From NCBI GenBank assembly GCA_021789895.1, contig JAJYIU010000001.1, positions 62,001-126,000 on the forward strand: 64,000 nt of DNA. The letters run 5' to 3'. A program made the position numbers and the translations under genes. Positions 1 to 64,000 of this stretch are shown in pieces (positions within the stretch are counted from its first letter, which is position 1; the number at the start of each line of letters is the position of its first letter). The notes under the pieces are model-generated. The model was not told the DNA's origin. It searched no databases and saw only the letters and a program-made list of their open reading frames with translations. Source of the stretch: Acidobacteriota bacterium. GTDB lineage: Bacteria; Acidobacteriota; Terriglobia; Terriglobales; SCQP01.

Positions 1-464
1 CCTTCGATCAGATAACTGGCGAGCGTAAACGGGGCGCCGGCGAAGCCGATCACCGGCAGCCGGGGGCCGAAGTGGGCATGGACTTTGGCGACGGCGGCGG
101 CGATATAGCCCAGATCGCCGCCGCGGTTTTCCGGCAGCGCGGCGATGGCGGCGCGGTCGCGCAGCACGGGCTCGATCGCCGGTCCTTCGCCCGAGCTATA
201 GCTCAACCGGAAGCCCAGTGGCTCGGCGGGCAGCAGCAGGTCGGAAAAAATAATAGCCCCATCCACGCCCAGCGTTTCTGCGGCTTCGATGGTGATTTCG
301 GCGGCCAGTTCGGGCCGCCGGCAGAGCGTCAGCAAATCGTGCTGAGCGCGCCGGGCGCGATAGGAGGGCATGTAGCGCCCGGCCTGGCGCATGAACCAGA
401 CCGGGGTTCGATCCACGGTCTGGCGGCGGCAGGCGCGCAGCAAGCGAGGCTGGGAATTGGGCAT
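1..464 (-). CDS. hemE: Uroporphyrinogen decarboxylase, C-terminus beyond left edge
   Basis: HemE decarboxylates the four acetate side chains of uroporphyrinogen III to give coproporphyrinogen III in cytosolic heme synthesis. About 154 N-terminal residues are visible. They carry the family's start-proximal substrate motif FMRQAGRYMPSYR (residues 24-36, with the two conserved arginines), the pyrrole-binding aspartate in IIFSDLLLP (Asp75), and the GFAGAPFTLASYLIEG motif at the window edge. The ATG at 464 gives the usual N-terminal length for the family. It lies 67 bp downstream of purH on the same strand and may be co-transcribed with it. The gene continues off the left edge, so its intactness cannot be judged. 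Another heme gene, hemL, lies at 6629-7990. Confidence 0.95.
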   Translation of the reverse strand, partial: MPNSQPRLLRACRRQTVDRTPVWFMRQAGRYMPSYRARRAQHDLLTLCRRPELAAEITIEAAETLGVDGAIIFSDLLLPAEPLGFRLSYSSGEGPAIEPVLRDRAAIAALPENRGGDLGYIAAAVAKVHAHFGPRLPVIGFAGAPFTLASYLIE

Positions 465-531
465 GATGGCAGCGTAGCATGCGGCGGCGGGCGGCCGGCG
501 CGAATCGCGGGGGCGCATGCGCGCCCGAATA

Positions 532-2133
532 TCAATGACGGAAATGGCGCATGCCGGTGAAGACCATAGCCAAGCCCAGCCGATCGCAAGCGGCGATCAC
601 TTCGCCATCGCGCACCGAGCCGCCGGGCTGCATCACCGCGGTCACGCCATGGCGGGCGGCTTCCTCCACGCCATCGGGGAAGGGAAAGAAGGCGTCGCTG
701 GCCAGCACCGTGCCCTGCACCGGCGATTGCGCCTTCATCACCGCCAGCCGCACGGAATCCACCCGGCTCATCTGTCCGGCGCCCACGCCGATGGTTTGCG
801 TCCCGCGCGTCAACACGATGGCATTGCTTTTGACGTGCTTGGCGACGATCCAGCCGAACTGCAGGCTGGCCATTTCTTCGGCGCTGGGGGCGCGCTGCGT
901 GACCGTCTGCAATTGCGCCGGATCGAGCGTGGCACGGTCCTCATCCTGCACCAGCAGTCCGCCCGGCAGCGATTTCAAGCGCCAGCCGGCGGCGGCGGAA
1001 CCAGCGCCGGCCGGCGGCGGCACCTCCAGCAGGCGCAGTTGTTTTTTGGCCGCCAGCAGGCGCCGCGCTTCTTCGTCATAGCCAGGCGCGGCGATGCATT
1101 CCACAAACAGCTTGGCGATTTCGGCGGCGGTGGCGCCGTCCACCGTGCGGTTGATGCCGACCACGCCGCCAAAGGCGGAAACCGGATCGCAGGCCAGCGC
1201 CCGCTGCCAGGCCTCGACCAGAGTGGCGGCGGTGGCGCAGCCGGCGGGGTTGGTGTGCTTGATAATCGCGATCGCGGGCGCCGTGAACTCGGCCGCCAAT
1301 TGCCAGCAGGCGTCCAGATCCACCCAGTTGTTATAAGAAAGCTCCTTGCCCTGCAGACAGCGCCCCCAAACCAATCCTGAAGATTGCTGCGGATCGCCGT
1401 AGAGCGCGGCGTGCTGGTGCGGGTTTTCGCCATAGCGCAGGCTGGAAAGCCGGCGATAATGCAGCACGAGCTGATCCGGGAATTCGGCTGCGGGGACGGC
1501 GCCGGCATACTCGAATTTTTCTCCATCCAGGCGCACCCGGGCCAGCGCCGCCGCGATGGCGGCATCATAGGCGGCAATCCGCTCAAAGCATAGCCGCGCC
1601 AGTTCCCAGCGAGTTTGCAGGCTGAGCCGGCGGTTGGCTTCCAGTTCGCCGGCCACGCGATCGTAATCCGCGGGTGCGGTGACCACGCCCACGCCGGGGA
1701 AGTTTTTGGCGGCCGCCCGCACCATGGTGGGGCCGCCGATGTCTATGTTCTCGATCAGATCGTCGAAACTGACGTTGGGACGCGCCGCGGTGGCCTCAAA
1801 CGGATAGAGATTGACCACGAGCAGGTCAATCGGCTGCAGCCCGTGCGCGGCCATCTGCCGCTGGTGTTCCGGGTCGTCGCGCCGGGCCAGCAGCCCAGCA
1901 TGGATTTTCGGATGCAGCGTCTTCACCCGGCCATCCAGCATCTCTGGAAAACCGGTGAAGGAGGAGACGTCCTCCACCGCCAGGCCGGCCTCACGCAGGG
2001 CGCGCGCGGTGCCGCCGGTGGAAAGGAAATGAAAGCCGCAAGCGGCCAAGCGCCGGGCGAAGGGAATCAGGCCGGATTTATCGCTGACCGAGATCAACGC
2101 CAGCGGAGCAGGAGCAGGTTGTGCGGTGGTCAT
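532..2133 (-). CDS. purH: Bifunctional AICAR formyltransferase / IMP cyclohydrolase
   Basis: PurH catalyses the last two steps of purine synthesis: AICAR to FAICAR, then cyclisation to IMP. The 533-residue length matches the family. The N-terminal MGS-like cyclohydrolase domain (about residues 1-200) begins ALISVSDKSGLIPFARRLA and contains KTLHPKIHAGLLARR. The C-terminal transformylase domain shows LRYGENPHQHAALYG, the catalytic Lys-His of IKHTNPAG, SAFGGVVGINR, and the usual ending with GMRHFRH. It lies 154 bp downstream of ruvX and upstream of hemE on the same strand. Another purine gene, purS, is separate at 19416. The reading frame is intact throughout. Confidence 0.98.
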   Translation of the reverse strand: MTTAQPAPAPLALISVSDKSGLIPFARRLAACGFHFLSTGGTARALREAGLAVEDVSSFTGFPEMLDGRVKTLHPKIHAGLLARRDDPEHQRQMAAHGLQPIDLLVVNLYPFEATAARPNVSFDDLIENIDIGGPTMVRAAAKNFPGVGVVTAPADYDRVAGELEANRRLSLQTRWELARLCFERIAAYDAAIAAALARVRLDGEKFEYAGAVPAAEFPDQLVLHYRRLSSLRYGENPHQHAALYGDPQQSSGLVWGRCLQGKELSYNNWVDLDACWQLAAEFTAPAIAIIKHTNPAGCATAATLVEAWQRALACDPVSAFGGVVGINRTVDGATAAEIAKLFVECIAAPGYDEEARRLLAAKKQLRLLEVPPPAGAGSAAAGWRLKSLPGGLLVQDEDRATLDPAQLQTVTQRAPSAEEMASLQFGWIVAKHVKSNAIVLTRGTQTIGVGAGQMSRVDSVRLAVMKAQSPVQGTVLASDAFFPFPDGVEEAARHGVTAVMQPGGSVRDGEVIAACDRLGLAMVFTGMRHFRH

Positions 2134-2287
2134 GAGAGCGCGGGCCCGCAGCGGGCCGGGCCACGTTTCAGTTTAGTGGCAGCGGCAGCGGTTGCCAACC
2201 CGCAGCGAACAGTTCACCGCCGGCGGGGCTTTGCCGGAGGCAATGCTACGGCCGGCACTGGCGATGCCGAGCGCACGCACGCGGGAT

Positions 2288-2713
2288 TCAGCTCTGCCGA
2301 TCGAGATAGCTTTGCAGGATCAGCACCGCCGCAAGCCGGTCCACCGCCTGGCGCCGTTTCTGCAGGCTGGCGCCGGATTCACGCAACACCTGTTCCGCCA
2401 TGGCGGTCGTAAAGCGTTCGTCCCAGTAATCCACCGGCAGCGCGGTGGCGGCCGCCAGTTTCGCGCCAAAGGCGCGGATTTCGGCAGCCTGCGAACCGGC
2501 TTCTCCGCTGGGCAGCAAGGGCAATCCCAGCAGCCACAATCCAATCGAATATTCCCGGGCATCGCGCGCCAGCGCCGCCAAATCCGAGGCCAGATTCCGG
2601 CGCGGTAAGGTGGGCAAGCCCTGGGCGGTAATTCCCAGGGGATCGCTGACCGCGCGGCCGATGCGGCGCCGCCCCAGATCGAGCGCCAGAATGCGTTGTC
2701 CGCTAGGGTTCAT
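2288..2713 (-). CDS. ruvX: RuvX/YqgF family Holliday-junction resolvase-like nuclease
   Basis: YqgF/RuvX proteins have an RNase H fold and are implicated in pre-16S rRNA 5'-end maturation or Holliday-junction resolution. The 141-residue product has all expected motifs: ILALDLGRRRIGRAVSDPLG with the first catalytic Asp, a GLPLLPSGEAG loop equivalent to the usual GLP-GSEG motif, WDERFTT with the second acidic residue, and DRLAAVLILQSYLD with the last Asp. The frame is open further upstream, but the ATG at 2713 puts motif I at the usual distance from the N-terminus, so that start was chosen. It may head a ruvX-purH-hemE transcription unit. Confidence 0.9.
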   Translation of the reverse strand: MNPSGQRILALDLGRRRIGRAVSDPLGITAQGLPTLPRRNLASDLAALARDAREYSIGLWLLGLPLLPSGEAGSQAAEIRAFGAKLAAATALPVDYWDERFTTAMAEQVLRESGASLQKRRQAVDRLAAVLILQSYLDRQS

Positions 2714-2841
2714 GAACGAAAATTTGTAAGTAGCCGGGCGCGGCGCAGACGCGCCGGCCGCGCCCAACTTTAAGCTGAACTCGGCCTTCTCCGTCCGCAG
2801 GGAAGACAACCCCATCCGCTTGATAAATCATCTCTCTACCG

Positions 2842-3084
2842 ATGGCCGAAGTCATATTGATGCGACCCCCGCGCCGGCAAGGCGACCGGCGCCGCTTCCA
2901 TCGGGAAAGCTATGTGCATGGCCAGCAGGCGATCGCTAATGCCATTTTCCACCTAAAAGACGATCCCGCAGAAGATGCCCGGGCCGCCGTGCGCTTTCTC
3001 GTGCATCATCTGGCAACCTGCTTCCGCAGCGACGACGAGCCGCTGCACCCACGTTCGGTGGATGAAGCCTCGCCCGAGGCCTAA
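2842..3084 (+). CDS. Small hypothetical protein (80 aa), uncertain
   Basis: No family is recognised. The 80-residue frame starts with ATG at 2842 and has mixed, protein-like composition: a basic N-terminal third, a central amphipathic stretch around HGQQAIANAIFHLKDDPAEDARAAVRFLVHHLA, and an acidic tail. No clear Shine-Dalgarno sequence precedes the ATG. It fills an otherwise empty 505-bp gap between divergent ruvX and the PIN-TRAM gene. In DNA this GC-rich a chance open frame of this length is common, so it is listed with low confidence. If it is not a gene, the gap holds only the inverted repeat at 3116-3195. Confidence 0.3.
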   Translation: MAEVILMRPPRRQGDRRRFHRESYVHGQQAIANAIFHLKDDPAEDARAAVRFLVHHLATCFRSDDEPLHPRSVDEASPEA

Positions 3085-3115
3085 ATGGCGCTGAAAACGC
3101 CGCTCCGCCAGTAGT

Positions 3116-3195
3116 GATAGGATAAATACGCTTGCATTCATGGCATGATGGCGCGTGCCGGCGTCCGGCCGGCGAAGCCGGTCATTCATCCTATC
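3116..3195. repeat. Distant inverted repeat upstream of PIN-TRAM gene
   Basis: GATAGGAT at 3116-3123 and its exact complement ATCCTATC at 3188-3195 flank a GC-rich stretch that itself contains an imperfect CCGGC/GCCGG hairpin. The right arm ends 23 bp before the chosen ATG at 3219. It could be an operator pair or a leader structure; no promoter could be fixed with confidence. Confidence 0.3.
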
Positions 3196-3218
3196 CGCCA
3201 TGATGCGGACCGGTGCGA

Positions 3219-4256
3219 ATGTCAGAATTATCATTGCTGCGTGTACTTTTGATTGCGATTGCGGTTTCCGGCGCATTGCTGATCGAGCCGTTGGCACTCG
3301 GGCGCTGGGGCTTGCTGGCTCTGGGAGCGGCGGTGGGAGCGCTGATCGTGCTGGTCGAATACCGCCTGCGCCACGCCAGCCTGAAGCGCCTGATCGGCGC
3401 CGCCGCCGGCTCGCTGGCCGGCCTGCTGGGCGCATTTTTAATCACGCTCCTGCTCGGACACATTGGACTTCCCGCCCGCCTGACCGCATTTCTCAGCTTT
3501 TCCGCGATGCTGGTGATGACCTATATCGGGTTGGTGCTGGGCGCGGAAAAAGGCGATTTGCTCGATTTGTCCGCAATCCGCGCGCTCTCCGGCTCAGAAT
3601 CGCGCCGCCGGGTGAAGTTGCTCGATACCAGCGTGATCATTGACGGCCGGGTGGCCAACCTGATGGAAACCGGGTTCGTGGAGGGCCCGTTCCTGGTGCC
3701 GCAGTTCGTTTTACATGAACTGCAGGCGGTCGCCGATTCCAGCGACGGCACCAAACGCGCCCGCGGCCGCCGCGGACTCGATGTGCTGCATCAACTGCAA
3801 AAGCTGCCGGGAATCGATTTGCAAGTAATCAATGACGATCTGCCGCAAATTCCCCAGGTGGATCACAAACTGATCGCGCTGGCGCGCCAATTCGGTTGCA
3901 AGATCGTCACCAACGATTTCAACCTCAATAAACTGGCCAAGCTCCAGCAGGTGGAAGTGCTGAACATCAATGAAGTCGCCAATGCGGTCAAACCGGCGGT
4001 GCTGCCGGGGGAAAGCCTGCGGGTTTACATTGTGAAGGAAGGCAAGGAAGCGCACCAGGGCATCGGCTACCTCGACGACGGCACCATGGTCGTGGTGGAT
4101 CATGCCCGCCGGCTGCTTTCGCGCAATGTTGATGTGGTCGTCACTTCCGTGCTGCAAACCACGGCGGGGAAGATGATTTTCGGCCGCTTAGCGGATGACC
4201 GCAGCGCCGGCCGCGGGGTCGCGCTTTCGGAAGCCCAGACCTGGTCGGGGCAGTAA
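3219..4256 (+). CDS. Membrane-anchored PIN-TRAM domain protein (YacL-like)
   Basis: This is a putative membrane-bound ribonuclease. Residues about 5-105 form four hydrophobic segments. A PIN domain follows, beginning RVKLLDTSVIIDGRVANLM, with acidic residues of the metal-dependent nuclease site in LDTSVIID, a downstream DHKLIALA and IVTNDFNLN. A C-terminal TRAM domain (PGESLRVYIVKEGKEAHQGIGYLDDGTMVVVD) probably binds RNA. The domain order and the length of about 345 residues match YacL-like proteins, which often sit upstream of ispD, as here. The ATG at 3219 was preferred over an in-frame GTG at 3213. ispD follows after 3 bp, so the two are probably co-transcribed. Confidence 0.92.
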   Translation: MSELSLLRVLLIAIAVSGALLIEPLALGRWGLLALGAAVGALIVLVEYRLRHASLKRLIGAAAGSLAGLLGAFLITLLLGHIGLPARLTAFLSFSAMLVMTYIGLVLGAEKGDLLDLSAIRALSGSESRRRVKLLDTSVIIDGRVANLMETGFVEGPFLVPQFVLHELQAVADSSDGTKRARGRRGLDVLHQLQKLPGIDLQVINDDLPQIPQVDHKLIALARQFGCKIVTNDFNLNKLAKLQQVEVLNINEVANAVKPAVLPGESLRVYIVKEGKEAHQGIGYLDDGTMVVVDHARRLLSRNVDVVVTSVLQTTAGKMIFGRLADDRSAGRGVALSEAQTWSGQ

Positions 4257-4259
4257 GCC

Positions 4260-4973
4260 ATGCGCGCCGCCGCCATCGTTCCGGCTGCCGGACTCAGCAC
4301 CCGCATGGGGTCCACCACCTCGGGCGCGGCCCGCAAGCAATTGCTCCAATTGCAGGGGGCGCCGGTCTTCATCCATGCCCTGCGCCGCCTCGACGCCTGC
4401 CCGGAATTGAGCGGCGGGATCTATCTGCCGGTGCGGCCCGAAGACCGCCAGCAGGTTGAACAGCGGCTGCATGAGCAAACCTGGCGCGGGTCCATCACCG
4501 TGCTGGAAGGCGGCGAAACCCGCCAGGATTCCGTCTGGCGCGCGTTTGAGCAGATTCCTCCCGATATCGGCCTGATCGCCGTCCATGACGCCGTCCGTCC
4601 TTTTCTGGAAACCGAGTTGGTGACCCGGGTCTTGCAAGCGGCCGAACGCTGGGGCGCCGCCATTGCCGCCATTCCCGCCATGGATACGATCAAGCAGGTG
4701 GAACGCGCCTCGAACGATGCCACCCGCATTACCGCGACGCTGCCGCGCGAACGCATCGTGCTGGCTCAGACGCCCCAGGCATTCCACTATGAGTTGTTGC
4801 GCCGCGCCTTTGTCAAAGCCCGCGCGGAAGGCTTCTACGGGACCGATGAATCCGCCCTGATCGAGCATCTGGGCGAGCCGGTTTACGTCGTGGCCGGCTC
4901 TCCGCGCAATCTGAAAATCACCACGCCGGCGGATTTAGAGCTGGCGGAAATGCTCTCCGCGTCGGCGGGATAA
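4260..4973 (+). CDS. ispD: 2-C-methyl-D-erythritol 4-phosphate cytidylyltransferase
   Basis: IspD transfers CMP from CTP to methylerythritol 4-phosphate in the non-mevalonate isoprenoid pathway. The 237-residue protein shows the N-terminal nucleotide-binding loop AAIVPAAGLSTRMG, a lysine in the following KQLLQLQG (ARKQ), VHDAVRPFLE, the conserved AIPAMDTIK, RIVLAQTPQAF, TDESALIEHLG, and NLKITTPADLELAE at the end. All hallmarks are in place and the length is normal. It is not fused to ispF, and no ispF lies next to it. It lies 3 bp after the PIN-TRAM gene, so translation is probably coupled. It is convergent with the serine hydrolase that ends at 5001. Confidence 0.97.
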   Translation: MRAAAIVPAAGLSTRMGSTTSGAARKQLLQLQGAPVFIHALRRLDACPELSGGIYLPVRPEDRQQVEQRLHEQTWRGSITVLEGGETRQDSVWRAFEQIPPDIGLIAVHDAVRPFLETELVTRVLQAAERWGAAIAAIPAMDTIKQVERASNDATRITATLPRERIVLAQTPQAFHYELLRRAFVKARAEGFYGTDESALIEHLGEPVYVVAGSPRNLKITTPADLELAEMLSASAG

Positions 4974-5000
4974 GCTTGCCCGGCTGCGGCTGAGCTCGAT

Positions 5001-5963
5001 TCAGGGCTGCGGCGCGCTGCGATAGATCGCCCGCCCGTAGCTGGAACTGACCGCCACGCGCTGGAAATAGCCATACCACAGGCGCGAAATCGCGGTGATC
5101 GCCCGCTCGCCCGCTTTGCCCGACCGATCGAAGGTAGTGAAAACGCAAAGCTCGTAAGGACGCCGCGGCAGCAGCACCAGCCCGCAATCGCAGCGCACGT
5201 TTTCCAGCACCCCCGGCTTATCCGCAACCGCGACTCCCGGCGCCACGCCGCGGCTGAGCGGGGTGCCCTCCTGCCGGCTGGGCAATTCCATCAGATGAAG
5301 ATAAAGCCGGCGCGAAGCCGGGGAAAGCACGCCGCCCCGGTAAACCCGGCGCAACAGCCGCAGCAGGTCGCGCGGCGTGGACACATTCTCGCGGCCGGCG
5401 CGGGCCGCCTTCGAATCCATCATCTCGCGCCGCAGGGCAGTGTGCGCGAGCCCCAGGCGCCGCATTTCACGGTTGATGCGTTCCCGTCCGATGCGCTCGA
5501 TCAGCAGGTTGGTGGCGGAGTTATCGCTCAACTGCATCATCGCGACCGCCAGATCGCCCAGCGACATGACCGTGGCGCCATCGCGCAGGTTATGCAGCAC
5601 TCCGGAACCGCCGACGGTCATCGCCGGGCGGATGCGCACCGGGGTGGATAAATCCAAACGGTGCAGGTCGGCGAGGTGCAGCAGCTCGAATAAAATCGTT
5701 GTCTTGATCGTGCTGGCGGTGGGCAGCGCCAGGCCACCGTGGTGGTACCAGGCTTGGCCGCTGGTCAGATCGCGGACCCCGATGCCCATAATCCCGTCGA
5801 AGCGCGCCGCCTGCCGGCGGCTGCGGCGCACCGTCTTTTGCCAGAGCAGTTGCCGCAGCGTGCGGGGCCGGGAAGCGGCTGGAGCCGCAGCCCGCGCGCC
5901 GGCGGTCGGTGCCGCCATGACCGCAACCGCGGCTAAAACCGCGCGCATTCCGCCGAGTCGCAT
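5001..5963 (-). CDS. Exported serine hydrolase of the class A beta-lactamase fold, atypical active site
   Basis: This 320-residue protein has an N-terminal signal peptide (MRLGGMRAVLAAVAVMAAPTAGARA) and the penicillin-binding/beta-lactamase fold. The nucleophile motif S-x-x-K appears in PTASTIKTT, and the second motif SDN in MQLSDNSATN. The third motif reads DKPG instead of K-T/S-G. In the omega-loop region (LRREMMDSKAARAGRENVSTP) neither Glu166 nor Asn170 of class A enzymes aligns. It is therefore more likely a periplasmic peptidase or cell-wall hydrolase than an efficient beta-lactamase. It lies 18 bp downstream of a secreted hypothetical protein and probably belongs to the hemL transcription unit. 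Confidence 0.8.
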   Translation of the reverse strand: MRLGGMRAVLAAVAVMAAPTAGARAAAPAASRPRTLRQLLWQKTVRRSRRQAARFDGIMGIGVRDLTSGQAWYHHGGLALPTASTIKTTILFELLHLADLHRLDLSTPVRIRPAMTVGGSGVLHNLRDGATVMSLGDLAVAMMQLSDNSATNLLIERIGRERINREMRRLGLAHTALRREMMDSKAARAGRENVSTPRDLLRLLRRVYRGGVLSPASRRLYLHLMELPSRQEGTPLSRGVAPGVAVADKPGVLENVRCDCGLVLLPRRPYELCVFTTFDRSGKAGERAITAISRLWYGYFQRVAVSSSYGRAIYRSAPQP

Positions 5964-5981
5964 CTGTGGAATCTCCTTTAT

Positions 5982-6632
5982 TTAGTCCGCCAGGTCGACA
6001 TTTTTCGCCCGCGATCGGTCCCCATCCAGTTCGAAATCCATCTGGTCGCTCAGGGAAGGGCAGCAGAGCCGGTCGCCGAGCGCATAATGCGAGGAAGAAA
6101 TGTGCAAGCGCCGCTGCCGGGGCAGGTATTCCGCGCTTCCACCGCCGCGGCAGTTGTAGGAAAACTGTTCCACCAGGATCAGTTTTCCGCGGGCGAAATC
6201 GTATTCCTGCACGATGCCGGCGCAGCTTTCGGAGCCCTCGCCCTGATAAAGAATGCCGAACGCCAGCGCCGCCATCCCGCCGGGCGCGCGCGGCAATGGG
6301 ACTAACCGGGTGCGATAGATCTGAAAATTCAGCGATTGATCGCCCTGGCGCAGCGAATAATGGCCACCGGTTACCGGCAACGACAGCGGGCCGGCGATCA
6401 ACGGCCCGTGTGAAATGCCGATATCGGATGCCGGCGTGGGATAAACGCGGTAGAGAAAGTCTTTGAAATTCACTTGTGCGAGTTGGGCGACCTTCACCTG
6501 CCGGTTCAGGGCTCGATTCACCACTACGCGCGAGATGCCGCCCCAACTGCGGCTGCGCTCCGGCTTCCGGAACCAGGGAATCGGCAGCGACAGCGCCAAA
6601 GCCAGTCCCCAAGCGGCGGATCGCTTTTTCAT
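5982..6632 (-). CDS. Hypothetical exported protein
   Basis: No family is recognised. The 216-residue product starts with a short basic stretch and hydrophobic segment (MKKRSAAWGLALALSLPIPWF), suggesting export or membrane anchoring. The remainder is soluble and rich in beta-prone stretches, with several cysteines (SCAGIVQEYD, YNCRGGG, DRLCCPSL) that could form disulfides in the periplasm. The ATG at 6632 overlaps the hemL stop codon as ATGA, which strongly supports this start and translational coupling to hemL. The downstream neighbour is the exported serine hydrolase. A longer upstream reading of the same frame would overlap hemL heavily and is rejected. Confidence 0.7.
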   Translation of the reverse strand: MKKRSAAWGLALALSLPIPWFRKPERSRSWGGISRVVVNRALNRQVKVAQLAQVNFKDFLYRVYPTPASDIGISHGPLIAGPLSLPVTGGHYSLRQGDQSLNFQIYRTRLVPLPRAPGGMAALAFGILYQGEGSESCAGIVQEYDFARGKLILVEQFSYNCRGGGSAEYLPRQRRLHISSSHYALGDRLCCPSLSDQMDFELDGDRSRAKNVDLAD

Positions 6633-7990
6633 GGCCGGGCTCCCGCCCGTGGCGGCCGGGCAGACACCCGGCCGGCGGCGGCGGCGAAGGCCGCGGCAGC
6701 CGCGCGCAGGGTTTGGCGCAGCGCCGCATCGCCGTGCGCTCCGCTGAGAAAAGCGGCTTCGTATTGCGACGGCGGCCAATACACTCCCTGGTCGAGCAGG
6801 GTGCGATGAAAGCGCGCGAAGCGGGCCGTATCGCTGGTTTTCGCGCCGCGGTAATTTTCCACCGGCTGGGCGGAGAAAAATACGGTCAACATGCCGCATA
6901 CGGACTGGACCTGGCAGACCGCACCCGCCCGCGCCGCCGCTTCGCGCAGTCCCTGCGCCAGACGCGTGGTGGCCGATTCCAGCCGGCGATAGAAACCCCG
7001 GTCCGAGATCAGATGCCGCAGCGTAGCGGCGCCGGCCGCCATTGCGACCGGATTGCCGGCCAGCGTTCCCGCCTGATAAACCGGGCCTTGCGGCGCGATC
7101 AGGCGCAGGATATCGGCGCGCCCGCCATACGCCGCCGCCGGCAGTCCGCCGCCCATGATTTTGCCCAGAGTGATCAGGTCGGGCTCGACGCCATAGCGTT
7201 CCACCGCTCCGCCGCGCGCGATGCGGAAGCCGGTCATGACTTCGTCAAAGATCAGCAAGGCTCGGCGGCGCCGGGTCAGATCGCGCAAGCCTTGCAGGAA
7301 TCCCGGCGCCGGCGGAATGCATCCCATGTTGCCCGCCACCGGTTCCACGATTACCGCCGCCACCGGCCCCGCGGGGGAATCCAGGGCGGCTTCCACCGAT
7401 TCCAAATCGTTATAAGCCGCCGTCAGCGTGTTCGCCACGACTGCAGCCGGAACGCCAGCGCTGCCCGGCAGGCCGCAGGTCGCCACCCCGGAGCCGGCTT
7501 CGGCCAGGAGCAAGTCGGCATGGCCATGGTAGCCGCCGGCGAATTTCACAATCGTCTCGCGCCCGGTAAACGCCCGCGCCAGGCGGATGGCCGACATGAC
7601 CGCCTCGGTGCCGGAGTTGACGAAGCGGAAGCGCTGCAGGGTTGGATAAAGCTTTTGAATCAGCCGCGCCAGCTCCAGTTCCAGGCGATGATTGGCGCCA
7701 AATCCCAAGCCGTCTAAGGCGGCGTTCCGGACCGCTTCCACTACAGCGCGATCCGCATGGCCGAGGATGAGCGCTCCCCAGGACAGAACGTAATCCACAT
7801 ACCGCCGGCCATCCACGTCGCGCAGCATGGCGCCGGCGCCCCGCTCAATCCAGACGGGCTCGCCGCCCACGGCGCGAAAGGCGCGGACGGGGGAGTTGAC
7901 TCCGCCGGGAAAGCGCAGCAAGGCTTCACTTTGCAAAGTTCGTGAACGCCGGCCCGGACCACTCTTTTTCGCTCGTCTGCCCTGCGGCAT
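6629..7990 (-). CDS. hemL: Glutamate-1-semialdehyde 2,1-aminomutase
   Basis: HemL is a PLP enzyme that converts glutamate-1-semialdehyde to 5-aminolevulinate at the start of C5-route tetrapyrrole synthesis. The 453-residue protein shows FPGGVNSPVRAFRAVGG near the N-terminus, the conserved RFVNSGTEAVMSAIRLAR, KFAGGYHGHAD, IVEPVAGNMG, LIFDEVMTGFR, and the PLP lysine in LITLGKIMGGGLP. The length is typical, with a basic 15-residue N-terminal extension (GRRAKKSGPGRRSR) that may mean the true start is slightly further in. It is the first gene of a minus-strand unit with two exported proteins, and divergent from the GT39-like gene. Confidence 0.97.
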   Translation of the reverse strand: MPQGRRAKKSGPGRRSRTLQSEALLRFPGGVNSPVRAFRAVGGEPVWIERGAGAMLRDVDGRRYVDYVLSWGALILGHADRAVVEAVRNAALDGLGFGANHRLELELARLIQKLYPTLQRFRFVNSGTEAVMSAIRLARAFTGRETIVKFAGGYHGHADLLLAEAGSGVATCGLPGSAGVPAAVVANTLTAAYNDLESVEAALDSPAGPVAAVIVEPVAGNMGCIPPAPGFLQGLRDLTRRRRALLIFDEVMTGFRIARGGAVERYGVEPDLITLGKIMGGGLPAAAYGGRADILRLIAPQGPVYQAGTLAGNPVAMAAGAATLRHLISDRGFYRRLESATTRLAQGLREAAARAGAVCQVQSVCGMLTVFFSAQPVENYRGAKTSDTARFARFHRTLLDQGVYWPPSQYEAAFLSGAHGDAALRQTLRAAAAAFAAAAGRVSARPPRAGARP

Positions 7991-8029
7991 AGAGATTCAG
8001 TATTCCTCAAAGCAGCGGGGTTTACCATC

Positions 8030-8048
8030 CCGGCGCTAAACGCGCCGG
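8030..8048. repeat. Perfect hairpin between divergent hemL and GT39 genes
   Basis: CCGGCGC (8030-8036) and GCGCCGG (8042-8048) form a perfect 7-bp stem with loop TAAAC, in the 139-bp gap between two divergent genes. No T-run follows on either strand, so it is more likely a regulatory palindrome or leader structure than a terminator. Confidence 0.35.
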
Positions 8049-8129
8049 CAAGGAAATTTATTTTATTGCCAACTGTTCCAGCGACCGCCGCAGTCCAATT
8101 AAAAAAACCTGAACTCTTTTTACCCACGA

Positions 8130-9782
8130 ATGGCCAGCACTTCCCGCCCGGTTGCGGCGCCGCCGCAAGCTCAGCCCGAAAAAACTGCGATTTCGCGGCC
8201 ATTCGCGCTGCCGGAAAGCGCATGGATGGCCGGTCTGTTCCTGCTCGGGCTGGCGCCGAGGCTGTATGCGTTAGGCGCGCGCAGCCTTTGGCTGGATGAA
8301 GCCGGCAGCGAAGGTATTTCCACTCTGCCGTGGCATCAGTTCTGGCTGCTGCTCAGCCGCCATGAAGCCAATATGGGATTGTACTACCTGCTGCTGCGCG
8401 GCTGGCTGCGACTGGGAAGCAGCGATCTCTGGCTGCGCCTGCCCTCGGCGATTTTTGGCGCCCTGGCCGTGGTCGTGGGGTATGCGATGCTGCGCCGGAG
8501 CTTTGGGCGATGGGCGGCGGTGGGCGGCGCGATCCTGCTGGCATTCAATCCATTTGCGATCAATTATTCCCAGGACGCCCGTTCCTATTCGCTGGCCATG
8601 CTGCTGGTGATGCTGAGCGCATGGTTTCTTTGGCAGGCGGTCGAGCGCCGCCGCGGGCGGTTTTGGCTGGGATTCGATCTGGCGGCGATTGCCGCCGTTT
8701 ATGCGCATTTTTTTGCCGGCCTGGCGCTGGCCGCCGAACTCGGCTTTCTGCTCTGGCAGCGGCTCGACCGGCGCTTCTGGAAAACAGCGGCGGCGCATGC
8801 CGCACTGGTAGCCGCCGCCGCCAGCCCGCTGGCGCTGTTCGTGCTGCGACGCAATGACGGCCAACTGTTCTGGGTGCCGCCGCTGGCGCCGCATATTCTG
8901 GGAACGATTTTAGGGAACTTCGCCGGCGTTTTTCTGCGCTCGCAATGGCAGTTTTGGCCGCTGGTGCTGTTGGTTTATGGACTGGCCGGATTCGCCGGGC
9001 TCGCGATCCTGCGCCCGCGCCTGCTGACGCGGCGCCCCGGGCGCGATTTGAGCGCCCGCCGCCTGCTTGCCACCGACCCGCTGGACATCCGCCGCCCGGC
9101 CCAACGCCGGCTGCTCAGATTGCTGGTGTTCTGGCTATTCATTCCGGTTTTATCGTGCCTGGCGGTTTCGGTGTGGCAACGCGTACTGGTCAATCGTTTT
9201 CTGGTAGTCGCCATGCCGCCGCTGCCGCTGCTGGCCGGAATCGGCGCGGCAAAGCTGCGGCGGCCGCTCGGCATTCTGGCCTGCGGGCTGGCGCTGGCGC
9301 TGTCGATCTCGGTGCTGGCCGGCTTTTACCACAAGCCGCACGAAGACTGGCGGGGCGCGGCCGCCTGGCTGGCTCATCACTCCCGCCCCGGCGATGTGCT
9401 GCTGGTTTACGGGCCTTACTGCGCCCTACCGCTCGAGCACTATCTGCGCCGCTTACCGCGAGCCCCGCTGCTGCTTTATCCTCCCAGCGTGAATGCCTAT
9501 CATCTGCTGTCGCTCCGGCACGGCGAGCTCTCGGCGCGCTATGGCGGCATGGCCTCGCTCGGCTACGCGATTTCGGAATTGCACGCCCGCCGCGGACGGG
9601 TCTGGGTCGCCGGCTTAGGCTTTTACGATCACTTCAACCTCAATGGCGTCACGATGAAATTCTTCCGCCAGGCCGGATGGCCGGCCTGGTTGCGTTTGCG
9701 GCTGGGCCGGCATTTCAAGGGGGTGGATATCGCCCGCTTCGATCCGATCCCCCGGTCCCGGACGGCGGACGTGGTACGCTGA
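8130..9782 (+). CDS. GT39-like (ArnT/PMT-type) membrane glycosyltransferase
   Basis: This is a 550-residue polytopic protein of the GT-C superfamily, which transfers sugars from polyprenyl-phosphate donors at the outer face of the inner membrane. The first outer loop has the expected acidic motif (SLWLDEAGSEGIS), then MGLYYLLLRGWLRLG with the Tyr-Tyr pattern common in GT39, and LNPFAINYSQDARSYSLAML, a very characteristic stretch for this family. About ten hydrophobic helices are visible, followed by a C-terminal soluble domain from about residue 420 (HKPHEDWRGAAAWLAHH). The substrate is unknown. The nearby dprE1/dprE2 genes raise the possibility of a decaprenyl-linked pentose donor. The next gene starts 62 bp downstream. 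Confidence 0.85.
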   Translation: MASTSRPVAAPPQAQPEKTAISRPFALPESAWMAGLFLLGLAPRLYALGARSLWLDEAGSEGISTLPWHQFWLLLSRHEANMGLYYLLLRGWLRLGSSDLWLRLPSAIFGALAVVVGYAMLRRSFGRWAAVGGAILLAFNPFAINYSQDARSYSLAMLLVMLSAWFLWQAVERRRGRFWLGFDLAAIAAVYAHFFAGLALAAELGFLLWQRLDRRFWKTAAAHAALVAAAASPLALFVLRRNDGQLFWVPPLAPHILGTILGNFAGVFLRSQWQFWPLVLLVYGLAGFAGLAILRPRLLTRRPGRDLSARRLLATDPLDIRRPAQRRLLRLLVFWLFIPVLSCLAVSVWQRVLVNRFLVVAMPPLPLLAGIGAAKLRRPLGILACGLALALSISVLAGFYHKPHEDWRGAAAWLAHHSRPGDVLLVYGPYCALPLEHYLRRLPRAPLLLYPPSVNAYHLLSLRHGELSARYGGMASLGYAISELHARRGRVWVAGLGFYDHFNLNGVTMKFFRQAGWPAWLRLRLGRHFKGVDIARFDPIPRSRTADVVR

Positions 9783-9844
9783 ATTTATCTCCGCCGTTCC
9801 GCCGCCGGAATCCACATCGCTGCGATTGCAAGGAGCCTGCCGCC

Positions 9845-11047
9845 GTGAAAGTTGCCCTGTTTACGCGCGAATATCCCCCCTACATTTATGGCGGCGCCGG
9901 CGTTCATGTGGACTATCTCGCGCGCGAGCTGGCGAAAAGCATCGCGGTCGAAGTGCATTGCTTCGGGGATCAACGCCAGCACGCCGGACATCTCGAGGTG
10001 ATCGGCCACCAGGCCTGGAGCGAATTGGAGGATTCAGCCGGAAAGTTTCGCGCCGCGCTGGAGGCGCTGAGCGTGAACCTGAGCTCTATCCGCAAGCTGG
10101 AGCAGGTGGACGTGGTGCATACCCATACCTGGTACGCCGCCATGGCGGGATATTGGGCGAAAAAACTGTACGGCGTGCCGCAGGTGCTGACCACGCACAG
10201 CCTGGAGCCGCTGCGCGCCTGGAAAGCCGAGCAGTTGGGCAGCGGCTACGTCATGAGCTCCTGGATGGAGCGCACCGCGATTGAAGCCGCCGAGGCGGTG
10301 ATTGCCGTTTCCAGCGAAACTCGAGCCGATATCCTGCGCGTTTATCCCGCCGTGCGGCCCGAGCGCGTGCATGTCATCTACAACGGCATCGATCTGGCTG
10401 AATACCGTCCCACCTCGGAACAATCCGCGTTGACCGCCTACGGGGTGGAACCGGACCGGCCGTATATCCTCTTCGTGGGCCGCATCACCCGCCAGAAAGG
10501 CGTCACGCACCTGGTGGATGCGATCCGTTACCTACCCGCCGACACCCAGGTGGTGCTCTGCGCCGGCGCGCCCGACACACCGGAAATCGCGGCGGAAATG
10601 CGCGCCAAGGTCGAGGCGGTGCGGCAGACGCATACCCGCGTCGTCTGGATCGAAAAAATGCTGAGCAAGCCGGAAGTGATCCAGCTCTACACCCACGCCG
10701 CCGTCTTCTGCTGTCCCTCGGTGTACGAGCCTTTCGGCATCATCAATCTCGAAGCGATGGCCTGCCATACGGCCGTGGTGGCCAGCGCCACCGGCGGAAT
10801 CAAAGAAGTCGTGGTGGACGGCGGCACGGGATATCTGGTGCCCTTCGCCGCCGATGCGAAAACCGGCATGCCCGCCGATCCCGACCGTTTTGCACGCGAT
10901 CTGGCGGCGCGCTGCGCCGAGCTGCTGGGCAACCCCGCCCGGGCGAAACAAATGGGCGAAGCCGGCCGCCGCCGCGTCGAAGAGCACTTCAGTTGGAGCG
11001 CGATCGCCGCCCAGACGATCGAGCTCTACCGCGGCCTGAAGGCCTGA
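9845..11047 (+). CDS. glgM: Glycogen synthase / maltose-1-phosphate synthase, actinobacterial type
   Basis: This is a GT4-family glucosyltransferase. It begins VKVALFTREYPPYIYGGAGVHVDYLA, the signature of the 'Corynebacterium-type' glycogen synthase. In actinobacteria this enzyme joins ADP-glucose to glucose 1-phosphate to make maltose 1-phosphate (GlgM), the substrate of GlgE. GT-B features are present: VVHTHTWYAAMAG, ILFVGRITRQKGV, and the EX7E motif in YEPFGIINLEAMAC. The GTG at 9845 gives 400 residues, normal for the family; longer readings run through the preceding gene in another frame. glgE is encoded at 29953, so both halves of the GlgE route are present. No glgC is visible. The last 22 bp overlap the convergent methyltransferase. 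Confidence 0.9.
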   Translation: MKVALFTREYPPYIYGGAGVHVDYLARELAKSIAVEVHCFGDQRQHAGHLEVIGHQAWSELEDSAGKFRAALEALSVNLSSIRKLEQVDVVHTHTWYAAMAGYWAKKLYGVPQVLTTHSLEPLRAWKAEQLGSGYVMSSWMERTAIEAAEAVIAVSSETRADILRVYPAVRPERVHVIYNGIDLAEYRPTSEQSALTAYGVEPDRPYILFVGRITRQKGVTHLVDAIRYLPADTQVVLCAGAPDTPEIAAEMRAKVEAVRQTHTRVVWIEKMLSKPEVIQLYTHAAVFCCPSVYEPFGIINLEAMACHTAVVASATGGIKEVVVDGGTGYLVPFAADAKTGMPADPDRFARDLAARCAELLGNPARAKQMGEAGRRRVEEHFSWSAIAAQTIELYRGLKA

Positions 11048-11817
11048 ACAGCGGGCCGGCGGGGAAGCGGCGATTCGGGGGCCGGCCGGACCAACACCAG
11101 CAGCGAGACGCCCCAGACCGGATCGAAACGCGGCCAGCAGGCCGGACGCACCAGCAACTGATAGAGGCTGCGATTGACCCAGGCCGGCGGCAGGCGGTCT
11201 TCCATGCGCAGCCGCTCGGAGCGCGGCGGCCGCAGGCGGCGCAGGCCGCGAATCAAGGCGATGGCGGGCAGCGCGGCGAAGTTGAAGGCGCGGCAGAACA
11301 GCACTTCGCCGCCGGCCTGGCGCACGAGAGCCAGCAATTGCCGCCGGTGATAGCGCCGGTAATGGCGCAGGGCGACATCCCAATCGCTCCAGAGCCAACT
11401 GAGCGCCGGCACGGTCAGCGCCAGCACGCCGGCAGGATGCAAAATCCGCAGCAACTCGCGCAGGGCGGCGCGGTCGTCGGGCAGATGTTCGAGCACGTCC
11501 AGCGCGGTCACCACGCGGGCGCAGCCGGAAGCCAGCGGCAGGGCATCCACGCGCGCCTGCAATAATCCCAAGGCGCCGCGGGCGCGCGGGCGCGCCAGGC
11601 GCAGGCTTTCTTCATGATCGTCAATCCCCAGGACGCGGCAGCGCAGCGCCATTTCCTCCAGCCAGACGCCGGTGCCGGCGCCGGCATCCACCAGCAGGTC
11701 GCCGGGCGCCAGCGAGGCGTAGCGCTCCAGCCAATAGCGCACGATCGCTCGTTTGCCGGAATAAAACCAATGCTGCCGGTCAATCCGTTCCAGGCGCTCG
11801 TATTCGGCCGGGTTCAT
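11026..11817 (-). CDS. Class I SAM-dependent methyltransferase
   Basis: A 263-residue protein with a Rossmann methyltransferase core: motif I LLVDAGAGTGVWLEEM (about residues 41-56), an acidic residue after the second strand in RVLGIDDHEES, and VVTALDVLEHLPDDRAALREL, the usual post-motif II region. The N-terminal ERLERIDRQHWFYSGKR is typical of methyltransferases encoded beside dolichol-phosphate-mannose-synthase-like GT2 proteins. It overlaps the GT2 gene by the 4 bp ATGA, so the pair is translationally coupled. The substrate may be a lipid-linked sugar or envelope glycan, but the sequence does not show which. Its 3' end overlaps convergent glgM by 22 bp. Confidence 0.85.
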   Translation of the reverse strand: MNPAEYERLERIDRQHWFYSGKRAIVRYWLERYASLAPGDLLVDAGAGTGVWLEEMALRCRVLGIDDHEESLRLARPRARGALGLLQARVDALPLASGCARVVTALDVLEHLPDDRAALRELLRILHPAGVLALTVPALSWLWSDWDVALRHYRRYHRRQLLALVRQAGGEVLFCRAFNFAALPAIALIRGLRRLRPPRSERLRMEDRLPPAWVNRSLYQLLVRPACWPRFDPVWGVSLLVLVRPAPESPLPRRPAVQAFRPR

Positions 11818-12842
11818 AGCGGGTTCGCGGCCGAGCCGCCCCGCTCCGCTTCGGCCCTGTCCGGTTCGGCGCGGTGAAGCCGCCGGACGATGTAAAGCGG
11901 CCTGGCTTTCACTTCATCGTAGATACGGCCGATATATTCGCCAATCAGCCCCAGGCAGACCAGTTGCACGCCGCCGAGAAACAACACGGCAAAGATGGTG
12001 CTGGTGTAGCCCACAATCACCGGTTGATGGAACAAGCCGGCGCCGCGCAGGCGCTCGATCACCACCACGGCCGCGCCCAGCAGGGCGAGGCCGGCAATGA
12101 CCAGTCCGATCAGGATGCTCAGCCGCATCGGTTTGTAGCTGAAGCTGAAGACCGCATCGAAGCCATAGCGCAGCAGCCGCCAGAGGCTTTGCCGCGAGCG
12201 GCCGCGCTCGCGGCCGGCCCGGTCGTAGGCCACCGCCGCCGCCGGAAAGCCGATCCAGGCGCGCAAGCCCGGCAGGTAGCGGTTGACCTCGCCCAGCCGC
12301 CGCAGCTCTTGGGCCGGTTCCCGGCCCAAGAGGCAGAAAACGCCGCCGCGGTCGGGCAGGGGAAAATCCGAAAGATAGCCGAAGAGGCGATAAAAGGCCG
12401 CAGTCAGCCAGCGCCGCGGGCCGTGTTCGGCGCGGCTGCGGCGCTCCGCGACGACCACCTGGGCGCCTGCTTGCCAGGCGGCGACCAGCTCCGCAATCAG
12501 CTCGGGCGGGTCTTGCAGGTCGGCGTCCATCATCACCACCGCATCGCCCTGCGCCGTCGCCAGACCGGCGCTCAGCGCCGCCTGGTGCCCCCAATTTCGC
12601 GAAAGCTCGACGATCAGGATGCGGCCGTCGTGGCGTTGCATTGCGCGCAATTGCGCCAGGCTGGCATCGCGGCTGCCATCGTCCACAAAAATCAACTCGC
12701 ACGGCAGCCGCAACTGATCCAGCACTCTGCGCAGGCGGGCATAGAGCTGCGGCAGCAACTCGGCCTCGTTGAAGATCGGCAGCACGATGGAGAGTTGGGG
12801 CCCCGGCATGGTCACCGCCAATACAGAATTCGCTTCCGTCAT
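11814..12842 (-). CDS. GT2 family polyprenyl-phosphate glycosyltransferase (GtrB/ArnC-like)
   Basis: This enzyme moves a sugar from a nucleotide donor onto polyprenyl phosphate at the cytoplasmic membrane. The 342-residue protein has an N-terminal GT-A domain: LSIVLPIFNEAELLPQLY, LIFVDDGSRDASLAQL, the LSRNWGHQAALSAGL motif of this subgroup, and DXD-like MMDADLQDPPELI. Two C-terminal membrane helices follow (about 235-260 and 270-300) around YTSTIFAVLFLGGVQLVCLGLIGEYIGRIYDEVKARP, which is diagnostic of the GtrB/DPM-like family. Its product could supply the GT-C enzymes nearby. An internal ATG at residue 12 is an alternative start. It is coupled to the methyltransferase by a 4-bp overlap. Confidence 0.92.
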   Translation of the reverse strand: MTEANSVLAVTMPGPQLSIVLPIFNEAELLPQLYARLRRVLDQLRLPCELIFVDDGSRDASLAQLRAMQRHDGRILIVELSRNWGHQAALSAGLATAQGDAVVMMDADLQDPPELIAELVAAWQAGAQVVVAERRSRAEHGPRRWLTAAFYRLFGYLSDFPLPDRGGVFCLLGREPAQELRRLGEVNRYLPGLRAWIGFPAAAVAYDRAGRERGRSRQSLWRLLRYGFDAVFSFSYKPMRLSILIGLVIAGLALLGAAVVVIERLRGAGLFHQPVIVGYTSTIFAVLFLGGVQLVCLGLIGEYIGRIYDEVKARPLYIVRRLHRAEPDRAEAERGGSAANPL

Positions 12843-13235
12843 CTTAAAGCGTTAACGGCCGAGCCGGACAGTAATTCTGTCCGGGAACGGATGCTTACGC
12901 AGCGCGTGGGTGGCGGCTGTGCTCGCTGCCGGATGGATGCCGTAGATTTTTCTGGCCGCAGCGATCATCGCCCTGGCCAGCGCTCGCGCCGCGCCGGCCG
13001 CCGCCGGGAGCAGGCTGCAGGTTCCGCCTCCATGTCCTTCTGACCGACGCTGAATGGCTAATTGTCAAAACTTTCGGGGCCTTTTCCGCGCGTTGGTTAA
13101 GGCATGATAAAAGGATCCAACTGCTTGAATTCACGCCGCATAAAAGCTCGGCCCAGACAACAAAAACCGTTATCCGATTGCGTAGGCGGGGGGTTGACGC
13201 CGGCCGTTTCGGCTGGTTTAAATTAAGCCGACCTG
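12843..13235. other. 393-bp intergenic region, no gene seen
   Basis: No convincing protein or RNA gene is visible between the GT2 gene and the UbiA-like fragment. It was searched for the missing N-terminal half of the UbiA gene (the NDxxDxxxD prenyl-diphosphate motif) in all three plus-strand frames and none was found. The region carries the palindrome at 12864-12884 near the GT2 start and becomes AT-richer towards 13235 (GGTTTAAATTAAG), where a promoter for the dprE unit would be expected. Confidence 0.5.
12864..12884. repeat. Perfect palindrome upstream of GT2 gene
   Basis: CCGGACAG (12864-12871) and CTGTCCGG (12877-12884) are exact inverted copies separated by TAATT. It begins 22 bp upstream of the GT2 start. 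There is no T-run on either side, so it reads as a possible operator or leader hairpin rather than a terminator. Confidence 0.4.
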
Positions 13236-13544
13236 ATGCGTCTGAATAAGCTGTCGGCGGCGAGCTATACGGTGTTTTTAAAACGGCAGCCTTTGCTCGA
13301 TGTATTCACTCTGGCCGGGCTCTACATCATTCGCTTGCTGGCGATTTTGATTCCGGGCTTATTTGCGACCAGCACCGCGGTCGTCCGGCTCTATCGCTCC
13401 CCCCTGATTTTATTGGTTCTTTGTCCGGTGCTGTATTACTGGATTGCGCGCCTGTGGCTGATCACGTTCCGGCGCAAAATGCATTCGGATCCAGTTTTAT
13501 TGGGCCTGGTGTTGCTCATCGTCATGCTCGCAGGCCCAAAATAA
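13236..13544 (+). pseudogene. Truncated UbiA-family prenyltransferase fragment (DprE-pathway type)
   Basis: The 102-residue product matches two separate parts of the UbiA-family decaprenyl-phosphate phosphoribosyltransferase, the enzyme normally found with DprE1/DprE2. LSAASYTVFLKRQPLLDVFTLAGLYIIRLLAI resembles the middle of the family. TSTAVVRLYRSPLILLVLCPVLYYWIARLWLI followed by RKMHSDPV resembles its C-terminal helices. Full-length members have about 300 residues. The N-terminal Asp-rich catalytic motif is missing and a large central part appears deleted. The frame is still open, and its stop lies one base before the dprE1-like ATG. It is probably a remnant that keeps translational coupling; a non-enzymatic role cannot be excluded. 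The family match is by recognition, not alignment. Confidence 0.6.
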
Positions 13545-13545
13545 A

Positions 13546-14868
13546 ATGCCAGGCGGGGACTATCTCTCCTGGGGCCGATACCCCCGGGTTCGGCATCGGC
13601 AGGTTTACCGGCTAAGTTGGCAGGACCAGGCGGCGCCGCGGCTGGCGGCGGCGGCAGCGGAATCGCTGCTGCCCACGGGTTTGCAAAGAAGCTATGGCGA
13701 TAGCTGCCTGAATGCCGGGCGTGATTTGCTCTCCTGCCGGCGGCTGGACCGCATCCTGGCGGCCGATTTTGAGCAAGGCTGGCTGCGCTGCGAAGCCGGC
13801 ACGACGCTGGCGGAAATCCTGGCTGTCACGGTGCCACACAACTGGTTTCTGCCGGTCGTGCCGGGAACCCAACAGATCACCCTGGGGGGCGCGATTGCCA
13901 ACGACATCCATGGGAAAAACCATCATCGGGCCGGCAGTTTCGGGCGGCATGTGCGGCAATTCGGGCTCTGCCGCTCCGATGCGCCGGCCCTGGTCTGCAG
14001 CCCGGCGCAGAATGCGGAGTTGTATCGCGCCACCATCGGCGGATTGGGCCTGACCGGAATCATATTATGGGCGGAGATCGAGTTAAAGCCGATTCCCGGC
14101 CCCGGGATGGATGTAAATACGATGCCGTTCAATTCGCTGGAGCAATTTCTCGAATTGAACGCCCAGCAGGATCGGGATCACGAATATACCGTGGCTTGGT
14201 TCGACTGCCTGGCGCCGGCGGATGCTCGCGGAGTCTTATTTAGCGGCAATCATAGCCCGGCACCGGCCGGCCGGACCCGGGGCGAGGCCAAGCCGGCGGA
14301 ACGCCAATGGAAAATTCCCTTTCCGCTGCCGCAGTGGTGGTTGAATGCAGGCACGATTCGTTTGTTGAATGCGGCCTATCGCCTGCGCCAGCGGCGCCGT
14401 CCGCGCCAGGCTTGGTTGCCGTACGCGCCCTTCTTCTTCCCCCTGGATCAGGTGGTGAATTGGAACCTGGGCTACGGCCGCGCTGGATTTTTGCAATACC
14501 AATGCCGAATTCCCGAACGGCTGGAGGTCTGCCATGAATTGTTACGCACGATCGCGCGTTCGGGCCGGGGCTCGTTTTTGGCGGTATTGAAGAAATTCGG
14601 CGATCTCGCCAGTCCCGGGCTGCTTTCGTTTCCACAACCCGGTTTAACCCTGGCGCTGGATTTTCCCATGCGCGGGCAGGCGACCCTGGAACTGTTAGCG
14701 GCGCTGGATCGCATCGTGTTCCGCTACGGGGGCGGGCTCTACCCGGCCAAGGACGCCCGCATGCCGGCGGAGGCGTTCCAGCGCTCGTTTCCCGGCTGGC
14801 GGGAATTTCTGCCCTATTTGGATCCCAAGCTTTCCTCCTCGTTCTGGCGGCGGGTGACTGGAGCCTGA
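13546..14868 (+). CDS. dprE1: DprE1-like FAD-dependent decaprenylphosphoryl-ribose 2-oxidase
   Basis: DprE1 oxidises decaprenylphosphoryl-ribose at C2, the first half of the epimerisation to decaprenylphosphoryl-arabinose. The 440-residue protein has the FAD-binding PCMH fold: LLPTGLQRSYGDSCLNAG, PVVPGTQQITLGGAIANDIHGKNHH (His122, matching M. tuberculosis His132), SFGRHVRQF, and GGLGLTGIILWAEIELKPI. The substrate half has FFFPLDQVVNWN, GFLQYQCRIP, LKKFG, SFPQPGLTLALDFP and YPAKDARMP (Lys402, matching Lys418). By eye, Ala370 stands where the mycobacterial enzyme has Cys387, the target of covalent benzothiazinones, and Thr368 where it has Asn385. It is coupled to the UbiA-like fragment upstream and the DprE2-like gene downstream. 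Confidence 0.88.
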   Translation: MPGGDYLSWGRYPRVRHRQVYRLSWQDQAAPRLAAAAAESLLPTGLQRSYGDSCLNAGRDLLSCRRLDRILAADFEQGWLRCEAGTTLAEILAVTVPHNWFLPVVPGTQQITLGGAIANDIHGKNHHRAGSFGRHVRQFGLCRSDAPALVCSPAQNAELYRATIGGLGLTGIILWAEIELKPIPGPGMDVNTMPFNSLEQFLELNAQQDRDHEYTVAWFDCLAPADARGVLFSGNHSPAPAGRTRGEAKPAERQWKIPFPLPQWWLNAGTIRLLNAAYRLRQRRRPRQAWLPYAPFFFPLDQVVNWNLGYGRAGFLQYQCRIPERLEVCHELLRTIARSGRGSFLAVLKKFGDLASPGLLSFPQPGLTLALDFPMRGQATLELLAALDRIVFRYGGGLYPAKDARMPAEAFQRSFPGWREFLPYLDPKLSSSFWRRVTGA

Positions 14869-14870
14869 GC

Positions 14871-15614
14871 ATGCAAAAAATCGTCGTCCTGGGCGCATTG
14901 TCTGCGGTCGCACAGCAGGTGGAGCGCCAGATGGCGCAGCATCGGATGGAACTGCTCCTGGTGGGCCGCTCGATGCAGCGTTTGCAGATTCTGCGCCAGG
15001 ATTTGCTGCTGCGGGGCGCGCGCCAGGTCGAGGTGTTTGCCGCCGACCTGGCCCAATTGCAGCAGCATCCCTCCGTGCTGGCGTATGTCCGGGAAAAGAT
15101 GCCGGAAATGGATACTCTGCTGCTGGCCTATGGCAGCTTATTGGATACGGAAAAGGCGCAGCGCCAGGAAGCGATGGTGGTGCAACAAATATTCAACGAT
15201 TGCATCAGCGCCGCCGCCCTCCTGACCAGCTTTGCGGAAGATTTCGAGGCCCGGCGCCGGGGATGCATCGCCGCGATCACCTCGGTGGCCGGCGACCGCG
15301 GCCGCGCCTCCAATTATGTCTATGGAGCGGCGAAGGGCGGGCTGGCGATTTTTCTTTCCGGGTTGCGGGCGCGCCTCTATCCTTGCGGCGTTCGAGTCCT
15401 CACCATCAAACCGGGCCCGATCGACACCCCCATGACCGCCCATTTGCCGCAGCACGCGCGTTTTGCCCAACCCGAACTGGTGGCCCGGGATATTTTCAAA
15501 GCCTTGCAAAGGCGCAGACCGGACGTTTTATATACGCCATTTTATTGGGCGTGGATCATGCGACTGATTCGAGTGATGCCGGAATCGTGGTTCAAACGCC
15601 TGCCTGAAATCTGA
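14871..15614 (+). CDS. dprE2: DprE2-like short-chain dehydrogenase/reductase
   Basis: This is the probable partner of the DprE1-like enzyme, reducing the 2-keto intermediate with NAD(P)H to complete the ribose-to-arabinose epimerisation. The 247-residue SDR starts with a modified nucleotide-binding stretch (KIVVLGALSAVAQQVERQM, where the classic TGxxxGxG glycines are mostly replaced). It has AITSVAGDRGRASNYVYGAAKGGL with the catalytic Ser and the Y-x3-K pair, and VLTIKPGPIDTPMTAHL. The SVAGDRGRxSNxVYG pattern is typical of DprE2-like proteins. The ATG lies 2 bp after the dprE1 stop. The divergent glycine motif is worth noting, but it also occurs in this subfamily. Confidence 0.85.
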   Translation: MQKIVVLGALSAVAQQVERQMAQHRMELLLVGRSMQRLQILRQDLLLRGARQVEVFAADLAQLQQHPSVLAYVREKMPEMDTLLLAYGSLLDTEKAQRQEAMVVQQIFNDCISAAALLTSFAEDFEARRRGCIAAITSVAGDRGRASNYVYGAAKGGLAIFLSGLRARLYPCGVRVLTIKPGPIDTPMTAHLPQHARFAQPELVARDIFKALQRRRPDVLYTPFYWAWIMRLIRVMPESWFKRLPEI

Positions 15615-15858
15615 GGCCTGGCGCCCGGGAGGCAGGCCCGGAGGAAATTCGCGCCGAACCAGGTTCTCGGTTTCATTTGCCTGCCGGTGCAAATTACCCT
15701 TACCGTTCGCAGAGCGGATGCGAATGCAATCGCAGCGGCGCGCGTCCGCGAGCGGCGGATTGGGAGCTCGCCGCTGAGGAATGAGTATGCCGGGTTGGTG
15801 CTGGTAGGATGGGAAATCGCCCGCCTGGGGGAAAAGCCCGGCGAGGTTTGCCTGGACG

Positions 15859-17502
15859 ATGCAAACTGCTTCTACAACGGTCCGCGTCCGCTCCGGCAGG
15901 GGTTTTCGTACGATTCACTGGACCGGACTGATGCTGATTCTGGCCGGGATATTTAGCTTCGGCGCTTACCGCATTCTGACGTCCAATGCCTCACGGTTAA
16001 TGCTGCACCGCGATGTCATTTATCCCGAAAGCGCAGGTATCGAGCTGGCGCTCCGGGCGGCCCGGACCGGGCACATCTATCCTCATTTTCAGACGCCGCC
16101 CTTCACTCCCGCTATCTATGGTCCCGGCTACTACCTGGCGTTCGCCACGGTCGCGCGCGCATTGCATTTCGGCTTCTTTCGGCTGCTGGTGTTTGCCCGC
16201 TTCGGCTCGTTTCTGGCATTTTTGGGGCTACTGGCGCTGGTGTTCGCATTCAGCCGGCGGCAGGTGGGGTGGTACGGCGCCGCGCTGGCAGCCGTCGCGC
16301 TGGCTGCCGGCATAGATTTTTCCGGTTGGATCGCCTGCGCCCGTCCCGACCTGCTCGCCTTATTTTTCACCATCTTAGGTTTAGTGCTGGCCGCCTGGCC
16401 GCCCGCGCCCGGACGCGTCCGTCTGCTGGCCGCCGGGGCGGCCTGCGCCGCCGCCTGGCTGATCAAGCAATCGTTCGTCGCCGCCCCGCTGGCAGTGCTG
16501 CTCTGGCTGCTGTTGCGCCGCCGCCGCCGCGACGCCGGCATTTTTCTCGGCGCCTGTGCCGCGCCGGCCCTGCTGACGCTCGCCTGGTTAGGGCTGCATC
16601 AAGAGCCGTGGCTGACTGCCATGCTGCTGCTGCGCCATTCCGTAATGCAGCCGCGCGAAGGCTGGCAACTGTTTCTGACGGCTATAACTTCGCCCGCAAA
16701 CGGCCTGTCGTTCCTGCTCGGGTTGGCGGGTTTCGTCAGCGCGCGCCGCCGGCCGGAGTGGAGCCTGCCGCGCTGGTACTTTATCCTCGCCTGGACGATT
16801 CCCGTCTGGCCCATCATGCAAGCCGGGGCTTCCACGAATTACCTGTTTGAAGGCTGGACCGCCGGCGCGCTGCTGCTGCCCGCCGCCGTGGATCATCTCC
16901 AAGCGCATTGGACCGCGATCAGCCCCGCGTCGAAAACCCTGGCGTTGGGGTTGCTGCTTTTCTACGGCTGGCAATATCAACTGCCGGTGTATCACAAGTT
17001 AATTATCACCGTGCGCGGCTATGGCAACCTGGCGCCGCTGCGAAATCTGCGCGTATTTACCAATGACGATTACCTCAACGCGCACTCGCGCCAACCGGAG
17101 TTATTGGATCCGGATCTGGCGCATATACTCGCCCTGACCGGCCACTTTGACGAAACTCCCATCCTGGCGCGCCTGCAAGGCCAAGTTTATGACATGTTGT
17201 TGCTGGGGAATTGGGGCGGCCAATTACCTTCTTATCGCGGGATTCCGTACTATAGCCTGGCGGAAATTCGCGCCATTCGCCGCAATTACCGCAGCGCTTG
17301 CGTGGCTGACGAAATGACCGTCTGGATTCCCCACGGGCGCGCGCCGGCCCTCACCCGCCCGGAGTTCGGCCGGATGCTGGGCTCCGAATGCCTGCCGGCA
17401 CAGATCACACTCGGCGCCGGCGGGCGGATGCGGGTGAAGTTCTTACGGCTTCCGACCAACGCTACCGCTTCCGGTCAACTCCAGGGCAACCGCGCCAGGT
17501 AA
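15859..17502 (+). CDS. Polytopic GT-C-like membrane protein, putative glycosyltransferase
   Basis: A 547-residue protein with about ten hydrophobic helices (one at 23-42, then from about 110 to 380) and a C-terminal soluble domain of about 150 residues. The first outer loop carries acidic residues (HRDVIYPESAGIELALRAARTGHIYP), then IYGPGYYLAFATVARALHF, a pattern like that of GT-C glycosyltransferases that use polyprenyl-phosphate sugars. No family is assigned firmly. It follows the dprE pair by 244 bp, and GT-C arabinosyltransferases are the known users of the DprE product in mycobacteria; this link is inference. Its last 28 bp overlap the convergent gene at 17475. Confidence 0.65.
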   Translation: MQTASTTVRVRSGRGFRTIHWTGLMLILAGIFSFGAYRILTSNASRLMLHRDVIYPESAGIELALRAARTGHIYPHFQTPPFTPAIYGPGYYLAFATVARALHFGFFRLLVFARFGSFLAFLGLLALVFAFSRRQVGWYGAALAAVALAAGIDFSGWIACARPDLLALFFTILGLVLAAWPPAPGRVRLLAAGAACAAAWLIKQSFVAAPLAVLLWLLLRRRRRDAGIFLGACAAPALLTLAWLGLHQEPWLTAMLLLRHSVMQPREGWQLFLTAITSPANGLSFLLGLAGFVSARRRPEWSLPRWYFILAWTIPVWPIMQAGASTNYLFEGWTAGALLLPAAVDHLQAHWTAISPASKTLALGLLLFYGWQYQLPVYHKLIITVRGYGNLAPLRNLRVFTNDDYLNAHSRQPELLDPDLAHILALTGHFDETPILARLQGQVYDMLLLGNWGGQLPSYRGIPYYSLAEIRAIRRNYRSACVADEMTVWIPHGRAPALTRPEFGRMLGSECLPAQITLGAGGRMRVKFLRLPTNATASGQLQGNRAR

Positions 17503-19385
17503 ACGGTTTTTCCCGGGGCATAGCCCGGTTTGATGCAGTAAACGCGCGACCAGTAAAAGTGGTTGGTTTCGTACTGCCGCGCCAATTTGTAATGCTTCAG
17601 AATCCAGGCCAGCACCGGCTGGTCATAAGCATGGCCGAAGCTCGTGATGCGCTGCCCATTGGGAAAGTATTCCGGGAAATCGCGCTGGACGATCACAATC
17701 TGCCGCGGCCGCGCCAGCCGCAGCATGGCCAACGCTTGCCGCTCGTGCCGCGGTCCGCTGATATAGCCTGGAATCAGGTGATCGTAAGGCAACGGCGTCA
17801 CCCGGTTTGCCAGGACGTAAAAAAACGCGCTTTCGGGTATGGCCACTAGCGTGGGGCTGGGATGATGCTGGAGGAATGCGAGCGTCTGCTGCCAGACCTG
17901 GCCGCGCGCGGTGCTGGCGCGAATTTCGCCCGCCGCGCCGCGCACGCGAAAAGGCTTCCTGCCCGCCGCCTGCAGGTCCACGCGGATATAGCCCGCTAAC
18001 GTCAAGCCCAGCAGCACGGACATGGCCAGCGCCGCCGTTTGCCGCCGCCGCTCGCGGCCGGCCAGCCCGCCCCGCGTCAGCGCCCGCGGCAGCACTTCCC
18101 AGAGCAGGTAAATCCAGCCCAGCGCGCTGGGCAGGTAGAGCAGGTTGGCATAGCCTGCCAAATTGGGATTTCCGGGCGTACGCGCCAGCAGCAGCATCCC
18201 GACGGCGAAGATCACGATCAGCATGCGCTCTTTTTCCGTCCAGGGCCGCCGCAGGCGCCAGGCCAGCAGGCCGCCCAATGCCGCCAGGTTGAACGGCCAA
18301 AAATAAAAATCAAACGTTTTCCAACTCAGCATGCCGGCCAATTGCCGTTGCCATAACCACACAGGAAATAACCACAGGCATAGCAGCATGACCGGGCGGG
18401 CGATGGGCCGGCGCGTCCGGGCTTCCAGCCAGCTCAATCCCCAGCTAAGGCCGGCAATCCACGCCAGCGAGGGCAGCCACCATTGCCGCAGCCGCCACCA
18501 ATAAATGCCCCAGGCGCGGTGTGGATGAAACATTTCCAGGCGCTCATAAAAAACATGCTGGTTGCGCAGCAGATACCAGGGGGTCAAGTTGGCGTTCGCC
18601 AGTTGGCGCCAACCGATGCTCAGCAGAAAGCCGCCATACACCGCCAGCGGCAGCGATATCGCCGGCAGGCACACCGCCAGCCATGCCCGGCGGCGTCCGA
18701 CGCACCGGCGATCGAAGCCGGGCGCCGCCAACAGCATCAGGCACAGCAGGATCTCCGCCAGGCCGTACTCCTGTTTCGTCAGCAGGCCGAGGCCGCAAAG
18801 CGTTCCCAGTGCCCAAAGTTGCCATTCGGCCGGCGGACCTGAGGAAAGGCGCTCCAACCCGAGCCACAGCGACCATACCAGCCACAGCAATCCATAGCTT
18901 GCGGAAAAGGAATAAGGAAAAACGAAATTGAATAAAGTGGGGCGAAAAGCAAATACCGCCAGCACCGCTACCGCGGCGAGCCAGGCGTTCAAGGGCGACA
19001 TTAGTTTGCGCGCGATGCCAAAGCCAGCCAGGGCAATTCCTAGCGCAACTAGAAGGCCGCAGATATAGAGAATATCCAGGTGCAGGCCGAAAAGGCGAAA
19101 CAGCGCCGCATGCCAATATGGCGCCAGGGGTCCGAACTGATACTGGATGTCGCGATAAAGCATCACCGCGCCGCCCGGAAGCCGGCCGGCAATTCGAGCC
19201 GCTGCATAAGCGTCGCGGCCGCAATCCACGTCCAGGTCCGGCCAGGTAGCCCAGGTAGCCGCTCCCATCGCCGCCCAGATCGCGATTATTCCACCCCATG
19301 CCAGAACAGCTCGCCACCGGCCCCGCAAGCAGTTTTTACGGGCCGGCAGCGAGGTTGCCGGGATGGGTTGAACTCCGGAATTCAT
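17475..19385 (-). CDS. Large polytopic membrane protein, putative GT-C glycosyltransferase
   Basis: No precise family is assigned. The 636-residue protein (start ATG at 19385) has about twelve hydrophobic helices from residue 25 to 500 and a C-terminal soluble region. After the first helix an outer loop has DLDVDCGRDAYAAARIAGRLPGGAVMLYRDIQYQFGPLAPYWHAAL. Its acidic pairs and the Q-x-G-P-L-x-P-Y-x-H pattern occur in GT-C-like envelope glycosyltransferases. GLLTKQEYGLAEILL is another typical GT-C segment. It is the third such protein in an 11-kb stretch, supporting an envelope-glycan locus. It diverges from purS with only 30 bp between start codons. Confidence 0.65.
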   Translation of the reverse strand: MNSGVQPIPATSLPARKNCLRGRWRAVLAWGGIIAIWAAMGAATWATWPDLDVDCGRDAYAAARIAGRLPGGAVMLYRDIQYQFGPLAPYWHAALFRLFGLHLDILYICGLLVALGIALAGFGIARKLMSPLNAWLAAVAVLAVFAFRPTLFNFVFPYSFSASYGLLWLVWSLWLGLERLSSGPPAEWQLWALGTLCGLGLLTKQEYGLAEILLCLMLLAAPGFDRRCVGRRRAWLAVCLPAISLPLAVYGGFLLSIGWRQLANANLTPWYLLRNQHVFYERLEMFHPHRAWGIYWWRLRQWWLPSLAWIAGLSWGLSWLEARTRRPIARPVMLLCLWLFPVWLWQRQLAGMLSWKTFDFYFWPFNLAALGGLLAWRLRRPWTEKERMLIVIFAVGMLLLARTPGNPNLAGYANLLYLPSALGWIYLLWEVLPRALTRGGLAGRERRRQTAALAMSVLLGLTLAGYIRVDLQAAGRKPFRVRGAAGEIRASTARGQVWQQTLAFLQHHPSPTLVAIPESAFFYVLANRVTPLPYDHLIPGYISGPRHERQALAMLRLARPRQIVIVQRDFPEYFPNGQRITSFGHAYDQPVLAWILKHYKLARQYETNHFYWSRVYCIKPGYAPGKTVYLARLPWS

Positions 19386-19395
19386 CGGGCAATGA

Positions 19396-19401
19396 TATAA
19401 T
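19396..19401 (+). promoter_or_regulatory. Consensus -10 box close to purS start
   Basis: A perfect TATAAT lies at 19396-19401 in the 30-bp gap between two divergent starts. The predicted transcript would begin near 19408, leaving a leader of about 8 nt before the purS ATG at 19416, and no Shine-Dalgarno sequence is present. No good -35 box is seen at 16-18 bp; TTGAAC at 19368-19373 is 22 bp away. Confidence 0.5.
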
Positions 19402-19415
19402 CCAGCCACTCTAAT

Positions 19416-19676
19416 ATGAAAGCTTGGGTGCATGTCAGCCTGAAAAAAAGCGTTCTGGATCCGCAGGGCAAAACCGTGCATGCCGCCTTGCAACGCCTGG
19501 GCTATGGCAAAATCGCCGCAGTACGGCAGGGCAAAAGTTTCGAATTGGAGCTGGAGCCGGCATTATCCGAGACGGAAGCGCGGCAACTGCTGGAACGTAT
19601 TGCCCATGAAGTGCTCGCCAACCCGGTGATTGAAGAGTATCGGGTGGAGCTGCAGCCTACTGAAACCGGCGGCTAG
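19416..19676 (+). CDS. purS: Phosphoribosylformylglycinamidine synthase subunit PurS
   Basis: PurS is the small subunit of the three-part FGAM synthase (PurL-PurQ-PurS) and helps shuttle ammonia from the glutaminase PurQ to PurL. The 86-residue product has the family pattern: MKAWVHVSLKKSVLDPQGKTVHAALQRLGY at the N-terminus, then GKSFELEL and LERIAHEVLANPVIEEYRVEL at the C-terminus. The length is normal. purQ and purL, the usual neighbours, are not next to it; the downstream gene is glmS. Leader-poor initiation is likely, because the -10 box ends 14 bp before the ATG and no ribosome-binding site is visible. Confidence 0.92.
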   Translation: MKAWVHVSLKKSVLDPQGKTVHAALQRLGYGKIAAVRQGKSFELELEPALSETEARQLLERIAHEVLANPVIEEYRVELQPTETGG

Positions 19677-19823
19677 CCCGCCCTGGCGTCGAAGCGGCGG
19701 CTAAAGCTCGATCCCGGCGGCAGTTGCGCCAGAAAATCCAACTTGCGGCCCCGCCAGACCCGAGTTGGACATGAAATTGCCAGGTAAATTGCAACGCGAG
19801 AGGCGCGCGGCAAGGGACAGCCT

Positions 19824-21698
19824 ATGTGCGGCATCGTTGGTTATGTAGGACCGCAGGAAGTGGTGACGGTGATCCTGGACGGGCTCCGGCGGCTGGAGTA
19901 TCGCGGTTACGATTCCGCCGGCCTGGCCGCCGCGGAGCGGGTGGGCGGCCGCGTCCGCCTCGATGTGCGCCGCGCGGAGGGCAAACTGGCGAACCTGGAA
20001 GCCGCATTGGCAACCCAGCCGATGCGCGGCGGCTACGGGCTGGGCCATACTCGATGGGCCACGCACGGCCGCCCCAGCGAGGAAAACGCCCATCCGCACC
20101 GCGATTGTAAAGATGAAATCGTGGTTGTCCACAACGGCATCATCGAAAACTATCTCGCCTTGAAACGCGAACTGCAGGCCCAGGGACACCGCTTTCGCAC
20201 CGAAACCGATACCGAAGTCATCGCCCATCTGCTGGAAGGCCAGTCCGGCCGCCCGCTGGAAGCAGCGGTTTTGGCGGTGCTGCCGCGCCTGAAGGGCGTG
20301 TACGCGCTGGGTCTGATCTCGGTCCACGACCCGGACAAGATCGTGGTGGTGCGGAATGGGCCGCCGGTGGTGGTTGGCGCCGGCCAAGGCGAATCCTTTC
20401 TAGCCAGCGATGCGCCCGCCATCCTGCACCACACCCGCGAAGTGCTGTTTATGGACGACGGCGATCTGGCGGTGCTGACTCCGGCTGGGGTGCGGCTGCT
20501 CGATTTCGAGGGACGGGAACGGCCGCTGCGCCTCACCCATGTCGGCTGGGATCCGATCGCGGCGGAAAAAGGCGGCTACAAGCATTTCATGCTCAAGGAA
20601 ATCCACGAGCAGCCGCGCGCCGTGCGCGATTCGCTCGTGGGCCGGATTTCGGCGGAGCAGGCGCGCGCCTTTTTAGACGATGAGCGCCTGGGCGACGACC
20701 GCATGCGCACGTTTACCGCGCTGCGCATCGTCGCCTGCGGCACTTCCTGGCACGCCGCCCTGGCGGGCAAATTCATGCTCGAGCGCCTAGCGCGCCTGCC
20801 GGTAGAGGTGGATTACGGCAGCGAATTTCGCTATCGCGATCCACTGATCGACGCCCGCCAGCTCACCATCCTGATCTCGCAATCGGGCGAGACCGCCGAC
20901 ACCCTGGCGGCGCTGCGCGAGGCCCGCGCCAAGGGCTCGGCGACGCTGGCCATCTGCAACGCCATTGGCAGCCTGCTGGCCCGCGAAGCCGACGCCGCGC
21001 TGCTGACCCATGCGGGCCCGGAAATCGGCGTCGCTTCCACCAAGGCCTTCACTGCGCAACTGGCGGTGCTGGCGGTGCTGGCGCTCTACCTCGGCAGATT
21101 GCGCGGCACCCTCGCCCCCGAGGAGGCCGCGCGCTTTATCGCCGCCCTCGAAGCCCTGCCTGGACAGTTGCAGACCCTCCTGGCCCGGCTCGACCGCGAG
21201 CCCGGCGTGTTCGAGGAATTGGTGCGCCGCTTCCATCGCTGTTCCGATTTCCTCTACCTCGGCCGCGGCATTCATTACCCGATCGCGCTCGAAGGCGCGC
21301 TCAAGCTCAAGGAAATTTCCTACATCCACGCCGAAGGCTATCCCGCCGGCGAAATGAAGCACGGCCCCAACGCCCTGATTGACGAAAATCTGCCGGTCGT
21401 TTTTCTGGCCGCCTACGATGCTGCCGACCCCGGCTCGCGGGTGCGCTATGAAAAAACCATGAGCAACATTCAGGAAGTGACTGCCCGCGGAGGCAAGGTC
21501 ATCGCCCTGGTCAACGAAGGCGACGACGAAGCGGCGCAACTGGCCAGCTATACCCTGGCCGTGCCGCCGGCGCCGGAGTTGCTGCTGCCCCTGCTGGAAA
21601 TCGTTCCGCTGCAATTACTCGCCTACGAAATTGCCCTTCGCCGCGGCTGCGATGTGGATCAGCCGCGCAATTTGGCCAAATCGGTGACGGTCGAATAA
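19824..21698 (+). CDS. glmS: Glutamine-fructose-6-phosphate aminotransferase (isomerizing)
   Basis: GlmS makes glucosamine 6-phosphate from fructose 6-phosphate and glutamine, the entry into UDP-GlcNAc and peptidoglycan synthesis. The 624-residue length is standard. The glutaminase domain starts MCGIVGYVG, with Cys2 exposed as nucleophile after Met removal, and includes [12 protein letters not shown] and [19 protein letters not shown]. Two SIS domains follow, with [38 protein letters not shown] and [38 protein letters not shown]. It ends [15 protein letters not shown]. No glmS-ribozyme-like element was recognised in the 147-bp upstream gap. Confidence 0.98.
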
Positions 21699-21796
21699 GC
21701 CGGCGAATACGGCAACGCCGCAGGCCGGACCCTGGCTTTTCTTCACCTTAGCCGGCGCGCTTGACTTCAGCCGGGCCCCTGTTAGCATCCAAGTAA

Positions 21797-21835
21797 TGTG
21801 GTGGAGATCCCCTCCGCCGTGTCCACCACAGGAGG
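21797..21835 (+). promoter_or_regulatory. Leader hairpin abutting the Shine-Dalgarno of the VWFA gene
   Basis: TGTGGTGGA (21797-21805) and TCCACCACA (21822-21830) form a perfect 9-bp stem with a 16-nt loop. The last base of the stem is the first base of a consensus AGGAGG (21830-21835). Folding of the stem would change access to this ribosome-binding site. It also sits just before the start of a gene for a large exported protein. Confidence 0.55.
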
Positions 21836-21850
21836 TTGGTGAGGACTCAG

Positions 21851-23617
21851 ATGCAAACTGCCCCCTCCCGCTATCTCTGCGCCTGCGCGCTGGGCTTGAG
21901 CCTGAACGCAGGCTTCGCGTTGGCGCAGCGCCCGCCGCATTCCCCGCCCGCTTTTGTCAAACAAGTGCCGCTGGTCAATCTTACCCTGGTCGTCACGGGG
22001 CCCGGCGGCAAGCCTTACTTGCAGCTCCAGCCCGGCGATCTCGAAGTGCTGGAAAACGGCCAGCCGCAAAAACTCATCAATTTCCGCCCGGCCTGGACGC
22101 CGCAAGCATCCGCCACGGCCGCCGGCGGCTCCGGCCGCAGCCAGGGTGTGCCGTCGCCGGCGACTGCAGGCCCGGCAGGCCGGCTGCGCTATGTAGCCTT
22201 CGCGGTGGATGAGTTGGCGCTCTCGCCGCTGCAGCGCACCCGACTGGTGGCCGATCTGAGCGGCTTTTTTGCCCGGCCGCCGGCGCAACCGACTCTCTAC
22301 GCCATTTTTGCGATGCGGCATGGCTTAAAGCTGGTGCAGACGTTCACTGACGATCCGGAACTGCTGCGAGCCGCCGTCGCGAAGCTGGCCCGGGATCCGC
22401 TCGGCCCCTCGCGCCGCGAGGTGGTGAATAACCTGCTGCAAGACCTCAACGATTGCCGCTGCCTGACCGGCAATAACGAGCTGAATGCGGGCGTGCGCGG
22501 CAGCGCCCCCACGGGCAACCTGTTCGCCATTATGGCGAGCGGCAGCACGCCGCAGTCGAGCCTGCAGGCCGCGCACCGCTGCGGCTTTGAAATTGCCCAT
22601 AGTTTTCGCGGACAGCAGGAAGACATCAGCCATGCGCAAGTTGGCGATCTCCAGGAACTGATTACGCTGTTAGGCGTCATTCCCGGCCAAAAACAGGTGG
22701 TTTATCTCGGCAATGGCTTTCTGCTCGATCCCGGCAGCCTGGCCTACAGCGCCTATGCCAGCTATTTCGATCCCGAGCCGTTGTACGCCGGCCAGCTCGT
22801 TCACCAGATGTCGCTGCGTGAATTGGCCGCCGCCGCCCAGGCCAGCAACGTCAGCGTGGATGCGTTCGACCTGCTCAGCCTGCGCGCCGACTCGCTCAGC
22901 GGCAATATCGGTGGAAGTTTCTATGCCGGCGGCGCGGGCCAGAGTCATGCGCCGGGGGATACCAAATCGCTGCAGGGGCCGGTCGCGGCGATGCAATTCC
23001 TCATCCAGCGCGACCGCGCCAGCGGCAATTCGCTGCTGCGTCTGGCTTCCGATACCGGCGGACGCGCTTATCTTTACCGCAACCGCTGGCAAAGCACTTT
23101 AACCGAAGCCACCCATAACCTTGCCGGCACCTACTATGCCGCTTATATGCCCACGAACCGGCGCCTGGACGGTTCTTATCGCGCCATCACTGTCCGCCTG
23201 CGGCCGCAGGCGGGCGGCCGGCTGGCCGGCATTCGGGTGCGCACCCGTCCGGGTTACTTCGCCCGCCGCTGGCAGGCGCTTCCAGTGCATTTTCAAGTGC
23301 AGCCGCCAACCTTGTACGACGGCAAACTGATGACGGCGATCCGCTGCAGCTTGCCGGTCAAGGCGCTGCATTGGCATAAGCGCCAGGGGAAGCGTTATGA
23401 CCAGTTAGTAGCGCTGGAGCGCATCTTCGATCAGCGGGGCCGCATTCTGCATCGCCAGTTTTATGCCTGGCCGATCGAGCCGGGAAAAGACGGCCGGGTA
23501 AATTTCGGGTTCGGATTCTTTCTGCCGCCGGGCAAGTACTTCTGCCTGGTGCGCATACAGGAACCCGACGGCCGTCGTCTGGCCGAACTCTCAACTCCGA
23601 TTACGGTAGCCAAATAA
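21851..23617 (+). CDS. Exported VWFA-related acidobacterial domain protein
   Basis: Members of this family are secreted or periplasmic proteins of unknown function, especially expanded in Acidobacteriota. The 588-residue product starts with a signal-like segment (YLCACALGLSLNAGFALAQ). A short beta domain follows (VNLTLVVTGPGGKPYLQLQPGDLEVLENGQPQKL), which is the family's N-terminal signature. The von Willebrand A-like region is divergent: VAFAVDELALSPLQR stands where the MIDAS motif DxSxS would be, so metal binding there is doubtful. SLLRLASDTGGRAYLYRN and TYYAAYMPTNRRLDGSYRAITVRLR are typical late motifs. The ATG at 21851, with GAGGA 5 bp upstream, was chosen; GTG at 21839 is an alternative closer to the AGGAGG. 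Confidence 0.85.
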   Translation: MQTAPSRYLCACALGLSLNAGFALAQRPPHSPPAFVKQVPLVNLTLVVTGPGGKPYLQLQPGDLEVLENGQPQKLINFRPAWTPQASATAAGGSGRSQGVPSPATAGPAGRLRYVAFAVDELALSPLQRTRLVADLSGFFARPPAQPTLYAIFAMRHGLKLVQTFTDDPELLRAAVAKLARDPLGPSRREVVNNLLQDLNDCRCLTGNNELNAGVRGSAPTGNLFAIMASGSTPQSSLQAAHRCGFEIAHSFRGQQEDISHAQVGDLQELITLLGVIPGQKQVVYLGNGFLLDPGSLAYSAYASYFDPEPLYAGQLVHQMSLRELAAAAQASNVSVDAFDLLSLRADSLSGNIGGSFYAGGAGQSHAPGDTKSLQGPVAAMQFLIQRDRASGNSLLRLASDTGGRAYLYRNRWQSTLTEATHNLAGTYYAAYMPTNRRLDGSYRAITVRLRPQAGGRLAGIRVRTRPGYFARRWQALPVHFQVQPPTLYDGKLMTAIRCSLPVKALHWHKRQGKRYDQLVALERIFDQRGRILHRQFYAWPIEPGKDGRVNFGFGFFLPPGKYFCLVRIQEPDGRRLAELSTPITVAK

Positions 23618-23686
23618 TCTGGCGTAACTCGATCCAGGCACGGTCAGGCCAGGCAAATCTGCTTTAGTTAGAATCAGAGGCGGATT

Positions 23687-25132
23687 TCAGCGCCGGGCCT
23701 TTTCGCGCTCCAGGAAACGCCGCAGCCGGTCGAGGGTCCGCGCCTTGCCGAAGACCAGCGCGCTTTCCAGCAAGGGCGGCGAGGCGGTCTTGCCGGTCAG
23801 AATGGCGCGAAACAGCATGAACACTTCCTTCGCCGTCCAGCCCAGCTTATCCGCCAACCGGCGTAATTCGGCTTCCAGCTCGGCATGGGACCATTCCGCC
23901 GCTTCGAGCGCCGCCAGCAGCTCCGCGCCCGCTTTCAGGGTTTCCTCGCGGGTTCGTTTCTTCGGCAGGTAGACTTCCGGGGGCGGCGCCACCTCGTCGC
24001 GAAAGAGGAAATCCGCCAGGTCGGCGGCCTGCGCCAGCGTCTCGATCCGCTCCTGCACCAGGGGAACGATCTGCCGCAGGTAAGGCTGGCCGAAGACGGT
24101 CGTGCGCAGCTCGTTCAGCAGTTCCTCCGGCGGCAGGGCGCGCAGGTACACCCCGTTCAGCCAGCGCAGTTTTTCTAAATCGAAAACCGGGCCGCCCAGG
24201 CTGATGCGCTCGAATTGGAACTTTTCCGTCATTTCATCGAGGGTGAACTTTTCCAGGTCGGCCGGCATGCCGCCGCCCAGCAGGCCGAGGAAGTTGATCA
24301 TGGCCTGCGGCAGAAAGCCCGCCTGGCGGTAATAGACCAGGGAGACCGGATTTTTCCGTTTCGAGATTTTCGATTTGTCCGGATTGCGCAGCAGCGGCAT
24401 GTGCCAGAACCGGGGCGCGGTCCAGCCGAAGGCGCCGTAGAGCAACACGTGTTTCGGGGTCGAAGAAATCCACTCTTCGGCGCGGATGACGTCGCTGATC
24501 TCCATGGCATGGTCATCCACGACATTGGCCAGGTGGTAAGTGGGATAGCCGTCGGATTTGAGCAGCACCTGGTCATCCACGTTGGCATGATCGAAGCGAA
24601 TCTCGCCCCGCAGCTCATCGCGAAACACAGTCTCGCCCGGCTGCGGCACCATCAGGCGCACGACATAGGGGTGCTGGCCGGCCAGCCGGGCCTGGACTTC
24701 CGCCGGCGTCAGTTGCAGGCAGGTGCGGTCATAGCGCGGCGGCTGATGTGCGGCCGCCTGCTGCTGGCGCATGGCTTCCAGTCGTTCCGGGGTACAGAAG
24801 CAGCGGTAGGCCTGCCCGGCGTGCAGCAATTGATCCACTGCCTGCCGGTACAGTTCGGTTCGTTCCGATTGCCGGTAAGGCCCATAAGCGCCGCCCACAT
24901 CGGGGCCTTCGTCCCAGGCCAGCCCCAGCCAGCGCAGGCTGTCGTAGATCATCTGCTCCGAAGTGCCGACAAACCGCGTGCGGTCGGTATCTTCGATGCG
25001 CAGTATGAAGCGGCCGCCGCGCTGCCGCGCGAACAGGTAGTTGAGCAGGGCGATATAGGCGGTGCCGACATGCGGATCGCCGGTGGGCGATGGCGCAATC
25101 CGGACCCGGACCGGCGCGGCGTCGGGGCTCAT
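23687..25132 (-). CDS. gltX: Glutamyl-tRNA synthetase
   Basis: This class I synthetase charges tRNA-Glu, and the window also encodes a tRNA-Glu(TTC) at 55916. The 481-residue protein begins with VRVRIAPSPTGDPHVGTAYIALLNYLFA, which includes the HIGH-equivalent motif as HVGT. LRIEDTDRTRF follows. The zinc-knuckle region is reduced to CFCTPERLEAM. The KMSKS loop reads KISKRKNP. The C-terminal anticodon-binding region (from about residue 330) includes FQFERISLGGPVFDLEKLRWLNGVYLR. The frame is intact. Glutamyl-tRNA is also the precursor for the C5 tetrapyrrole route that hemL serves. It lies 39 bp downstream of the DinB gene. Confidence 0.97.
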   Translation of the reverse strand: MSPDAAPVRVRIAPSPTGDPHVGTAYIALLNYLFARQRGGRFILRIEDTDRTRFVGTSEQMIYDSLRWLGLAWDEGPDVGGAYGPYRQSERTELYRQAVDQLLHAGQAYRCFCTPERLEAMRQQQAAAHQPPRYDRTCLQLTPAEVQARLAGQHPYVVRLMVPQPGETVFRDELRGEIRFDHANVDDQVLLKSDGYPTYHLANVVDDHAMEISDVIRAEEWISSTPKHVLLYGAFGWTAPRFWHMPLLRNPDKSKISKRKNPVSLVYYRQAGFLPQAMINFLGLLGGGMPADLEKFTLDEMTEKFQFERISLGGPVFDLEKLRWLNGVYLRALPPEELLNELRTTVFGQPYLRQIVPLVQERIETLAQAADLADFLFRDEVAPPPEVYLPKKRTREETLKAGAELLAALEAAEWSHAELEAELRRLADKLGWTAKEVFMLFRAILTGKTASPPLLESALVFGKARTLDRLRRFLEREKARR

Positions 25133-25171
25133 AGGCTTAGTCTAGCAAGCGGCCAGGGCCGCGGCGGCGCG

Positions 25172-25684
25172 CTATTTCGGCGCCCACGGCTCGTCCGCCG
25201 AGGGGCCGTAGAGCGCGGGCAGGGGTACGCCGAGCAGGCGGTAATAAACCCCCAACTGCGCCACATGATGCACCAGGTGATTGAAGCACATCGCGCGGTA
25301 AGTGAGCAGGCGGGAATGCTCCGAGATTACTTGCGGGCCGAAACTGAACCGCCAGGGCGCCTGCCAATGCGCGTCGGAAGCCGCCGCCAGCGCCGTCCGG
25401 CACCGCGTCGCGGATACCTCCAACTGGCGCAGGCAGTCGGCGCGCGATTTGAATGCCAGGTCGGCGTGCGGATGCCGGGGAGCGGACAGGTCCATATTTT
25501 CGTCGCTCAGGATGTAGTAGCCGAACAACGGAAGGGTGGCGCAGTGCATCGCCAGCCGGCCCAGCGGCATGGATTTCTCGTGCGGCTTGAAATCGGCCTG
25601 ATCTTCGGGTACGCGCTCCAGCGTGCGGCGGGTATTGGCGATTTCGAGGTCGAAATCGGCCAACAGGATTTCGGCAATCGTCAT
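25172..25684 (-). CDS. DinB-family four-helix protein
   Basis: DinB-like proteins are four-helix bundles with three metal-binding histidines; many act as thiol-dependent transferases or hydrolases, and most are uncharacterised. The 170-residue product shows the pattern: an N-terminal DFDLEIANTRRTLERVPEDQADFKPHEKSM, the first ligand in LGRLAMHCATLP (His47), and the paired ligands in the late helix FNHLVHHVAQLGVYYRLLGVPLPALYGPSADE. The YRLLGVPLP-YGPSADE ending is very common in acidobacterial DinB proteins. It is flanked by gltX and a radical SAM gene on the same strand, without overlap. The substrate is unknown. Confidence 0.88.
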   Translation of the reverse strand: MTIAEILLADFDLEIANTRRTLERVPEDQADFKPHEKSMPLGRLAMHCATLPLFGYYILSDENMDLSAPRHPHADLAFKSRADCLRQLEVSATRCRTALAAASDAHWQAPWRFSFGPQVISEHSRLLTYRAMCFNHLVHHVAQLGVYYRLLGVPLPALYGPSADEPWAPK

Positions 25685-25753
25685 GCGGCCCTCCGCCTCC
25701 AGTATAGAAGGCGTGGGCCGGCTTTTCGGTTAAACGGCGGGTGGCGCCGCCGC

Positions 25754-27379
25754 TTAGCGCACCATGGCCATGACTTCTCTGCCGATGCCGGCTTCGTAGT
25801 TCAGGACGGGGGCGCGGTCTTGCCAGGCGGGAATGTCGAGATTGTAGGCGTGCTCTTTTTCCGTGTGCGCGATGCGAGTGGCGAAATCATGCTGGTCAAT
25901 CTGCAGCAGCAGCGCCGCCACCGGCACCCGGCCGGACCAGACGTACGGCTTCATCTCTTCGAGAAACGCCAGGCTGTCGCGCTCGCCGAGCCGCTGCAGG
26001 GTCCAATGAATCTTGTGATATGCCAGCTTTTCCAGCGTCCGCGGCAACTGCAGCTTCACCTTCCGCACCGGCTTTTCGACATAGACGTTCAACATGCGTT
26101 TTTTGATGTTGGCGTAATCGAAGGTGCGCTGCACCAGGCGGATGAAGCCGCGCTGCAGCTCGATGGGCCGCATCTTCATGGGGATGAAAACGGTATGGTG
26201 GGCGTCGTAGAGCCGGGCCTTGACGGTGAGAATGCGTCCCTGCTCCATGAAGCGCTTCCATTGCCGCGCGGTGGGAGTGAGGATGTTGAAGTAAGGATAG
26301 AGCAGATTGACGCGGTCGAAAAATTCGTAGGCGGAATCGAAACAGGCGGGGGAATCGCTATCGGTGCCGAAAATGAAGCTGCCGATCACCTCCATGCCGT
26401 ATTCGCGCATCGTGAGCACCGCTTCGTCGTAATTGAAGGCGATGTTGTGCAGTTTGTTGTAGGCGCGCAGGGTCTCCCGGTCCTGGCTTTCCAGCCCGAT
26501 GAAGATGTCGTAGAAACCGGCTTCCTGCAGCAGTTGCAGCGCTTCCTTGTCCTTGTGGACGTTGATCGTCATCTGCGAGCCGAAGACCGGATGATAGTGC
26601 GGATACTTCCGGTTCAGCCGGATGATGCCCCGCAGCAGCTCCTTGAAGGTGCGCGGATGGCCGAAGATGTTGTCGTCCACGAAAAAGATCGGCCGGCAGA
26701 AAGCGCGCCCGACCCAATCGTTCTTATAGATCACTTCCAGCTCGGCGCACAGGTTCTCCGGCGTCTTGTAGCGCATGTCGTGGCCGAGCATTTGCACGAT
26801 GGAGCAAAAGTCGCAGTCGAAGGGACAGCCGCGGCTGGCCTGCAGCGTGAGCGAAACATGGTGCATCCAGTCCCGCCGCCGCACCCGCGGCAGGTGCCGG
26901 ATCTTCGTCATCTCTGTCTTGCGCTCCTGCTCGTAAATCTGTTTCAGCTTGCCGTCGCGCGCGTCGCGCAGGATATCTTCCCAGACGTATTCCGCCTCAC
27001 TGACGCAGATGGCGTCGGCATGAACCAGCGAGTGCTGCGGAATCATATAAGGATGGTAGCCGCCCATCACCACCTTCACCCCGCGTTTATGGAAGCGGTC
27101 GGCGATCTGGTAGGCGCGGGTGGCGTTAGTCACCATCACGGTCATGGCCACCAGATCCACCGGCGCGTCAAAATCGATTTCGCGCAGGTTCTCGTTGACG
27201 ATTTCCAGCTCGACCCAGTCCGGCGTCAGCGCCGCCAGCGTTTCGATGCCGTTGAACATCAGCCCGAAGCTGCGAATGGGAAACGGCCAGCACAGCAACT
27301 GGTGGATGCGTTCCTGGCTGAACTGAGTCCGCACGTTCGATTGCGGGTCGCGCTTGGGGTAAATGAGCAATACACGCAT
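25754..27379 (-). CDS. B12-binding domain radical SAM protein
   Basis: The 541-residue enzyme combines an N-terminal cobalamin-binding-like Rossmann domain (MRVLLIYPKRDPQSN at the start, later VKVVMGGYHPYMIPQHSL) with a radical SAM domain. The 4Fe-4S cysteines are in LQASRGCPFDCDFCSIVQMLG, about residues 180-200. Later come FFVDDNIFGHPRTFKELLRG, GLESQDRETLRAYNKLHN and FIFGTDSDSP, typical of the BchE-like class. A C-terminal extension from about residue 395 (KARLYDAHHTVFIPMKMRPIELQRGFI) resembles the DUF4070 tail of this group. Related enzymes methylate or cyclise lipids and cofactors, but the substrate cannot be read from the sequence. It lies downstream of otsAB on the same strand, 137 bp away. 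Confidence 0.85.
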   Translation of the reverse strand: MRVLLIYPKRDPQSNVRTQFSQERIHQLLCWPFPIRSFGLMFNGIETLAALTPDWVELEIVNENLREIDFDAPVDLVAMTVMVTNATRAYQIADRFHKRGVKVVMGGYHPYMIPQHSLVHADAICVSEAEYVWEDILRDARDGKLKQIYEQERKTEMTKIRHLPRVRRRDWMHHVSLTLQASRGCPFDCDFCSIVQMLGHDMRYKTPENLCAELEVIYKNDWVGRAFCRPIFFVDDNIFGHPRTFKELLRGIIRLNRKYPHYHPVFGSQMTINVHKDKEALQLLQEAGFYDIFIGLESQDRETLRAYNKLHNIAFNYDEAVLTMREYGMEVIGSFIFGTDSDSPACFDSAYEFFDRVNLLYPYFNILTPTARQWKRFMEQGRILTVKARLYDAHHTVFIPMKMRPIELQRGFIRLVQRTFDYANIKKRMLNVYVEKPVRKVKLQLPRTLEKLAYHKIHWTLQRLGERDSLAFLEEMKPYVWSGRVPVAALLLQIDQHDFATRIAHTEKEHAYNLDIPAWQDRAPVLNYEAGIGREVMAMVR

Positions 27380-27498
27380 GAGCTGGTTCCGTCGGGCAGC
27401 CGGATTTCCGGCGCGGCCCGCCGGGGCCGGACCGTTAAGGCAGGATACACCTCATTATCGGGGAAAACCAGATTTCCGCAGCAATCGGCGGTTTGCGG

Positions 27499-27516
27499 CC
27501 GTTTCATTAAAAACGG
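27499..27516 (-). terminator. Short hairpin directly after otsB
   Basis: CCGTTT (27499-27504) and AAACGG (27511-27516) form a perfect 6-bp stem with loop CATTAA, immediately after the otsB stop codon at 27517-27519. No proper T-run follows on the minus strand, so it is a weak terminator candidate or a processing hairpin. Confidence 0.25.
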
Positions 27517-28341
27517 TTAATAATCCCGGGCGAGCCGGGCCAGCGTCTGGATAACTTCCTGCGGGCCTGGCAGCCAATACTGCGCCTGCGTCGGCCAGCG
27601 ATGCCGGCCGCGGCGCGGCCGGCGCCGGCCTTCCCCCCGGCCGGGAGGTAAATAGACGCTCAACAGCGGCGCCAGCTTCAGCGCGAACACCGTTTCATCG
27701 GTGCGGTCGTCGCCGAAATAAAGGATGGCGTCGGGCCGCAGCCGCCGGGCCAGCGCGGCCACCGCCCCGCCTTTATCGCGGGCTCCGGGCGCGATCAGCT
27801 CGAGCAGGCATTTGCCGTGCAACGGACGCAGGCCATAGCGCGCTGCCAGCCTATGGCCTTGTTCCCGAATCTCGGCTTCGAGCTCCGGCGCCTGGCGGTA
27901 ATGCCAGGCCACCGATACCGGTTTGGCTTCCACCCACACCTGCGGCCAGCGGCGCGCCAGGCGCAGGGCCGCCGCCCGCGCCGCCGGGTGCAGCCGCACC
28001 TGCGGCAGGAAGAGTTTGCGTCCCCGCGGCGCGGCGAGCTGGTTGCCATGCGAACCGATATACCAAGCGGAAGCCACCGGGCAGCGGGAGCGCAGGTCGC
28101 GCAACTCGCGCCCGCTGACGATGGCCACTTCCCAGCCCGGCCGGCGCGCCAGCGCGGCCAGCGCCGCAGCCGCGCCTTCCACCGGCCGCGCCGCATCCGG
28201 GGTGACGGCGATCTCCGACAGCGTGCCGTCAAAGTCGCTGGCGGCGAGCACGCGGCGGGCGCGCCGCAGCCTCCGGCTCCAGCCGGGCGGCAGCCTGCCG
28301 TCGTGGCTCCATAAGCAAGGTATGCTGCGCATCGAATTCAT
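27517..28341 (-). CDS. otsB: Trehalose-6-phosphate phosphatase
   Basis: OtsB removes phosphate from trehalose 6-phosphate to give trehalose. It is a HAD-family enzyme, here 274 residues. The nucleophile motif is LAASDFDGTLSEIAV, followed by EVAIVSGRELRDLRSR, WYIGSHGNQL, a lysine-containing ARDKGGAVAALARRL, and the acidic motif LYFGDDRTDETVF. The ATG at 28341 overlaps otsA by 113 bp. A GTG at 28251, just before the nucleophile motif, would cut the overlap to 23 bp but leave almost no N-terminus. The long start keeps the helix (PPGWSRRLRRARRVL) normally seen before DFDGTL. Confidence 0.92.
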   Translation of the reverse strand: MNSMRSIPCLWSHDGRLPPGWSRRLRRARRVLAASDFDGTLSEIAVTPDAARPVEGAAAALAALARRPGWEVAIVSGRELRDLRSRCPVASAWYIGSHGNQLAAPRGRKLFLPQVRLHPAARAAALRLARRWPQVWVEAKPVSVAWHYRQAPELEAEIREQGHRLAARYGLRPLHGKCLLELIAPGARDKGGAVAALARRLRPDAILYFGDDRTDETVFALKLAPLLSVYLPPGRGEGRRRPRRGRHRWPTQAQYWLPGPQEVIQTLARLARDY

Positions 28342-29800
28342 GTTGCCGCATGCTGCGCAAAATGTCGCCTGCCCAGTCGGTGATATCGTAATGGCTCACC
28401 CGCCAGCGCAGCCGCCGCATCCGCTCCCGCCGCTCGGCTTCCGGCAGCGCCAGCGCGCCCGCGATCGCTTCGGCGAAGGCATCGGTGGCGTAGGGATTGA
28501 ACAGCACGGCTTCCCGCAGCTCGCGCGCGGCGCCAGTAAATTGGCTCAGCAGCAGCACCGCATCCTCCCGCGCCGCCGCGGCAAATTCCTTCGCCACCAG
28601 GTTCATGCCGTCGTGTAGCGAGCTGACGATCAGCAGGTCGCTGGCAAAATACCAGCTCCACACCCGCTCCGGCTCGACGTAGGTATGGAGCGCGGTCATC
28701 GGCGTCCAGCCCCATACCCCCCAGGCGTGGTTGATCTCCCGCACGATCGCATCCACCCGGTCGGCGTAGTCGCGATAGGCGCGCACGTCGGTGCGGCTGG
28801 GTGTGGAGATCTGCACGAAGCTGACCTGGCCGCGCAGTTCCGGATGCCGCAGGAAAAGCCGCTGGATCGCCTCCAGCCGCTCGATGATGCCCTTGGAATA
28901 ATCCATCCGCTCGACGCTCAGCGCCAGCCGGCGGCCGCGCCCGTAGCGGTTGCGCAGCGCTTCCGCGTCGCGCCGTCCGGTGGTGGCGGCATGGTGGCGA
29001 ATCCGGCTCGTATCCACGCTGATCGGAAAGGCGGCGACCGCAGTGCGATGGCCTTCGCTTATGACCCAGTTGCTTTCGCGGTTGATTTGGACCGCCATCT
29101 CGCGATCCAGCGTTTCGAGAAAGTTCGCGCGGTGGTAGGCGAGGTGAAAGCCGAGCAGGTCGTTGCCCAGTAGGCCGGCCAGCAGTTCGCGCCGCCAGGG
29201 GCAAATCCGGAACACTTCCGGATTGGGCCAGGGAATATGCCAGAACTGCGCGATCAGCGCTTGCGGTATGCGCTCCCGCGCCATCTGCGGCAGCAGCGCC
29301 AGGTGGAAATCCTGGATGAACAGCACCGCCGGCTCGCCGCGCAACTCGTCTGCGACCGCATCGCAAAAAAGGCGGTTTACCGCCTGGTAGGCCTTCCACC
29401 AGCGATCTTCAAAACGCGGCTGATGGTAAGCGATATGGCAGAGCGGCCACAAGCTGGAGTTGGAAAATCCGGTATAGAATTCTTCGCGCAGCCGCGGCGG
29501 CAGAAACAGCCGCCGCAGGCGGTAATGGATCTCGCGCGTGGGCGCCACGACGCCCTTCGCGTCCACGAAATCGGCGTCGGCATTGCCGCTGGCGGCCGCA
29601 ATCCAGGTGCCGTGCGCGGCCTGTAAGATCGGTTCCAGCGCCAGCGTCAGCCCGCTGGCCGGCTTCTCGACGCGCACCTGCGGCGCGCTCTCGCCGCGCA
29701 CCGTCCGGCGCACGTGTGAAAACGGCTGGCGATGCGAAATCACCACGAACTTTCGCCTCGCCAGAAACGAAATTTCCCGCAGCAGCTCCTGGTTGGCCAT
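28229..29800 (-). CDS. otsA: Trehalose-6-phosphate synthase (GT20)
   Basis: OtsA makes trehalose 6-phosphate from a nucleotide-activated glucose and glucose 6-phosphate. Recognisable GT20 features are KFVVISHRQPFSH (a variant of the usual VVVSNRLP), WWKAYQAVNRLFCDAV, FIQDFHLALLPQMAR, AQFWHIPWPNPEVFRICPWR, LLGNDLLGFHLAYHRANFLE, LSVERMDYSKGIIERLEA, and SLHDGMNLVAKEFAAA near the end. The last about 38 residues are Arg/Ala-rich and encoded in the overlap with otsB. The ATG at 29800 was chosen because an AGGCGG ribosome-binding site precedes it; an upstream in-frame start at 29887 would add 29 residues without homology. It diverges from glgE by about 150 bp. Confidence 0.92.
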   Translation of the reverse strand: MANQELLREISFLARRKFVVISHRQPFSHVRRTVRGESAPQVRVEKPASGLTLALEPILQAAHGTWIAAASGNADADFVDAKGVVAPTREIHYRLRRLFLPPRLREEFYTGFSNSSLWPLCHIAYHQPRFEDRWWKAYQAVNRLFCDAVADELRGEPAVLFIQDFHLALLPQMARERIPQALIAQFWHIPWPNPEVFRICPWRRELLAGLLGNDLLGFHLAYHRANFLETLDREMAVQINRESNWVISEGHRTAVAAFPISVDTSRIRHHAATTGRRDAEALRNRYGRGRRLALSVERMDYSKGIIERLEAIQRLFLRHPELRGQVSFVQISTPSRTDVRAYRDYADRVDAIVREINHAWGVWGWTPMTALHTYVEPERVWSWYFASDLLIVSSLHDGMNLVAKEFAAAAREDAVLLLSQFTGAARELREAVLFNPYATDAFAEAIAGALALPEAERRERMRRLRWRVSHYDITDWAGDILRSMRQHEFDAQHTLLMEPRRQAAARLEPEAAARPPRARRQRL

Positions 29801-29952
29801 GGCCGCCTGCCGGTCCTGCGCCCTTAGCTTCAGTCTAAAAGCGGCCGGGGCGGATATCAGATGGAATTTTTCTTCATCCGCCGGCAACCCGGGCGCGATC
29901 TCCGCGATTCATTGCCTCCGCAGACCCGGGGCCGCGCTCGCGGTATCCTGAA

Positions 29953-32010
29953 ATGTCCGCCATGGTCCGGATTCTGGCGCGGCAGCGACAGAAACGATCG
30001 GAGGCCAGGCCGCGGCCCCGCGCGTCCCGGATGTTCTGCCAAAACAGAAGCGGCGTCACCGTGGATTGGCCCTTGCAATCGAGCGCAATCACCATCGAAT
30101 GCGTCTATCCCGAAGTGGATGGCGGCGCGCATGCGGCCAAGCGCCTGGCCGGCGAGACCATCTCCATCTGGGTGGATATTTTTAAGGAAGGGCACGATCT
30201 TCTTTCCGCCGTGCTGCTGCACCGCGCCACCGGCGATGCCGAGTGGGCGGAAACCCCGCTGCTGCTGTTCGAAAACGACCGCTGGACCGCGGAATGGACG
30301 CTGGAAGCCGCCGGCTTGCACGAATTTACCTTCGAAGCCTGGGTCGAGCGCTTCGACACCTGGCGCCGCGATACCGAGCGCAAGCGAGCCGCCGGCCAGG
30401 CGATTGACAGCGACCTGCGCGAAGGCCTGGAGATGTTATGCGCCGCCGAAAAGCGGCTGCCCTCCGGCAGCGGCGACGCCCGGCAGTGGCGCGACTGGGT
30501 AACCCAGGCCGAAGCGGAGCTGGCCGGCGCGCCCCCGGCCGCGCCGGTGCTGCTTTCCGATGCCGTCGCCGAGCTGATGCGCCGCTATCCCGACCGTTCC
30601 GGCGCCTACCGCATGCTGCCGCCCCGCGAGCTGATGGCCGACCGCCCGCGCGGCGGCTGCGGCGCCTGGTACGAAATGTTCCCCCGTTCCCAGGGCGCCG
30701 ATCCCAACCGCGGCGCCACCTTGCGCGAATGCGAGGCGCGCCTGCCCGAGATTCGCGGCATGGGCTTCGATGTGATTTACTTTCCCCCCATCCATCCCAT
30801 CGGCCATACCCATCGCAAGGGGCGTAACAACAGCCTGCGCGCCCAGCCGGGCGAGCCTGGCAGCCCTTACGCCATCGGCAGCGAGGCCGGCGGGCACGAT
30901 GCGGTCGAGCCCTCGCTCGGTACGCTCGACGACTTCGATCATCTGGTCGCAGCCGCGCGCGCTCTGGGCATGGAAATCGCACTCGATTTCGCCCTCAATT
31001 GCTCCCCCGACCACCCCTATGTCCGGCAGCATCCGGAGTGGTTCTTTCACCGTCCCGATGGCACCATCAAGTACGCCGAGAACCCGCCGAAACGCTATGA
31101 AGACATTTATCCGCTGAACTTCGCCGGACCCGCCTGGCGCAGCCTCTGGGAGGAAATGGCGCGCATCATTCGCTTCTGGGCCGCGCACGGGGTGCGCATC
31201 TTTCGGGTGGACAATCCCCATACCAAACCGTTCGCCTTCTGGCGCTGGCTGATCCGCACCCTCCAAGCCGAAGATCCCGGCATCCTGTTCCTTTCCGAAG
31301 CCTTTACCCGGCCGAAAGTGATGAAATATCTGGCCAAGATCGGGTTTACCCAGTCCTATACCTATTTCACCTGGCGCAACACCAAGCCCGAGCTTACCGA
31401 CTACCTGGTCGAGCTGACTCAAAGCGGCTGCCGCGAATACTTCCGGCCCAACTTTTTCACCAATACGCCCGACATCCTGCCGCCGATTTTACAAACCGGC
31501 GGGCGCCCGGCGTTCCTTTCCCGCTTCGCGCTGGCCGCCACCCTATCGCCCAATTACGGCATCTATAGCGGTTTCGAGCTCTGCGAAAACCGCGCCATTC
31601 CGGGGACGGAGGAGTACCAGGATTCGGAAAAATATCAGTTCAAGGTGTGGGATTGGGACCGGCCGGACAATATCAAGGGCCGCATCACGCTGATCAACCA
31701 GATCCGGCGCGAGAATCCAGTCTTCGAGCGGCTCGACACGCTGCGCTTCCATTGGAGCGGAAACGACCAGGTGCTGTGGTATTCCAAAATCAACGCCGAA
31801 GGCGATAACGCCCTGCTCCTGGCCGTCAATCTCGACCCTCACCACGGCCAGGACAGCGAGGTCGAGATTCCGCTGGCCGAGCTCGGGCTGCGCGAAGACC
31901 AGCCGTTTGCGGTGCACGAGTTGATCAACGGCTGGCGGGGGGAGTGGCGCGGGCGCCGCGCCGGCGTCCAACTCAGTCCGGGTGAATGCTGGATTTTGAA
32001 GATCCGCTAG
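29953..32010 (+). CDS. glgE: Alpha-1,4-glucan:maltose-1-phosphate maltosyltransferase
   Basis: GlgE (GH13_3) extends alpha-glucan chains using maltose 1-phosphate. The 685-residue frame has an N-terminal beta-sandwich/dimerisation part (VYPEVDGGAHAAKRLAGETISIWVDIFKEGHD) and the GlgE-specific RGGCGAWYEMFPRSQGADP. The GH13 barrel includes GFDVIYFPPIHPIGHTHRKGRNNSL, the nucleophile Asp in GVRIFRVDNPHTKPFAFW, the acid/base Glu in ILFLSEAFTRPKVM, and ALAATLSPNYGIYSGFELCEN. The C-terminal domain ends SPGECWILKIR. Starts at 29962 or 30031 are possible, because the first 30 residues look unconserved. Together with glgM (9845) it suggests glycogen-like glucan made by the GlgE route. Confidence 0.95.
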   Translation: MSAMVRILARQRQKRSEARPRPRASRMFCQNRSGVTVDWPLQSSAITIECVYPEVDGGAHAAKRLAGETISIWVDIFKEGHDLLSAVLLHRATGDAEWAETPLLLFENDRWTAEWTLEAAGLHEFTFEAWVERFDTWRRDTERKRAAGQAIDSDLREGLEMLCAAEKRLPSGSGDARQWRDWVTQAEAELAGAPPAAPVLLSDAVAELMRRYPDRSGAYRMLPPRELMADRPRGGCGAWYEMFPRSQGADPNRGATLRECEARLPEIRGMGFDVIYFPPIHPIGHTHRKGRNNSLRAQPGEPGSPYAIGSEAGGHDAVEPSLGTLDDFDHLVAAARALGMEIALDFALNCSPDHPYVRQHPEWFFHRPDGTIKYAENPPKRYEDIYPLNFAGPAWRSLWEEMARIIRFWAAHGVRIFRVDNPHTKPFAFWRWLIRTLQAEDPGILFLSEAFTRPKVMKYLAKIGFTQSYTYFTWRNTKPELTDYLVELTQSGCREYFRPNFFTNTPDILPPILQTGGRPAFLSRFALAATLSPNYGIYSGFELCENRAIPGTEEYQDSEKYQFKVWDWDRPDNIKGRITLINQIRRENPVFERLDTLRFHWSGNDQVLWYSKINAEGDNALLLAVNLDPHHGQDSEVEIPLAELGLREDQPFAVHELINGWRGEWRGRRAGVQLSPGECWILKIR

Positions 32011-32030
32011 AGCGGAGGAGGAAAGGACGT

Positions 32031-32789
32031 ATGCGCCGGTTTACCTTGTGCCGCGGGTGGTGCCGCCTGCTGCTGGCGTTGAGCCTCAGCCCGGCCCTGG
32101 GCTTGACGGCCGCCGCGCAGCGCATGGTCAATTTCACCCCGCTCGCCCGCGGCTATCTCGCCCTGCCGCACGCGCCTGGACGCCATCCCGCCGTGTTGGT
32201 GATTCAGGAATGGTGGGGCCTGAATAATTGGATCCGGCGCCAGGCCGACCGGCTCGCCGCGCACGGCTATGTCGCGCTCGCGCCCGATTTGTATTACGGC
32301 AAGCTGGCGACGACGCCGCGGCAGGCGATGGCGCTGGTGCGCTCGTTCAACCGCGCCCGCGGGCTGCGCGACCTGCAGGCGGCCTATGCCTATCTGCGGC
32401 ATCGGCCGGAGGTCGAACGCAATCGCATTGCCGCGCTGGGCTGGTGCTTTGGCGGCGGGCTGGCGCTGCGCTTTGCGGCCCGGCAGCCCGGGCTGCGCGG
32501 CGTTGCCGTCTATTATGGCGAGCTGCCCGCCGGCTTGGATTCCTTTGCCCGCCGGCTGCGGGTCCCGCTGCTCGGCAACTTCGGCGGCGCCGACCGCGAC
32601 ATTCCGCCCGCCCGCGTGCGCCGCTTGGCTGCCGCGCTGCACGCCGCCGGCCGCCAGCCCAATATCAAAATCTATGCCGGCATGCCGCATGCCTTTGCTC
32701 ATCTCCCTACCCCGGCCGGACGCGCCGCCGCCCGGGACGCCTGGCGCCGCACCCTGGCCTTTCTCGCTCGCCGGCTGGGGCAACACTAG
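32031..32789 (+). CDS. Exported dienelactone hydrolase-family protein
   Basis: A 252-residue alpha/beta hydrolase with the dienelactone hydrolase layout: VLVIQEWWGLNNWIRRQADRLAAHGYVALAPDLYYGK at the N-terminus, the cysteine nucleophile in ALGWCFGGGLALRFA, an acidic residue in GNFGGADRDIPPARV and the histidine in AGMPHAFAHL. An N-terminal signal-like segment (FTLCRGWCRLLLALSLSPALGLTAAAQ) implies export, unlike the classical cytosolic enzyme. The start at 32031 follows a strong GGAGGAGGAAAGG region; an upstream in-frame ATG overlapping glgE is less likely. It lies 20 bp after glgE and may be co-transcribed. The substrate is unknown. Confidence 0.85.
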   Translation: MRRFTLCRGWCRLLLALSLSPALGLTAAAQRMVNFTPLARGYLALPHAPGRHPAVLVIQEWWGLNNWIRRQADRLAAHGYVALAPDLYYGKLATTPRQAMALVRSFNRARGLRDLQAAYAYLRHRPEVERNRIAALGWCFGGGLALRFAARQPGLRGVAVYYGELPAGLDSFARRLRVPLLGNFGGADRDIPPARVRRLAAALHAAGRQPNIKIYAGMPHAFAHLPTPAGRAAARDAWRRTLAFLARRLGQH

Positions 32790-32876
32790 AATCCGGCGAT
32801 GATTGCGGCCCCGGGCCGGCAGCGGCGCATCAGCGGCGGCGCGCCCATGCGCGAGAGTGCGGGAACGCGCGCGGCA

Positions 32877-32911
32877 TGAGCGGCGTCACTCTCTCCGTGA
32901 GCGGCGTCACT
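32877..32911. repeat. Pair of 14-bp direct repeats upstream of korDABC
   Basis: TGAGCGGCGTCACT occurs at 32877-32890 and again at 32898-32911, a 21-bp period, i.e. two helical turns. The pair lies about 50-80 bp upstream of korD. It also falls in frame in a 21-codon open frame (ATG at 32876, stop at 32939-32941), giving the repeated peptide SGVT. A regulator-binding pair is the simpler reading. Confidence 0.4.
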
Positions 32912-32958
32912 GCGGCAGAATCAGGCGGGTCTTTAATCTGAATTGAGGGTCAATTTTG

Positions 32959-33267
32959 ATGCCGCCGACCGCCACCCCAGCCGCCCGGAAGTTCCGGGGC
33001 GAAGTTTTCATCCATGCGGACCGCTGCAAGGGCTGCGGGTTTTGCATTGAGTTTTGTCCTCCCCAGGTTCTCGCCGCCGCGGAAACCTACAACCGCCACG
33101 GCTATCATCCCCCCCGGCTGGTGAACGAAGCTGGCTGCACCGGTTGCGATTTGTGCGGGCTCTACTGCCCGGACTTTGCGATCTATGGCGTCCGGGTGCC
33201 GCTGGCGGCCGCGGCGCCGAAGCCAGAGACAAGCCGTGAATTGGCGGAAGCCGGAGGCCGGAGGTGA
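32959..33267 (+). CDS. korD: 2-oxoacid:ferredoxin oxidoreductase, ferredoxin-like delta subunit
   Basis: This 102-residue 2x[4Fe-4S] ferredoxin-type subunit carries electrons in a multi-subunit 2-oxoacid:ferredoxin oxidoreductase. Its two cluster motifs are clear: CKGCGFCIEFCPPQVL and CTGCDLCGLYCPDFAI. The N-terminal RGEVFIHADRCKGC is typical of delta subunits. The ATG at 32959 has GAGGG 9 bp upstream and was preferred over TTG at 32956. Its stop overlaps the GTG start of korA (GTGA), so the four genes are translationally linked. It is the first gene of a D-A-B-C cluster. Confidence 0.9.
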   Translation: MPPTATPAARKFRGEVFIHADRCKGCGFCIEFCPPQVLAAAETYNRHGYHPPRLVNEAGCTGCDLCGLYCPDFAIYGVRVPLAAAAPKPETSRELAEAGGRR

Positions 33268-34421
33268 CGGCCGACCCCAAAACCGTTTTGACCGGGCCAC
33301 ATTTCATGGACGGGAACCATGCGGCCTGCGAGGGGGCGATTGCCGCCGGCGCCAATTTCGCCGCCGGCTATCCGATTACCCCTTCCACCGAAATCGTCGA
33401 ACGGTTCGCGATGCGCGCCCCGCTGGTGGGCGCCACCTTTCTGCAGATGGAGGACGAGTTAGCCTCCTCGATTGCGATTCTGGGCGCAGCCTGGGGCGGC
33501 GCCAAAGCCTTCACGGTGACCTCCGGCCCCGGCTTTTCGCTGATGATGGAGCACATCGGGTATGCGGCGATGACCGAGACGCCTTCGGTCTTCGTCAACG
33601 TGCAGCGGGGCGGGCCTTCGACCGGGCTGCCGACGCTGCCCGCCCAGGGCGATATGATGCAGGCGCGCTGGGGCTCGCACGGCGATTACGAAATCATCGC
33701 GCTTTCGCCCAGCTCCCCCCAGGAGTGCTTCGACCTGATGGTGGACGCGTTTAATTTTGCGGAGCAGTACCGCAACCCCGTGATCGTGCTGATGGATGAG
33801 AGCGTCGGGCATATGACGGAAAAAGTCGTCATCCCCGCCGCTAGCCAAATTGAGCTTTTTCCCCACCGCTATACCCGGCGAGCCGCCGCGGATTACCTTC
33901 CTTTTCAGCCGTGGCCGGATGGCATTCCGGAGTTCGCCCGGGCCGGCGACGGGTACCGCTTCCATGTCACCGGCCTGACGCACAACGAGCACGGCTATCC
34001 CGCCATTAATGCGCCGCAGCAGCAGGAGTTGGTTGGCCGGCTGGTCGGGAAGATTCGGAATCATGCCGAGGCGATTGCGCGCGCCGAGGAATGCCGGCTT
34101 GAGGATGCGCAAATCGTGCTGGTGGCATACGGCATCACATCGCGCGTGGCGCTGCGCGCGATGCAGATGGCCCGCGAGGAACGGATTCCGGCGGGGCTAT
34201 TGCGGCCGATCGTCGTCTGGCCCTTCCCCGAAAAGCGGATTCGCGAGCTGGCCGCGCGGGCCCGGGCCTTCATTGTGGTGGAGATGAACTATGGCCAGAT
34301 GGTGCGCGAAGTGGAGCGCGCGGCCGCGGGGCGGTGCAAAACGATTCTCATGCCGCATGCCGGCGGCGCGGTGCACCGGCCGGAAGCGATTTTAGACATC
34401 ATCCGCGAGGCGGCGCAATGA
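33264..34421 (+). CDS. korA: 2-oxoacid:ferredoxin oxidoreductase alpha subunit
   Basis: The 385-residue alpha subunit forms part of the TPP-containing catalytic core; with korB the complex probably interconverts 2-oxoglutarate and succinyl-CoA with ferredoxin. Key features are GNHAACEGAIAAGANFAAGYPITPSTEIVE, with the YPITPSTE motif that lines the active site, AFTVTSGPGFSLMMEHIGYA, VNVQRGGPSTGLPTLPAQGD, and the C-terminal domain with VLVAYGITSRVALRAMQMAR and LRPIVVWPFPEKRI. The start is GTG at 33264 with GGAGG 3 bp upstream; the start overlaps the korD stop. Substrate choice between 2-oxoglutarate and other 2-oxoacids cannot be fixed from sequence alone. Confidence 0.92.
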   Translation: MTADPKTVLTGPHFMDGNHAACEGAIAAGANFAAGYPITPSTEIVERFAMRAPLVGATFLQMEDELASSIAILGAAWGGAKAFTVTSGPGFSLMMEHIGYAAMTETPSVFVNVQRGGPSTGLPTLPAQGDMMQARWGSHGDYEIIALSPSSPQECFDLMVDAFNFAEQYRNPVIVLMDESVGHMTEKVVIPAASQIELFPHRYTRRAAADYLPFQPWPDGIPEFARAGDGYRFHVTGLTHNEHGYPAINAPQQQELVGRLVGKIRNHAEAIARAEECRLEDAQIVLVAYGITSRVALRAMQMAREERIPAGLLRPIVVWPFPEKRIRELAARARAFIVVEMNYGQMVREVERAAAGRCKTILMPHAGGAVHRPEAILDIIREAAQ

Positions 34422-35272
34422 GCGCGCCCACGGCCATGAACCCGGTCGAACCGCTGTTGCGCAGCGAGCGCATGCCGCATATCTGGTGCCCCGGCTGCGG
34501 CATCGGGACGACGGTGAATTGCTTTGCCCGGGCGCTGGAGCGCTCGAAGCTGCCCCTCGATCGGGTGGCCTTGGTTTCCGGCATCGGTTGCACCGGCCGG
34601 GTCGCCGGCTACGTCCATCTCGACTCTTTTCATACCACGCACGGCCGCGCGATTCCGTTCGCGACCGGGCTGAAGCTGGCCCGTCCGGAGATGACCGTGG
34701 TGGTTTACAGCGGCGACGGCGACCTGATTGCCATCGGCGGCAACCATTTTATCCATGCGGCGAGGCGCAATGTCGATCTCAAGGTCATTTGCGTGAATAA
34801 CTTCATTTACGGGATGACCGGCGGCCAGGTGGCGCCGACCACGCCGCTGGGCGCGACGGCCACCACCGCACCGTACGGCGCCTTCGAGCGGCCTTTCAAC
34901 CTGCCTTTCCTGGCGGAATCCTCCGGCGCCGTGTATGTGGCGCGCTGGACGGCCTACCATGTGCAACACATCGCGCATGCCATGGCGGAAGCGCTGCAGA
35001 AAAAAGGATTCTGCTTCATCGAAATCCTGGCCCCCTGCCCCACGCTCTATCAGCGGCGCAACCGGCTGGGCGACGGGCTGGAAACGATGCGCTACTACAA
35101 GCAGCACAGCGTGATCCGCAACGGCGCCAGCACGCGCGACCTGGACTTGGGTTTTCAAAGTGAAATCACGGTCGGCAAATTCGTGGATATCGAGCGGCCC
35201 ACGCTGCAACAAACGATGGAGGCTGCCTATCGGCAAGCGCTCCAGCAGCGTTATGCGGGATGGCGGGCGTGA
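34418..35272 (+). CDS. korB: 2-oxoacid:ferredoxin oxidoreductase beta subunit
   Basis: The 284-residue beta subunit binds thiamine diphosphate. IWCPGCGIGTTVNCFARAL is the N-terminal motif. The TPP/Mg site is GDGDLIAIGGNHFIHAARRN with downstream VNNFIYGMTGGQVAPTTPLG. LAPCPTLYQRRN is a typical late motif. The ATG at 34418 overlaps the korA stop (ATGA). Longer readings start inside korA and are rejected. The end overlaps the start of korC. Lack of an extra iron-sulfur motif in this subunit matches the Kor layout in which the clusters sit in the delta subunit. Confidence 0.93.
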   Translation: MSAPTAMNPVEPLLRSERMPHIWCPGCGIGTTVNCFARALERSKLPLDRVALVSGIGCTGRVAGYVHLDSFHTTHGRAIPFATGLKLARPEMTVVVYSGDGDLIAIGGNHFIHAARRNVDLKVICVNNFIYGMTGGQVAPTTPLGATATTAPYGAFERPFNLPFLAESSGAVYVARWTAYHVQHIAHAMAEALQKKGFCFIEILAPCPTLYQRRNRLGDGLETMRYYKQHSVIRNGASTRDLDLGFQSEITVGKFVDIERPTLQQTMEAAYRQALQQRYAGWRA

Positions 35273-35832
35273 TGGCCAGACACGAAATTCGCATCGCCGG
35301 CTTTGGCGGCCAGGGGGTCATCCTGGCGGGGATGGTGCTGGGCCGGGCGGCTACGATTTATGAGGGCCGGCACGTCACCCTGACGCAAAGCTTTGGGCCG
35401 GAAGCCCGGGGCAGCGCCGCCAGCGTGGACCTGATTGTAGCGAGCGAGCCGGTGCTCTACCCATATCTGACCGAGCCGGACATTCTGGTGGCGATGTCGC
35501 AGGAAGCTTATACGCGCTTTGTCGCCGCGCTGAAACCCCAGGGCCTGCTCCTCTACGAGCAGGATCTGGTGAGCTGCGAACCGGCCCGCTGCGACCTACG
35601 GGCTTTGGGCGTTCCGGCAACGCGCCTGGCCGAGGAATTGGGCCGCAAGCTGGTTCTCAATATGGTGCTGGTGGGCTTTCTGACCGGCGTGACCGGCCTG
35701 GTGAGCGCCGAAGCAGTGCAAAAATCCATTGCCGATTCGGTCCCCAAAGGTACCGAATCGCTCAATACATCCGCTTTCCATCGGGGCTTGGACTACGCCG
35801 CCGCGCTGCAGCCGGCTGCTATTTCAAAGTGA
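35272..35832 (+). CDS. korC: 2-oxoacid:ferredoxin oxidoreductase gamma subunit
   Basis: The gamma subunit (186 residues) resembles the CoA-binding domain of pyruvate:ferredoxin oxidoreductase. It starts RHEIRIAGFGGQGVILAGMVLGRAA, the conserved GFGGQG loop, followed by TQSFGPEARGSAASVDLIVA and LVLNMVLVGFLTGVTGLVSAEAVQKSIADSV. The ATG at 35272 shares one base with the korB stop; an ATG at 35260 would overlap by 13 bp and is also possible. It completes the D-A-B-C order. No dihydrolipoamide-type 2-oxoglutarate dehydrogenase is visible nearby, so this complex could serve the TCA cycle either oxidatively or reductively. Confidence 0.9.
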   Translation: MARHEIRIAGFGGQGVILAGMVLGRAATIYEGRHVTLTQSFGPEARGSAASVDLIVASEPVLYPYLTEPDILVAMSQEAYTRFVAALKPQGLLLYEQDLVSCEPARCDLRALGVPATRLAEELGRKLVLNMVLVGFLTGVTGLVSAEAVQKSIADSVPKGTESLNTSAFHRGLDYAAALQPAAISK

Positions 35833-35937
35833 ATGCGGCCATTACGCCGCAGGCAGGCCTGGATTCCGCGTGGCAGCAGAAATACACGAATCTCCAGGCT
35901 AGGGCTTTTTACCGATCTCCCGGCCCGATACTCTGGA

Positions 35938-35943
35938 TATACT
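35938..35943 (+). promoter_or_regulatory. Candidate -10 box just before the GH18-like gene
   Basis: TATACT at 35938-35943 is followed 9 bp later by the GTG start at 35952, so a transcript would begin almost at the start codon. No clear -35 box is seen at the expected distance (ATCTCC). Confidence 0.35.
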
Positions 35944-35951
35944 GACGGCAG

Positions 35952-37163
35952 GTGAGTTGCGACTCTCGTTCACGGTCATTACCCGGGAGAATCTTGTCCA
36001 GGCGGCCGGGATTTCGGCAACATCTGCGCCCTTGGCTGCCGGCGCTGATGCTGGCGGCAATCTGCCTTCCCGCCGGGCTGAGGGCGCAGTCCTGGTCGCG
36101 CCGGCGCGATCCCGCTCTGTTTTATCTCACTGGCGGCGAGCGCGCGCTGGCGAGTTTTCAGGCCCATCACGATCGTATCAGCACGCTGGCCCCGCAAGCG
36201 TTTGCCCTGACTTCGTGGGGTGAGTTGCGCGGCGGCATAGCGCCGCTCTGGCTGCAATTGGCGCATCGCTATCAGGTGCGGTTGATGCCGCTGGTGATCA
36301 ACCAGAATTTTTCCGGCTACCGCGCCACCCGACTGCTGCGCAGCCCCGCCGCCTGCGACCGTGCCATCGGGGCGCTGGTGGCCGCTGCCCGGCGCGATGG
36401 GCTGGCGGGCTGGCAGTTGGATTTCGAGGGCCTGCCTTCCTGGGACCGCACCCGCCTGACGCGGTTCGTTCGCGCCGCCGCCCTGGCTTTGCACCGCCAT
36501 GGCAAGACGCTCAGCGTGGCCGTGGCGGCGCGCACCGACGACCGGCACACCGACTCATTCCGCCATTTCACCGGGGTTTATGACTATCGCGCCCTGGCGC
36601 GCTATGCCGATTTCCTCACCGTCATGGCCTACCCCGAATCCGGGCGCCATCATCCCGGTCCGCTGGCGAGTTATCCCTGGGTGGCCAAGGTGCTGGCCCA
36701 TGTCCTGCAGACCGTGCCGCCGGAGAAGATCTCCCTGGGCATTCCGGATTACCAGACGGATTGGGGCTATCACCGGGTGCGCGTGCATTTCTGGCGCCGC
36801 ATTGGGCATCGCCTGCATCGTTTCGTGCGCTGGGTATGGCGTCTGATTGGCTTTACCGGCCGGGCGCGCACCCAGCCCGGCCGCCTGCATTGGGATCCAA
36901 ACTTGCGCTCGGCCTACCGCGTCTATGGGCATGGCCTGCATCGCCATATCATTTGGATAGAAGACCGGCGCAGCCTGCAAGCCAAGCTCGATCTGGTGTC
37001 CATTTATCATTTGCGCGGCTATTCCATCTGGCGCCTGGGACTGGAGGATAGTTCCATCTGGCGCACTCTCCCGCGGTTCCTGCCTTCCCCGGCCGTGGTC
37101 GAAAATCAAGCCGCAACCGGCGATGCCGCCCCGCTGCCCGTGCCTCGGCTCCGCCATCGCTGA
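35952..37163 (+). CDS. Exported GH18-like glycoside hydrolase domain protein
   Basis: A 403-residue protein with an N-terminal membrane/signal segment (PWLPALMLAAICLPAGLRAQ, about residues 28-46) and a single TIM-barrel resembling GH18 / YdhD-type peptidoglycan-active enzymes. The barrel shows FYLTGGERALASFQAHHDRISTLAPQAFALTSWGEL, GWQLDFEGLPSWDRTRLTRFV, whose D-F-E fits the GH18 catalytic D-x-E, and ADFLTVMAYPESGRHHPGPLASYPWVAKVL, the typical late strand. It has no LysM or chitin-binding repeat. The start is uncertain: GTG at 35952 lies behind a -10 box, and TTG at 35994 would give a shorter signal peptide. The likely target is cell-wall or envelope glycan. Confidence 0.78.
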   Translation: MSCDSRSRSLPGRILSRRPGFRQHLRPWLPALMLAAICLPAGLRAQSWSRRRDPALFYLTGGERALASFQAHHDRISTLAPQAFALTSWGELRGGIAPLWLQLAHRYQVRLMPLVINQNFSGYRATRLLRSPAACDRAIGALVAAARRDGLAGWQLDFEGLPSWDRTRLTRFVRAAALALHRHGKTLSVAVAARTDDRHTDSFRHFTGVYDYRALARYADFLTVMAYPESGRHHPGPLASYPWVAKVLAHVLQTVPPEKISLGIPDYQTDWGYHRVRVHFWRRIGHRLHRFVRWVWRLIGFTGRARTQPGRLHWDPNLRSAYRVYGHGLHRHIIWIEDRRSLQAKLDLVSIYHLRGYSIWRLGLEDSSIWRTLPRFLPSPAVVENQAATGDAAPLPVPRLRHR

Positions 37164-37308
37164 ATTCTGCAAGCCCCGCGGACGGCCGCGTTCAAACGAT
37201 CAGTAAACGATTGCCATCGAATGTTTACGGGTGATCCGGGCAGGCGAATCATGCCGTCGCCAAATCGAGTGTTGCGCCCACGGAAACCTGGCCGCAGACT
37301 GAAATAAG

Positions 37309-38469
37309 ATGTGGTCTTCCCCTCTTCCCAACCGTCGCCGGCGGGTTTGGCTATGGGCCGGCTTGCTGGCGAGCCTGCTGGCCGGCTCACTAGCGGCGCA
37401 GATGATTCCGACCCATGTTTCGCCGAATCCGAAGGGCCAGCCTGCTCCCGTTTCTCCGACCGCGCCCAGTTCTGCCGTGCCCGCGACCCCGCCCCCGACT
37501 CCGCCGCCCGGCTCGCCCCTGCCGCCGCCGGCGGCTCCGCCGGTGCGGCGGCAAAGAGCCAGCGGTCCGCGCCTTGCGGTGGTGTCCAACCTGGTCAATC
37601 TGACCGTCAGCGTGCAAACGCGCCATGGGCAGTTTGTGCCGGGCTTGAAGGCGGGCGATTTTCGCGTTTATGAAAACGGCCGCCTGCAGGTAATCCGCTT
37701 TTTTACCGAAGAAGGCAAAACCCCGCTCACCCTGGGCATGCTGCTCGATACCAGCCCCAGCCAGGTGAACTTACTCGGCGCCGAGCAAAGCCTGGGCGCC
37801 GATTTCTTCCGCAGCATCCTGCGAAAAACCGACCTTGCCTTCGCCCTGAGTTTCGATTCCGATATCCGCCTGTTAACCGACTTTACCGCCAACCCCGAAC
37901 GCCTGGCCGCAGCCCTGAACCGCGCCCGCATCGGCGGTGGCGGGGCTACTTCGGTGCTGAATCCAGGCCCGTTTCCATCGCATGGCATGGCCGCAGGCAC
38001 CCGGCTGTGGGACGCCATCGTCGAGGCTTGCGATGAAAAGCTCAGCGGACAGCCCGGGCGCAAGGCCCTGATCGTGATTACGGATGGACAGGATGAAGGC
38101 AGCCGTCACAGTTGGCGCGACGCCGAGCGCGCCTTGCTGGCGACCAATACCGCGCTCTACGCTATGATCGCCGCCGATCCGGGGTTCTACCGCCAGGCCG
38201 GCGCCTGGTACACCGGCGCCGGCGATCTCAACCGCATCGCCCGCGACAGCGGCGGTAGCTCCGTGAACGCCAGCAGCCATATGCGCCGCGCTTTCCAGCA
38301 GATCAGCGCCGAGCTGCGCAGCCAATACAGCATGGCGTACGTGCCGGCGCATCCGATGGATGGCCGTTTTTACCGGATCCGGATTCGATTGAGCAAGCCG
38401 CAGCGCGATCATCGCAAGGTCCGCGTACGCAAGGGCTACTATGCGATCGCCGCGCCGGCGGCCTATTGA
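37309..38469 (+). CDS. Exported VWFA-related acidobacterial domain protein, Pro-rich linker
   Basis: The 386-residue protein has a signal peptide (RRRVWLWAGLLASLLAGSLAAQ), a proline-rich linker (about residues 35-80), and then the family signature VVSNLVNLTVSVQTRHGQFVPGLKAGDFRVYENGRLQVIRFF. Its von Willebrand A domain keeps the MIDAS D-x-S-x-S as LLDTSPSQ and has a later acidic loop LIVITDGQDEGSRH, so metal binding is plausible here, unlike in the larger paralogue at 21851. The C-terminal part ends YSMAYVPAHPMDGRFYRIRIRLSKPQRDHRKVRVRKGYY, standard for this family. Its function is unknown. Its last 7 bp overlap the convergent small zinc-ribbon gene. Confidence 0.9.
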   Translation: MWSSPLPNRRRRVWLWAGLLASLLAGSLAAQMIPTHVSPNPKGQPAPVSPTAPSSAVPATPPPTPPPGSPLPPPAAPPVRRQRASGPRLAVVSNLVNLTVSVQTRHGQFVPGLKAGDFRVYENGRLQVIRFFTEEGKTPLTLGMLLDTSPSQVNLLGAEQSLGADFFRSILRKTDLAFALSFDSDIRLLTDFTANPERLAAALNRARIGGGGATSVLNPGPFPSHGMAAGTRLWDAIVEACDEKLSGQPGRKALIVITDGQDEGSRHSWRDAERALLATNTALYAMIAADPGFYRQAGAWYTGAGDLNRIARDSGGSSVNASSHMRRAFQQISAELRSQYSMAYVPAHPMDGRFYRIRIRLSKPQRDHRKVRVRKGYYAIAAPAAY

Positions 38470-38741
38470 CGCGTTTCCTCGCTGATCGCGGCGATGGGGA
38501 TGGTTTGCCCATCGCGAAGGAAGAAGCGCGCCGGGCAGTTCTGCCCGCCGCAGGTGATCATCTCCCGCCCTTGCATCTGCGTTTCGGTGATCACCGCCAA
38601 CTGCCCGCAGTACGGGCAGTGCAGAATCCCGCAATTCATCCCGCTCGCATCCCGGTCGCTGGCGGCATTCATAACCAGCAGCGATCCCGCTTCAATGAGG
38701 CTGGGAATCCAGGCGTCCATCAGTTTGACTGCGCTGGCCAT
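38463..38741 (-). CDS. Small putative zinc-ribbon protein (92 aa)
   Basis: No named family is recognised. The start is well supported: AGGAGGTGAGCGT directly precedes the ATG at 38741. The N-terminal half is helical (MASAVKLMDAWIPSLIEAGSLLVMNAASDRD). The C-terminal half has paired cysteines (NCGILHCPYCGQLAVI and ITCGGQNCPARFFL), fitting a zinc ribbon. It is the last gene of the minus-strand block after rnhB, separated by 299 bp, and its stop overlaps the convergent VWFA gene. A nucleic-acid- or protein-binding accessory role is possible but is not shown. Confidence 0.75.
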   Translation of the reverse strand: MASAVKLMDAWIPSLIEAGSLLVMNAASDRDASGMNCGILHCPYCGQLAVITETQMQGREMITCGGQNCPARFFLRDGQTIPIAAISEETRQ

Positions 38742-38829
38742 ACGCTCACCTCCTGCTGCTGTGATTGGCACTCGGCCGTTCCGTCGTCTTACAGTCAAGC
38801 AATTCCAGGGCCCTTCCAGCTCCGCCGTG

Positions 38830-38850
38830 GCGGCCACGGGCCGTGGCCGC
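38830..38850. repeat. Near-perfect palindrome between rnhB and small zinc-ribbon gene
   Basis: GCGGCCACGG (38830-38839) and CCGTGGCCGC (38841-38850) are exact inverted arms around a single G. The palindrome lies 89 bp upstream of the small gene's start within the 299-bp gap. There is no T-run, so an operator or REP-like element is more likely than a terminator. Confidence 0.4.
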
Positions 38851-39040
38851 TCCTCAACCCGGTTCAAATGCTTGCCCTGTCATCGCTTCCGTTCCTTCTC
38901 TCTATTGGATAAGAACCCTGAGTCCCACGAAAAGTTCCAGGAAATCTCCAATCCCGTGCGGTGAATTTCCTGATACCTCCAATTTGCACTGTGAATATTC
39001 CGGAAAAATTTCCCGCCGGCGGTAGCGTTTCAGCCGGCCT

Positions 39041-39724
39041 TCAGCTTAGCGGAGGTTCCACTTCGCCCGCGGTTGCAATCCATTGCGGTGCGGTCAATTC
39101 GCTTAAAAAGCTGCGGCGATGCTGGGGCGTCGGCCCGTATTGCTGCAGCGCCGCCAGATGCTCGGCGGTGGCGTAGCCTTTATTTCGAAATAATCCATAA
39201 GCCGGATAGATGCGGTCCCACTGCCGCATCAGGCGGTCGCGGTGCTCTTTGGCGAGGATGGAGGCGGCGGCGATCGAGATCGAGAGTGCATCGCCATGCA
39301 CAATCGCCTGCTGCGGGCCGGGCCAGTCCAGTTTCACCGCGTCCACCAGCAGCCAGTCGGGCTGCACCGCCAGGCCGCGGATGGCATCGAGCATGGCCAG
39401 CCGGCTGGCCTGGTAGATGTTGATCCATTCAATGCGCCCGGCATCGCAGGCGGCAATGGCCCATTGCCGGGCGCATTGCCGAATACGCGGTTCCCAGGCT
39501 TGGCGTTCGGCCGCGGTCAGTTGCTTGGAATCTTTCATGCCGCGCAGCCGCGGCTCGCCGTCGAAGACCACCGCCGCGGCGACCACCGGCCCGAACAGCG
39601 CCCCGCGCCCGACTTCATCCACGCCGGCAATCAGCGCCGCGCCCTGGCTGCGGGCGGCGCGCTCGAAACGCCAGCCGCATCGCCACCGGCGCACTCCCGG
39701 AGCGGGATGGCGGTTTGCCGGCAT
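39041..39724 (-). CDS. rnhB: Ribonuclease HII
   Basis: RNase HII cuts RNA in RNA-DNA hybrids, mainly single ribonucleotides built into DNA. The 227-residue protein shows the catalytic motif ALIAGVDEVGRGALFGPVVAAAVVF (Asp-Glu), LRGMKDSKQLTAAERQ, LLVDAVKLDWPGPQQAIVHGDALSISIAAASILAKEHRDRLM with the later catalytic Asp residues, and the conserved YGLFRNKGYATAEHLAALQQYGPTPQHRRSF. The frame begins with a basic 30-residue stretch that may be partly untranslated. It lies 11 bp after rplS, in the standard rpsP-rimM-trmD-rplS-rnhB order. Confidence 0.96.
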   Translation of the reverse strand: MPANRHPAPGVRRWRCGWRFERAARSQGAALIAGVDEVGRGALFGPVVAAAVVFDGEPRLRGMKDSKQLTAAERQAWEPRIRQCARQWAIAACDAGRIEWINIYQASRLAMLDAIRGLAVQPDWLLVDAVKLDWPGPQQAIVHGDALSISIAAASILAKEHRDRLMRQWDRIYPAYGLFRNKGYATAEHLAALQQYGPTPQHRRSFLSELTAPQWIATAGEVEPPLS

Positions 39725-39735
39725 GGAAGTGCTGC

Positions 39736-40125
39736 TTAGGCCTGCGCGGCCGTGGTGGAACTGGGCTCGGCTTGGCTTTCCACTTCCCGCAAGCGCGCGG
39801 CTTTGCCCCGCAATTGCCGCAGGTAATACAGCTTGGCGCGGCGCACGCGGCCAGAGCGAACGACTTGAATCTTTTCCAGCGCGGGGGAGTTTAGCGGAAA
39901 AATTCGCTCCACGCCGTAGCCGAAAGAGATCTTTCGTACGGTGAAGGAGCTGCGCTGCCCGCGGTCGTTGCGGGCAATGCAGAGGCCCTCGAAAACCTGT
40001 ATGCGCTCTTTATCCCCTTCTTTAATGCGTACGTGCACGCGCAGCGTATCCCCGGGTTGAAAGGCGGGTATTTTGCCCTTGGCTTGCTTGGCCAGATATT
40101 GTGCAATCGCGGGTTTGATGCTCAT
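39736..40125 (-). CDS. rplS: Large-subunit ribosomal protein L19
   Basis: L19 sits at the 30S-50S interface. The 129-residue protein shows [84 protein letters not shown], the full family consensus. The C-terminal tail ([15 protein letters not shown]) is a lineage-specific extension. It lies 224 bp downstream of trmD, a longer gap than elsewhere in the block, so it may have its own promoter. rnhB follows after 11 bp. Confidence 0.99.
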
Positions 40126-40349
40126 GGTCCTTTACCTCCGGGGGTCGACCGCGCCTCTGCCGTCCCGGGTGCGGGGCGGCGGATGTTCATGGATGCGCCG
40201 GGCGCCGTTTCCTTAGGATATAGGGGACTGGCCCTTGCCCGGGCCGCCCTCGGGGTCGCTGCCGGAATTACTGACCCGCTAATCAGTGTAGCAGAACTGC
40301 AACGCGGCTAAGTGCATGCACCGTATCGCCGCTGGAATCACCCCTGCAA

Positions 40350-41078
40350 TCAATGGCAGGGGGCTTCCGGCAGCAGGTCCGGGCGCAGCCGCTCGGTCTT
40401 TTCCCGCGCCTTGCGCAGCCGCCAATCGCGGATGGCGGCATGATTGCCGGCGAGCAACACCTCGGGCACGGACATGCCGCGAAACAGCGGCGGTCGGGTA
40501 TAGTGCGGGCAATCCAACCCTGCGCCGCCGCCCTCGGCTTCGGCGGAAAAGGACTCGTTCAGGGCCGATTGCGGATCGCCCAATACCCCGGGCAGCAGCC
40601 GTCCCACCGCATCCAGCACCAGCGCCGCCGCGGGTTCGCCGCCGCTCAATACAAAATCGCCAGCCGATATTTCCTCATCCGCCAGATATTCGGCCACGCG
40701 TTCATCCACGCCTTCATAACGCCCCGCAATCAGCACCAGGCGCTCGAGTTGCGACCATTGCCGCGCCATCGCCTGATGAAAGACTCGTCCCTGGGCCGAA
40801 AGCAGCACCACGCGCGTGCCGCTGATCGTGCGCTTTTCCCGTTCCGCCGCTCCCAGCAGCCGTTCCAGGCAGGCGTAGATCGGCTCGATCTTCATCACCA
40901 TGCCTTCGCCCCCGCCATAGGGGCGGTCGTCGGTGGTCTGGTGACGGTCTTCAGTAAACGCGCGCAGGTCGTGGATGGCGATCTCGAACTTGCCCTGCGC
41001 GCGCGCCCGCGCGACCACGCCGAATTCCAGCAGGCCGCGGAAATACTCGGGGAAGATGGTGATCAGATCGAATCGCAT
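40350..41078 (-). CDS. trmD: tRNA (guanine37-N1)-methyltransferase
   Basis: TrmD methylates G37 of tRNAs that read codons starting with C, preventing +1 frameshifts. The 242-residue protein starts MRFDLITIFPEYFRGLLEFGVVARARAQG and includes IHDLRAFTEDRHQTTDDRPYGGGEGMVMKIEPI. The trefoil knot follows with VVLLSAQGRVFHQAMA, LIAGRYEGVDERVAEYL, DEEISAGDFVLSGGEPAALVL and LGDPQSALNESF. Start ATG 41078 is the consensus N-terminus; longer readings run into rimM. It lies 5 bp after rimM. Confidence 0.98.
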   Translation of the reverse strand: MRFDLITIFPEYFRGLLEFGVVARARAQGKFEIAIHDLRAFTEDRHQTTDDRPYGGGEGMVMKIEPIYACLERLLGAAEREKRTISGTRVVLLSAQGRVFHQAMARQWSQLERLVLIAGRYEGVDERVAEYLADEEISAGDFVLSGGEPAAALVLDAVGRLLPGVLGDPQSALNESFSAEAEGGGAGLDCPHYTRPPLFRGMSVPEVLLAGNHAAIRDWRLRKAREKTERLRPDLLPEAPCH

Positions 41079-41083
41079 GCCGG

Positions 41084-41608
41084 CTATGGCTCCGTCGCGC
41101 GGTTCAGCTCCAGCAATCCTTCCGGCAAGCGGAGGCGCAACTCGCCGGCTTCTATCGCTTCGACGTAAGCCTGTGCGAAGGGAATCAATATAGTCTCGCC
41201 CGCCGGGGTGACCACGTGCAGCAGCGCGGCTCCGCCGGCCACCGTTTCGATCCAGCGCACGCGGCCCAGCGGCTGCCGGTTGACGCATACCGTGAGTCCC
41301 TCGAGCTCGGAAACGAAATAATGTCCCGCCGGCGCCGGATGGCGCTCCGAAAATGGCACCTGCACCTCTGCGCCCCGCCAGGCTTGAGCTTCGCCGATGC
41401 TGTTCACCCCCTCCAGTTCCAGCACCATGCACCCCTGATGGGGCCAGGCGCGGCGCAGCGCGTAACCGCGGCGTTCGCCGTTCGCGGCCCAGAGATAAAC
41501 CTGGCGCGTGGCCTGAAAGCGCTCGGGGAAGTCGGTTTCGACCGCGACCCGCAGTTCCCCCCGCCGGCCTTGCGGGCGCAGCACGCGGCCAATGGTGATG
41601 AATTCCAT
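41084..41608 (-). CDS. rimM: 16S rRNA processing protein RimM
   Basis: RimM binds ribosomal protein S19 and assists maturation of the 30S head. The 174-residue protein has the N-terminal beta-barrel (FITIGRVLRPQGRRGELRVAVETDFPERF; the usual G-x-x-G-x-x-G-E pattern) and the C-terminal PRC-barrel with the family's YFVSELEGLTVCVN, an LLHVVTPAGETILIPFAQAYV stretch and the GLLEL ending. It is located between khpA and trmD, as in most bacteria. It lies 70 bp after khpA. Confidence 0.95.
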   Translation of the reverse strand: MEFITIGRVLRPQGRRGELRVAVETDFPERFQATRQVYLWAANGERRGYALRRAWPHQGCMVLELEGVNSIGEAQAWRGAEVQVPFSERHPAPAGHYFVSELEGLTVCVNRQPLGRVRWIETVAGGAALLHVVTPAGETILIPFAQAYVEAIEAGELRLRLPEGLLELNRATEP

Positions 41609-41678
41609 GGCGCGGTTCCTACGGAATGCTTCAGCCCTTTTCAGCCGCCGCCGCGCTCGATCGGCCCAACGCGGGTGG

Positions 41679-41936
41679 CTAATTTTCGGTGATTTCCAGC
41701 GAATAGCGCGTGGGGCTCTGGCGCGTGGCCGCCGCCAGCAAGGCTTCCAGGCTTTGCACGGTGTGGCCGCGATGGCCGATCAGCCGGCCGAGGTCGCGGG
41801 GGTCGGCTTGCAGCTCGATTACGATGCTGCCTTCGGCCTCTTCCGCCCGTCCCCGGACGGCCTCGGGGTGATCGGCCAGGCGGCGGGCCAAACCCAGAAT
41901 CAACTCCAGCGCGGCGGTGCTCGTTTCCGTATCCAT
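41679..41936 (-). CDS. khpA: KH-domain RNA-binding protein KhpA
   Basis: KhpA is a one-domain KH RNA-binding protein that, in Gram-positive bacteria, partners with KhpB in RNA regulation of cell growth. The 85-residue protein has the GxxG loop as DLGRLIGHRGHTVQSLEALLAAA, preceded by VIELQADPRD. The ATG at 41936 starts MDTETSTAALELILGLARRLADHPEAV, the normal N-terminus. It sits between rpsP and rimM, the standard site of this gene. Confidence 0.93.
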   Translation of the reverse strand: MDTETSTAALELILGLARRLADHPEAVRGRAEEAEGSIVIELQADPRDLGRLIGHRGHTVQSLEALLAAATRQSPTRYSLEITEN

Positions 41937-41956
41937 GCGAACTCTCCCGGGCGGGC

Positions 41957-42277
41957 CTATGGCGCCGGTTCGGCCGCTGCGGCGGGGGCGGCCGGGGGCG
42001 CTGATTTGGCTGTGGCCGGTTCGGCCGGCGGCTGGGTTTGGCGCTCGCCCGCGCGGCGCAGCAGGTTCTGCACCGTCGAGGAGACGTGCGCCCCGCGGCT
42101 TTGCCAATACTGTATGCGCTCCTGGTTCAGTTCGATCAGGGCGGGGTTGGGGACGGGGTTGTACGTTCCTAAAAACTCCAGCGCCCGGCCATCGCGGGCG
42201 GCGCTCTTTTCCAGCACCACCACCCGGTAAAACGGTTTTTTCTTCGCGCCCAGGCGCGAGAGACGAATCATCAACAT
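41957..42277 (-). CDS. rpsP: Small-subunit ribosomal protein S16
   Basis: S16 is an early-binding 30S assembly protein. The 106-residue product starts MLMIRLSRLGAKKKPFYRVVVLEKSAARDGRALEFLGTYNPVPNP, the complete consensus, followed by ELNQERIQYWQSRGAHVSSTVQNLLRRAG. An Ala/Pro-rich C-terminal tail of about 30 residues is an extension. GGAGGAG lies 9-10 bp before the ATG. It lies 34 bp after ffh, a common neighbour of this ribosomal block. Confidence 0.99.
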   Translation of the reverse strand: MLMIRLSRLGAKKKPFYRVVVLEKSAARDGRALEFLGTYNPVPNPALIELNQERIQYWQSRGAHVSSTVQNLLRRAGERQTQPPAEPATAKSAPPAAPAAAAEPAP

Positions 42278-42311
42278 GAAAGAATTCTCCTCCAGCCGGC
42301 GCGCGCGCCGG

Positions 42312-43682
42312 CTATTCTGATTCCGGCAAATTCAAATTCCCGATGCGCCGGCGTAAAAAGGGCGAAGCCGAGAAGGATTGAAACATCTTCCTCATCTGGA
42401 CGTACTGCTTCAAAAGCTGGTTGACTTCCTGCACCGAGGTGCCGCTGCCGCGGGCGATGCGCTTGCGGCGGCTGCCATTGATGATCTGGTGCCGGCGGCG
42501 CTCCTCCACGGTCATCGAGTTGATCATGGCCTCGATGCGGGTCAGGCGGCCTTCATCCACCTCCGGTGCGCCGCGCTGCAGCCCCTGAAATGGCCCCACC
42601 CGCGGCAGCATCTTCATCAGATTGTCCAGCGGTCCGAGCTTGCGCACCTGGCGCAACTGGTCGCGAAAATCTTCCAGGCTGAAGCTGTCGCTGCGCAGCT
42701 TGGCTTCCAGCTCCGCCGCTTTTTGCTTGTCCACCGCCGCTTCCGCCTTCTCGATCAGGGTCAGCATGTCGCCCATGCCCAAAATGCGGCCGGCGATGCG
42801 GTCGGGATGGAACACTTCCAGCCCCTCCGGGCGCTCGCTGACGCCAAAGAATTTGATCGGCGCGCCGGTGACGCGGCGAATCGACAGCGCCGCTCCGCCG
42901 CGGCTGTCGCCATCCATTTTGGTCAGCACTACGCCGGTGAATTGGAGCTGGCGGTGAAATTCGCTGGCCGAATGCACCGCGTCCTGGCCGGTCATGGCGT
43001 CGGCGACGAACAGGATTTCGTTGGGCGCGAGCAGGGCCTTGAGCTGCCGCATTTCCTCCATCAGTTCGGCATCCAGGTGCAGCCGCCCGGCGGTATCCAC
43101 GATCAGCACGTCGCAGCCGGCGTTGGCGGCCGCGCGCCGCGCGCCCCGCGCCAGTTCCAGCACCGCCTCCAGGCCCGTGGCGCCGGCCTCGATTTCGCCC
43201 GGATAATAAGGCGTTTGCGTCTGCCCGGCGAGAATCTGCAACTGCTCCCGCGCCGCCGGCCGGTACACGTCCACGGAAACCAGCATCGGGCGATGCCCCT
43301 GCTGCCGCAGGAGCAAGCTGAGTTTGGCGCTGGTGGTGGTCTTGCCCGAGCCTTGCAGGCCGGCCATCAGCACCGTCGCCGGCGGGCGCGAGCTTTTGAC
43401 GTTCAGCCGCGCCGTGTCTTTGCCCAAAATCTCCAGCAGCTCGTCGCGCAGAATCTTGATCAGTTGCTCGGCCGGAGAGAGCGACTGCATCACCTTCTGC
43501 CCCAGCGCTTTTTCGCGCAATTGCGCCAGCAGATCGTCCACCACCTGGTGGTGGACATCGGCGTCCAGCAGCGCCAGCCGGATCGCCGCCAGCGTCTCGC
43601 CCATATTGGCTTCGGTGAGCCGGCCTTCACCGCGCAGGTTCTTGAAAACCTGTTGGAGTTTGTCGGTTAACGTCTCAAACAT
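42312..43682 (-). CDS. ffh: Signal recognition particle protein Ffh/SRP54
   Basis: Ffh binds signal peptides of nascent membrane proteins together with 4.5S RNA and delivers them to FtsY. The 456-residue protein has the N domain (MFETLTDKLQQVFKNLRGEGRLTEANM), the SRP GTPase domain with the P-loop VLMAGLQGSGKTTTSAKLSLLLR, VDVYRPAAREQL, DVLIVDTAGRLHLDAELM, VLTKMDGDSRGGAALSI and GVSERPEGLEVFHPDRIAGRILGMGD, and a Met-rich M domain with RIARGSGTSVQEVNQLLKQYVQMRKMFQ. The order ffh-rpsP is common. It lies 30 bp after the hypothetical gene at 43713. Confidence 0.99.
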   Translation of the reverse strand: MFETLTDKLQQVFKNLRGEGRLTEANMGETLAAIRLALLDADVHHQVVDDLLAQLREKALGQKVMQSLSPAEQLIKILRDELLEILGKDTARLNVKSSRPPATVLMAGLQGSGKTTTSAKLSLLLRQQGHRPMLVSVDVYRPAAREQLQILAGQTQTPYYPGEIEAGATGLEAVLELARGARRAAANAGCDVLIVDTAGRLHLDAELMEEMRQLKALLAPNEILFVADAMTGQDAVHSASEFHRQLQFTGVVLTKMDGDSRGGAALSIRRVTGAPIKFFGVSERPEGLEVFHPDRIAGRILGMGDMLTLIEKAEAAVDKQKAAELEAKLRSDSFSLEDFRDQLRQVRKLGPLDNLMKMLPRVGPFQGLQRGAPEVDEGRLTRIEAMINSMTVEERRRHQIINGSRRKRIARGSGTSVQEVNQLLKQYVQMRKMFQSFSASPFLRRRIGNLNLPESE

Positions 43683-43712
43683 GGGAGCTGCTGCCTGGCG
43701 CCCGCGGCCGGT

Positions 43713-44159
43713 TCAGGCGCGGGAGGTGAATTTTTCCCATTCCTTCGGTTGCCGGCCCTCGTCCCGGAACCAGATCCGGTCATAAAGATAGCGGTTGCTG
43801 ACCGTGCCCAGGCTCTCGTTATAGAGCAGCGGCGAGCCCGCGGCATAGTGCAGTTCGCGGTTGAAGGCGTTGAGGCAGCGTAAATCCTGCGCCGTCGCCG
43901 GCGCCTCATGGTCGGCGGTTTTCAGAAACTTCTGGTAGCCGCGGTCCACCAGCCGCGCCAGCTCGCCCTCCAGGATACGTCCCGGCGGCGCAAAATAACG
44001 CGCTCCCTGCTGCTCGTCCGGCTCCAGGCCGGCGGCGCAATCGTGCTTGCGGATGAACATCCGCTTGCCTTCGCCGGCGGAGAGCAGGGCAAAGCCCATC
44101 TGCTTCAGTTTCTCCATCAGATCGTCGAAGTTGGGGATGGACGGTTTTCTCCCAGGCAA
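43713..44159 (-). CDS. Conserved hypothetical protein, TTG start
   Basis: No family is recognised. The 148-residue product begins LPGRKPSIPNFDDLMEKLKQMGFALLSAGEGKRMFIRKHDCAAGLEP. The TTG at 44159 is supported by GGAGGA 7 bp upstream. The protein is soluble, mixed charged, with two cysteines; SNRYLYDRIWFRDEGRQPKEWEKFTSRA at the C-terminus looks ordered. It is the first gene of the ffh-ribosomal block and diverges from the cysteine locus. A -10-like GATAAT on the minus strand lies around 44186. Confidence 0.7.
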   Translation of the reverse strand: MPGRKPSIPNFDDLMEKLKQMGFALLSAGEGKRMFIRKHDCAAGLEPDEQQGARYFAPPGRILEGELARLVDRGYQKFLKTADHEAPATAQDLRCLNAFNRELHYAAGSPLLYNESLGTVSNRYLYDRIWFRDEGRQPKEWEKFTSRA

Positions 44160-44237
44160 GGCGCTTCCTCCGCGAATCCTTTATTATCGGCCATTCATCT
44201 TGCCGCTGGCAATGCGGACGGGCGCGGGCCCGACCGC

Positions 44238-44266
44238 TTGCGGCGGCGGCAGTTTGCGGGTAAAAT
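44238..44266 (+). promoter_or_regulatory. Sigma-70-type promoter on a leaderless cysteine-rich leader frame
   Basis: TTGCGG (44238-44243) and TAAAAT (44261-44266) are separated by exactly 17 bp, a good sigma-70 pattern. A transcript starting 6-7 bp past the -10 box would begin at or one base before the ATG at 44273, so the first codon of the small frame would be the 5' end of the RNA. Confidence 0.6.
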
Positions 44267-44272
44267 CAATTT

Positions 44273-44320
44273 ATGACCGCCAGTATCGAACCGCGGCGAT
44301 GTCCCTCCTGCCGATGTTGA
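44273..44320 (+). CDS. Putative leaderless cysteine-rich leader peptide (15 codons)
   Basis: The frame reads MTASIEPRRCPSCRC then TGA, with three cysteine codons in the last six and an Arg-Arg before them. It begins at the predicted transcription start of the only good promoter in front of the cysteine-synthesis operon, and its stop lies 5 bp before a strong hairpin. In actinobacteria, leaderless small frames with clustered Cys codons regulate cysteine genes by ribosome stalling; the same logic is inferred here. It could also be the chance remnant of a zinc-ribbon gene (CPxCxC). Three non-adjacent Cys codons are weaker than the known Cys-run leaders. It is not shown to be translated. Confidence 0.5.
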   Translation: MTASIEPRRCPSCRC

Positions 44321-44325
44321 TCCAG

Positions 44326-44389
44326 CGGGCCTGAGGGCCCGTGGCTACGCGTTTTCCTCGTCTTCAAGTTGAAATTTACGATCTGGGCC
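44326..44389 (+). promoter_or_regulatory. Hairpin with alternative partner: possible attenuator
   Basis: CGGGCC (44326-44331), loop TGAG, GGCCCG (44336-44341) form a perfect 6-bp GC stem starting 5 bp after the leader-peptide stop. A second GGGCC at 44385-44389 could pair with GGCCC (44336-44340) instead, giving mutually exclusive folds, as expected for an attenuator. A T-rich stretch follows (GTTTTCC at 44351-44357), but not directly after the stem. The cysteine synthase ATG at 44430 has no Shine-Dalgarno sequence. Confidence 0.4.
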
Positions 44390-44429
44390 AATCATTCGGT
44401 CGAGGTCCATTCGTTTTCCTGATTTCTTT

Positions 44430-45422
44430 ATGGCATCTGCATCCCGGCTGGAGAATTCGCCGCCCTTGGGTCCGCTGCTGCCCTGGTGCCGTACGCCGCG
44501 CCCGGATGCCGGCGAGCGGCTGGGCGATTTGCTGCTCGACCGCATCGGCAATACGCCGTTGCTGCGCCTGGAACGCATCACCGCCGGGCTGCCGGGTGTC
44601 GAGCTGCTGGCGAAGGCGGAATGGTTCAATCCCGGCGGCAGCGTGAAAGATCGCGCCGCCTGCGCCATCGTGCGCGAGGCCGAGCGCACGGGGCAACTGC
44701 CCCCCGGTCGCATCCTGCTCGACGCCACCAGCGGCAATACCGGCATCGCCTACGCCATGATCGGCGCCGCTCGCGGCTATCGGGTGCGGCTCTGCCTGCC
44801 CGCCAACGTCAGTCCCGAGCGCCGGCGCATTCTCGAGGCCTACGGCGCCGATTTGGTGTTGACCGATCCGGGCGAAGGCTCCGACGGCGCCATCCGCCAG
44901 GCGCGCGCGTTGGCGCGCTCCGATCCGAAACGCTACTTCTATGCCGACCAGTATTCCAATCCCGCCAACTGGCAGGCGCACTATATGGGCACGGCGGAGG
45001 AGATCTGGCGCCAGACCCATGGCCAGGTGACGCATTTCGTGGCCGCGCTCGGCACCAGCGGCACGTTTGTGGGCGTGTCGCGCCGGCTGAAGCAGCTCAA
45101 TCCGGAAATTCGCTGCATTTCCCTGCAGCCCGACGCCCCGTTCCATGGCATCGAAGGTTTGAAACACATGGCCTCGGCCATCGTTCCGGAAATCTACGAT
45201 CCGAGCCTGGCCGATGAAGATTTGAGCGTCTCCACCGAAGCCGCCTACGCCGGGGTCAAGCGCCTGGCGCGCGAAGAGGGCCTGCGGGTGGGGGTCAGCT
45301 CCGGCGCCGCCCTGGCCGGGTGTCTCGAGGTCGCCCGCCGGTTGGACGCGCCGGCGGTGTTGGTTACCGTTTTCCCGGATAATGCGGATAAGTATCTGAG
45401 CGACCGCTTTTGGGATGAATAA
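44430..45422 (+). CDS. Cysteine synthase of the sulfur-carrier-linked type (CysK/CysM family)
   Basis: This PLP-dependent beta-replacement enzyme makes cysteine from an activated serine and a sulfur source. The 330-residue protein shows LLDRIGNTPLLRLERI, AEWFNPGGSVKDRAA with the PLP lysine, LLDATSGNTGIAYAMIGAARG, YADQYSNPANWQAHYMGTAEEI, HFVAALGTSGTFVGVSRRLK, and GLRVGVSSGAALAG. The genes after it encode a JAMM protease, a ThiS/MoaD-like carrier and a ThiF-rhodanese protein, matching the mycobacterial CysM-Mec-CysO-MoeZ set in which thiocarboxylated carrier, not free sulfide, donates sulfur. The N-terminus (38 residues before the IGNTP motif) is longer than usual and the start lacks a ribosome-binding site; TTG 44466 is an alternative. 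It overlaps the next gene by 8 bp. Confidence 0.92.
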   Translation: MASASRLENSPPLGPLLPWCRTPRPDAGERLGDLLLDRIGNTPLLRLERITAGLPGVELLAKAEWFNPGGSVKDRAACAIVREAERTGQLPPGRILLDATSGNTGIAYAMIGAARGYRVRLCLPANVSPERRRILEAYGADLVLTDPGEGSDGAIRQARALARSDPKRYFYADQYSNPANWQAHYMGTAEEIWRQTHGQVTHFVAALGTSGTFVGVSRRLKQLNPEIRCISLQPDAPFHGIEGLKHMASAIVPEIYDPSLADEDLSVSTEAAYAGVKRLAREEGLRVGVSSGAALAGCLEVARRLDAPAVLVTVFPDNADKYLSDRFWDE

Positions 45423-45885
45423 GGATTTCGCTGCGCGATTACCGAGCATGCTTCGCCTTTCACCACAAGACCTGGACCGCATTCGCGCCCATGCCGAGCG
45501 CGATTATCCGCGCGAGTGTTGCGGCATTCTGCTTGGCCGCGCCGCGGCGGAACTGCGTGTCGCCAGCGAGGCGGTGCCCATGCGCAATGCCAACGCCGCT
45601 GCGCCCGCGAATCGCTTCGCTTTCGACCCGCGCGAACACCTCGAAGTCCAGCGCCGCGGCCGCGAGCGCGGCCTGGAGGTGATCGGTTTTTATCATTCCC
45701 ATCCCGATCATCCCGCCCGGCCGTCGGTCACCGATCTGGAAAACGCCAGTTGGCCGGGCCTGTCCTATCTGATCGTTGCCGTCGCGCAGGGCCGCGCCGC
45801 CGCCGTCAATTCCTTCGAACTGGCCGAGGACCGCTCGCATTTTATTCAGGAGGACATCCAGGCCGGCGCCGCCGGTGCCGCCTGA
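45415..45885 (+). CDS. M67 (JAMM/MPN+) zinc metalloprotease, Mec+-like
   Basis: Mec+-type proteases release cysteine from the CysO-cysteine adduct in mycobacteria. The 156-residue product has the complete JAMM site: a glutamate in YPRECCGILLGR and HSHPDHPARPSVTD, which fits the HSH-x7-S-x2-D zinc-binding pattern exactly. The end (SFELAEDRSHFIQEDIQ) is also family-like. The ATG at 45415 overlaps the cysteine synthase stop; an internal ATG at 45448 (MLRLSPQDLDRI) gives a more standard N-terminus. Because the neighbouring carrier ends in Gly-Gly-Arg, this enzyme may also trim the carrier's tail, as the JAMM protein QbsD does in Pseudomonas. Confidence 0.93.
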   Translation: MNKDFAARLPSMLRLSPQDLDRIRAHAERDYPRECCGILLGRAAAELRVASEAVPMRNANAAAPANRFAFDPREHLEVQRRGRERGLEVIGFYHSHPDHPARPSVTDLENASWPGLSYLIVAVAQGRAAAVNSFELAEDRSHFIQEDIQAGAAGAA

Positions 45886-45892
45886 ACCGCTT

Positions 45893-46171
45893 ATGGCAGT
45901 CACCATTCATATCCCCACCCCGTTGCGCGCCTATACCGATCACCGCGAGGCGGTCGAGGTGGAAGGCCGCAGCGTGGACGAAGTGCTGGCGCAGTTGACC
46001 GCCGCGCATCCGCAATTGCGCCCTCACCTGTTCACTCCCGAGGGCCGGCTGCGCAGCTTTGTCAACATCTATCTCAATGACGAAGACATTCGTTACACCG
46101 GCCGCGAGCAGACTCCCGTCCGGCCCAGCGATTCGCTGACCATCGTTCCCGCCGTAGCGGGCGGACGATGA
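45893..46171 (+). CDS. ThiS/MoaD-like (CysO-type) sulfur carrier with C-terminal Gly-Gly-Arg
   Basis: A ubiquitin-fold carrier of 92 residues: MAVTIHIPTPLRAYTDHREAVEVEGRSVDEVLAQLTAAHPQL, then RSFVNIYLNDEDIRYTGREQTPVRPSDSLTIVPAVAGGR. NIYLNDEDIR and DSLTIVPAVAGG closely resemble CysO. Functional carriers end exactly in Gly-Gly, which is adenylated and then thiocarboxylated; here an Arg codon (CGA) follows before TGA. Without trimming, the ThiF-type enzyme could not activate it. Longer readings begin inside the protease gene. The start ATG lies 7 bp after the protease stop, and the stop overlaps the moeZ start. Confidence 0.93.
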   Translation: MAVTIHIPTPLRAYTDHREAVEVEGRSVDEVLAQLTAAHPQLRPHLFTPEGRLRSFVNIYLNDEDIRYTGREQTPVRPSDSLTIVPAVAGGR

Positions 46172-47370
46172 TTGATATCGAGGACTCTACGATGGCTACC
46201 TTGACCCCAACCCTGGCCTCCGCCGTCGAGCTGTCGAAGGATGAAATCCTGCGCTACAGCCGGCATTTGATCATTCCCGAAGTGGGCATGGACGGCCAGA
46301 AAAAGCTGAAAGCGGCCCGGGTGCTCACGATCGGCGCCGGCGGGCTGGGCGCCCCGGTGGGCCTTTATCTGGCCGCCGCCGGCGTCGGCACGCTCGGGAT
46401 GGTGGATTTCGACACGGTGGATTTCACCAACCTCCAGCGCCAGGTCATCCACGGCACCTCCGACGTGGGGCGCTCCAAGCTGGAATCGGCGCGGGCGACC
46501 TTGTCGGAAATCAACCCCAACGTCAACTTCGAGCTTCACCCGGTGCGCCTGACCAGCGAAAATGCGCTGGAGCTGTTTCGCCAATACGATCTGGTGGTGG
46601 ACGGCACCGATAACTTTCCCACCCGCTACTTGGTCAACGATGCCTGCGTGCTGACCGGCATTCCCAACGTTTACGCCAGCATCTTTCGCTTTGAAGGGCA
46701 GGCATCGGTGCTGGCGCTTGCGGATGGCCCCTGCTACCGCTGCTGGTATCCCGAGCCGCCTCCGCCCGGCCTGGTGCCGAGTTGCGCCGAAGGCGGCGTG
46801 CTGGGCGTGCTCCCCGGCATCATGGGCACCATCCAGGCGATGGAAGCGATCAAGCTGATTCTGGGCATTGGCAGCCCCTTGAAAAACCGGGTGTTGCTGT
46901 TTGACGCTTTGCAGCTCCGTTTCCGCGAGCTGAAACTGCGAAAAAATCCCGAGTGCCCGGTCTGCGGCCAGCATCCCAGCATCCGCGAGCTGATTGATTA
47001 TCAGGAGTTCTGCGGCCTGCGCGGCGAGGAGGCCGAACCGGAGCCGCCGGCGGGCGAAGAAATCACGCCGCGCGAGCTTGCCGGCTGGCGCCAGCGCGGC
47101 CGCCCCGTCTTCGTGCTCGATGTGCGCGAGCCGCACGAGGTCCAGATCGCCGCCATCCCCGAGACCACCTTGATCCCGCTCGGGCAGTTGCCGCACCGGC
47201 TGAACGAGCTCGATCGCAATCGCGAGACGGTGGTTTATTGCCGCTCCGGCCAGCGCTCCGCCCGCGCCGTACGCCAGTTGCGCCAGGCCGGCTTCCAGAA
47301 AGTCTGGAACCTCAAGGGAGGCATTCTGGCCTGGGCCGAGGAAGTGGATCCCAGCTTGCCGCGCTATTGA
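46168..47370 (+). CDS. ThiF/MoeB-family adenylyltransferase with rhodanese domain (MoeZ-like)
   Basis: MoeZ adenylates the C-terminal glycine of its carrier and hands it sulfur from a rhodanese cysteine. The 400-residue protein has the E1-like domain: EILRYSRHLIIPEVGMDGQKKLKAARVLTIGAGGLGAP with the ATP-binding GxGxxG, DTVDFTNLQRQVIH, VVDGTDNFPTRYLVNDAC, and two zinc CxxC pairs in PCYRCWYP and CPVCG. The C-terminal rhodanese domain (from about residue 290) carries the active-site loop VVYCRSGQRSARAV. ATG 46168 overlaps the carrier's stop (ATGA); an internal ATG at 46192 is possible. It closes the four-gene cysteine operon. Confidence 0.95.
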   Translation: MIDIEDSTMATLTPTLASAVELSKDEILRYSRHLIIPEVGMDGQKKLKAARVLTIGAGGLGAPVGLYLAAAGVGTLGMVDFDTVDFTNLQRQVIHGTSDVGRSKLESARATLSEINPNVNFELHPVRLTSENALELFRQYDLVVDGTDNFPTRYLVNDACVLTGIPNVYASIFRFEGQASVLALADGPCYRCWYPEPPPPGLVPSCAEGGVLGVLPGIMGTIQAMEAIKLILGIGSPLKNRVLLFDALQLRFRELKLRKNPECPVCGQHPSIRELIDYQEFCGLRGEEAEPEPPAGEEITPRELAGWRQRGRPVFVLDVREPHEVQIAAIPETTLIPLGQLPHRLNELDRNRETVVYCRSGQRSARAVRQLRQAGFQKVWNLKGGILAWAEEVDPSLPRY

Positions 47371-47377
47371 TTCGCGG

Positions 47378-47857
47378 CTAAGGCTGCACCAGCACCAGAA
47401 TCAGAATCGCCAGAAAAACCGAAGCCACCAGCGCATGCAGGCGCATTGCAGCGCCGCGTGAGGGGGGCGCGGCGTCCATCCGCCCCGCCAGGCGAGTAAT
47501 GAACCAGTCGAGCGCGATCAGCACCGCGGCCAGGCCCAGCTTGGCCTGCAGCCAGGCGCTGTGCAACACCGGCTGCGGCATTTGAAACAGCAGCGCGATG
47601 CCGGCGGCCAAGGCTAAGATCAACCCGGGATGCGCCAGCGCGCGCAACAGCCGCTGTGTCATCCGGGTGTAGGCGGCGTGAGCGGCCGGAGGCATGCGGC
47701 TGGCGAGTTCAGCCTCGCGGCTGGGACTGGTTTCGCGCTTGGAGCCGGCTTCGCGGGCAGCCTGCGCCATCGCCATCGTGGCGGCCAGCAGCCCACCCAC
47801 CCACATCACCATGCCGGCTAGATGCGCGACTAAGGACCAGGCCAAGAGTCCATCCAT
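47378..47857 (-). CDS. CopD/HemJ-like small membrane protein
   Basis: The 159-residue protein has four hydrophobic segments (about 3-25, 68-90, 98-118, 133-156). The first contains LVAHLAGMVMWVGGLLA, where His and Trp resemble the heme-binding first helix of HemJ (protoporphyrinogen oxidase) and CopD proteins. LLRALAHPGLILALAAGIALLF and WLQAKLGLAAVLIALDWFI match the later HemJ helices. Heme genes elsewhere in the window make HemJ attractive, but a copper-related CopD-domain role is equally possible. Between helices 1 and 2 is an unusually long charged loop (KRETSPSREAELASRMPP). It is convergent with moeZ, with a 7-bp gap. Confidence 0.65.
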   Translation of the reverse strand: MDGLLAWSLVAHLAGMVMWVGGLLAATMAMAQAAREAGSKRETSPSREAELASRMPPAAHAAYTRMTQRLLRALAHPGLILALAAGIALLFQMPQPVLHSAWLQAKLGLAAVLIALDWFITRLAGRMDAAPPSRGAAMRLHALVASVFLAILILVLVQP

Positions 47858-47881
47858 TCCGCTTCCCGCCTTTCTCCGCTA

Positions 47882-49645
47882 TCAGGTGCTGACCTGCGAG
47901 GTTTGCGGCGCCGGCTTGTTTCCCGGGCGCGCCGCCAGCCCGAAGGTGTGTAGAATTTTCGCCGTCGTCAAAATGCCTAATAAATGATGGATATTCAAGC
48001 GGCTGACCACCGGCAGGATGGGATGTCCGCTGGCGAGCAGTTCGAGCGAGTGGTCTAGGCCTTCATCGGGAAAAACCAGCAGATCGCTATCCCAATCTGT
48101 CCAACGGCTGAGCGGCTCGCCGCCATGGCCTTCGGCCATGGCTTTGGATAATTTTTCGCGCTGCGCCAGCCCGATAAATTGCTCCTCCGCCAGCACCGGA
48201 TAAGCCGTTTCCTCCCGGCCTTCGAAATGGTGCAGCGCCTGCTCCACGCTTTCTTCCGCGGTCAGGCAAATGAAATCGCTATCGATTGCGTCGGCGTTGC
48301 GCAGCCGCCGCAGTACGAATTCATTTTTACGGGAGGGCAGAATGACTCCATCTTGCCGGGCCAGGCTCTCATAGAGGCCCTCCGGCTGCAGCCGTGCGGC
48401 GATCGCGTAGGCGATGATATTGGCCACCATCAGGGGCAGGATCAGGTTGTAATCCTGGGTGACTTCGAAAATCATGAAAATCGAAGTGATCGGAGTGCGA
48501 TTGATGCCGGCGAACATCGTGCCCATGCCCACCAGCGCATAAGCGCCGATACCGCTCAGCCGCGAGAACGGAAACGCAAAATGGGCGATGCCCCCGACCG
48601 AGCCGCCCAGCATTGCCCCGATATAAAGCGAAGGGGCGAACACCCCGCCCGAATTGCCGGTGGCATAGCAGACCGCGGTGGAGAGAAATTTTAAAATCGC
48701 CAGCCAGATCAGGACGTGCAACATCATGCGGTTGTTGAGCGCGTCATCCACCCACCGGTAGCCGACGCTCAGAATCTGCGGATAGGCCAAGGCCACCAGG
48801 CCGCAGAAGATCGAACCGCTGACCGGAATCCAGTACCGCACCTGCTTGGGCGAGCGCAGCATGTGCTCCCGCCCCCACTTGATGCCCAGGGAAAATGCCG
48901 CCGAGGCGGCGCCACCGATCGCGCCTAGAATCACGAATGCGATCAGATCCGAGAGCCCGCCCAGCTTGTAGGCAGGCACGCTGAAAAGCGGGGCGCCGCC
49001 GATGAACCAGCGCCGCACCAGCACCGCCACCACCGCCGCCAGAATGGTCGAGCCCAGCAGCGGGGAATTGAAGCCGGTGATTTCTTCCAGCACGAAGAGC
49101 ACGGCGGTAATCGGCGCGTTGAAGATTCCCGCCAGCCCCGCCGCCGCTCCCACCGGCACCAGTTGCTGCATTTTGGTTTTGGAACTGGCCGTCAGCCGGC
49201 CCACCAGCGAGGCTACGCCGGCGCCGATATGGATCGCCGGCCCTTCCGGTCCCATGGATTGTCCGCTGCCGATGCCGATGGCCGAAGCCAGAAACTTGCC
49301 CAGCGTGCTGCGCACCGGGATGAAGCCGTCGCGCGCCAGGATGGCGATCTTGGTTTGCGCCACGCCGCTGCCGCGCGATTGCGGCATCAGCCGCAGCACC
49401 AGCGCCGCCGCCACGCCCCCGGCGGCGGTGTACATCGCGTAGTGCCAGGGCGCGGAATGATGGCTGCTCAGGTCGCCATAAAGCCAGGTAAAGATGCTTT
49501 CCAGAAAGATGTGATACAGCACCACCATGAAGCCGGCCAGGCCGCCGGTGGCCAGCACCAGAACGAAAAAGGTGCGATCCTCATCCAACCGCAGCTTGCG
49601 CAGCAGCCGGAGAATTTTGACTTGGGTTGGTTTGGGGCGGGCCAA
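47882..49645 (-). CDS. CLC-family chloride channel/transporter with C-terminal CBS pair
   Basis: The 587-residue protein has about a dozen transmembrane helices with the three CLC selectivity motifs: SGQSMGPEGPAIHIGAG (gating Glu in GPEGP), GNSGGVFAPSLYIGAMLGG (GxFAP), and the late GMGTMFAGINRTPITSIFMIFE. NAPITAVLFVLEEITG is also diagnostic. From about residue 445 the C-terminus carries a CBS-domain region (SDFICLTAEESVEQALHHFEGREETAYPVL, then LVFPDEGLDHSLELLASGHPILPVVSR). The start is TTG at 49645 without a clear Shine-Dalgarno sequence; an in-frame stop lies just upstream. Whether it is a channel or an H+/Cl- exchanger cannot be decided here. Confidence 0.93.
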   Translation of the reverse strand: MARPKPTQVKILRLLRKLRLDEDRTFFVLVLATGGLAGFMVVLYHIFLESIFTWLYGDLSSHHSAPWHYAMYTAAGGVAAALVLRLMPQSRGSGVAQTKIAILARDGFIPVRSTLGKFLASAIGIGSGQSMGPEGPAIHIGAGVASLVGRLTASSKTKMQQLVPVGAAAGLAGIFNAPITAVLFVLEEITGFNSPLLGSTILAAVVAVLVRRWFIGGAPLFSVPAYKLGGLSDLIAFVILGAIGGAASAAFSLGIKWGREHMLRSPKQVRYWIPVSGSIFCGLVALAYPQILSVGYRWVDDALNNRMMLHVLIWLAILKFLSTAVCYATGNSGGVFAPSLYIGAMLGGSVGGIAHFAFPFSRLSGIGAYALVGMGTMFAGINRTPITSIFMIFEVTQDYNLILPLMVANIIAYAIAARLQPEGLYESLARQDGVILPSRKNEFVLRRLRNADAIDSDFICLTAEESVEQALHHFEGREETAYPVLAEEQFIGLAQREKLSKAMAEGHGGEPLSRWTDWDSDLLVFPDEGLDHSLELLASGHPILPVVSRLNIHHLLGILTTAKILHTFGLAARPGNKPAPQTSQVST

Positions 49646-49708
49646 GGTGAAATTAAATTATGGAACACTTCGCTGCGTTCGGGCCATCCTTCGCCCCGGC
49701 GTTTTGCG

Positions 49709-50620
49709 TCAGGATTTCGCCAATTGCCGCAATAAAAACAACAAGTTGGCCGGCCGCTCCGCCAGGCGGCGCATGAAATACGGATACCATTCCGCGCCAT
49801 ACGGCAGATAGACCCGCACCCGCCAGCCTTCCGCGGTCAAGGCCTGCTGCAAATCGCGGCGGATGCCATACAGCATCTGGAATTCAAAGCGCTGCGGAGC
49901 GAGGCCCAGCTCGCGCGCTTGCGCGCGCGCGGCGGCGATCAGCGCCGGATCGTGAGTGGCGATGGCGGCTCCGCCGGGCCCGGTCAACAGCCGGCGCATC
50001 AGGCGGAGAAAGTTGGCATTCACTTCGTGCTTCGATTGGAATGCCGCCGCCGCCGGCTCGCGATAGGCGCCCTTCACCAGGCGCACCGGTATGGCCTGTC
50101 GGCACAGCCGTTCCAGGTCGTCCGCGCTGCGCCGCAAATAGGCCTGCAGCACCGCTACGATCGGCAGCCGTTCCGCATGCGCCCGCTCCACCAGGCGGAG
50201 AGTGGCGGCGGTGTAGGCGGAGCTTTCCATGTCCACCTCCACCCGGCTATTCAAGGCGCGGGCGCGCTCGGCCACCCGGGCGAGGTTGCGCCAGGCGGAC
50301 TCTTCGCCCAGGTCCAGCCCGAATTGCGTCAGCTTGACGGAAATGTCAGCCGGCAGGCCGCGCGCCGCGATTGCCTCCAGGCTGGCGGCGGCCGAGGCCG
50401 CGGCTTCCATGGCTTTGGCTTCGGTCGTCACGTTCTCGCCCAGGTGGTCGAGGGTCGCCTGCATGTCCGCCGCCGCCAGGCGGGCGATCGCGGCCAACGC
50501 GGCGTCCAGTTCCCGGCCGGCGACAAAACGCGCCGCCAGCCGCTGGCCCACGCGGCTCTGCTCCAGCCAGCGGCGGAGGGTCCGGCTTTCCGCCAATTCC
50601 AGCAGCAGTCGTTTCAGCAT
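49709..50620 (-). CDS. Proline dehydrogenase (monofunctional)
   Basis: This FAD enzyme oxidises proline to pyrroline-5-carboxylate. The 303-residue protein has the TIM-barrel motifs: LDHLGENVTTEAKAMEAA, LPADISVKLTQFGLDLGEE, RVEVDMESSAYTAATLRLVE, VLQAYLRRSADDLERL, IPVRLVKGAYREP, IATHDPALIAAARA and FEFQMLYGIRRDLQQAL. The substrate-binding end (VYLPYGAEWYPYFMRRLAERPANLLFLLR) includes the Y-x3-R-R pattern. It is a single-domain enzyme, so a separate P5C dehydrogenase would be needed; none is visible here. It lies 63 bp downstream of trxB on the same strand. Confidence 0.94.
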   Translation of the reverse strand: MLKRLLLELAESRTLRRWLEQSRVGQRLAARFVAGRELDAALAAIARLAAADMQATLDHLGENVTTEAKAMEAAASAAASLEAIAARGLPADISVKLTQFGLDLGEESAWRNLARVAERARALNSRVEVDMESSAYTAATLRLVERAHAERLPIVAVLQAYLRRSADDLERLCRQAIPVRLVKGAYREPAAAAFQSKHEVNANFLRLMRRLLTGPGGAAIATHDPALIAAARAQARELGLAPQRFEFQMLYGIRRDLQQALTAEGWRVRVYLPYGAEWYPYFMRRLAERPANLLFLLRQLAKS

Positions 50621-50683
50621 GTTGAGCTCGCGCCGCCTCTCCTTCGGCGCCGGCTTCCGCGTACATGTAGCCTGCGCAGCCGT

Positions 50684-51616
50684 TTATCCCGCCGCGTGTT
50701 CCTGCAGAAAACGCTCCACCTCGATCGCCGCCATGCAGCCGCTGCCGGCGGCGGTGATCGCCTGGCGGTAGCGCCGGTCTTGCACGTCGCCGCAGGCGAA
50801 GACGCCCGGCGTCCGGGTAAAGACGTAATCCCTGGTGACCAGGTAGCCATCGCTGTCGGTCTCCAGGGCGGCGCCGAAAAAGTTGGTGTTGGGAATATGG
50901 CCGATCCCCAAAAACACCGCCGCCGTGGGTAGCTCCCGGCGCCGCCCGGTGCGCGTATCCTGCAGCACGATGCTGGTGACTTCCTGCTTTTCGACGTCTC
51001 GGATTTCCACAATCTCCGCGTTGGTGATCCAGCGGATCTTGGGATTGGCCTGCGCCCGCGCCAGCATAATCAGCGAGGCGCGGTACTGGTCGCGGCGGTG
51101 CACCAGCGTGACGCTGGAGGCGAAGCGGGTCAGAAACAGGGCCTCTTCCATGGCCGAATCGCCGCCCCCGACCACGACGATGTCGCGCCCGCGAAAGAAA
51201 AAGCCGTCGCAGGTGGCGCAACTGGAAACCCCATGGCCGATGAGCGCCTGCTCGGAGGGTAAGCCCAGCCAGCGGGCGCGGGCGCCGGCGGCGATGATCA
51301 CTGCCTGCGTTGCGACCTCGCCATCTTCCAGCTCCAGTCGGTAGGGGCGGCGCTCGAGCACGAGCCGCTTCACCCGCCCGGTGCGAAATTCCGCCCCGAA
51401 GCGCTCCGCCTGGCGGCGAAGGTTGTCAATCAGCTCCGGCCCCTGGATGCCTTCGACGAAACCCGGGAAATTTTCCACCAGGGTGGTCAGGCTCAACTGC
51501 CCGCCGCTTTCGTCGCCCTCGATTACCAGCGGGGACAAACCGGCGCGGGCGGTGTACAGCGCCGCCGTCAGTCCCGCGCAACCGGAACCGATGATGGCGA
51601 CTTTGCGTTCTTCCAT
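50684..51616 (-). CDS. trxB: Thioredoxin reductase
   Basis: TrxB reduces thioredoxin with NADPH through FAD and a redox disulfide. The 310-residue enzyme shows the FAD-binding VAIIGSGCAGLTAALYTARAGLSPLVIEG, the redox-active GVSSCATCDGFFFRGRDIVVVGGGDSAMEEALFLTRFASSVTLVHRRD (CATC, then the NADPH-binding GGGDSA and HRRD) and GVFACGDVQDRRYRQAITAAGSGCMAAIEVERFL. The length is normal. The ATG follows an AGGAGGAGC ribosome-binding site. It may supply thioredoxin for the ArsC-type reductase at 63633, but it is encoded far from it. Confidence 0.97.
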   Translation of the reverse strand: MEERKVAIIGSGCAGLTAALYTARAGLSPLVIEGDESGGQLSLTTLVENFPGFVEGIQGPELIDNLRRQAERFGAEFRTGRVKRLVLERRPYRLELEDGEVATQAVIIAAGARARWLGLPSEQALIGHGVSSCATCDGFFFRGRDIVVVGGGDSAMEEALFLTRFASSVTLVHRRDQYRASLIMLARAQANPKIRWITNAEIVEIRDVEKQEVTSIVLQDTRTGRRRELPTAAVFLGIGHIPNTNFFGAALETDSDGYLVTRDYVFTRTPGVFACGDVQDRRYRQAITAAGSGCMAAIEVERFLQEHAAG

Positions 51617-51763
51617 GCTCCTCCTCGCGGGCCCGCCGGGGCCTGAATCCTAGATTGTAGCCAAAGAAGGCGGGCTTGTTTCAGTCTGCTAAACTGAGTT
51701 TGAAAGCTTGTGCGCCGCGGGTCACGCGAGGCGGTTTCCTGCCATTGCCGCATACAAGCCCGC

Positions 51764-52687
51764 ATGGAAATCCTTACTCCCAAGCTGCGTTTCCGGCTCA
51801 ACCGCCTTCGCCGGCGGTGGGAAGCCTGGAAGGCGTCCCTGCGCAATACCGGCCACGAGGTCTTCACCGAACAAAAGATGTGCCCCGCCTGCCGCGCCCT
51901 GGTGGAGCGGAATGAGCGGCGCTGCCCGTTTTGCGGCGAGCCGCTGCGCGTCATCGGCACCGGGCCGGTCGCCCGCGCCGCCTCGCGCATCGTTCCCGCC
52001 GACGTGCCCTTGACCTCGCTGCTGATCGGCGTCAACCTGCTCATCTTCACGCTGGAGTGCCTGCTCAATCGCGGCGTGCCGTTGATCTTCGGCATGAGGA
52101 ATACCGTGCTGCTGCGCCTGGGCTCCAGCCCGGCGCTGGTGTATCTGTCGAACCCCATCAGCCCCTTGCACGGCGAATATTGGCGCTGGATTACCGCCCT
52201 GTTTTTGCATGCCGGCTTGATGCATATCGGCTTCAATATGTGGGTGCTGTTCGACGTCGGGCCGGTAGTGGAGCAGCTCTATGGACGCTCCAAATTCCTC
52301 CTGCTCTATCTCCTGGCCGGCGTGGGCGGCAACCTCGTCGCCGGTTTCCTGGGCCAGAATGTGGTCGGCGCCTCCGGCGCCATCATGGGGCTGATTGGGG
52401 TGCTGATCGCCTACGGCGTGCGCAATAAAACCGCGATAGCGCAACAAATGCGCGCCCAAGCCATCCGCTTCGCGCTCTATACCCTGGTCTTCGGTTTTTT
52501 GATGGCCGGGGTCTCCAATGCCGCCCATCTCGGCGGCATCGCCGCCGGCTTTTTGCTGGCGCTGGCCATCGGCGACGAGCCTCCGCTGACCGAAACCCAG
52601 ATCCGCTTCTGGCGCGTCATGCAGTGGTTCCTGGTGGCGCTTACCGCCTATGCCTTCGTACTCATGGCCCGCACCCCTCTGCCTTGA
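51764..52687 (+). CDS. Rhomboid intramembrane serine protease with N-terminal zinc ribbon
   Basis: The 307-residue protein has a cytosolic N-terminal region with two CxxC pairs (MCPACRALVERNERRCPFCGEPLRV, about residues 39-63) that should form a zinc ribbon. Six to seven transmembrane helices follow. Rhomboid features are clear: GEYWRWITALFLHAGLMHIGFNMWVLFDVG, GGNLVAGFLGQNVVGASGAIMGLIG with the nucleophile Ser in GASG, and SNAAHLGGIAAGF with the catalytic His. The ATG at 51764 was chosen; an earlier in-frame start has no support. The Mla-type ATPase gene starts 5 bp downstream, so the two are probably co-transcribed. Confidence 0.92.
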   Translation: MEILTPKLRFRLNRLRRRWEAWKASLRNTGHEVFTEQKMCPACRALVERNERRCPFCGEPLRVIGTGPVARAASRIVPADVPLTSLLIGVNLLIFTLECLLNRGVPLIFGMRNTVLLRLGSSPALVYLSNPISPLHGEYWRWITALFLHAGLMHIGFNMWVLFDVGPVVEQLYGRSKFLLLYLLAGVGGNLVAGFLGQNVVGASGAIMGLIGVLIAYGVRNKTAIAQQMRAQAIRFALYTLVFGFLMAGVSNAAHLGGIAAGFLLALAIGDEPPLTETQIRFWRVMQWFLVALTAYAFVLMARTPLP

Positions 52688-52692
52688 ATCCG

Positions 52693-53442
52693 ATGCCGCC
52701 CTTTTTCGAATTTCAGCACGTCAGCAAGGCCTTCGATGGGCGCCCGGTGCTCGAGGACGTCAGCTTTCAGGTCGAGCGCGGTGAAACCGCCTGTATCCTG
52801 GGCCGCAGCGGTGTCGGTAAATCCGTCACCCTGAAACTGATCATGGGCTTTTTGAAACCGGACCAGGGGCGCATCATCGCCGCCGGCCAGGACATCACCG
52901 ATTGGTCGGAAGCCCAGCTCACCGAAATCCACAAGAAGATCACCATGGTCTTCCAGTCCGGCGCGCTGTTCGATTCCTTGACCATCGGCGAAAACGTGGC
53001 ATTCCCGCTGCGCGATCGCGAAGACCTGAATGAAGCCCAGATTGAAGAACTGGTCTCCGGCTTCCTCGACATGCTCGAAGTCGGACGCTATCGCGATCAG
53101 CTACCCGCCAGCCTCTCCACCGGCATGAAGCGCGCTGTCGCGATCGCCCGCGCCCTCGCCAGCCAGCCCGAAGCCATCCTCTATGATGAGCCTACCACCA
53201 TGGTGGACCCGCTGATGTCGCACACCATCGTCGAGTTGATTCAGAAGGTGAAACGCCAGGTCAAGCTGACCAGCATCGTCGTGACTCATGACACCCGCCT
53301 GGCCAACCGCCTTGCCGACCGCCTCATCTTCCTGCACGAGGGACGGGTGCTGTTTTGGGGGCCGCCCGCCGAGCTCGAGGCCAATGAGAATCGCGACCTG
53401 CGCGAATTCTGGCGCCAGGATGAAATCCCCTTGCAGGCCTGA
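52693..53442 (+). CDS. ABC transporter ATPase, MlaF-like
   Basis: This 249-residue ATPase is like those that power phospholipid/MCE-type transport across the envelope. It has the Walker A CILGRSGVGKSVTLKLIMGF, Q-loop TMVFQSGALFDSLTIGENVAFPLR, signature LPASLSTGMKRAVAIARALASQP, Walker B AILYDEPTTMVDPLMSHTI and the switch His in IVVTHDTRLANRLADR. The YDEPTTMVDP variant and AFPLRDREDLNE are typical of the MlaF group. The signature reads LSTG where most ABC ATPases have LSGG. No MlaE permease or MCE-domain gene lies nearby, so the partners are elsewhere. It starts 5 bp after the rhomboid gene. Confidence 0.9.
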   Translation: MPPFFEFQHVSKAFDGRPVLEDVSFQVERGETACILGRSGVGKSVTLKLIMGFLKPDQGRIIAAGQDITDWSEAQLTEIHKKITMVFQSGALFDSLTIGENVAFPLRDREDLNEAQIEELVSGFLDMLEVGRYRDQLPASLSTGMKRAVAIARALASQPEAILYDEPTTMVDPLMSHTIVELIQKVKRQVKLTSIVVTHDTRLANRLADRLIFLHEGRVLFWGPPAELEANENRDLREFWRQDEIPLQA

Positions 53443-53664
53443 CCTCTAAAAAGCGTCAATCGCCGAGTGGCCCATCGAAATGGGACAGCATCCTTAAATA
53501 TACCGCCGCCGCAACTGGAAAATTTTGCCCTCCAGATGAGTTCCCGCTGCCCGCTTTTTAAGTTCCGTCGCCCTCGTAACCATTTCCATGCTCTAAACTT
53601 AGCCGCTTCGAAGTAAAATGGATCGCGAATTGCACTCTGCCCTGTGGCAGTTCTGGAGGTCACC

Positions 53665-54078
53665 ATGACGCGATTGGCAAAACTGGCGGCTTTTCCCATG
53701 TTGTTGGGGTTATTCACGGCGCTCTGCGCTCGGCCCGCACTCGCCAAGAAGCCTTATTCGCGCGGGGTCATTACTTTAATGCAGTCCAGCAACTGCGGCT
53801 ATGATGCCTCCAGCGGCATGCTGGGCGCGGTGCTGGGCGCAAACAGCACCGGCCGCACCGCTAAAGTCATGATGTGCAAGGATTACACCTTGCGCACCAC
53901 CACAACCGTCTATGTCATCCGCCCCAAAGATCGCAATGCCGACCTGCTGCCGGTAGGGGTCACCGTGCTCTGGCGCGTCAATCACGATAAGCTCAAGGTC
54001 AAGCTCGCCAACGGCAAAGATAAAAAGGATTATTACGTGCTCTCCGAACGGCCGGCCGATAAGCTGCAATGCCGCTAG
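53665..54078 (+). CDS. Small hypothetical exported protein
   Basis: No family is recognised. The ATG at 53665 is preceded by GGAGGT with 4 bp spacing. The 137-residue product has a classical signal peptide (MTRLAKLAAFPMLLGLFTALCARPALA) and a mature part of about 110 residues rich in Lys and Thr, with three cysteines (SSNCGYD, KVMMCKDY, and the penultimate residue in KLQCR). The beta-prone pattern (RTTTTVYVIRPKD, VTVLWRVNHDKLKVKL) suggests a small beta domain in the periplasm. It stands alone with 222 bp upstream and 238 bp downstream without genes. Confidence 0.75.
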   Translation: MTRLAKLAAFPMLLGLFTALCARPALAKKPYSRGVITLMQSSNCGYDASSGMLGAVLGANSTGRTAKVMMCKDYTLRTTTTVYVIRPKDRNADLLPVGVTVLWRVNHDKLKVKLANGKDKKDYYVLSERPADKLQCR

Positions 54079-54316
54079 GCTGGCGTGGTTCGTTCGGAAT
54101 GCGGTGTTCATCAGTTTTCGTCCGTTCGAGCCGGCTCTGGATTCGACCGGAACTCGATCATGGCGGTCAAACAGTAGCAAAATGGCGGCGATATGGCGGC
54201 AACGCAGGCAATTTGTAAAGGGTTTTGTTTTCGGACGCTACGCAGTCCGGGGGTAGCGGCCGTGCCGCCTTGCCCTCGCGGCCGTCTATAGTACTCTTGA
54301 ATTCTGGAGCTGCTCC

Positions 54317-55198
54317 GTGGTTCATCGTTACGCTTTTTTCAATGGCGAAATCCTGCCGGCGGATGAAATCCGGCTATCGCCTTTCCAGACCGGGTTGTTG
54401 ACCGGCTGGGGCCTGTTCAGCACGCTGCGCATTTACTGTGGAGTGCCGTTTGCCATTGAGGACCATCTCGCCCGGCTGGACGCCGATGCCCGCAAGCTGC
54501 ATATCGAACTCGACCATCTGCTTGACGAAGTGTCGCCCGCGCTGCAAGCCCTGGTCGAGCGCAATCATGCGCCGGAAGCGATGGCGCGAGTGTATTGCAT
54601 CCGCAATCATGGCGGCCTGCTCGACACGCCCGGGCGCCGTCCGACCGACCTGCTGATCTTCACCGCCGATCTGCGCAACTGGGGCGCCAGCGCCCGGCTC
54701 CGCCTGCAGCCCCACGGCCGCCAGGCGCAGTCTCCGTTGGCCGGCACGAAGACCCTCACCTGGTCGCATAACCTGGTCTTGCTCGAGGCCGCCAATCAGG
54801 CCGGCTTCGATGACGTGCTGCTGCTAAACGAGTACGGCGAAGTCTCCGAATGCACCGCCGCCAATATATTCCTCGTCCGCTCCGGCCGCCTCGAAACCCC
54901 TCCGCTGGCCTCCTCCGGCGCCTTGCCCGGCGTCAGCCGCAAGCATCTGTTGACCGCCTGCGACCGCGCCGGCCGCACCGTGGTCGAGCGTGTCCTGCTG
55001 CCTGCCGACCTCTACTCCGCCGAGGAGATCTTCATCTGTTCCACCACCCGCGAGGTGCAGCCGGTCGTGCGAATTGACGAGCGCGAAATCCCTGGCCCCG
55101 GCCCAGTCACCGCCGCCGTGGCTGCGCTCTTCCGCCAGGAAATCGCGGACTATCTGGCCGCGCGCCATCCTCTGGCGCCGCTCGAAGCCCGCGCCTGA
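54317..55198 (+). CDS. Class IV PLP aminotransferase (BCAT/DAAT/ADCL family)
   Basis: This 293-residue PLP enzyme of fold type IV starts with GTG at 54317 after GGAG. It shows the N-terminal FFNGEILPADEIRLSPFQTGLLTGWGLFSTLRIYCGVPFAIEDHLARL, the PLP lysine in LAGTKTLTWSHNLVLLEAANQAGFDDVLLLNEYGEVSECTAANIFLV, and IFICSTTREVQPVVRID. The family includes branched-chain aminotransferase, D-amino-acid aminotransferase and aminodeoxychorismate lyase (PabC). The TSTxxE-like signature is altered to CSTTREV, so the exact substrate is open. Upstream, TATAGT at 54287-54292 is a possible -10 box. Confidence 0.88.
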   Translation: MVHRYAFFNGEILPADEIRLSPFQTGLLTGWGLFSTLRIYCGVPFAIEDHLARLDADARKLHIELDHLLDEVSPALQALVERNHAPEAMARVYCIRNHGGLLDTPGRRPTDLLIFTADLRNWGASARLRLQPHGRQAQSPLAGTKTLTWSHNLVLLEAANQAGFDDVLLLNEYGEVSECTAANIFLVRSGRLETPPLASSGALPGVSRKHLLTACDRAGRTVVERVLLPADLYSAEEIFICSTTREVQPVVRIDEREIPGPGPVTAAVAALFRQEIADYLAARHPLAPLEARA

Positions 55199-55246
55199 GC
55201 GCCGGCCGCCGCCGCGGCAGGAAAGCCGCCGGCGTTATCCTGAAAT

Positions 55247-55843
55247 TTGCATTTCCCCGCTCATCTGTTGCCCGCAATCTCCCGGGAATTTTCCCGTTGG
55301 GGAACCCTCGGCCTCTTTCTCATGGCCGTGATTGACTCTTGCAGCATTCCCCTGCTGCCGGAAGTGCTGATGATCGCGCTGGTGCTGCGCTTCCCCGTCC
55401 GCCTGCTGTTTTATGTCGCGGTCACGACCGCCGGCGCGGTGGCGGGCAGCCTGATTTTATTCGCGCTGGCCCGCCATTGGGGCGGCAGTTGGGTGGAGCG
55501 CCAGTTGCCGCAGCGCCGCCACGATCGCATCAAGAATTGGTTTGACCGCTATGAACTGGCGGCGGTCGCCTTGCCGGCGCTGCTGCCGCCCCCCATGCCG
55601 TTCAAGCTGTTCGTCGTCGGCGCCGGCTTGTTCGAGATGTCGTACCCGCACTTCAGCTTCTCGCTGGCGATCGGGCGCGGTCTCCGCTACCTGCTCGAAG
55701 CCTGGCTGGCGTTGCGCTATGGCGCCCGCGCGCTGATGTACATGCGCAGCCATCCTCTGCCGGTGCTGCTGCTGGCCGCCGCGCTGCTGTTCGCCGGCTG
55801 CTGGTATGGCCGCCGCTCCGCCCGCGCGGCTCTGCGCGGCTGA
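55247..55843 (+). CDS. VTT-domain (DedA/YqaA-like) membrane protein
   Basis: The 198-residue protein resembles the DedA/VTT family of inner-membrane proteins that help flip or recycle polyprenyl and phospholipid carriers. It shows four to five hydrophobic segments, an N-terminal reentrant-like LGLFLMAVIDSCSIPLLPEVLMIALVL, then AGAVAGSLILFALARHWGG with the glycine motif of the family, FDRYELAAVALPALLPPPMPFKLFVVGAGLFEMSYPHFSFSLAIGRGLRYLLE. The conserved P-x-P-F-K loop and GRGLRY fit YqaA/VTT members. The start is uncertain: the frame opens with TTG at 55247, another TTG is at 55268, and no ribosome-binding site is clear. Confidence 0.82.
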   Translation: MHFPAHLLPAISREFSRWGTLGLFLMAVIDSCSIPLLPEVLMIALVLRFPVRLLFYVAVTTAGAVAGSLILFALARHWGGSWVERQLPQRRHDRIKNWFDRYELAAVALPALLPPPMPFKLFVVGAGLFEMSYPHFSFSLAIGRGLRYLLEAWLALRYGARALMYMRSHPLPVLLLAAALLFAGCWYGRRSARAALRG

Positions 55844-55915
55844 CGCCCCGCCCACCTTCCATAAAACCGGGCCGGCGCGATAAACTGGAATCTGCATCGT
55901 CGCCCGCCCGTCCGC

Positions 55916-55993
55916 GTCCCCGTCGTCTAGCCCGGCCTAGGACATCGCCCTTTCACGGCGGTAACACGGGTTCAAATCCCGTCGGGGACGCCA
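55916..55993 (+). tRNA. tRNA-Glu (anticodon TTC)
   Basis: A complete cloverleaf is visible. The acceptor stem GTCCCCG (55916-55922) pairs with CGGGGAC (55983-55989), followed by discriminator G and an encoded CCA (55991-55993). The anticodon loop CTTTCAC (55950-55956) has the anticodon TTC at 55952-55954, and the T-arm is ACGGG-TTCAAAT-CCCGT. The encoded 3' CCA and position beside two detoxification operons make it a possible integration site. Confidence 0.97.
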
Positions 55994-56087
55994 ACTTTAT
56001 TCGAAGCATCCAAGCTTACCTGAAAGACCGAAGTCTCCACCCGCTCACCGCTCAATTCCATAATACCGTCCGGCTTTCCCGGCTCCG

Positions 56088-57713
56088 CTAGCCTTTCCAC
56101 GGCGCGCCCGGGGCCCGGGGCACGTTCGACTTCAGGAAAAACGAAAGCCCCAAGAGGCCGGTCGCGGTCAGGGCGATGATGTGGTAAACGTCAATATAAG
56201 CAAGCGCGACCGCCTGCGTGATCAGCGCATGATAGATGCGCGCATAGGCTTGCAACAGCGCATCCGGGGCGTTGAGGCCAGCTTGCTCCAGCGCGGCGGC
56301 TAGGCGGTGTAGCGCGCCGGAGGCATATACGTTGGCGGGTGTGAGATGTGATATCAGCGCCTGTTGATGGAATTGGGCCCGGCGGGCCAGCAGGGTGGTG
56401 ACCAGCGAGGTGCCGAAGCTCATGCCGATGTTGCGCATGAAATTGATCAGCGCCGAAATTGCATTATTTTTCTCCGCCGGCAGCCCGGCATAGACCACGG
56501 TGGTGAGCGGAACGAACAGTAGCGGCAGGCCAATCACCTGCAATACCCGGATCCAGGAGGCGGCGCCGAAGCTGATGAGCGTGTTCATCGTGTGGGTGGA
56601 TACCCACATGCCTACGGCCATCGCCGCCCAGCCGATGTGCACCAGCCGCCGAGCCTGCAATTTACCTAGCAAACGGCCCACCAGTGGCAGTTCCAGCAGC
56701 AGGAACAGGCCGCCGAAGGACAGCACCAGGCCGGCATTTTCCGCCGTGTAGCCCATCAGCGTCTGTAAATACAGCGGCATCATCACCAGCGTGCTGAACA
56801 TCATCACGCCGAAGCCGAACATCATCAGGTTGGTGGTGAGAAAGTTGAAATGCTTGAAGAGACGGACATCTATCACCGGGTGATCGTGAAACCATTCCCA
56901 GATCAACAGCGCCGCCAGGGTGAGGACGACAACGATGGCCAGCGCCACGATGAAATGGGAGCCGAACCAATCGTCCTCCTGTCCCTTGTCGAGCATCACC
57001 TGCAGGGCGGTGATGCCCACGGCCAGCAGCCCGATGCCGATGTAATCAACCTTCACTGATTTGTGCGCCGCCCGCCGCAGCGATTCCGGGTCTTGAATCC
57101 ACTGCTTCACCAGCAGTAGGGCCAGCATGCCGACCGGGATGTTGATGAAGAAAATCCAACGCCAAGAAGCGTTGTCGGTGATCCAGCCGCCGAGGGTGGG
57201 GCCGACGATGGGTGCGAGCACGGTGGTGATGCCATAGAGGGCGAAGGCCTGCCCGCGTTGGCTTTCCGGAAACGTGTCCGCGAGAATGGCCTGCGCCACG
57301 GGTTGCAATCCGCCGCCGCCGGCGCCTTGCAGCACCCGGAAAAGGATCATCGCCGACAGCGAGGGCGCCAGACCGCAAAGCACCGAACTGGCGGTAAAAA
57401 GCAGCAGCGAGAGCATGAAATATCGCTTGCGGCCGATGGTGTTCGAGATCCATCCGCTGAGCGGGAGGATGATGGCATTGGCGACCAGGTAGGAGGTGAG
57501 AATCCAGGTCGCTTCGTCGGTAGTCGAAGACAGGCTGCCCGCCATGTGCGGCAGGGCGACATTGGCGATGCTGGCGTCCAGCAGCTCCATGAAGGCGGAA
57601 AGCGCCACCACCGATGCGATCAGCCAGGGGCTCCCGCCTCGCTCCCAGGTCCGCGCGAATGCTGCGGCGGAAGGAATCGGATCCGGCAGCGCGATTTCGA
57701 CCGGCTCGGCCAT
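56088..57713 (-). CDS. emrB: DHA2-family MFS drug:H+ antiporter (EmrB-like)
   Basis: The inner-membrane pump of a tripartite efflux system, with 541 residues and about 14 transmembrane helices. Typical features are the first-helix VVALSAFMELLDASIANVALPHMAGSL (motif D1, with Asp in LLDASIANVAL), motif A as GWISNTIGRKRYFM, motif B region RVLQGAGGGGLQPVAQAI, and motif C as YGITTVLAPIVGPTLGGWITD. It lies 26 bp after the EmrA-like gene and ends the tetR-tolC-emrA-emrB unit. The substrate is probably lipophilic toxicants, but the sequence cannot specify. Confidence 0.95.
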   Translation of the reverse strand: MAEPVEIALPDPIPSAAAFARTWERGGSPWLIASVVALSAFMELLDASIANVALPHMAGSLSSTTDEATWILTSYLVANAIILPLSGWISNTIGRKRYFMLSLLLFTASSVLCGLAPSLSAMILFRVLQGAGGGGLQPVAQAILADTFPESQRGQAFALYGITTVLAPIVGPTLGGWITDNASWRWIFFINIPVGMLALLLVKQWIQDPESLRRAAHKSVKVDYIGIGLLAVGITALQVMLDKGQEDDWFGSHFIVALAIVVVLTLAALLIWEWFHDHPVIDVRLFKHFNFLTTNLMMFGFGVMMFSTLVMMPLYLQTLMGYTAENAGLVLSFGGLFLLLELPLVGRLLGKLQARRLVHIGWAAMAVGMWVSTHTMNTLISFGAASWIRVLQVIGLPLLFVPLTTVVYAGLPAEKNNAISALINFMRNIGMSFGTSLVTTLLARRAQFHQQALISHLTPANVYASGALHRLAAALEQAGLNAPDALLQAYARIYHALITQAVALAYIDVYHIIALTATGLLGLSFFLKSNVPRAPGAPWKG

Positions 57714-57739
57714 AGAATCATCTCAGGCGAGTCGCCCAG

Positions 57740-59005
57740 TCAGCGGACCCGCACCCGCGGTTCAACCGACAGCCCGACGCGGAGCCGGTGTTGCGGATCC
57801 TGGCCCGGATCGAATACGATCTTCACCGGCACCCGCTGAACTACTTTGACGTAATTCCCGGTGGCATTCTCGGGCGGCAGCAAACTATATTGCACGCCGG
57901 TGGCTTGCGAGATGCCAAATACGTGCCCGCGATAATTGCGCCCGTAAGCGTCCACATGAATCATCGCCGGGTCGCCGGCGCGCATGTGCTGCAAGTCGGT
58001 TTCTTTGAAATTCGCCGTTACCCACAGGTTTTCGGCCGGGACGATGGTCAACAAAGTCTGTCCCGGGGCGATATTCTCGCCCGCCACCACCTTGCGGTTG
58101 CCGACGATGCCGCTGACCGGCGCGACAATGGTGCAGTATTGCAGATTCAATTCAGCCTGCTGCAGACGGGCTTGCGCGGTTTGCACCGCCGCCGCCGCCG
58201 CCGCGGCGCGGGCATGGGAACTCTGCAACTGCTGGGGCCGCGTGGAGGCGCGGTAGAGGGCGGCTTGCGACTGGGCCAGTTGGCTTTCCGTCTGCTTGAT
58301 TTGCCGGTGGGCGGCATCGGCGAGTGCTTCGAGCGCCGCTACCCGCGCTGCGCTCGCCTGCGCCGCCGCCACGGCGTGATCGTACTGTTGCACGGAGACT
58401 TCATGCTTGGCCACCAGCGCGGCGTAACGATGCCGGTCGGCCTGAGCTTGGGTGTTGTTTGCTTCCGCCTCCCGCAGGCGTGCTGCGGCGGCTTCAAACT
58501 GCCGCTGCGCCGCCGCGATCCCGGCTTGCGCGCTAGCGACCTGCGCCTGCGCCGCGTTCAGTTGGCTTGCGGTTTGAATAGATGCGATTGGCACGCCCAC
58601 TGCGGCCGCTGCGGCGGCGGCTCGCGCGTCCGCCAGTTCCCCCTCGGCCTGCGCCTCCGCCGCACGATAATCCGTGGGATCGAGCTGGACCAGTACCTGA
58701 CCGGCCTGCACCGGCTGGGTGTTATCCACCAGCACCTGCAGAACGTGGCCCGGTATGCGTGAACTTAATGGATAAAGATGCGCCTCGATCTGAGCGTCGT
58801 CAGTGGACACCCATCCGGCATAATGACGCCACAACAGCAAGGCCGCCACGCCCACCAGCGCTATCGCGGCAATCAACAGACGCTTGCGTTTTGCTTTCGA
58901 CAAGCCATGCGCGGGGGACGTGCCGCTGTCGTTCGCACTCGCCGCCGGGTTGATTGCCTTGCCGGGAGCCGTTCCCTTCGGTTCATTGGCAACCTTCGGT
59001 GTCAT
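57740..59005 (-). CDS. emrA: HlyD/EmrA-family membrane-fusion protein
   Basis: The periplasmic adaptor joining the MFS pump to the outer-membrane channel, with 421 residues. It has a cytoplasmic tail, a single transmembrane helix (KRLLIAAIALVGVAALLLWRHYA, about residues 42-64), and the lipoyl half-motif in WVSTDDAQIEAHLYPLSSRIPGHVLQVLVDNTQPVQAGQVLVQLDP. A long Ala/Gln-rich coiled-coil hairpin follows (about 115-285), then LQYCTIVAPVSGIVGNRKVVAGENIAPGQTLLTIVP and NLWVTANFKETDLQHMRAGDPAMIHVDAYG. Its ATG overlaps the tolC stop by one base. Confidence 0.95.
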   Translation of the reverse strand: MTPKVANEPKGTAPGKAINPAASANDSGTSPAHGLSKAKRKRLLIAAIALVGVAALLLWRHYAGWVSTDDAQIEAHLYPLSSRIPGHVLQVLVDNTQPVQAGQVLVQLDPTDYRAAEAQAEGELADARAAAAAAAVGVPIASIQTASQLNAAQAQVASAQAGIAAAQRQFEAAAARLREAEANNTQAQADRHRYAALVAKHEVSVQQYDHAVAAAQASAARVAALEALADAAHRQIKQTESQLAQSQAALYRASTRPQQLQSSHARAAAAAAAVQTAQARLQQAELNLQYCTIVAPVSGIVGNRKVVAGENIAPGQTLLTIVPAENLWVTANFKETDLQHMRAGDPAMIHVDAYGRNYRGHVFGISQATGVQYSLLPPENATGNYVKVVQRVPVKIVFDPGQDPQHRLRVGLSVEPRVRVR

Positions 59006-60504
59006 TAGTTCCCTCCGATGTACCGCAGTACGGTCTGCCGGGCATTGCCCAATGCGCGCGCCAGGGAGATCTTGGCGGCATTATCCTGATAGAGACTGGC
59101 GATGTAGGCATCCTCGACGACGGCGACGGTTTCCTGGGCCTCGACGACTTCAAGGTTATCGGTGACTCCGGCCGCATACCGGTCCCGTGCTTGTGCTAGC
59201 GTCTGGCGGGCGAGCGTGGTATTGGACCGAGCTACGGCGACTTGCTGGTTGGCGGTCTGTATGTTCAGCAACGCCGTGCGCAGGTCATAGGCGATCTGGC
59301 CTCGCAGGTCGTTGAGCCGGTCTTCGGCTTGTTGAAGCTGCGCTTCCGCCTGCATGAGCTCGCCTCGCACTCGGCCCCCTTGAAAAACTGGCAGGTGGAG
59401 CGTGGCGGTGAAGCTGAAGGTGTCATGCGAAAACGTCGGGCGGAAGCCCGCAGCGCCAAAATCCCCCGCCACGCCTATCCAGGGATAGCGTTCCGCCATG
59501 ATCGCTCGCCGCCGTGCTTGTGCGGCGTGTACTGCGGCTGCGGCCGCATGATAGTCCGCCCGGTTCGTCAAGGCTTCAGCGAAGGCCTGGGCATAAGGCA
59601 TGGCGCGCAGGGATTGGTAACGCGCCGGGGTTGACAAGCGAAACCGCTGACCATCGGGCAGTCCAATCAGGCGGGCTAAATTCAGCCGTGCGATTCGCGC
59701 CTCATTCCTCGCGGCTATCCAATGCTGCTCGCGCGACTGCAATTCCACCCGCGCCCGCAACGTGTCTATTTCGGGGCTGAAGCCAGCGTGATAACGGTCT
59801 TCGGCTTGCCGGTATAGTGCCTGGGCGGTGTTCACTTGGGCGGCGGCGGCTTGCACTTCCGTCCGCGCTGCTACGCCGAGCAAATAAGCATTGCTGATGG
59901 CCAGCACCACGACATCGCGAGCGTCTTGCCAGCCATAACCGGCGGCCTTGACTTCCGCCGACGCCGCCTGCAGGTTCCGTAATGCGGCGAGATTGAGGAT
60001 CGGCGCCCTTACGGAGGCGCGCGCATCGAAAACATTGAACGGGCCGCTGATTGGGTTGATGTTGCGAATGCTGGTTGGAAAGCCGATGGCGTAGAGATTC
60101 ACCAGCCGTTTGCCGGTGGTGGCGGAGGTAGTCAAGCGCGGCAGGAGCCGGCTCAAGGCAAGCCAACGCCGGCCTCGCGCCGCCTGGCGCGCTTGCGCAT
60201 TCAGCAGCACTGCCAGGTTGTAGCGAAGGCCGCGCTTCAGTGCCTGCTGCAGAGATAAGGGCAGTGTTTGGGTGCTGGCGCGGCCTGAAGCCACGCTGCC
60301 CTGATACGAATTTTGCAAAGAATTGAGCTCCGCCATCGGAAGCGTGGGCGGCGTCGAGGAGTACATCCCGGAAGCCGTCACGGTTGATTGCGCCTGCGTA
60401 GGCGGAGCGCCGCCCAGCATTCCCGCGCCCAGGGCGCTGGCTAGGAACAAACCCTGTGCCACTATCTTTTTCAGGCGATCCGAATTTCGGAACTTGCACG
60501 ACAT
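59005..60504 (-). CDS. TolC-type outer-membrane efflux protein
   Basis: The outer-membrane channel of the same efflux system, 499 residues from the ATG at 60504. A signal sequence (KKIVAQGLFLASALGAGMLGGAPPTQAQ) is followed by two repeats of the OEP domain, with TLPLSLQQALKRGLRYNLAVLLNAQARQAA at the start of the first, helical hairpins such as AAAAVHAAQARRRAIMAERYPWIGVAGDFGAAGF, and the late ARQTLAQARDRYAAGVTDNLEVVEAQETVAVVEDAYIASLYQDNAAKISLARALG. The latter is the family's signature. An upstream in-frame ATG at 60540 lacks signal-peptide sense. It lies 60 bp after tetR. Confidence 0.93.
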   Translation of the reverse strand: MSCKFRNSDRLKKIVAQGLFLASALGAGMLGGAPPTQAQSTVTASGMYSSTPPTLPMAELNSLQNSYQGSVASGRASTQTLPLSLQQALKRGLRYNLAVLLNAQARQAARGRRWLALSRLLPRLTTSATTGKRLVNLYAIGFPTSIRNINPISGPFNVFDARASVRAPILNLAALRNLQAASAEVKAAGYGWQDARDVVVLAISNAYLLGVAARTEVQAAAAQVNTAQALYRQAEDRYHAGFSPEIDTLRARVELQSREQHWIAARNEARIARLNLARLIGLPDGQRFRLSTPARYQSLRAMPYAQAFAEALTNRADYHAAAAAVHAAQARRRAIMAERYPWIGVAGDFGAAGFRPTFSHDTFSFTATLHLPVFQGGRVRGELMQAEAQLQQAEDRLNDLRGQIAYDLRTALLNIQTANQQVAVARSNTTLARQTLAQARDRYAAGVTDNLEVVEAQETVAVVEDAYIASLYQDNAAKISLARALGNARQTVLRYIGGN

Positions 60505-60564
60505 GTCGTTCTCAACCTTTGGCCAGCAGGGCGGCTCCATGGCATCGTCATGGCTCCCTGGCTT

Positions 60565-61170
60565 CTAAGCTGCCTCGATGCTTTTCCAATAGTCTTCAAA
60601 CGCCGCTTGCAACCGCCTCGCCAGCTGGATTTGCGGGTGGATCGCCCAGACCATGAGAGCGCCCAAGACCGCCTGCTGAAAGGCCAGGCCCATTGCCGCA
60701 GGTTGGCAATCGGCTCGGATCTGGCCCTGCGCTTGCCCGAGGGCGAAGATACGCGCCAGCCGTTGCCGCCCCTGGCGCATGCCAGTCGCCACCGTCTCGC
60801 GGGCGATTTCGTTTCCGATGATGGCGGCGATCAGCGCCTGCGCCAGCTTCGGGCTGCCCCCGATTTCCCCGCCCAGGCGCTGAAACGCCCGTCGCAGGAC
60901 CGGCCGCACCGGCCGGCCCTGCTGGACGGCTGCCAGCGCTTCGCCGACCCTGCCCAACTGTAACTCGATGAAATAGGCGAAAACCTGTTCCTTGCTGCGG
61001 AAATAGTTGAAGAAGGTGCCCTTGGCGACATCGGCCCGCGCGGTGATCTGATCCACGGTGGTGGCGGTTAGGCCATGTTTGGCAAAGAGTTCGAGCGCCG
61101 CCTGGTAGATGCGCTGCCGGGTCTGCGCCTTCTTGCGCGCGTAGCGGGGGAGAAGCTCGTCGCCGGCCAT
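60565..61170 (-). CDS. TetR-family repressor of the efflux operon
   Basis: The 201-residue regulator has a TetR DNA-binding domain (KKAQTRQRIYQAALELFAKHGLTATTVDQITARADVAKGTFFNYFRSKEQVFAYFIE, residues about 12-66); its recognition helix includes VAKGTFFNYF. The ligand-binding half (from about 75) includes LIAAIIGNEIARETVATGMRQGRQRLARIFALGQAQGQI. The ATG at 61170 was selected because GGAGG precedes it by 5 bp and because longer starts would put the coding region through the two palindromes at 61197-61233. It probably represses its own tetR-tolC-emrA-emrB operon. Confidence 0.93.
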   Translation of the reverse strand: MAGDELLPRYARKKAQTRQRIYQAALELFAKHGLTATTVDQITARADVAKGTFFNYFRSKEQVFAYFIELQLGRVGEALAAVQQGRPVRPVLRRAFQRLGGEIGGSPKLAQALIAAIIGNEIARETVATGMRQGRQRLARIFALGQAQGQIRADCQPAAMGLAFQQAVLGALMVWAIHPQIQLARRLQAAFEDYWKSIEAA

Positions 61171-61196
61171 GCCCGCCTCCGCCGAGCGGCCCGCAT

Positions 61197-61233
61197 TATG
61201 ACCAAAAGTCATATTTGGATGACTGCCAGTCAT
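61197..61233 (-). promoter_or_regulatory. Two identical-type palindromic operators upstream of tetR
   Basis: Two sites of the form ATGAC-N5-GTCAT lie at 61198-61212 (extended to TATGAC...GTCATA, 61197-61213) and 61219-61233 (extended to ATGACT...AGTCAT). Their centres at 61205 and 61226 are 21 bp apart, two helical turns, so they face the same side of the helix. They end 27 bp upstream of the tetR ATG and lie in the only intergenic space in front of the operon. TetR dimers usually bind such palindromes. Confidence 0.7.
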
Positions 61234-61236
61234 TAT

Positions 61237-61713
61237 TTAGCCCTTCTCTTGCTCGGATGCGCGGCGGCGTCGAAGGTGACAGGGATTTAGAGTTGGGGCG
61301 AGAAGGCTGGGCGCGGGCCCTTCCTCCCGGCGGTTGTTCTGGGCTTGCTGCAGGACGTCCAAAACCGGCTCGGCATCCCCCAGGACGCGAGTTGCCAAGG
61401 CCAGACGAACGATATGTAATGTCTCGCGCAATTTCTCAGGCGGAATGCCCTGCACTTTGGCCTTGTTGGCCATCGCCGCGATGCAGGCGTGGTTTGAGGC
61501 GGCCAGCGCAGCCGCGAGATAGATTAAGGTCCGGGTTTCTTCATCGAGCGCGGGCTGTTCAAGCGGCATGGCGTAGCCACGGGAACGCAGATGCTCGTAG
61601 ACCAAGCCGGCATCCACCTGGGCAGCTTTTTTCATGGCTATGGGGATGGATCCCATCGAGGCGTGCATGCTTGCGAGAATTTGGCGGAGAGATGGTTGGG
61701 TTTCGGATTTCAT
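61237..61713 (-). CDS. AhpD/carboxymuconolactone-decarboxylase-like protein, degenerate active site
   Basis: The 158-residue protein resembles the AhpD/CMD family: LDEETRTLIYLAAALAASNHACIAAMANKAKVQGIPPEKLRETLHIVRLALATRVLGDAEPVLDVL. The usual redox motif C-x2-C-x2-H aligns here as N-H-A-C-I-A-A-M, with the first Cys replaced by Asn and the His by Met, so a typical AhpD disulfide chemistry is unlikely. It is the last gene of the minus-strand arsenic cluster, 53 bp after the potassium channel gene. The C-terminus is basic (LRRRRASEQEKG). Longer readings upstream overlap the channel gene in another frame and are rejected. Confidence 0.75.
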   Translation of the reverse strand: MKSETQPSLRQILASMHASMGSIPIAMKKAAQVDAGLVYEHLRSRGYAMPLEQPALDEETRTLIYLAAALAASNHACIAAMANKAKVQGIPPEKLRETLHIVRLALATRVLGDAEPVLDVLQQAQNNRREEGPAPSLLAPTLNPCHLRRRRASEQEKG

Positions 61714-61766
61714 GGTTTCCTGCCGATCGAAGCGCTGCTTGCAAATTGCATCCGTACAGCGTAGGT

Positions 61767-62237
61767 TCAGACGATTGCGGCGATCCTTCCAGCAGCCCGA
61801 TCCCGCTGCCAATGCCGAATACGGATTTCGAAGAGGCGGCTGACGACGCTGAAAAAGAAAGCCGCCGACCAGCCCAGCAGCAACACGCCCGTGAGCGATT
61901 CCAATGCCCCGGCAAGGCGCCAGGGCCCCTGCGGCAGCACATCGCCATAACCCACGGTGGTATAACTGGCGGCGGAGAAATAAATCGCGGTCGCCATATG
62001 GGGCAAGCCGCCGCGCCATGCATATCCCCAAGCCCAGAGGCCAATCTCTGCCACATGCAGGCTGAGAATGACGAGGAAGAGGCAAAGAAACACTAGGACA
62101 TTGCGGCGCGGCCGGAAATCCGCCTCGATCTTGGGCCATTGCTGCGTCTGCCAATAGAGCAAAGCCAGCAAGCCCAGCGCGTGGATAAGTGCGCTCAGTG
62201 TTGCGAGTACGGCCACAAACATTAACGGAGCCAGCAT
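61767..62237 (-). CDS. Two-TM potassium-channel-like protein
   Basis: The 156-residue protein has a first hydrophobic region (MFVAVLATLSALIHALGLLALLYW), a second (VLVFLCLFLVILSLHVAEIGLWAWGYAW), and then the pore with the potassium selectivity filter: AIYFSAASYTTVGYGDVLPQ, followed by a last helix (LESLTGVLLLGWSAAFFFSVVSRLFEI). The filter TVGYGD is intact. There is no regulatory RCK domain. The ATG at 62237 avoids overlap with the small gene at 62299. Finding a channel between arsenic genes is uncommon; a role in ion balance during arsenite efflux is speculation. Confidence 0.85.
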   Translation of the reverse strand: MLAPLMFVAVLATLSALIHALGLLALLYWQTQQWPKIEADFRPRRNVLVFLCLFLVILSLHVAEIGLWAWGYAWRGGLPHMATAIYFSAASYTTVGYGDVLPQGPWRLAGALESLTGVLLLGWSAAFFFSVVSRLFEIRIRHWQRDRAAGRIAAIV

Positions 62238-62298
62238 ATCGGTCCAATGCCAAAATTTCTGCGGGCGGGGAAGCGCTCGCTGTCCAGAAAACCTCCCG

Positions 62299-62541
62299 TC
62301 AACCCTTGACCGCAATCTGCATGAGCATCGAGCCGATGGATAGCCGGTAACATCCATCCCAGTCATGGCATTCAAGGCAGCCTTGCCATTCGGCATGATT
62401 GGCGATTGCAATCCGTTGGGTCACGGCCAGACCCGACTGGGCGGTCCGGTAACCAAATACCTTGCCGGCGACGGTCTGGTTGCGGGCCAAAGGAATGATG
62501 TCGGGAAACATCTTGCCGTAACAGTCCAATCTTGCTTTCAT
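62299..62541 (-). CDS. Small conserved cysteine-containing protein in the arsenic cluster
   Basis: No function is known. The 80-residue product reads [40 protein letters not shown] and ends with a cysteine-rich stretch ([29 protein letters not shown]) that could bind a metal or a thiol-reactive ion. The ATG at 62541 overlaps the ACR3 stop as ATGA, firmly placing it in the operon. Its small size, Cys-x2-Cys-x5-Cys arrangement and arsenic context suggest, without proof, a metalloid-related accessory role. The last helix lacks a clear membrane character. Confidence 0.8.
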
Positions 62542-63623
62542 GGCGCCGCCTCCCTGGCTTTTGGGCGCGCTGGCAGGGCTTTTGGTGCCTCGCCGTAATA
62601 GCGCCGCTGGAGATAGAAGGCCGCGTTCACCAGGCCGATCATGGCCGGCACTTCGACCAGCGGCCCGATCACCGCGGCAAACGCGGCGCCGGAATTGATG
62701 CCGAAGACGGCCACGGTCACGGCAATGGCCAATTCAAAATTATTGCTCGCGGCGGTAAAAGCCAAGGTCGTGGTGTTGGAATAATTGGCGCCCAGTTTAT
62801 AGCCCAAATAAAATGAAACCAAAAACATGGCGACAAAATAGAGCAGCAGCGGAACCGCGATGCGGATCACATCCAATGGCAAGTGGACGATAGTCGCCCC
62901 TTTCAGGGAGAACATCACGACGATCGTGAACAGCAGGGCGATCAGCGTGACGGGGCCGATGCGGGGGATAAAATGCGTTTCGTACCAGGCACGGCCCTTC
63001 CGCCGCACCAGGATCAGGCGGGTGGTCATGCCGGCCAGAAATGGAATGCCGAGATAGAAGAAGACACTGTGGGCGATTTCACCGATGGAAATGTCAACCA
63101 TAGCTCCCCGCAAGCCCAACAGCGGCGGGAGCTTGGTCACAAAAATCCAGGCGTAGACGGAATAGAACAGAACTTGAAAGATCGAATTCAAAGCCACCAG
63201 GCCGGCCGCGTATTCCGAGTCACCCTCGGCCAGATCATTCCAGACGATGACCATGGCGATGCAGCGCGCGAGACCGATCATAATCAGCCCGGCCATGTAT
63301 TCCGGATACTTGCGGAGGAAAATGATCGCCAGGAGAAACATTAAAGCCGGACCGATGATCCAGTTTTCAATCAGCGAGAGGGCCAGAATTTTCCTGTTCC
63401 GGAAGACCTCGCCCAACTCTTCATAACGGACCTTGGCGAGCGGGGGATACATCATCAGGATCAAACCAATGGCAATCGGCAACGAGGTCGTGCCCATGCT
63501 GAAGCGATTCAGGAAGGGCACGATGCCGGGCCAGATCCACCCGCCGCCCACGCCGAGCAGCATGGCGGCAAATATCCACAGCGTCAGGTAACGGTTCAGA
63601 AAAGATAGCCGGCGTTCTTTCAC
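62538..63623 (-). CDS. ACR3-family arsenite efflux permease
   Basis: ACR3 exports arsenite using the proton motive force. The 361-residue protein has ten hydrophobic helices. It has the diagnostic Cys region [39 protein letters not shown] (the conserved Cys required for transport) and the essential Glu in [37 protein letters not shown]. The N-terminal [28 protein letters not shown] is also typical. It lies 9 bp after the arsC-like gene and overlaps the small Cys protein gene by 4 bp. It is probably in one operon under an ArsR-type regulator beyond the right edge. Confidence 0.96.
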
Positions 63624-63632
63624 GCAGGACTC

Positions 63633-64000
63633 CTACGACCGGCCGATCCGGTCGAGTGCGCGCCGGATCGCCATGGGCTCCAGCGACGTCAACGGGAGGG
63701 AGAGAAACAGGCCAATTCTGCGGTCCAACATCGTAAACGCATCCTGAAACGCGCGGGCAATTTCTTCCGGCGTCGCGTGAACGGCAGCCGGATCCGGAAT
63801 GCCCCAATGCGCAGTGATCGGCCGGCCCGGCCAAAAAGGGCAGGGTTCCTTGGCGGCGTGGTCGCAGACGGTGAAGACGAAATCCATTTGCGGCGCGTTC
63901 GGCTGCGCGAACTCCTCCCAGGATTTACTGCGCAGGCCGGCGGTAGGCAACCCGGCGGATGCGATCTGCCGCAGCGCCTCCGGCCTCACCTGGCCGGCCG
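63633..64000 (-). CDS. arsC: Thioredoxin-type arsenate reductase (ArsC), N-terminus beyond right edge
   Basis: ArsC of the low-molecular-weight phosphatase fold reduces arsenate to arsenite with thioredoxin. About 122 C-terminal residues are visible: VRPEALRQIASAGLPTAGLRSKSWEEFAQPNAPQMDFVFTVCDHAAKEPCPFWPGRPITAHWGIPDPAAVHATPEEIARAFQDAFTML. The FVFTVCDHA...CPFWPG segment carries the two resolving-type cysteines, and HWGIPDPA is the family signature. The catalytic C-x5-R loop is off the window. The frame continues open to the edge, so the GTG at 63989 is probably internal. ACR3 starts 9 bp downstream. Confidence 0.93.
   Translation of the reverse strand, partial: AGQVRPEALRQIASAGLPTAGLRSKSWEEFAQPNAPQMDFVFTVCDHAAKEPCPFWPGRPITAHWGIPDPAAVHATPEEIARAFQDAFTMLDRRIGLFLSLPLTSLEPMAIRRALDRIGRS

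Follow-up and report, generated by a model that had tools for sequence, protein, structure and literature searches.

The 102-codon frame directly upstream of the dprE1-like gene in the window (the whole stretch of 64,000 nucleotides that was analysed) was recognized as a relic of a HAD-UbiA gene of the polyprenyl-phosphate phosphoribosyltransferase type. Relocation of dprE1 and dprE2 together with a part of the UbiA gene, followed by reciprocal loss, is in our judgement a likely account of this frame. This account is preferred because the one congener compared (G001; contig JAKASR010000014.1, Acidobacteria bacterium isolate YP1.bin64) carries the whole operon at the ndk locus and has an empty site at the place that corresponds to the window. 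The short gene is thus probably a left-over.

The relic occupies 13236..13544 on the + strand, its catalytic motifs are gone, and it holds the counterparts of aa 318-344, 411-463 and 475-489 of the 489-aa intact copy in the same genome. In BLASTP against that copy, relic aa 10-36 matched aa 318-344 (67%, E 1e-10) and relic aa 35-102 matched aa 411-489 (49%, with an 11-residue gap, E 9e-23), which is far above chance level and bears out the preliminary description of a frame fusing two distant UbiA parts. The two parts are present as described, but they are not explained by a single junction, as three losses were found (the 5′ end, 66 codons and 11 codons). The first removed the N-terminal 317 residues, including the HAD domain and the NDxxDxxxD motif (aa 254 in the intact copy); the second took out aa 345-410 (66 residues) and with them GDLNFLQ at 396, the second Asp-rich loop; and the third removed 11 residues close to the C terminus. 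Compared with the features of the UbiA family, the relic, which starts at the equivalent of about aa 318, has neither NDxxDxxxD nor the second Asp-rich loop, and of the membrane helices only three remain; the catalytic Asp motif was therefore correctly described as absent, and both Asp-rich motifs are in fact missing. The Pfam UbiA model gave no match on the short frame, and a sub-threshold Pfam match to TraG_N was dismissed as chance. The promoter scan gave nothing above shuffles; a TTGACG-17-TTTAAA pair from 13194, spotted by eye, was not taken as evidence. The relic retains the native C-terminal AGPK and stop at the dprE1 start, and its TAA (13542-13544) is followed, after a single base (A), by the dprE1 ATG at 13546, in agreement with the one-base spacing reported earlier. 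An intact homologue elsewhere, truncation, loss of the active site and accelerated change (see below) mark the frame as a probable pseudogene or gene relic.

The genome to which the window belongs (G000; 79 contigs, 95.5% complete) gave three Pfam UbiA matches. A genome search for a full-length UbiA, as had been proposed, found one intact 489-aa HAD-UbiA at G000:C75:12042-13505 (489 codons), between ndk and a ferritin-like gene. Both of its domains scored over the Pfam cut-off (HAD, aa 26-163; UbiA, aa 237-369), so that it is an N-terminal HAD fused to UbiA. Its NDLMDLEAD segment aligned with NDVRDVEAD of 8j8j, the M. tuberculosis DPPR synthase (E 1.2e-23), and the protein thereby combines the NDxxDxxxD motif with likeness to a solved DPPR synthase. 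The idea that the pathway is fed by another UbiA copy is accordingly supported by an intact HAD-UbiA standing at the locus where the congener has its whole operon. With a single dprE1 and this HAD-UbiA, the genome has one of each enzyme in two places, and as one intact UbiA is found at the old place, the DprE1/DprE2/UbiA pathway looks complete across two loci.

The dprE1-like gene (13546..14868, + strand) encodes an FAD oxidoreductase of 440 aa (Pfam FAD_binding_4), predicted to be a polyprenyl-phosphoribose 2′-oxidase. Its best PDB matches were the DprE1 proteins of M. smegmatis and M. tuberculosis (E 7e-66 to 4aut), and both the FAD-site segment DIHGKNHH (aa 120) and the C-terminal AKDxR segment (aa 401) aligned to 4aut. 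The window copy is single, as a search for a second dprE1 in the same genome found none. At 14650-14664 (aa 369-373, LALDF), the window DprE1 has Ala where M. smegmatis DprE1 (NVCVDF) has Cys, and this Cys is the known benzothiazinone target. The adjoining dprE2-like gene (14871..15614, + strand) encodes a predicted short-chain reductase of 247 aa (Pfam adh_short). The best PDB match of its product was decaprenylphosphoryl-2-keto-beta-D-erythro-pentose reductase (E 1e-25; next best 5e-12), and an SDR whose closest solved structure is DprE2 and whose gene adjoins dprE1 was regarded as DprE2. The window DprE2 and the DprE2 of G001 showed 58% identity. In the DprE1 tree, in which rows L042 and L047 were on the wrong strand and were ignored, the window DprE1 and the G001 DprE1 were sisters (SH-aLRT 100).

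In G001, the gene row at the ndk locus is sucC, sucD, ndk, HAD-UbiA, dprE1, dprE2, an FAD/Fe-S oxidoreductase gene and the ferritin-like gene (names of flanking genes at this locus were assigned by reading translations), with 6 nt from the HAD-UbiA end to dprE1. Contig C75 of G000 is collinear with this locus, except that the ferritin-like gene comes directly after HAD-UbiA, and a search of the gap between these two genes for traces of dprE1 or dprE2 returned nothing significant. The FAD/Fe-S oxidoreductase gene that follows dprE2 in G001 has a copy in G000 on another contig (C62:51512-54604, 76% identity), and the old locus therefore differs from that of the congener beyond dprE1 and dprE2.

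At the window locus, the left flank, outside the moved unit, is a GT2 glycosyltransferase gene (11814..12842, - strand; Pfam Glycos_transf_2), and the right flank is a gene for a GT-C (PMT_2-like) membrane glycosyltransferase (15859..17502, + strand; Pfam PMT_2 weak, below the cut-off). Their G001 orthologues adjoin each other on contig C12 (GT2, 352892-353860, 78% identical; GT-C, 354043-355575, 60% identical). As the window flanks are collinear with G001 on both sides and the GT2-GT-C gap is about 180 nt there versus 3 kb here, the window carries an insertion of about 3 kb. The inserted block (12867..15906, + strand; about 3 kb, absent from G001) consists of a spacer, the UbiA relic, dprE1 and dprE2. 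Its left edge is at about 12866, up to which the window resembles the empty site of G001, and its right edge lies somewhere in 15615-15907. For the 370 bp that separate the left edge from the relic, a search for a source sequence found only low-complexity GC matches. The preliminary description had asked whether relatives have an intact UbiA at the same place, with the window copy simply decayed, and this is true by half: in G001 an intact UbiA lies directly upstream of DprE1, but that operon has another chromosomal position, the site corresponding to the window being empty, and the window's UbiA copy would have decayed after its move. As a single congener was available, the polarity of the move rests on this one comparison and on the conserved adjacency of UbiA and dprE1 at 41 of 80 distant loci (see below).

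A copy of a dispersed intergenic repeat (12847..12884, + strand; GCGTTAACGGCCGAGC plus a CGGACAG stem-loop) lies precisely at the left border of the inserted block. In this repeat, a CGGAC...GTCCG stem-loop comes after the core GCGTTAACGGCCGAGT/C. Its 16-mer, with at most one mismatch, was found at 7 places in G000, at 169 in G001 and at none in G003, which represents another genus of the family; the reversed control gave 0-2 places. Copies were also located at L188 4365, 5892 and 9577. The palindrome at 12864-12884 taken as a whole is single-copy, and the dispersed repeat becomes visible only with its left part. Rfam gave no match in the repeat stretches scanned.

The ancestry of the relic was examined in a UbiA tree built from 93 columns, those left in the relic. 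The relic, the intact UbiA of the same genome and the G001 UbiA formed one clade (100/98), within which the relic paired with the intact copy of its own genome (99/75). The alternative pairing of the two intact UbiA genes cost 1.9 log units and was not rejected (AU p 0.46). The pairing of the relic with its own copy is thus not firm, and the duplication could be older than the divergence from G001. As dprE1 was absent from the other 12 family genomes compared, and the genus pair of DprE1 proteins fell outside the other acidobacterial DprE1 proteins in the tree, the genus may have acquired the set externally. This distribution suggests that the whole set was acquired by the genus from outside before the two congeners split. 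None of the papers searched linked DprE1 with Acidobacteria in a relevant way.

Among the best 80 DprE1 loci in the genome contigs searched, UbiA was directly upstream of dprE1 in 41 and not in 33, while the remaining 6 were cut by a contig end. None of the 41 UbiA-dprE1 loci had the short UbiA form; the shortest upstream UbiA genes among them not cut by a contig end encoded about 280 residues, without the HAD domain. Among relatives, 26 of the 29 DprE1 loci examined lacked any vestige of UbiA over the 1.5 kb preceding dprE1, and the three with UbiA within that distance were from G001 and two genomes of the same order. These counts indicate that UbiA and dprE1 commonly stand apart in this order and that their separation as a rule leaves nothing behind. 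By this comparison of gene neighbourhoods, the window relic would be such a separation caught at an intermediate stage.

The relic had 50 private substitutions over 80 aligned codons, distributed 19/11/20 over the codon positions, versus 3/3/15 in the intact UbiA of the same genome and 4/6/12 in the G001 UbiA (Fisher p 0.02 and 0.04 against the two intact genes). The near-even spread in the relic, compared with the intact genes, indicates that constraint was relaxed. In the tree, the relic branch was 0.89 long versus 0.032 for the intact copy, corresponding to about 28 times faster change. The replacements specific to the relic were nevertheless conservative (mean BLOSUM62 +0.5 versus -0.70 expected at random, p 0.0008), and hydropathy was preserved. 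A stop-free frame had a probability of 0.07-0.14 in neutral simulations, and the two internal deletions, of 66 and 11 codons, each preserve the frame, which chance would give in 1 of 9 cases. A codon model fitted to the whole relic branch preferred constraint over neutrality (2ΔlnL 15.3, p 9e-5); in this multi-start fit, branch lengths were at their bound and synonymous sites were saturated, so that the size of omega is not trustworthy. As estimated from the alignment, the relic branch as a whole is not one of plain neutral drift. The constraint signal would fit either a long phase as a gradually relaxing full gene with a recent cut-down, or a short peptide that is still constrained.

The second of these possibilities leads to a reading in which the short frame is under selection as a translational-coupling leader, with ribosomes stopping at its end and re-starting at the dprE1 ATG. 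We consider this possible but rather unlikely, and give the same weight to its corollary that coupling substitutes for a missing ribosome-binding site and forced the deletions to stay in frame. The two in-frame internal deletions, the lack of any stop and the preserved AGPK and stop at the dprE1 start are what such a leader would show, but the same pattern is expected from a long full-gene phase with recent loss of parts. The Shine-Dalgarno site of dprE1 is weak both here (-1.9 kcal/mol) and in G001 (-1.8), and that of dprE2 is strong (-5.6 and -6.1, respectively), values that are compatible with translational coupling. However, such weakness is not unusual: among 52 long ATG-started ORFs in the window, the median is -2.65 and the upper quartile -1.4, and the dprE1 site lies between the two. 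The start of the relic itself has no Shine-Dalgarno site (0.4 kcal/mol), the promoter scan at the relic gave nothing above shuffles, and other genomes of the same order have dprE1 without an upstream UbiA remnant. It is likewise doubtful that a catalytic membrane enzyme was whittled in frame to a 102-codon cistron that supplies the epimerase gene after it with ribosomes (or with a hydrophobic anchor), with the coupling outliving the enzyme. Should dprE1 translation prove to depend on the relic, nature would here offer a neat example of a gene worn down to a coupling leader. Retention of the frame as a three-helix membrane peptide, serving as an anchor or scaffold for DprE1 and DprE2, appears improbable. 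It has three hydrophobic stretches, AlphaFold placed helices at 8-53, 56-82 and 86-99, and replacements were conservative with hydropathy preserved; in addition, UbiA and DprE1 of C. glutamicum both appear in a two-hybrid interaction study (PMC4213368). The AlphaFold model, made from a single sequence, is nevertheless of low confidence (pLDDT 69, pTM 0.31), conservative replacement may stem from the full-gene period, change was about 28 times faster than in the intact copy, and the short form occurred in no other genome compared.

Two further readings concern the origin of the block rather than the role of the frame. A metagenome assembler might have fused pieces of a normal UbiA, as the genome is a multi-contig assembly, but the probability of such an artefact seems minimal. 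The relic differs from the sole other close UbiA of the assembly at 91 of 240 aligned bases and therefore was not copied from it; its codon positions show the pattern of relaxed constraint, and both flanks match the gene order of an independent genome. It is highly improbable that a foreign dprE1-dprE2 pair was gained horizontally together with its donor's UbiA tail. The lack of DprE1 in the 12 other family genomes and the outlying position of the genus pair would agree with a foreign source, but any acquisition from outside would precede the split of the two congeners. Since the window DprE1 is sister to the G001 DprE1 (100) and the relic groups with the UbiA genes of the genus itself (100/98), the data lend no support to a separate foreign origin of the block.

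Under relocation with reciprocal loss, either the whole HAD-UbiA gene or only its 3′ end would have been duplicated in this lineage along with dprE1 and dprE2, and the copy inserted between GT2 and GT-C. The old ndk-ferritin locus would have retained only the intact HAD-UbiA and lost dprE1-dprE2, and the new locus would have retained only dprE1-dprE2, its UbiA part collapsing to the 102-codon relic by three losses. DprE1 and DprE2 made from the new locus would act in trans, so that lipid-linked ribose is epimerised to arabinose. The relic has no catalytic role in this account, and any function left to it would be keeping ribosomes running up to the dprE1 start. The relic, the intact copy, the empty site, the operon of the congener and the tree can be read from the genome sequences, from which we infer that a duplication took place, in what order the losses followed and how flux passes through the pathway. 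It would follow that reciprocal loss can split the genes of a lipid-arabinose pathway over two loci in an uncultured genus of acidobacteria, with the caution that an enzyme should not be called missing from one operon alone.

The predicted system resembles several that are known. In ORF15 of Citrobacter youngae, a HAD-UbiA polyprenyl-phosphoribofuranose synthase, formation of polyprenyl-phosphate ribose-5-phosphate was demonstrated for the UbiA part, with the role of phosphoribose phosphatase assigned to the HAD part (PMC11127046); the C75 copy has the same domain order, HAD N-terminal and UbiA C-terminal. DprE1 and DprE2 homologues have been reported in three-component pentofuranose systems with Araf (PMC11127046) and are present here too, but the GT-C of the window did not arrive with the moved block, since its orthologue lies beside GT2 at the empty site of the congener. 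The mycobacterial DPA pathway (the UbiA DPPR synthase Rv3806c, DprE1 and DprE2) is paralleled by adjacent dprE1 and dprE2 homologues and by a UbiA homologue in the genome; it differs in that the intact UbiA here is HAD-fused and on another contig, while the copy beside dprE1 is a relic. The case is ordinary in kind, comprising a moved gene pair, a relic of the neighbour and an intact partner elsewhere. As in other operon relocations with reciprocal loss, the intact gene is at the old locus, the moved genes are at the new one with a carried fragment, and a relative has the empty site; nothing differs in principle, and the in-frame state of the fragment is the sole unusual point.

Follow-up and report, generated by a model that had tools for sequence, protein, structure and literature searches.

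Two palindromes that share the half-site ATGAC and lie at the start of a tetR-tolC-emrA-emrB operon of an Acidobacteriota genome are, as judged by sequence comparison, very likely to be operators of the TetR-family regulator encoded beside them. The sequence-only reading had proposed this assignment, and it is borne out by homologous loci from several phyla, nearly all of which carry the same half-site in tandem in front of the regulator gene. Tandem operators are thus well supported for the TetR lineage found in the window, that is, in the whole 64,000-nt stretch of DNA analysed. More fully, we consider that the palindromes are autoregulatory operators which would repress by site occupancy, and that they descend from an old module with 17-bp spacing, the window belonging to a clade in which the spacing is 21 bp and the sites are coding; we assign to this model, including the binding and repression that we infer, a probability of roughly 0.85. 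What appears to be new is the 17-bp tiling, in which the same bases would serve two purposes, and the existence of a clade whose array probably is part of the coding sequence.

An efflux operon with two palindromes at its start

The tetR, tolC, emrA and emrB genes lie consecutively on the minus strand (Table 1). At the gene level, they make up a tripartite EmrAB-TolC set in one operon, with TolC, an EmrA-like adaptor and a DHA2 MFS exporter. Matches to TetR_N, OEP, HlyD and EmrB-type MFS models confirm the neighbours that had been read from the sequence, with scores below the curated cut-offs for the EmrA and TolC models and above the cut-off for the EmrB subfamily. The regulator itself matches the TetR_N helix-turn-helix domain (PF00440) with 58.3 bits against a cut-off of 24, and is one of four TetR-family matches in the genome. 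Its AlphaFold model displays the standard all-helical TetR fold with a ligand domain (pLDDT 88; below 50 for residues 1-24), and the top PDB matches are TetR-family proteins. A palindromic candidate operator close to the regulator's own gene, as is usual for the family, is also present at the sequence level.

Table 1. Coordinates of the predicted genes and putative operators in the window
Feature	Position	Strand	Remarks
emrB-type DHA2 MFS exporter	56088..57713	-	TIGR00711, 1.2e-135, over cut-off
emrA-type membrane fusion protein	57740..59005	-	TIGR00998, 2.1e-72, under curated cut-off
tolC-type outer membrane efflux protein	59005..60540	-	OEP, 9.9e-45
tetR, long form (222 aa)	60565..61233	-	starts at the O1 ATG; TetR_N, 6.6e-16
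tetR, shorter starts	61212 (215 aa); 61170 (201 aa)	-	in-frame ATGs; 61170 with its own GGAGG
Putative operator O2	61198..61212	-	ATGACTTTTGGTCAT on the - strand; 21 bp (7 codons) past O1
Putative operator O1	61219..61233	-	ATGACTGGCAGTCAT on the - strand; first in the direction of tetR transcription; conserved in L004, L090 and L005
AhpD/carboxymuconolactone-decarboxylase-like (CMD) gene	61237..61713	-	CMD, 5.3e-8; stop 3 bp before O1

Neither palindrome, ATGACCAAAAGTCAT at O2 or ATGACTGCCAGTCAT at O1, has a mismatch in the ten specified bases of ATGAC-N5-GTCAT. Both are complete, they do not overlap, and 21 bp separate the centre of one (61205) from that of the other (61226); the half-site, the spacer length and the distance had all been described correctly, with a start coordinate one base off. 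By chance, ~0.02 exact sites would be expected per window (window composition, 64% G+C) and close pairs of exact sites at ~2e-5 per whole genome (64% G+C). The window contains no third operator site, the best other score being -1.

Upstream of tetR, the minus strand carries the CMD gene, an ion channel gene, a gene for an SBF-family transporter and an arsenate reductase-like gene, the last of these recognized by eye. The transporter, probably an arsenite exporter of the ACR3 type, and the arsenate reductase-like gene occupy positions 62538-63998, upstream of the efflux module. A search for a sigma-70 promoter around O1 in the window gave none, and tetR transcription could enter from the CMD gene. 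The CMD frame extends to 3 bp before O1, ~30 codons beyond the end of its homologue in locus L004. That homologue directly follows tetR (at a contig end), and in L090 and L005 the CMD homologue is located between tetR and tolC. The position of the CMD gene upstream of tetR in the window and downstream of it in the three other loci indicates that the module has been rearranged.

Arrays upstream of TetR homologues

Homologues were gathered by sequence only, with the window TetR as protein query, so that the upstream DNA played no part in their selection, and 92 non-redundant loci were kept. A position weight matrix derived from the palindrome sites served to score the upstream regions. The palindrome is present in all but a few of the upstream regions, and the commonest array is a pair of sites 17 bp apart (45 loci), followed by three sites with 17+17 bp (18), a 34-bp distance (9) and four sites with 17+17+17 bp (2); the remaining loci have sites 21 bp apart (3), a single site (9) or other arrangements (6). 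Conservation in homologous loci, which had been named as a check on the operator assignment, is therefore evident, with any 17- or 34-bp step in the arrays of 78 of the 92 loci, but the 21-bp distance is confined to the window, L004 and L090. These three form one clade, with support of 100/86 in a tree of the 92 proteins. Only one site is clear in L006, which falls just outside this clade, and the second site of L005 is degraded, suggesting that two sites are not essential.

The same spacing emerged from a protein-blind scan of the DNA of 299 genomes of the same class, with the gap left free between 0 and 24. This yielded 14 pairs, 12 of them at 17 bp, one at 28 bp and one, that of the window, at 21 bp, from genomes that are partly shared with the homologue set, so that the two analyses are not fully independent. 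All 12 pairs at 17 bp lie 36-86 bp from a TetR match, and a control with the reversed pattern gave one hit in the 299 genomes. A strict two-site scan of 396 genomes of the phylum retrieved only the window and one place next to a different TetR, because second sites usually are imperfect. The same array precedes MFS, ABC-2 and RND exporters alike, which indicates that it belongs to the regulator rather than to the pump. The recognition helix KGTFFNYF (K71-F78) is invariant in 39 aligned homologues, an invariance inflated by the use of KGTFFNYF as one of the search seeds.

Related pairs were also encountered in other contexts. For instance, an ATGAC-N5-GTCA pair with a distance of 23 bp (L085, 1500-1536; genome G360, same phylum) adjoins a different TetR-family gene with the helix KGTIFIYF, and the same palindrome is paired at 28 bp in L135 (1500-1541; genome G532), with no clear TetR alongside. 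No relative was found among viral contigs, and plasmid records yielded only distant TetRs (~30-34% identity among the matches listed). In the open literature, we found no experimentally described relative with the motif, the motif string being matched only in work on unrelated eukaryotic subjects.

Start codon of tetR and the 21-bp spacing

The regulator had been taken for a TetR-family protein of 201 residues. The family assignment holds, but the length, which implies a start at 61170, is doubtful, comparison favouring the start at 61233 (222 residues). Four loci, the window, L004, L090 and L005, have the O1 ATG in frame with tetR. In each of them, a lead of 25 codons runs from this ATG to the LP-R-(Y/H) motif at the beginning of the conserved part of the protein, gap-free in the protein alignment, even though the DNA past the second site is hardly alike. 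A Shine-Dalgarno-like element is found just before O1 in three of these loci (GGAGG in L004 and L005, GAGG in L090), and L004 and L090 have no ATG later than that of the second site. Because of the in-frame O1 ATG and the equal lead, both operators of the 21-bp clade probably lie inside the tetR coding sequence, to judge from these alignments, with 21 bp corresponding to seven codons and translation presumably beginning at the O1 ATG. For the window, such a start is less certain, since the third in-frame ATG, at 61170, is preceded by its own GGAGG.

At 10.5 bp per turn, a distance of 21 bp corresponds to a rotation of ~0 degrees, as opposed to ~223 degrees for 17 bp and ~86 degrees for 34 bp. 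The sequence-only reading placed the two sites two helical turns apart on one DNA face; this fits the 21-bp clade and fails for the rest of the family, with its distances of 17 or 34 bp, so that the idea is limited to the clade of the window. That the distance was selected there for two dimers to bind the same helix face and cooperate is unlikely, although among the alternatives it fares best. It is consistent with the equivalence of 21 bp to two turns of B-DNA, and with the retention of this distance in two further species with TetRs that share 60% and 72% with the one in the window. Against this, the clade is small and of single origin, and so represents one event, and elsewhere in the family the rotations are ~223 and ~86 degrees. 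Furthermore, 21 is a multiple of three within an apparently translated frame, and as seven codons the distance need not reflect helical phasing; a 17-bp distance would bring the TGA of the second site into the frame of the O1 ATG. Comprising one half-site and discrete spacings in several phyla, the ~90 natural operator arrays provide a clean test of the need for helical phasing.

The likening of the pair to QacR, by contrast, is rejected on the basis of the published geometry and the 17-bp rule. The two dimers of CprB bind a single 22-bp site from opposite sides and make no contact with each other, in a mode called analogous to that of QacR (PMC4150764); a pair of distinct palindromes lying on one face is therefore not QacR-like. 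QacR, CprB and DarR are likewise TetR-family repressors, and QacR and CprB bind cooperatively as two dimers; motif comparison matches K71-G72 of the window TetR to the K-G through which CprB and DarR contact DNA. However, the dimers of these repressors share one overlapping site (bound from opposite sides in CprB), an arrangement absent from the window, where the separate palindromes are related by zero rotation.

Predicted promoter overlap, proposed mode of regulation and known systems

Many of the arrays overlap with predicted promoters or start codons. In 25 loci, a -35 element resembling TTGACA or TTGACT begins 17 bp ahead of the first operator, and the -10 element (TATAGT, TACAGT or similar) falls within the operator spacer; in 31 loci, the -35 starts 29-31 bp before the first operator and the -10 lies just before it. 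Such a -35 is present in 70 of the 92 regions, versus ~30 after shuffling. Among the 28 loci that have three sites or a 34-bp step, 24 have the ATG at the head of the last site in frame with tetR, and in 23 of these the frame stays open as far as the gene (binomial 1.6e-8 for the 24 of 28, with the loci being related and kinship ignored); several loci offer no other ATG as a candidate start.

These patterns lead us to propose, at about even odds for the proposal as a whole, a TetR lineage with a tiled operator array that doubles as a -10 box (through its spacer) or as the tetR start codon; in one clade, the array would have moved into the coding sequence and been respaced from 17 to 21 bp, such that the operator encodes the N-terminal tail of the repressor. 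Under the favoured model of autoregulation, each palindrome would bind one TetR dimer, with the invariant helix KGTFFNYF reading the invariant ATGAC half-site. When the ligand is absent, dimers on O1 and O2 would cover the start region of tetR and silence tetR-tolC-emrA-emrB, and a pump substrate might then release them. The array and its regulator would descend from an old module with two or three sites, placed every 17 bp over the -10 box, the transcription start and the tetR start codon. In the clade of the window, the array may then have been absorbed into the tetR coding sequence, with the spacing becoming 21 bp, or seven codons; the direction of this change and the release by ligand, like binding, repression and translation from the O1 ATG, belong to the inferred parts of the model. 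Overall, the arrays suggest how operator, promoter element, start codon and coding sequence can share the same bases.

A reading of the palindrome as an ordinary regulon motif of a TetR acting at many promoters can point to one further exact site (G000:C39:82499), which lies alone between a glycosyltransferase-like and a TPR-like ORF, both identified by eye. The 3.75-Mb genome has three exact sites in total, however, which apart from the tetR pair is about the chance number, and the third is without a second copy. The genome-wide scan for ATGAC-N5-GTCAT in front of other efflux genes, suggested along with the original observation, likewise revealed no second target. As no second tandem site was found elsewhere in the genome, the regulon reading is rejected as very improbable. 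Still less credible are RNA hairpins that control translation at the tetR start region, to which the many palindromes that lie at the beginning of the coding sequence or just within it might point. The pairing counts reject them, as the inner pair (positions 6 and 10) is T-A in 48 cases, C-A in 35, T-G in 33 and C-G in 28; each half-site follows a pyrimidine/purine rule, and the many C-A combinations, unpairable in RNA, argue for DNA recognition. Moreover, in the 25 loci with the predicted -10 box inside the first site, that site would not be fully transcribed.

Tandem operators as such have precedents. The tet system of Tn10 has two separate operators. The TetR operator is a 15-bp palindrome bound by one dimer (PMC4150764), and the sites described here also are palindromes of 15 bp, for which one dimer per site seems plausible; they differ from those of Tn10 in the half-site sequence, the 17- or 21-bp tiling, the location, which is inside tetR or at its start codon, and the gene order, with one operon rather than divergent genes. 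In Enterobacter lignolyticus, two conserved palindromic operators of EilR, eilO1 and eilO2, precede an efflux gene, one of them embedded in promoters (PMC6127294). The resemblance lies in the pair of palindromic TetR-family operators before an efflux gene, but those of EilR are 24 bp long, 36 bp apart and placed between divergent genes. SmeT, TtgR, AcrR, MtrR and Thermus thermophilus FadR (3ang) belong to the top matches of the window TetR in fold and sequence, with only 15-28% identity in fold alignments, which does not indicate orthology. The system also differs from EmrRAB of E. coli, where EmrR is a MarR-family protein, whereas the regulator in the window is a TetR_N protein.

In Gammaproteobacteria, members of the same TetR lineage show perfect pairs at 17 bp in front of HlyD-ABC exporters (L042, ~5917-5950; L066, ~1089-1121). 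In a Phycisphaerales genome, a gene for a YhcG-type PDDEXK nuclease is inserted between the HlyD and ABC genes of an exporter with such an array, which presumably controls it (L054, 7636-8907).
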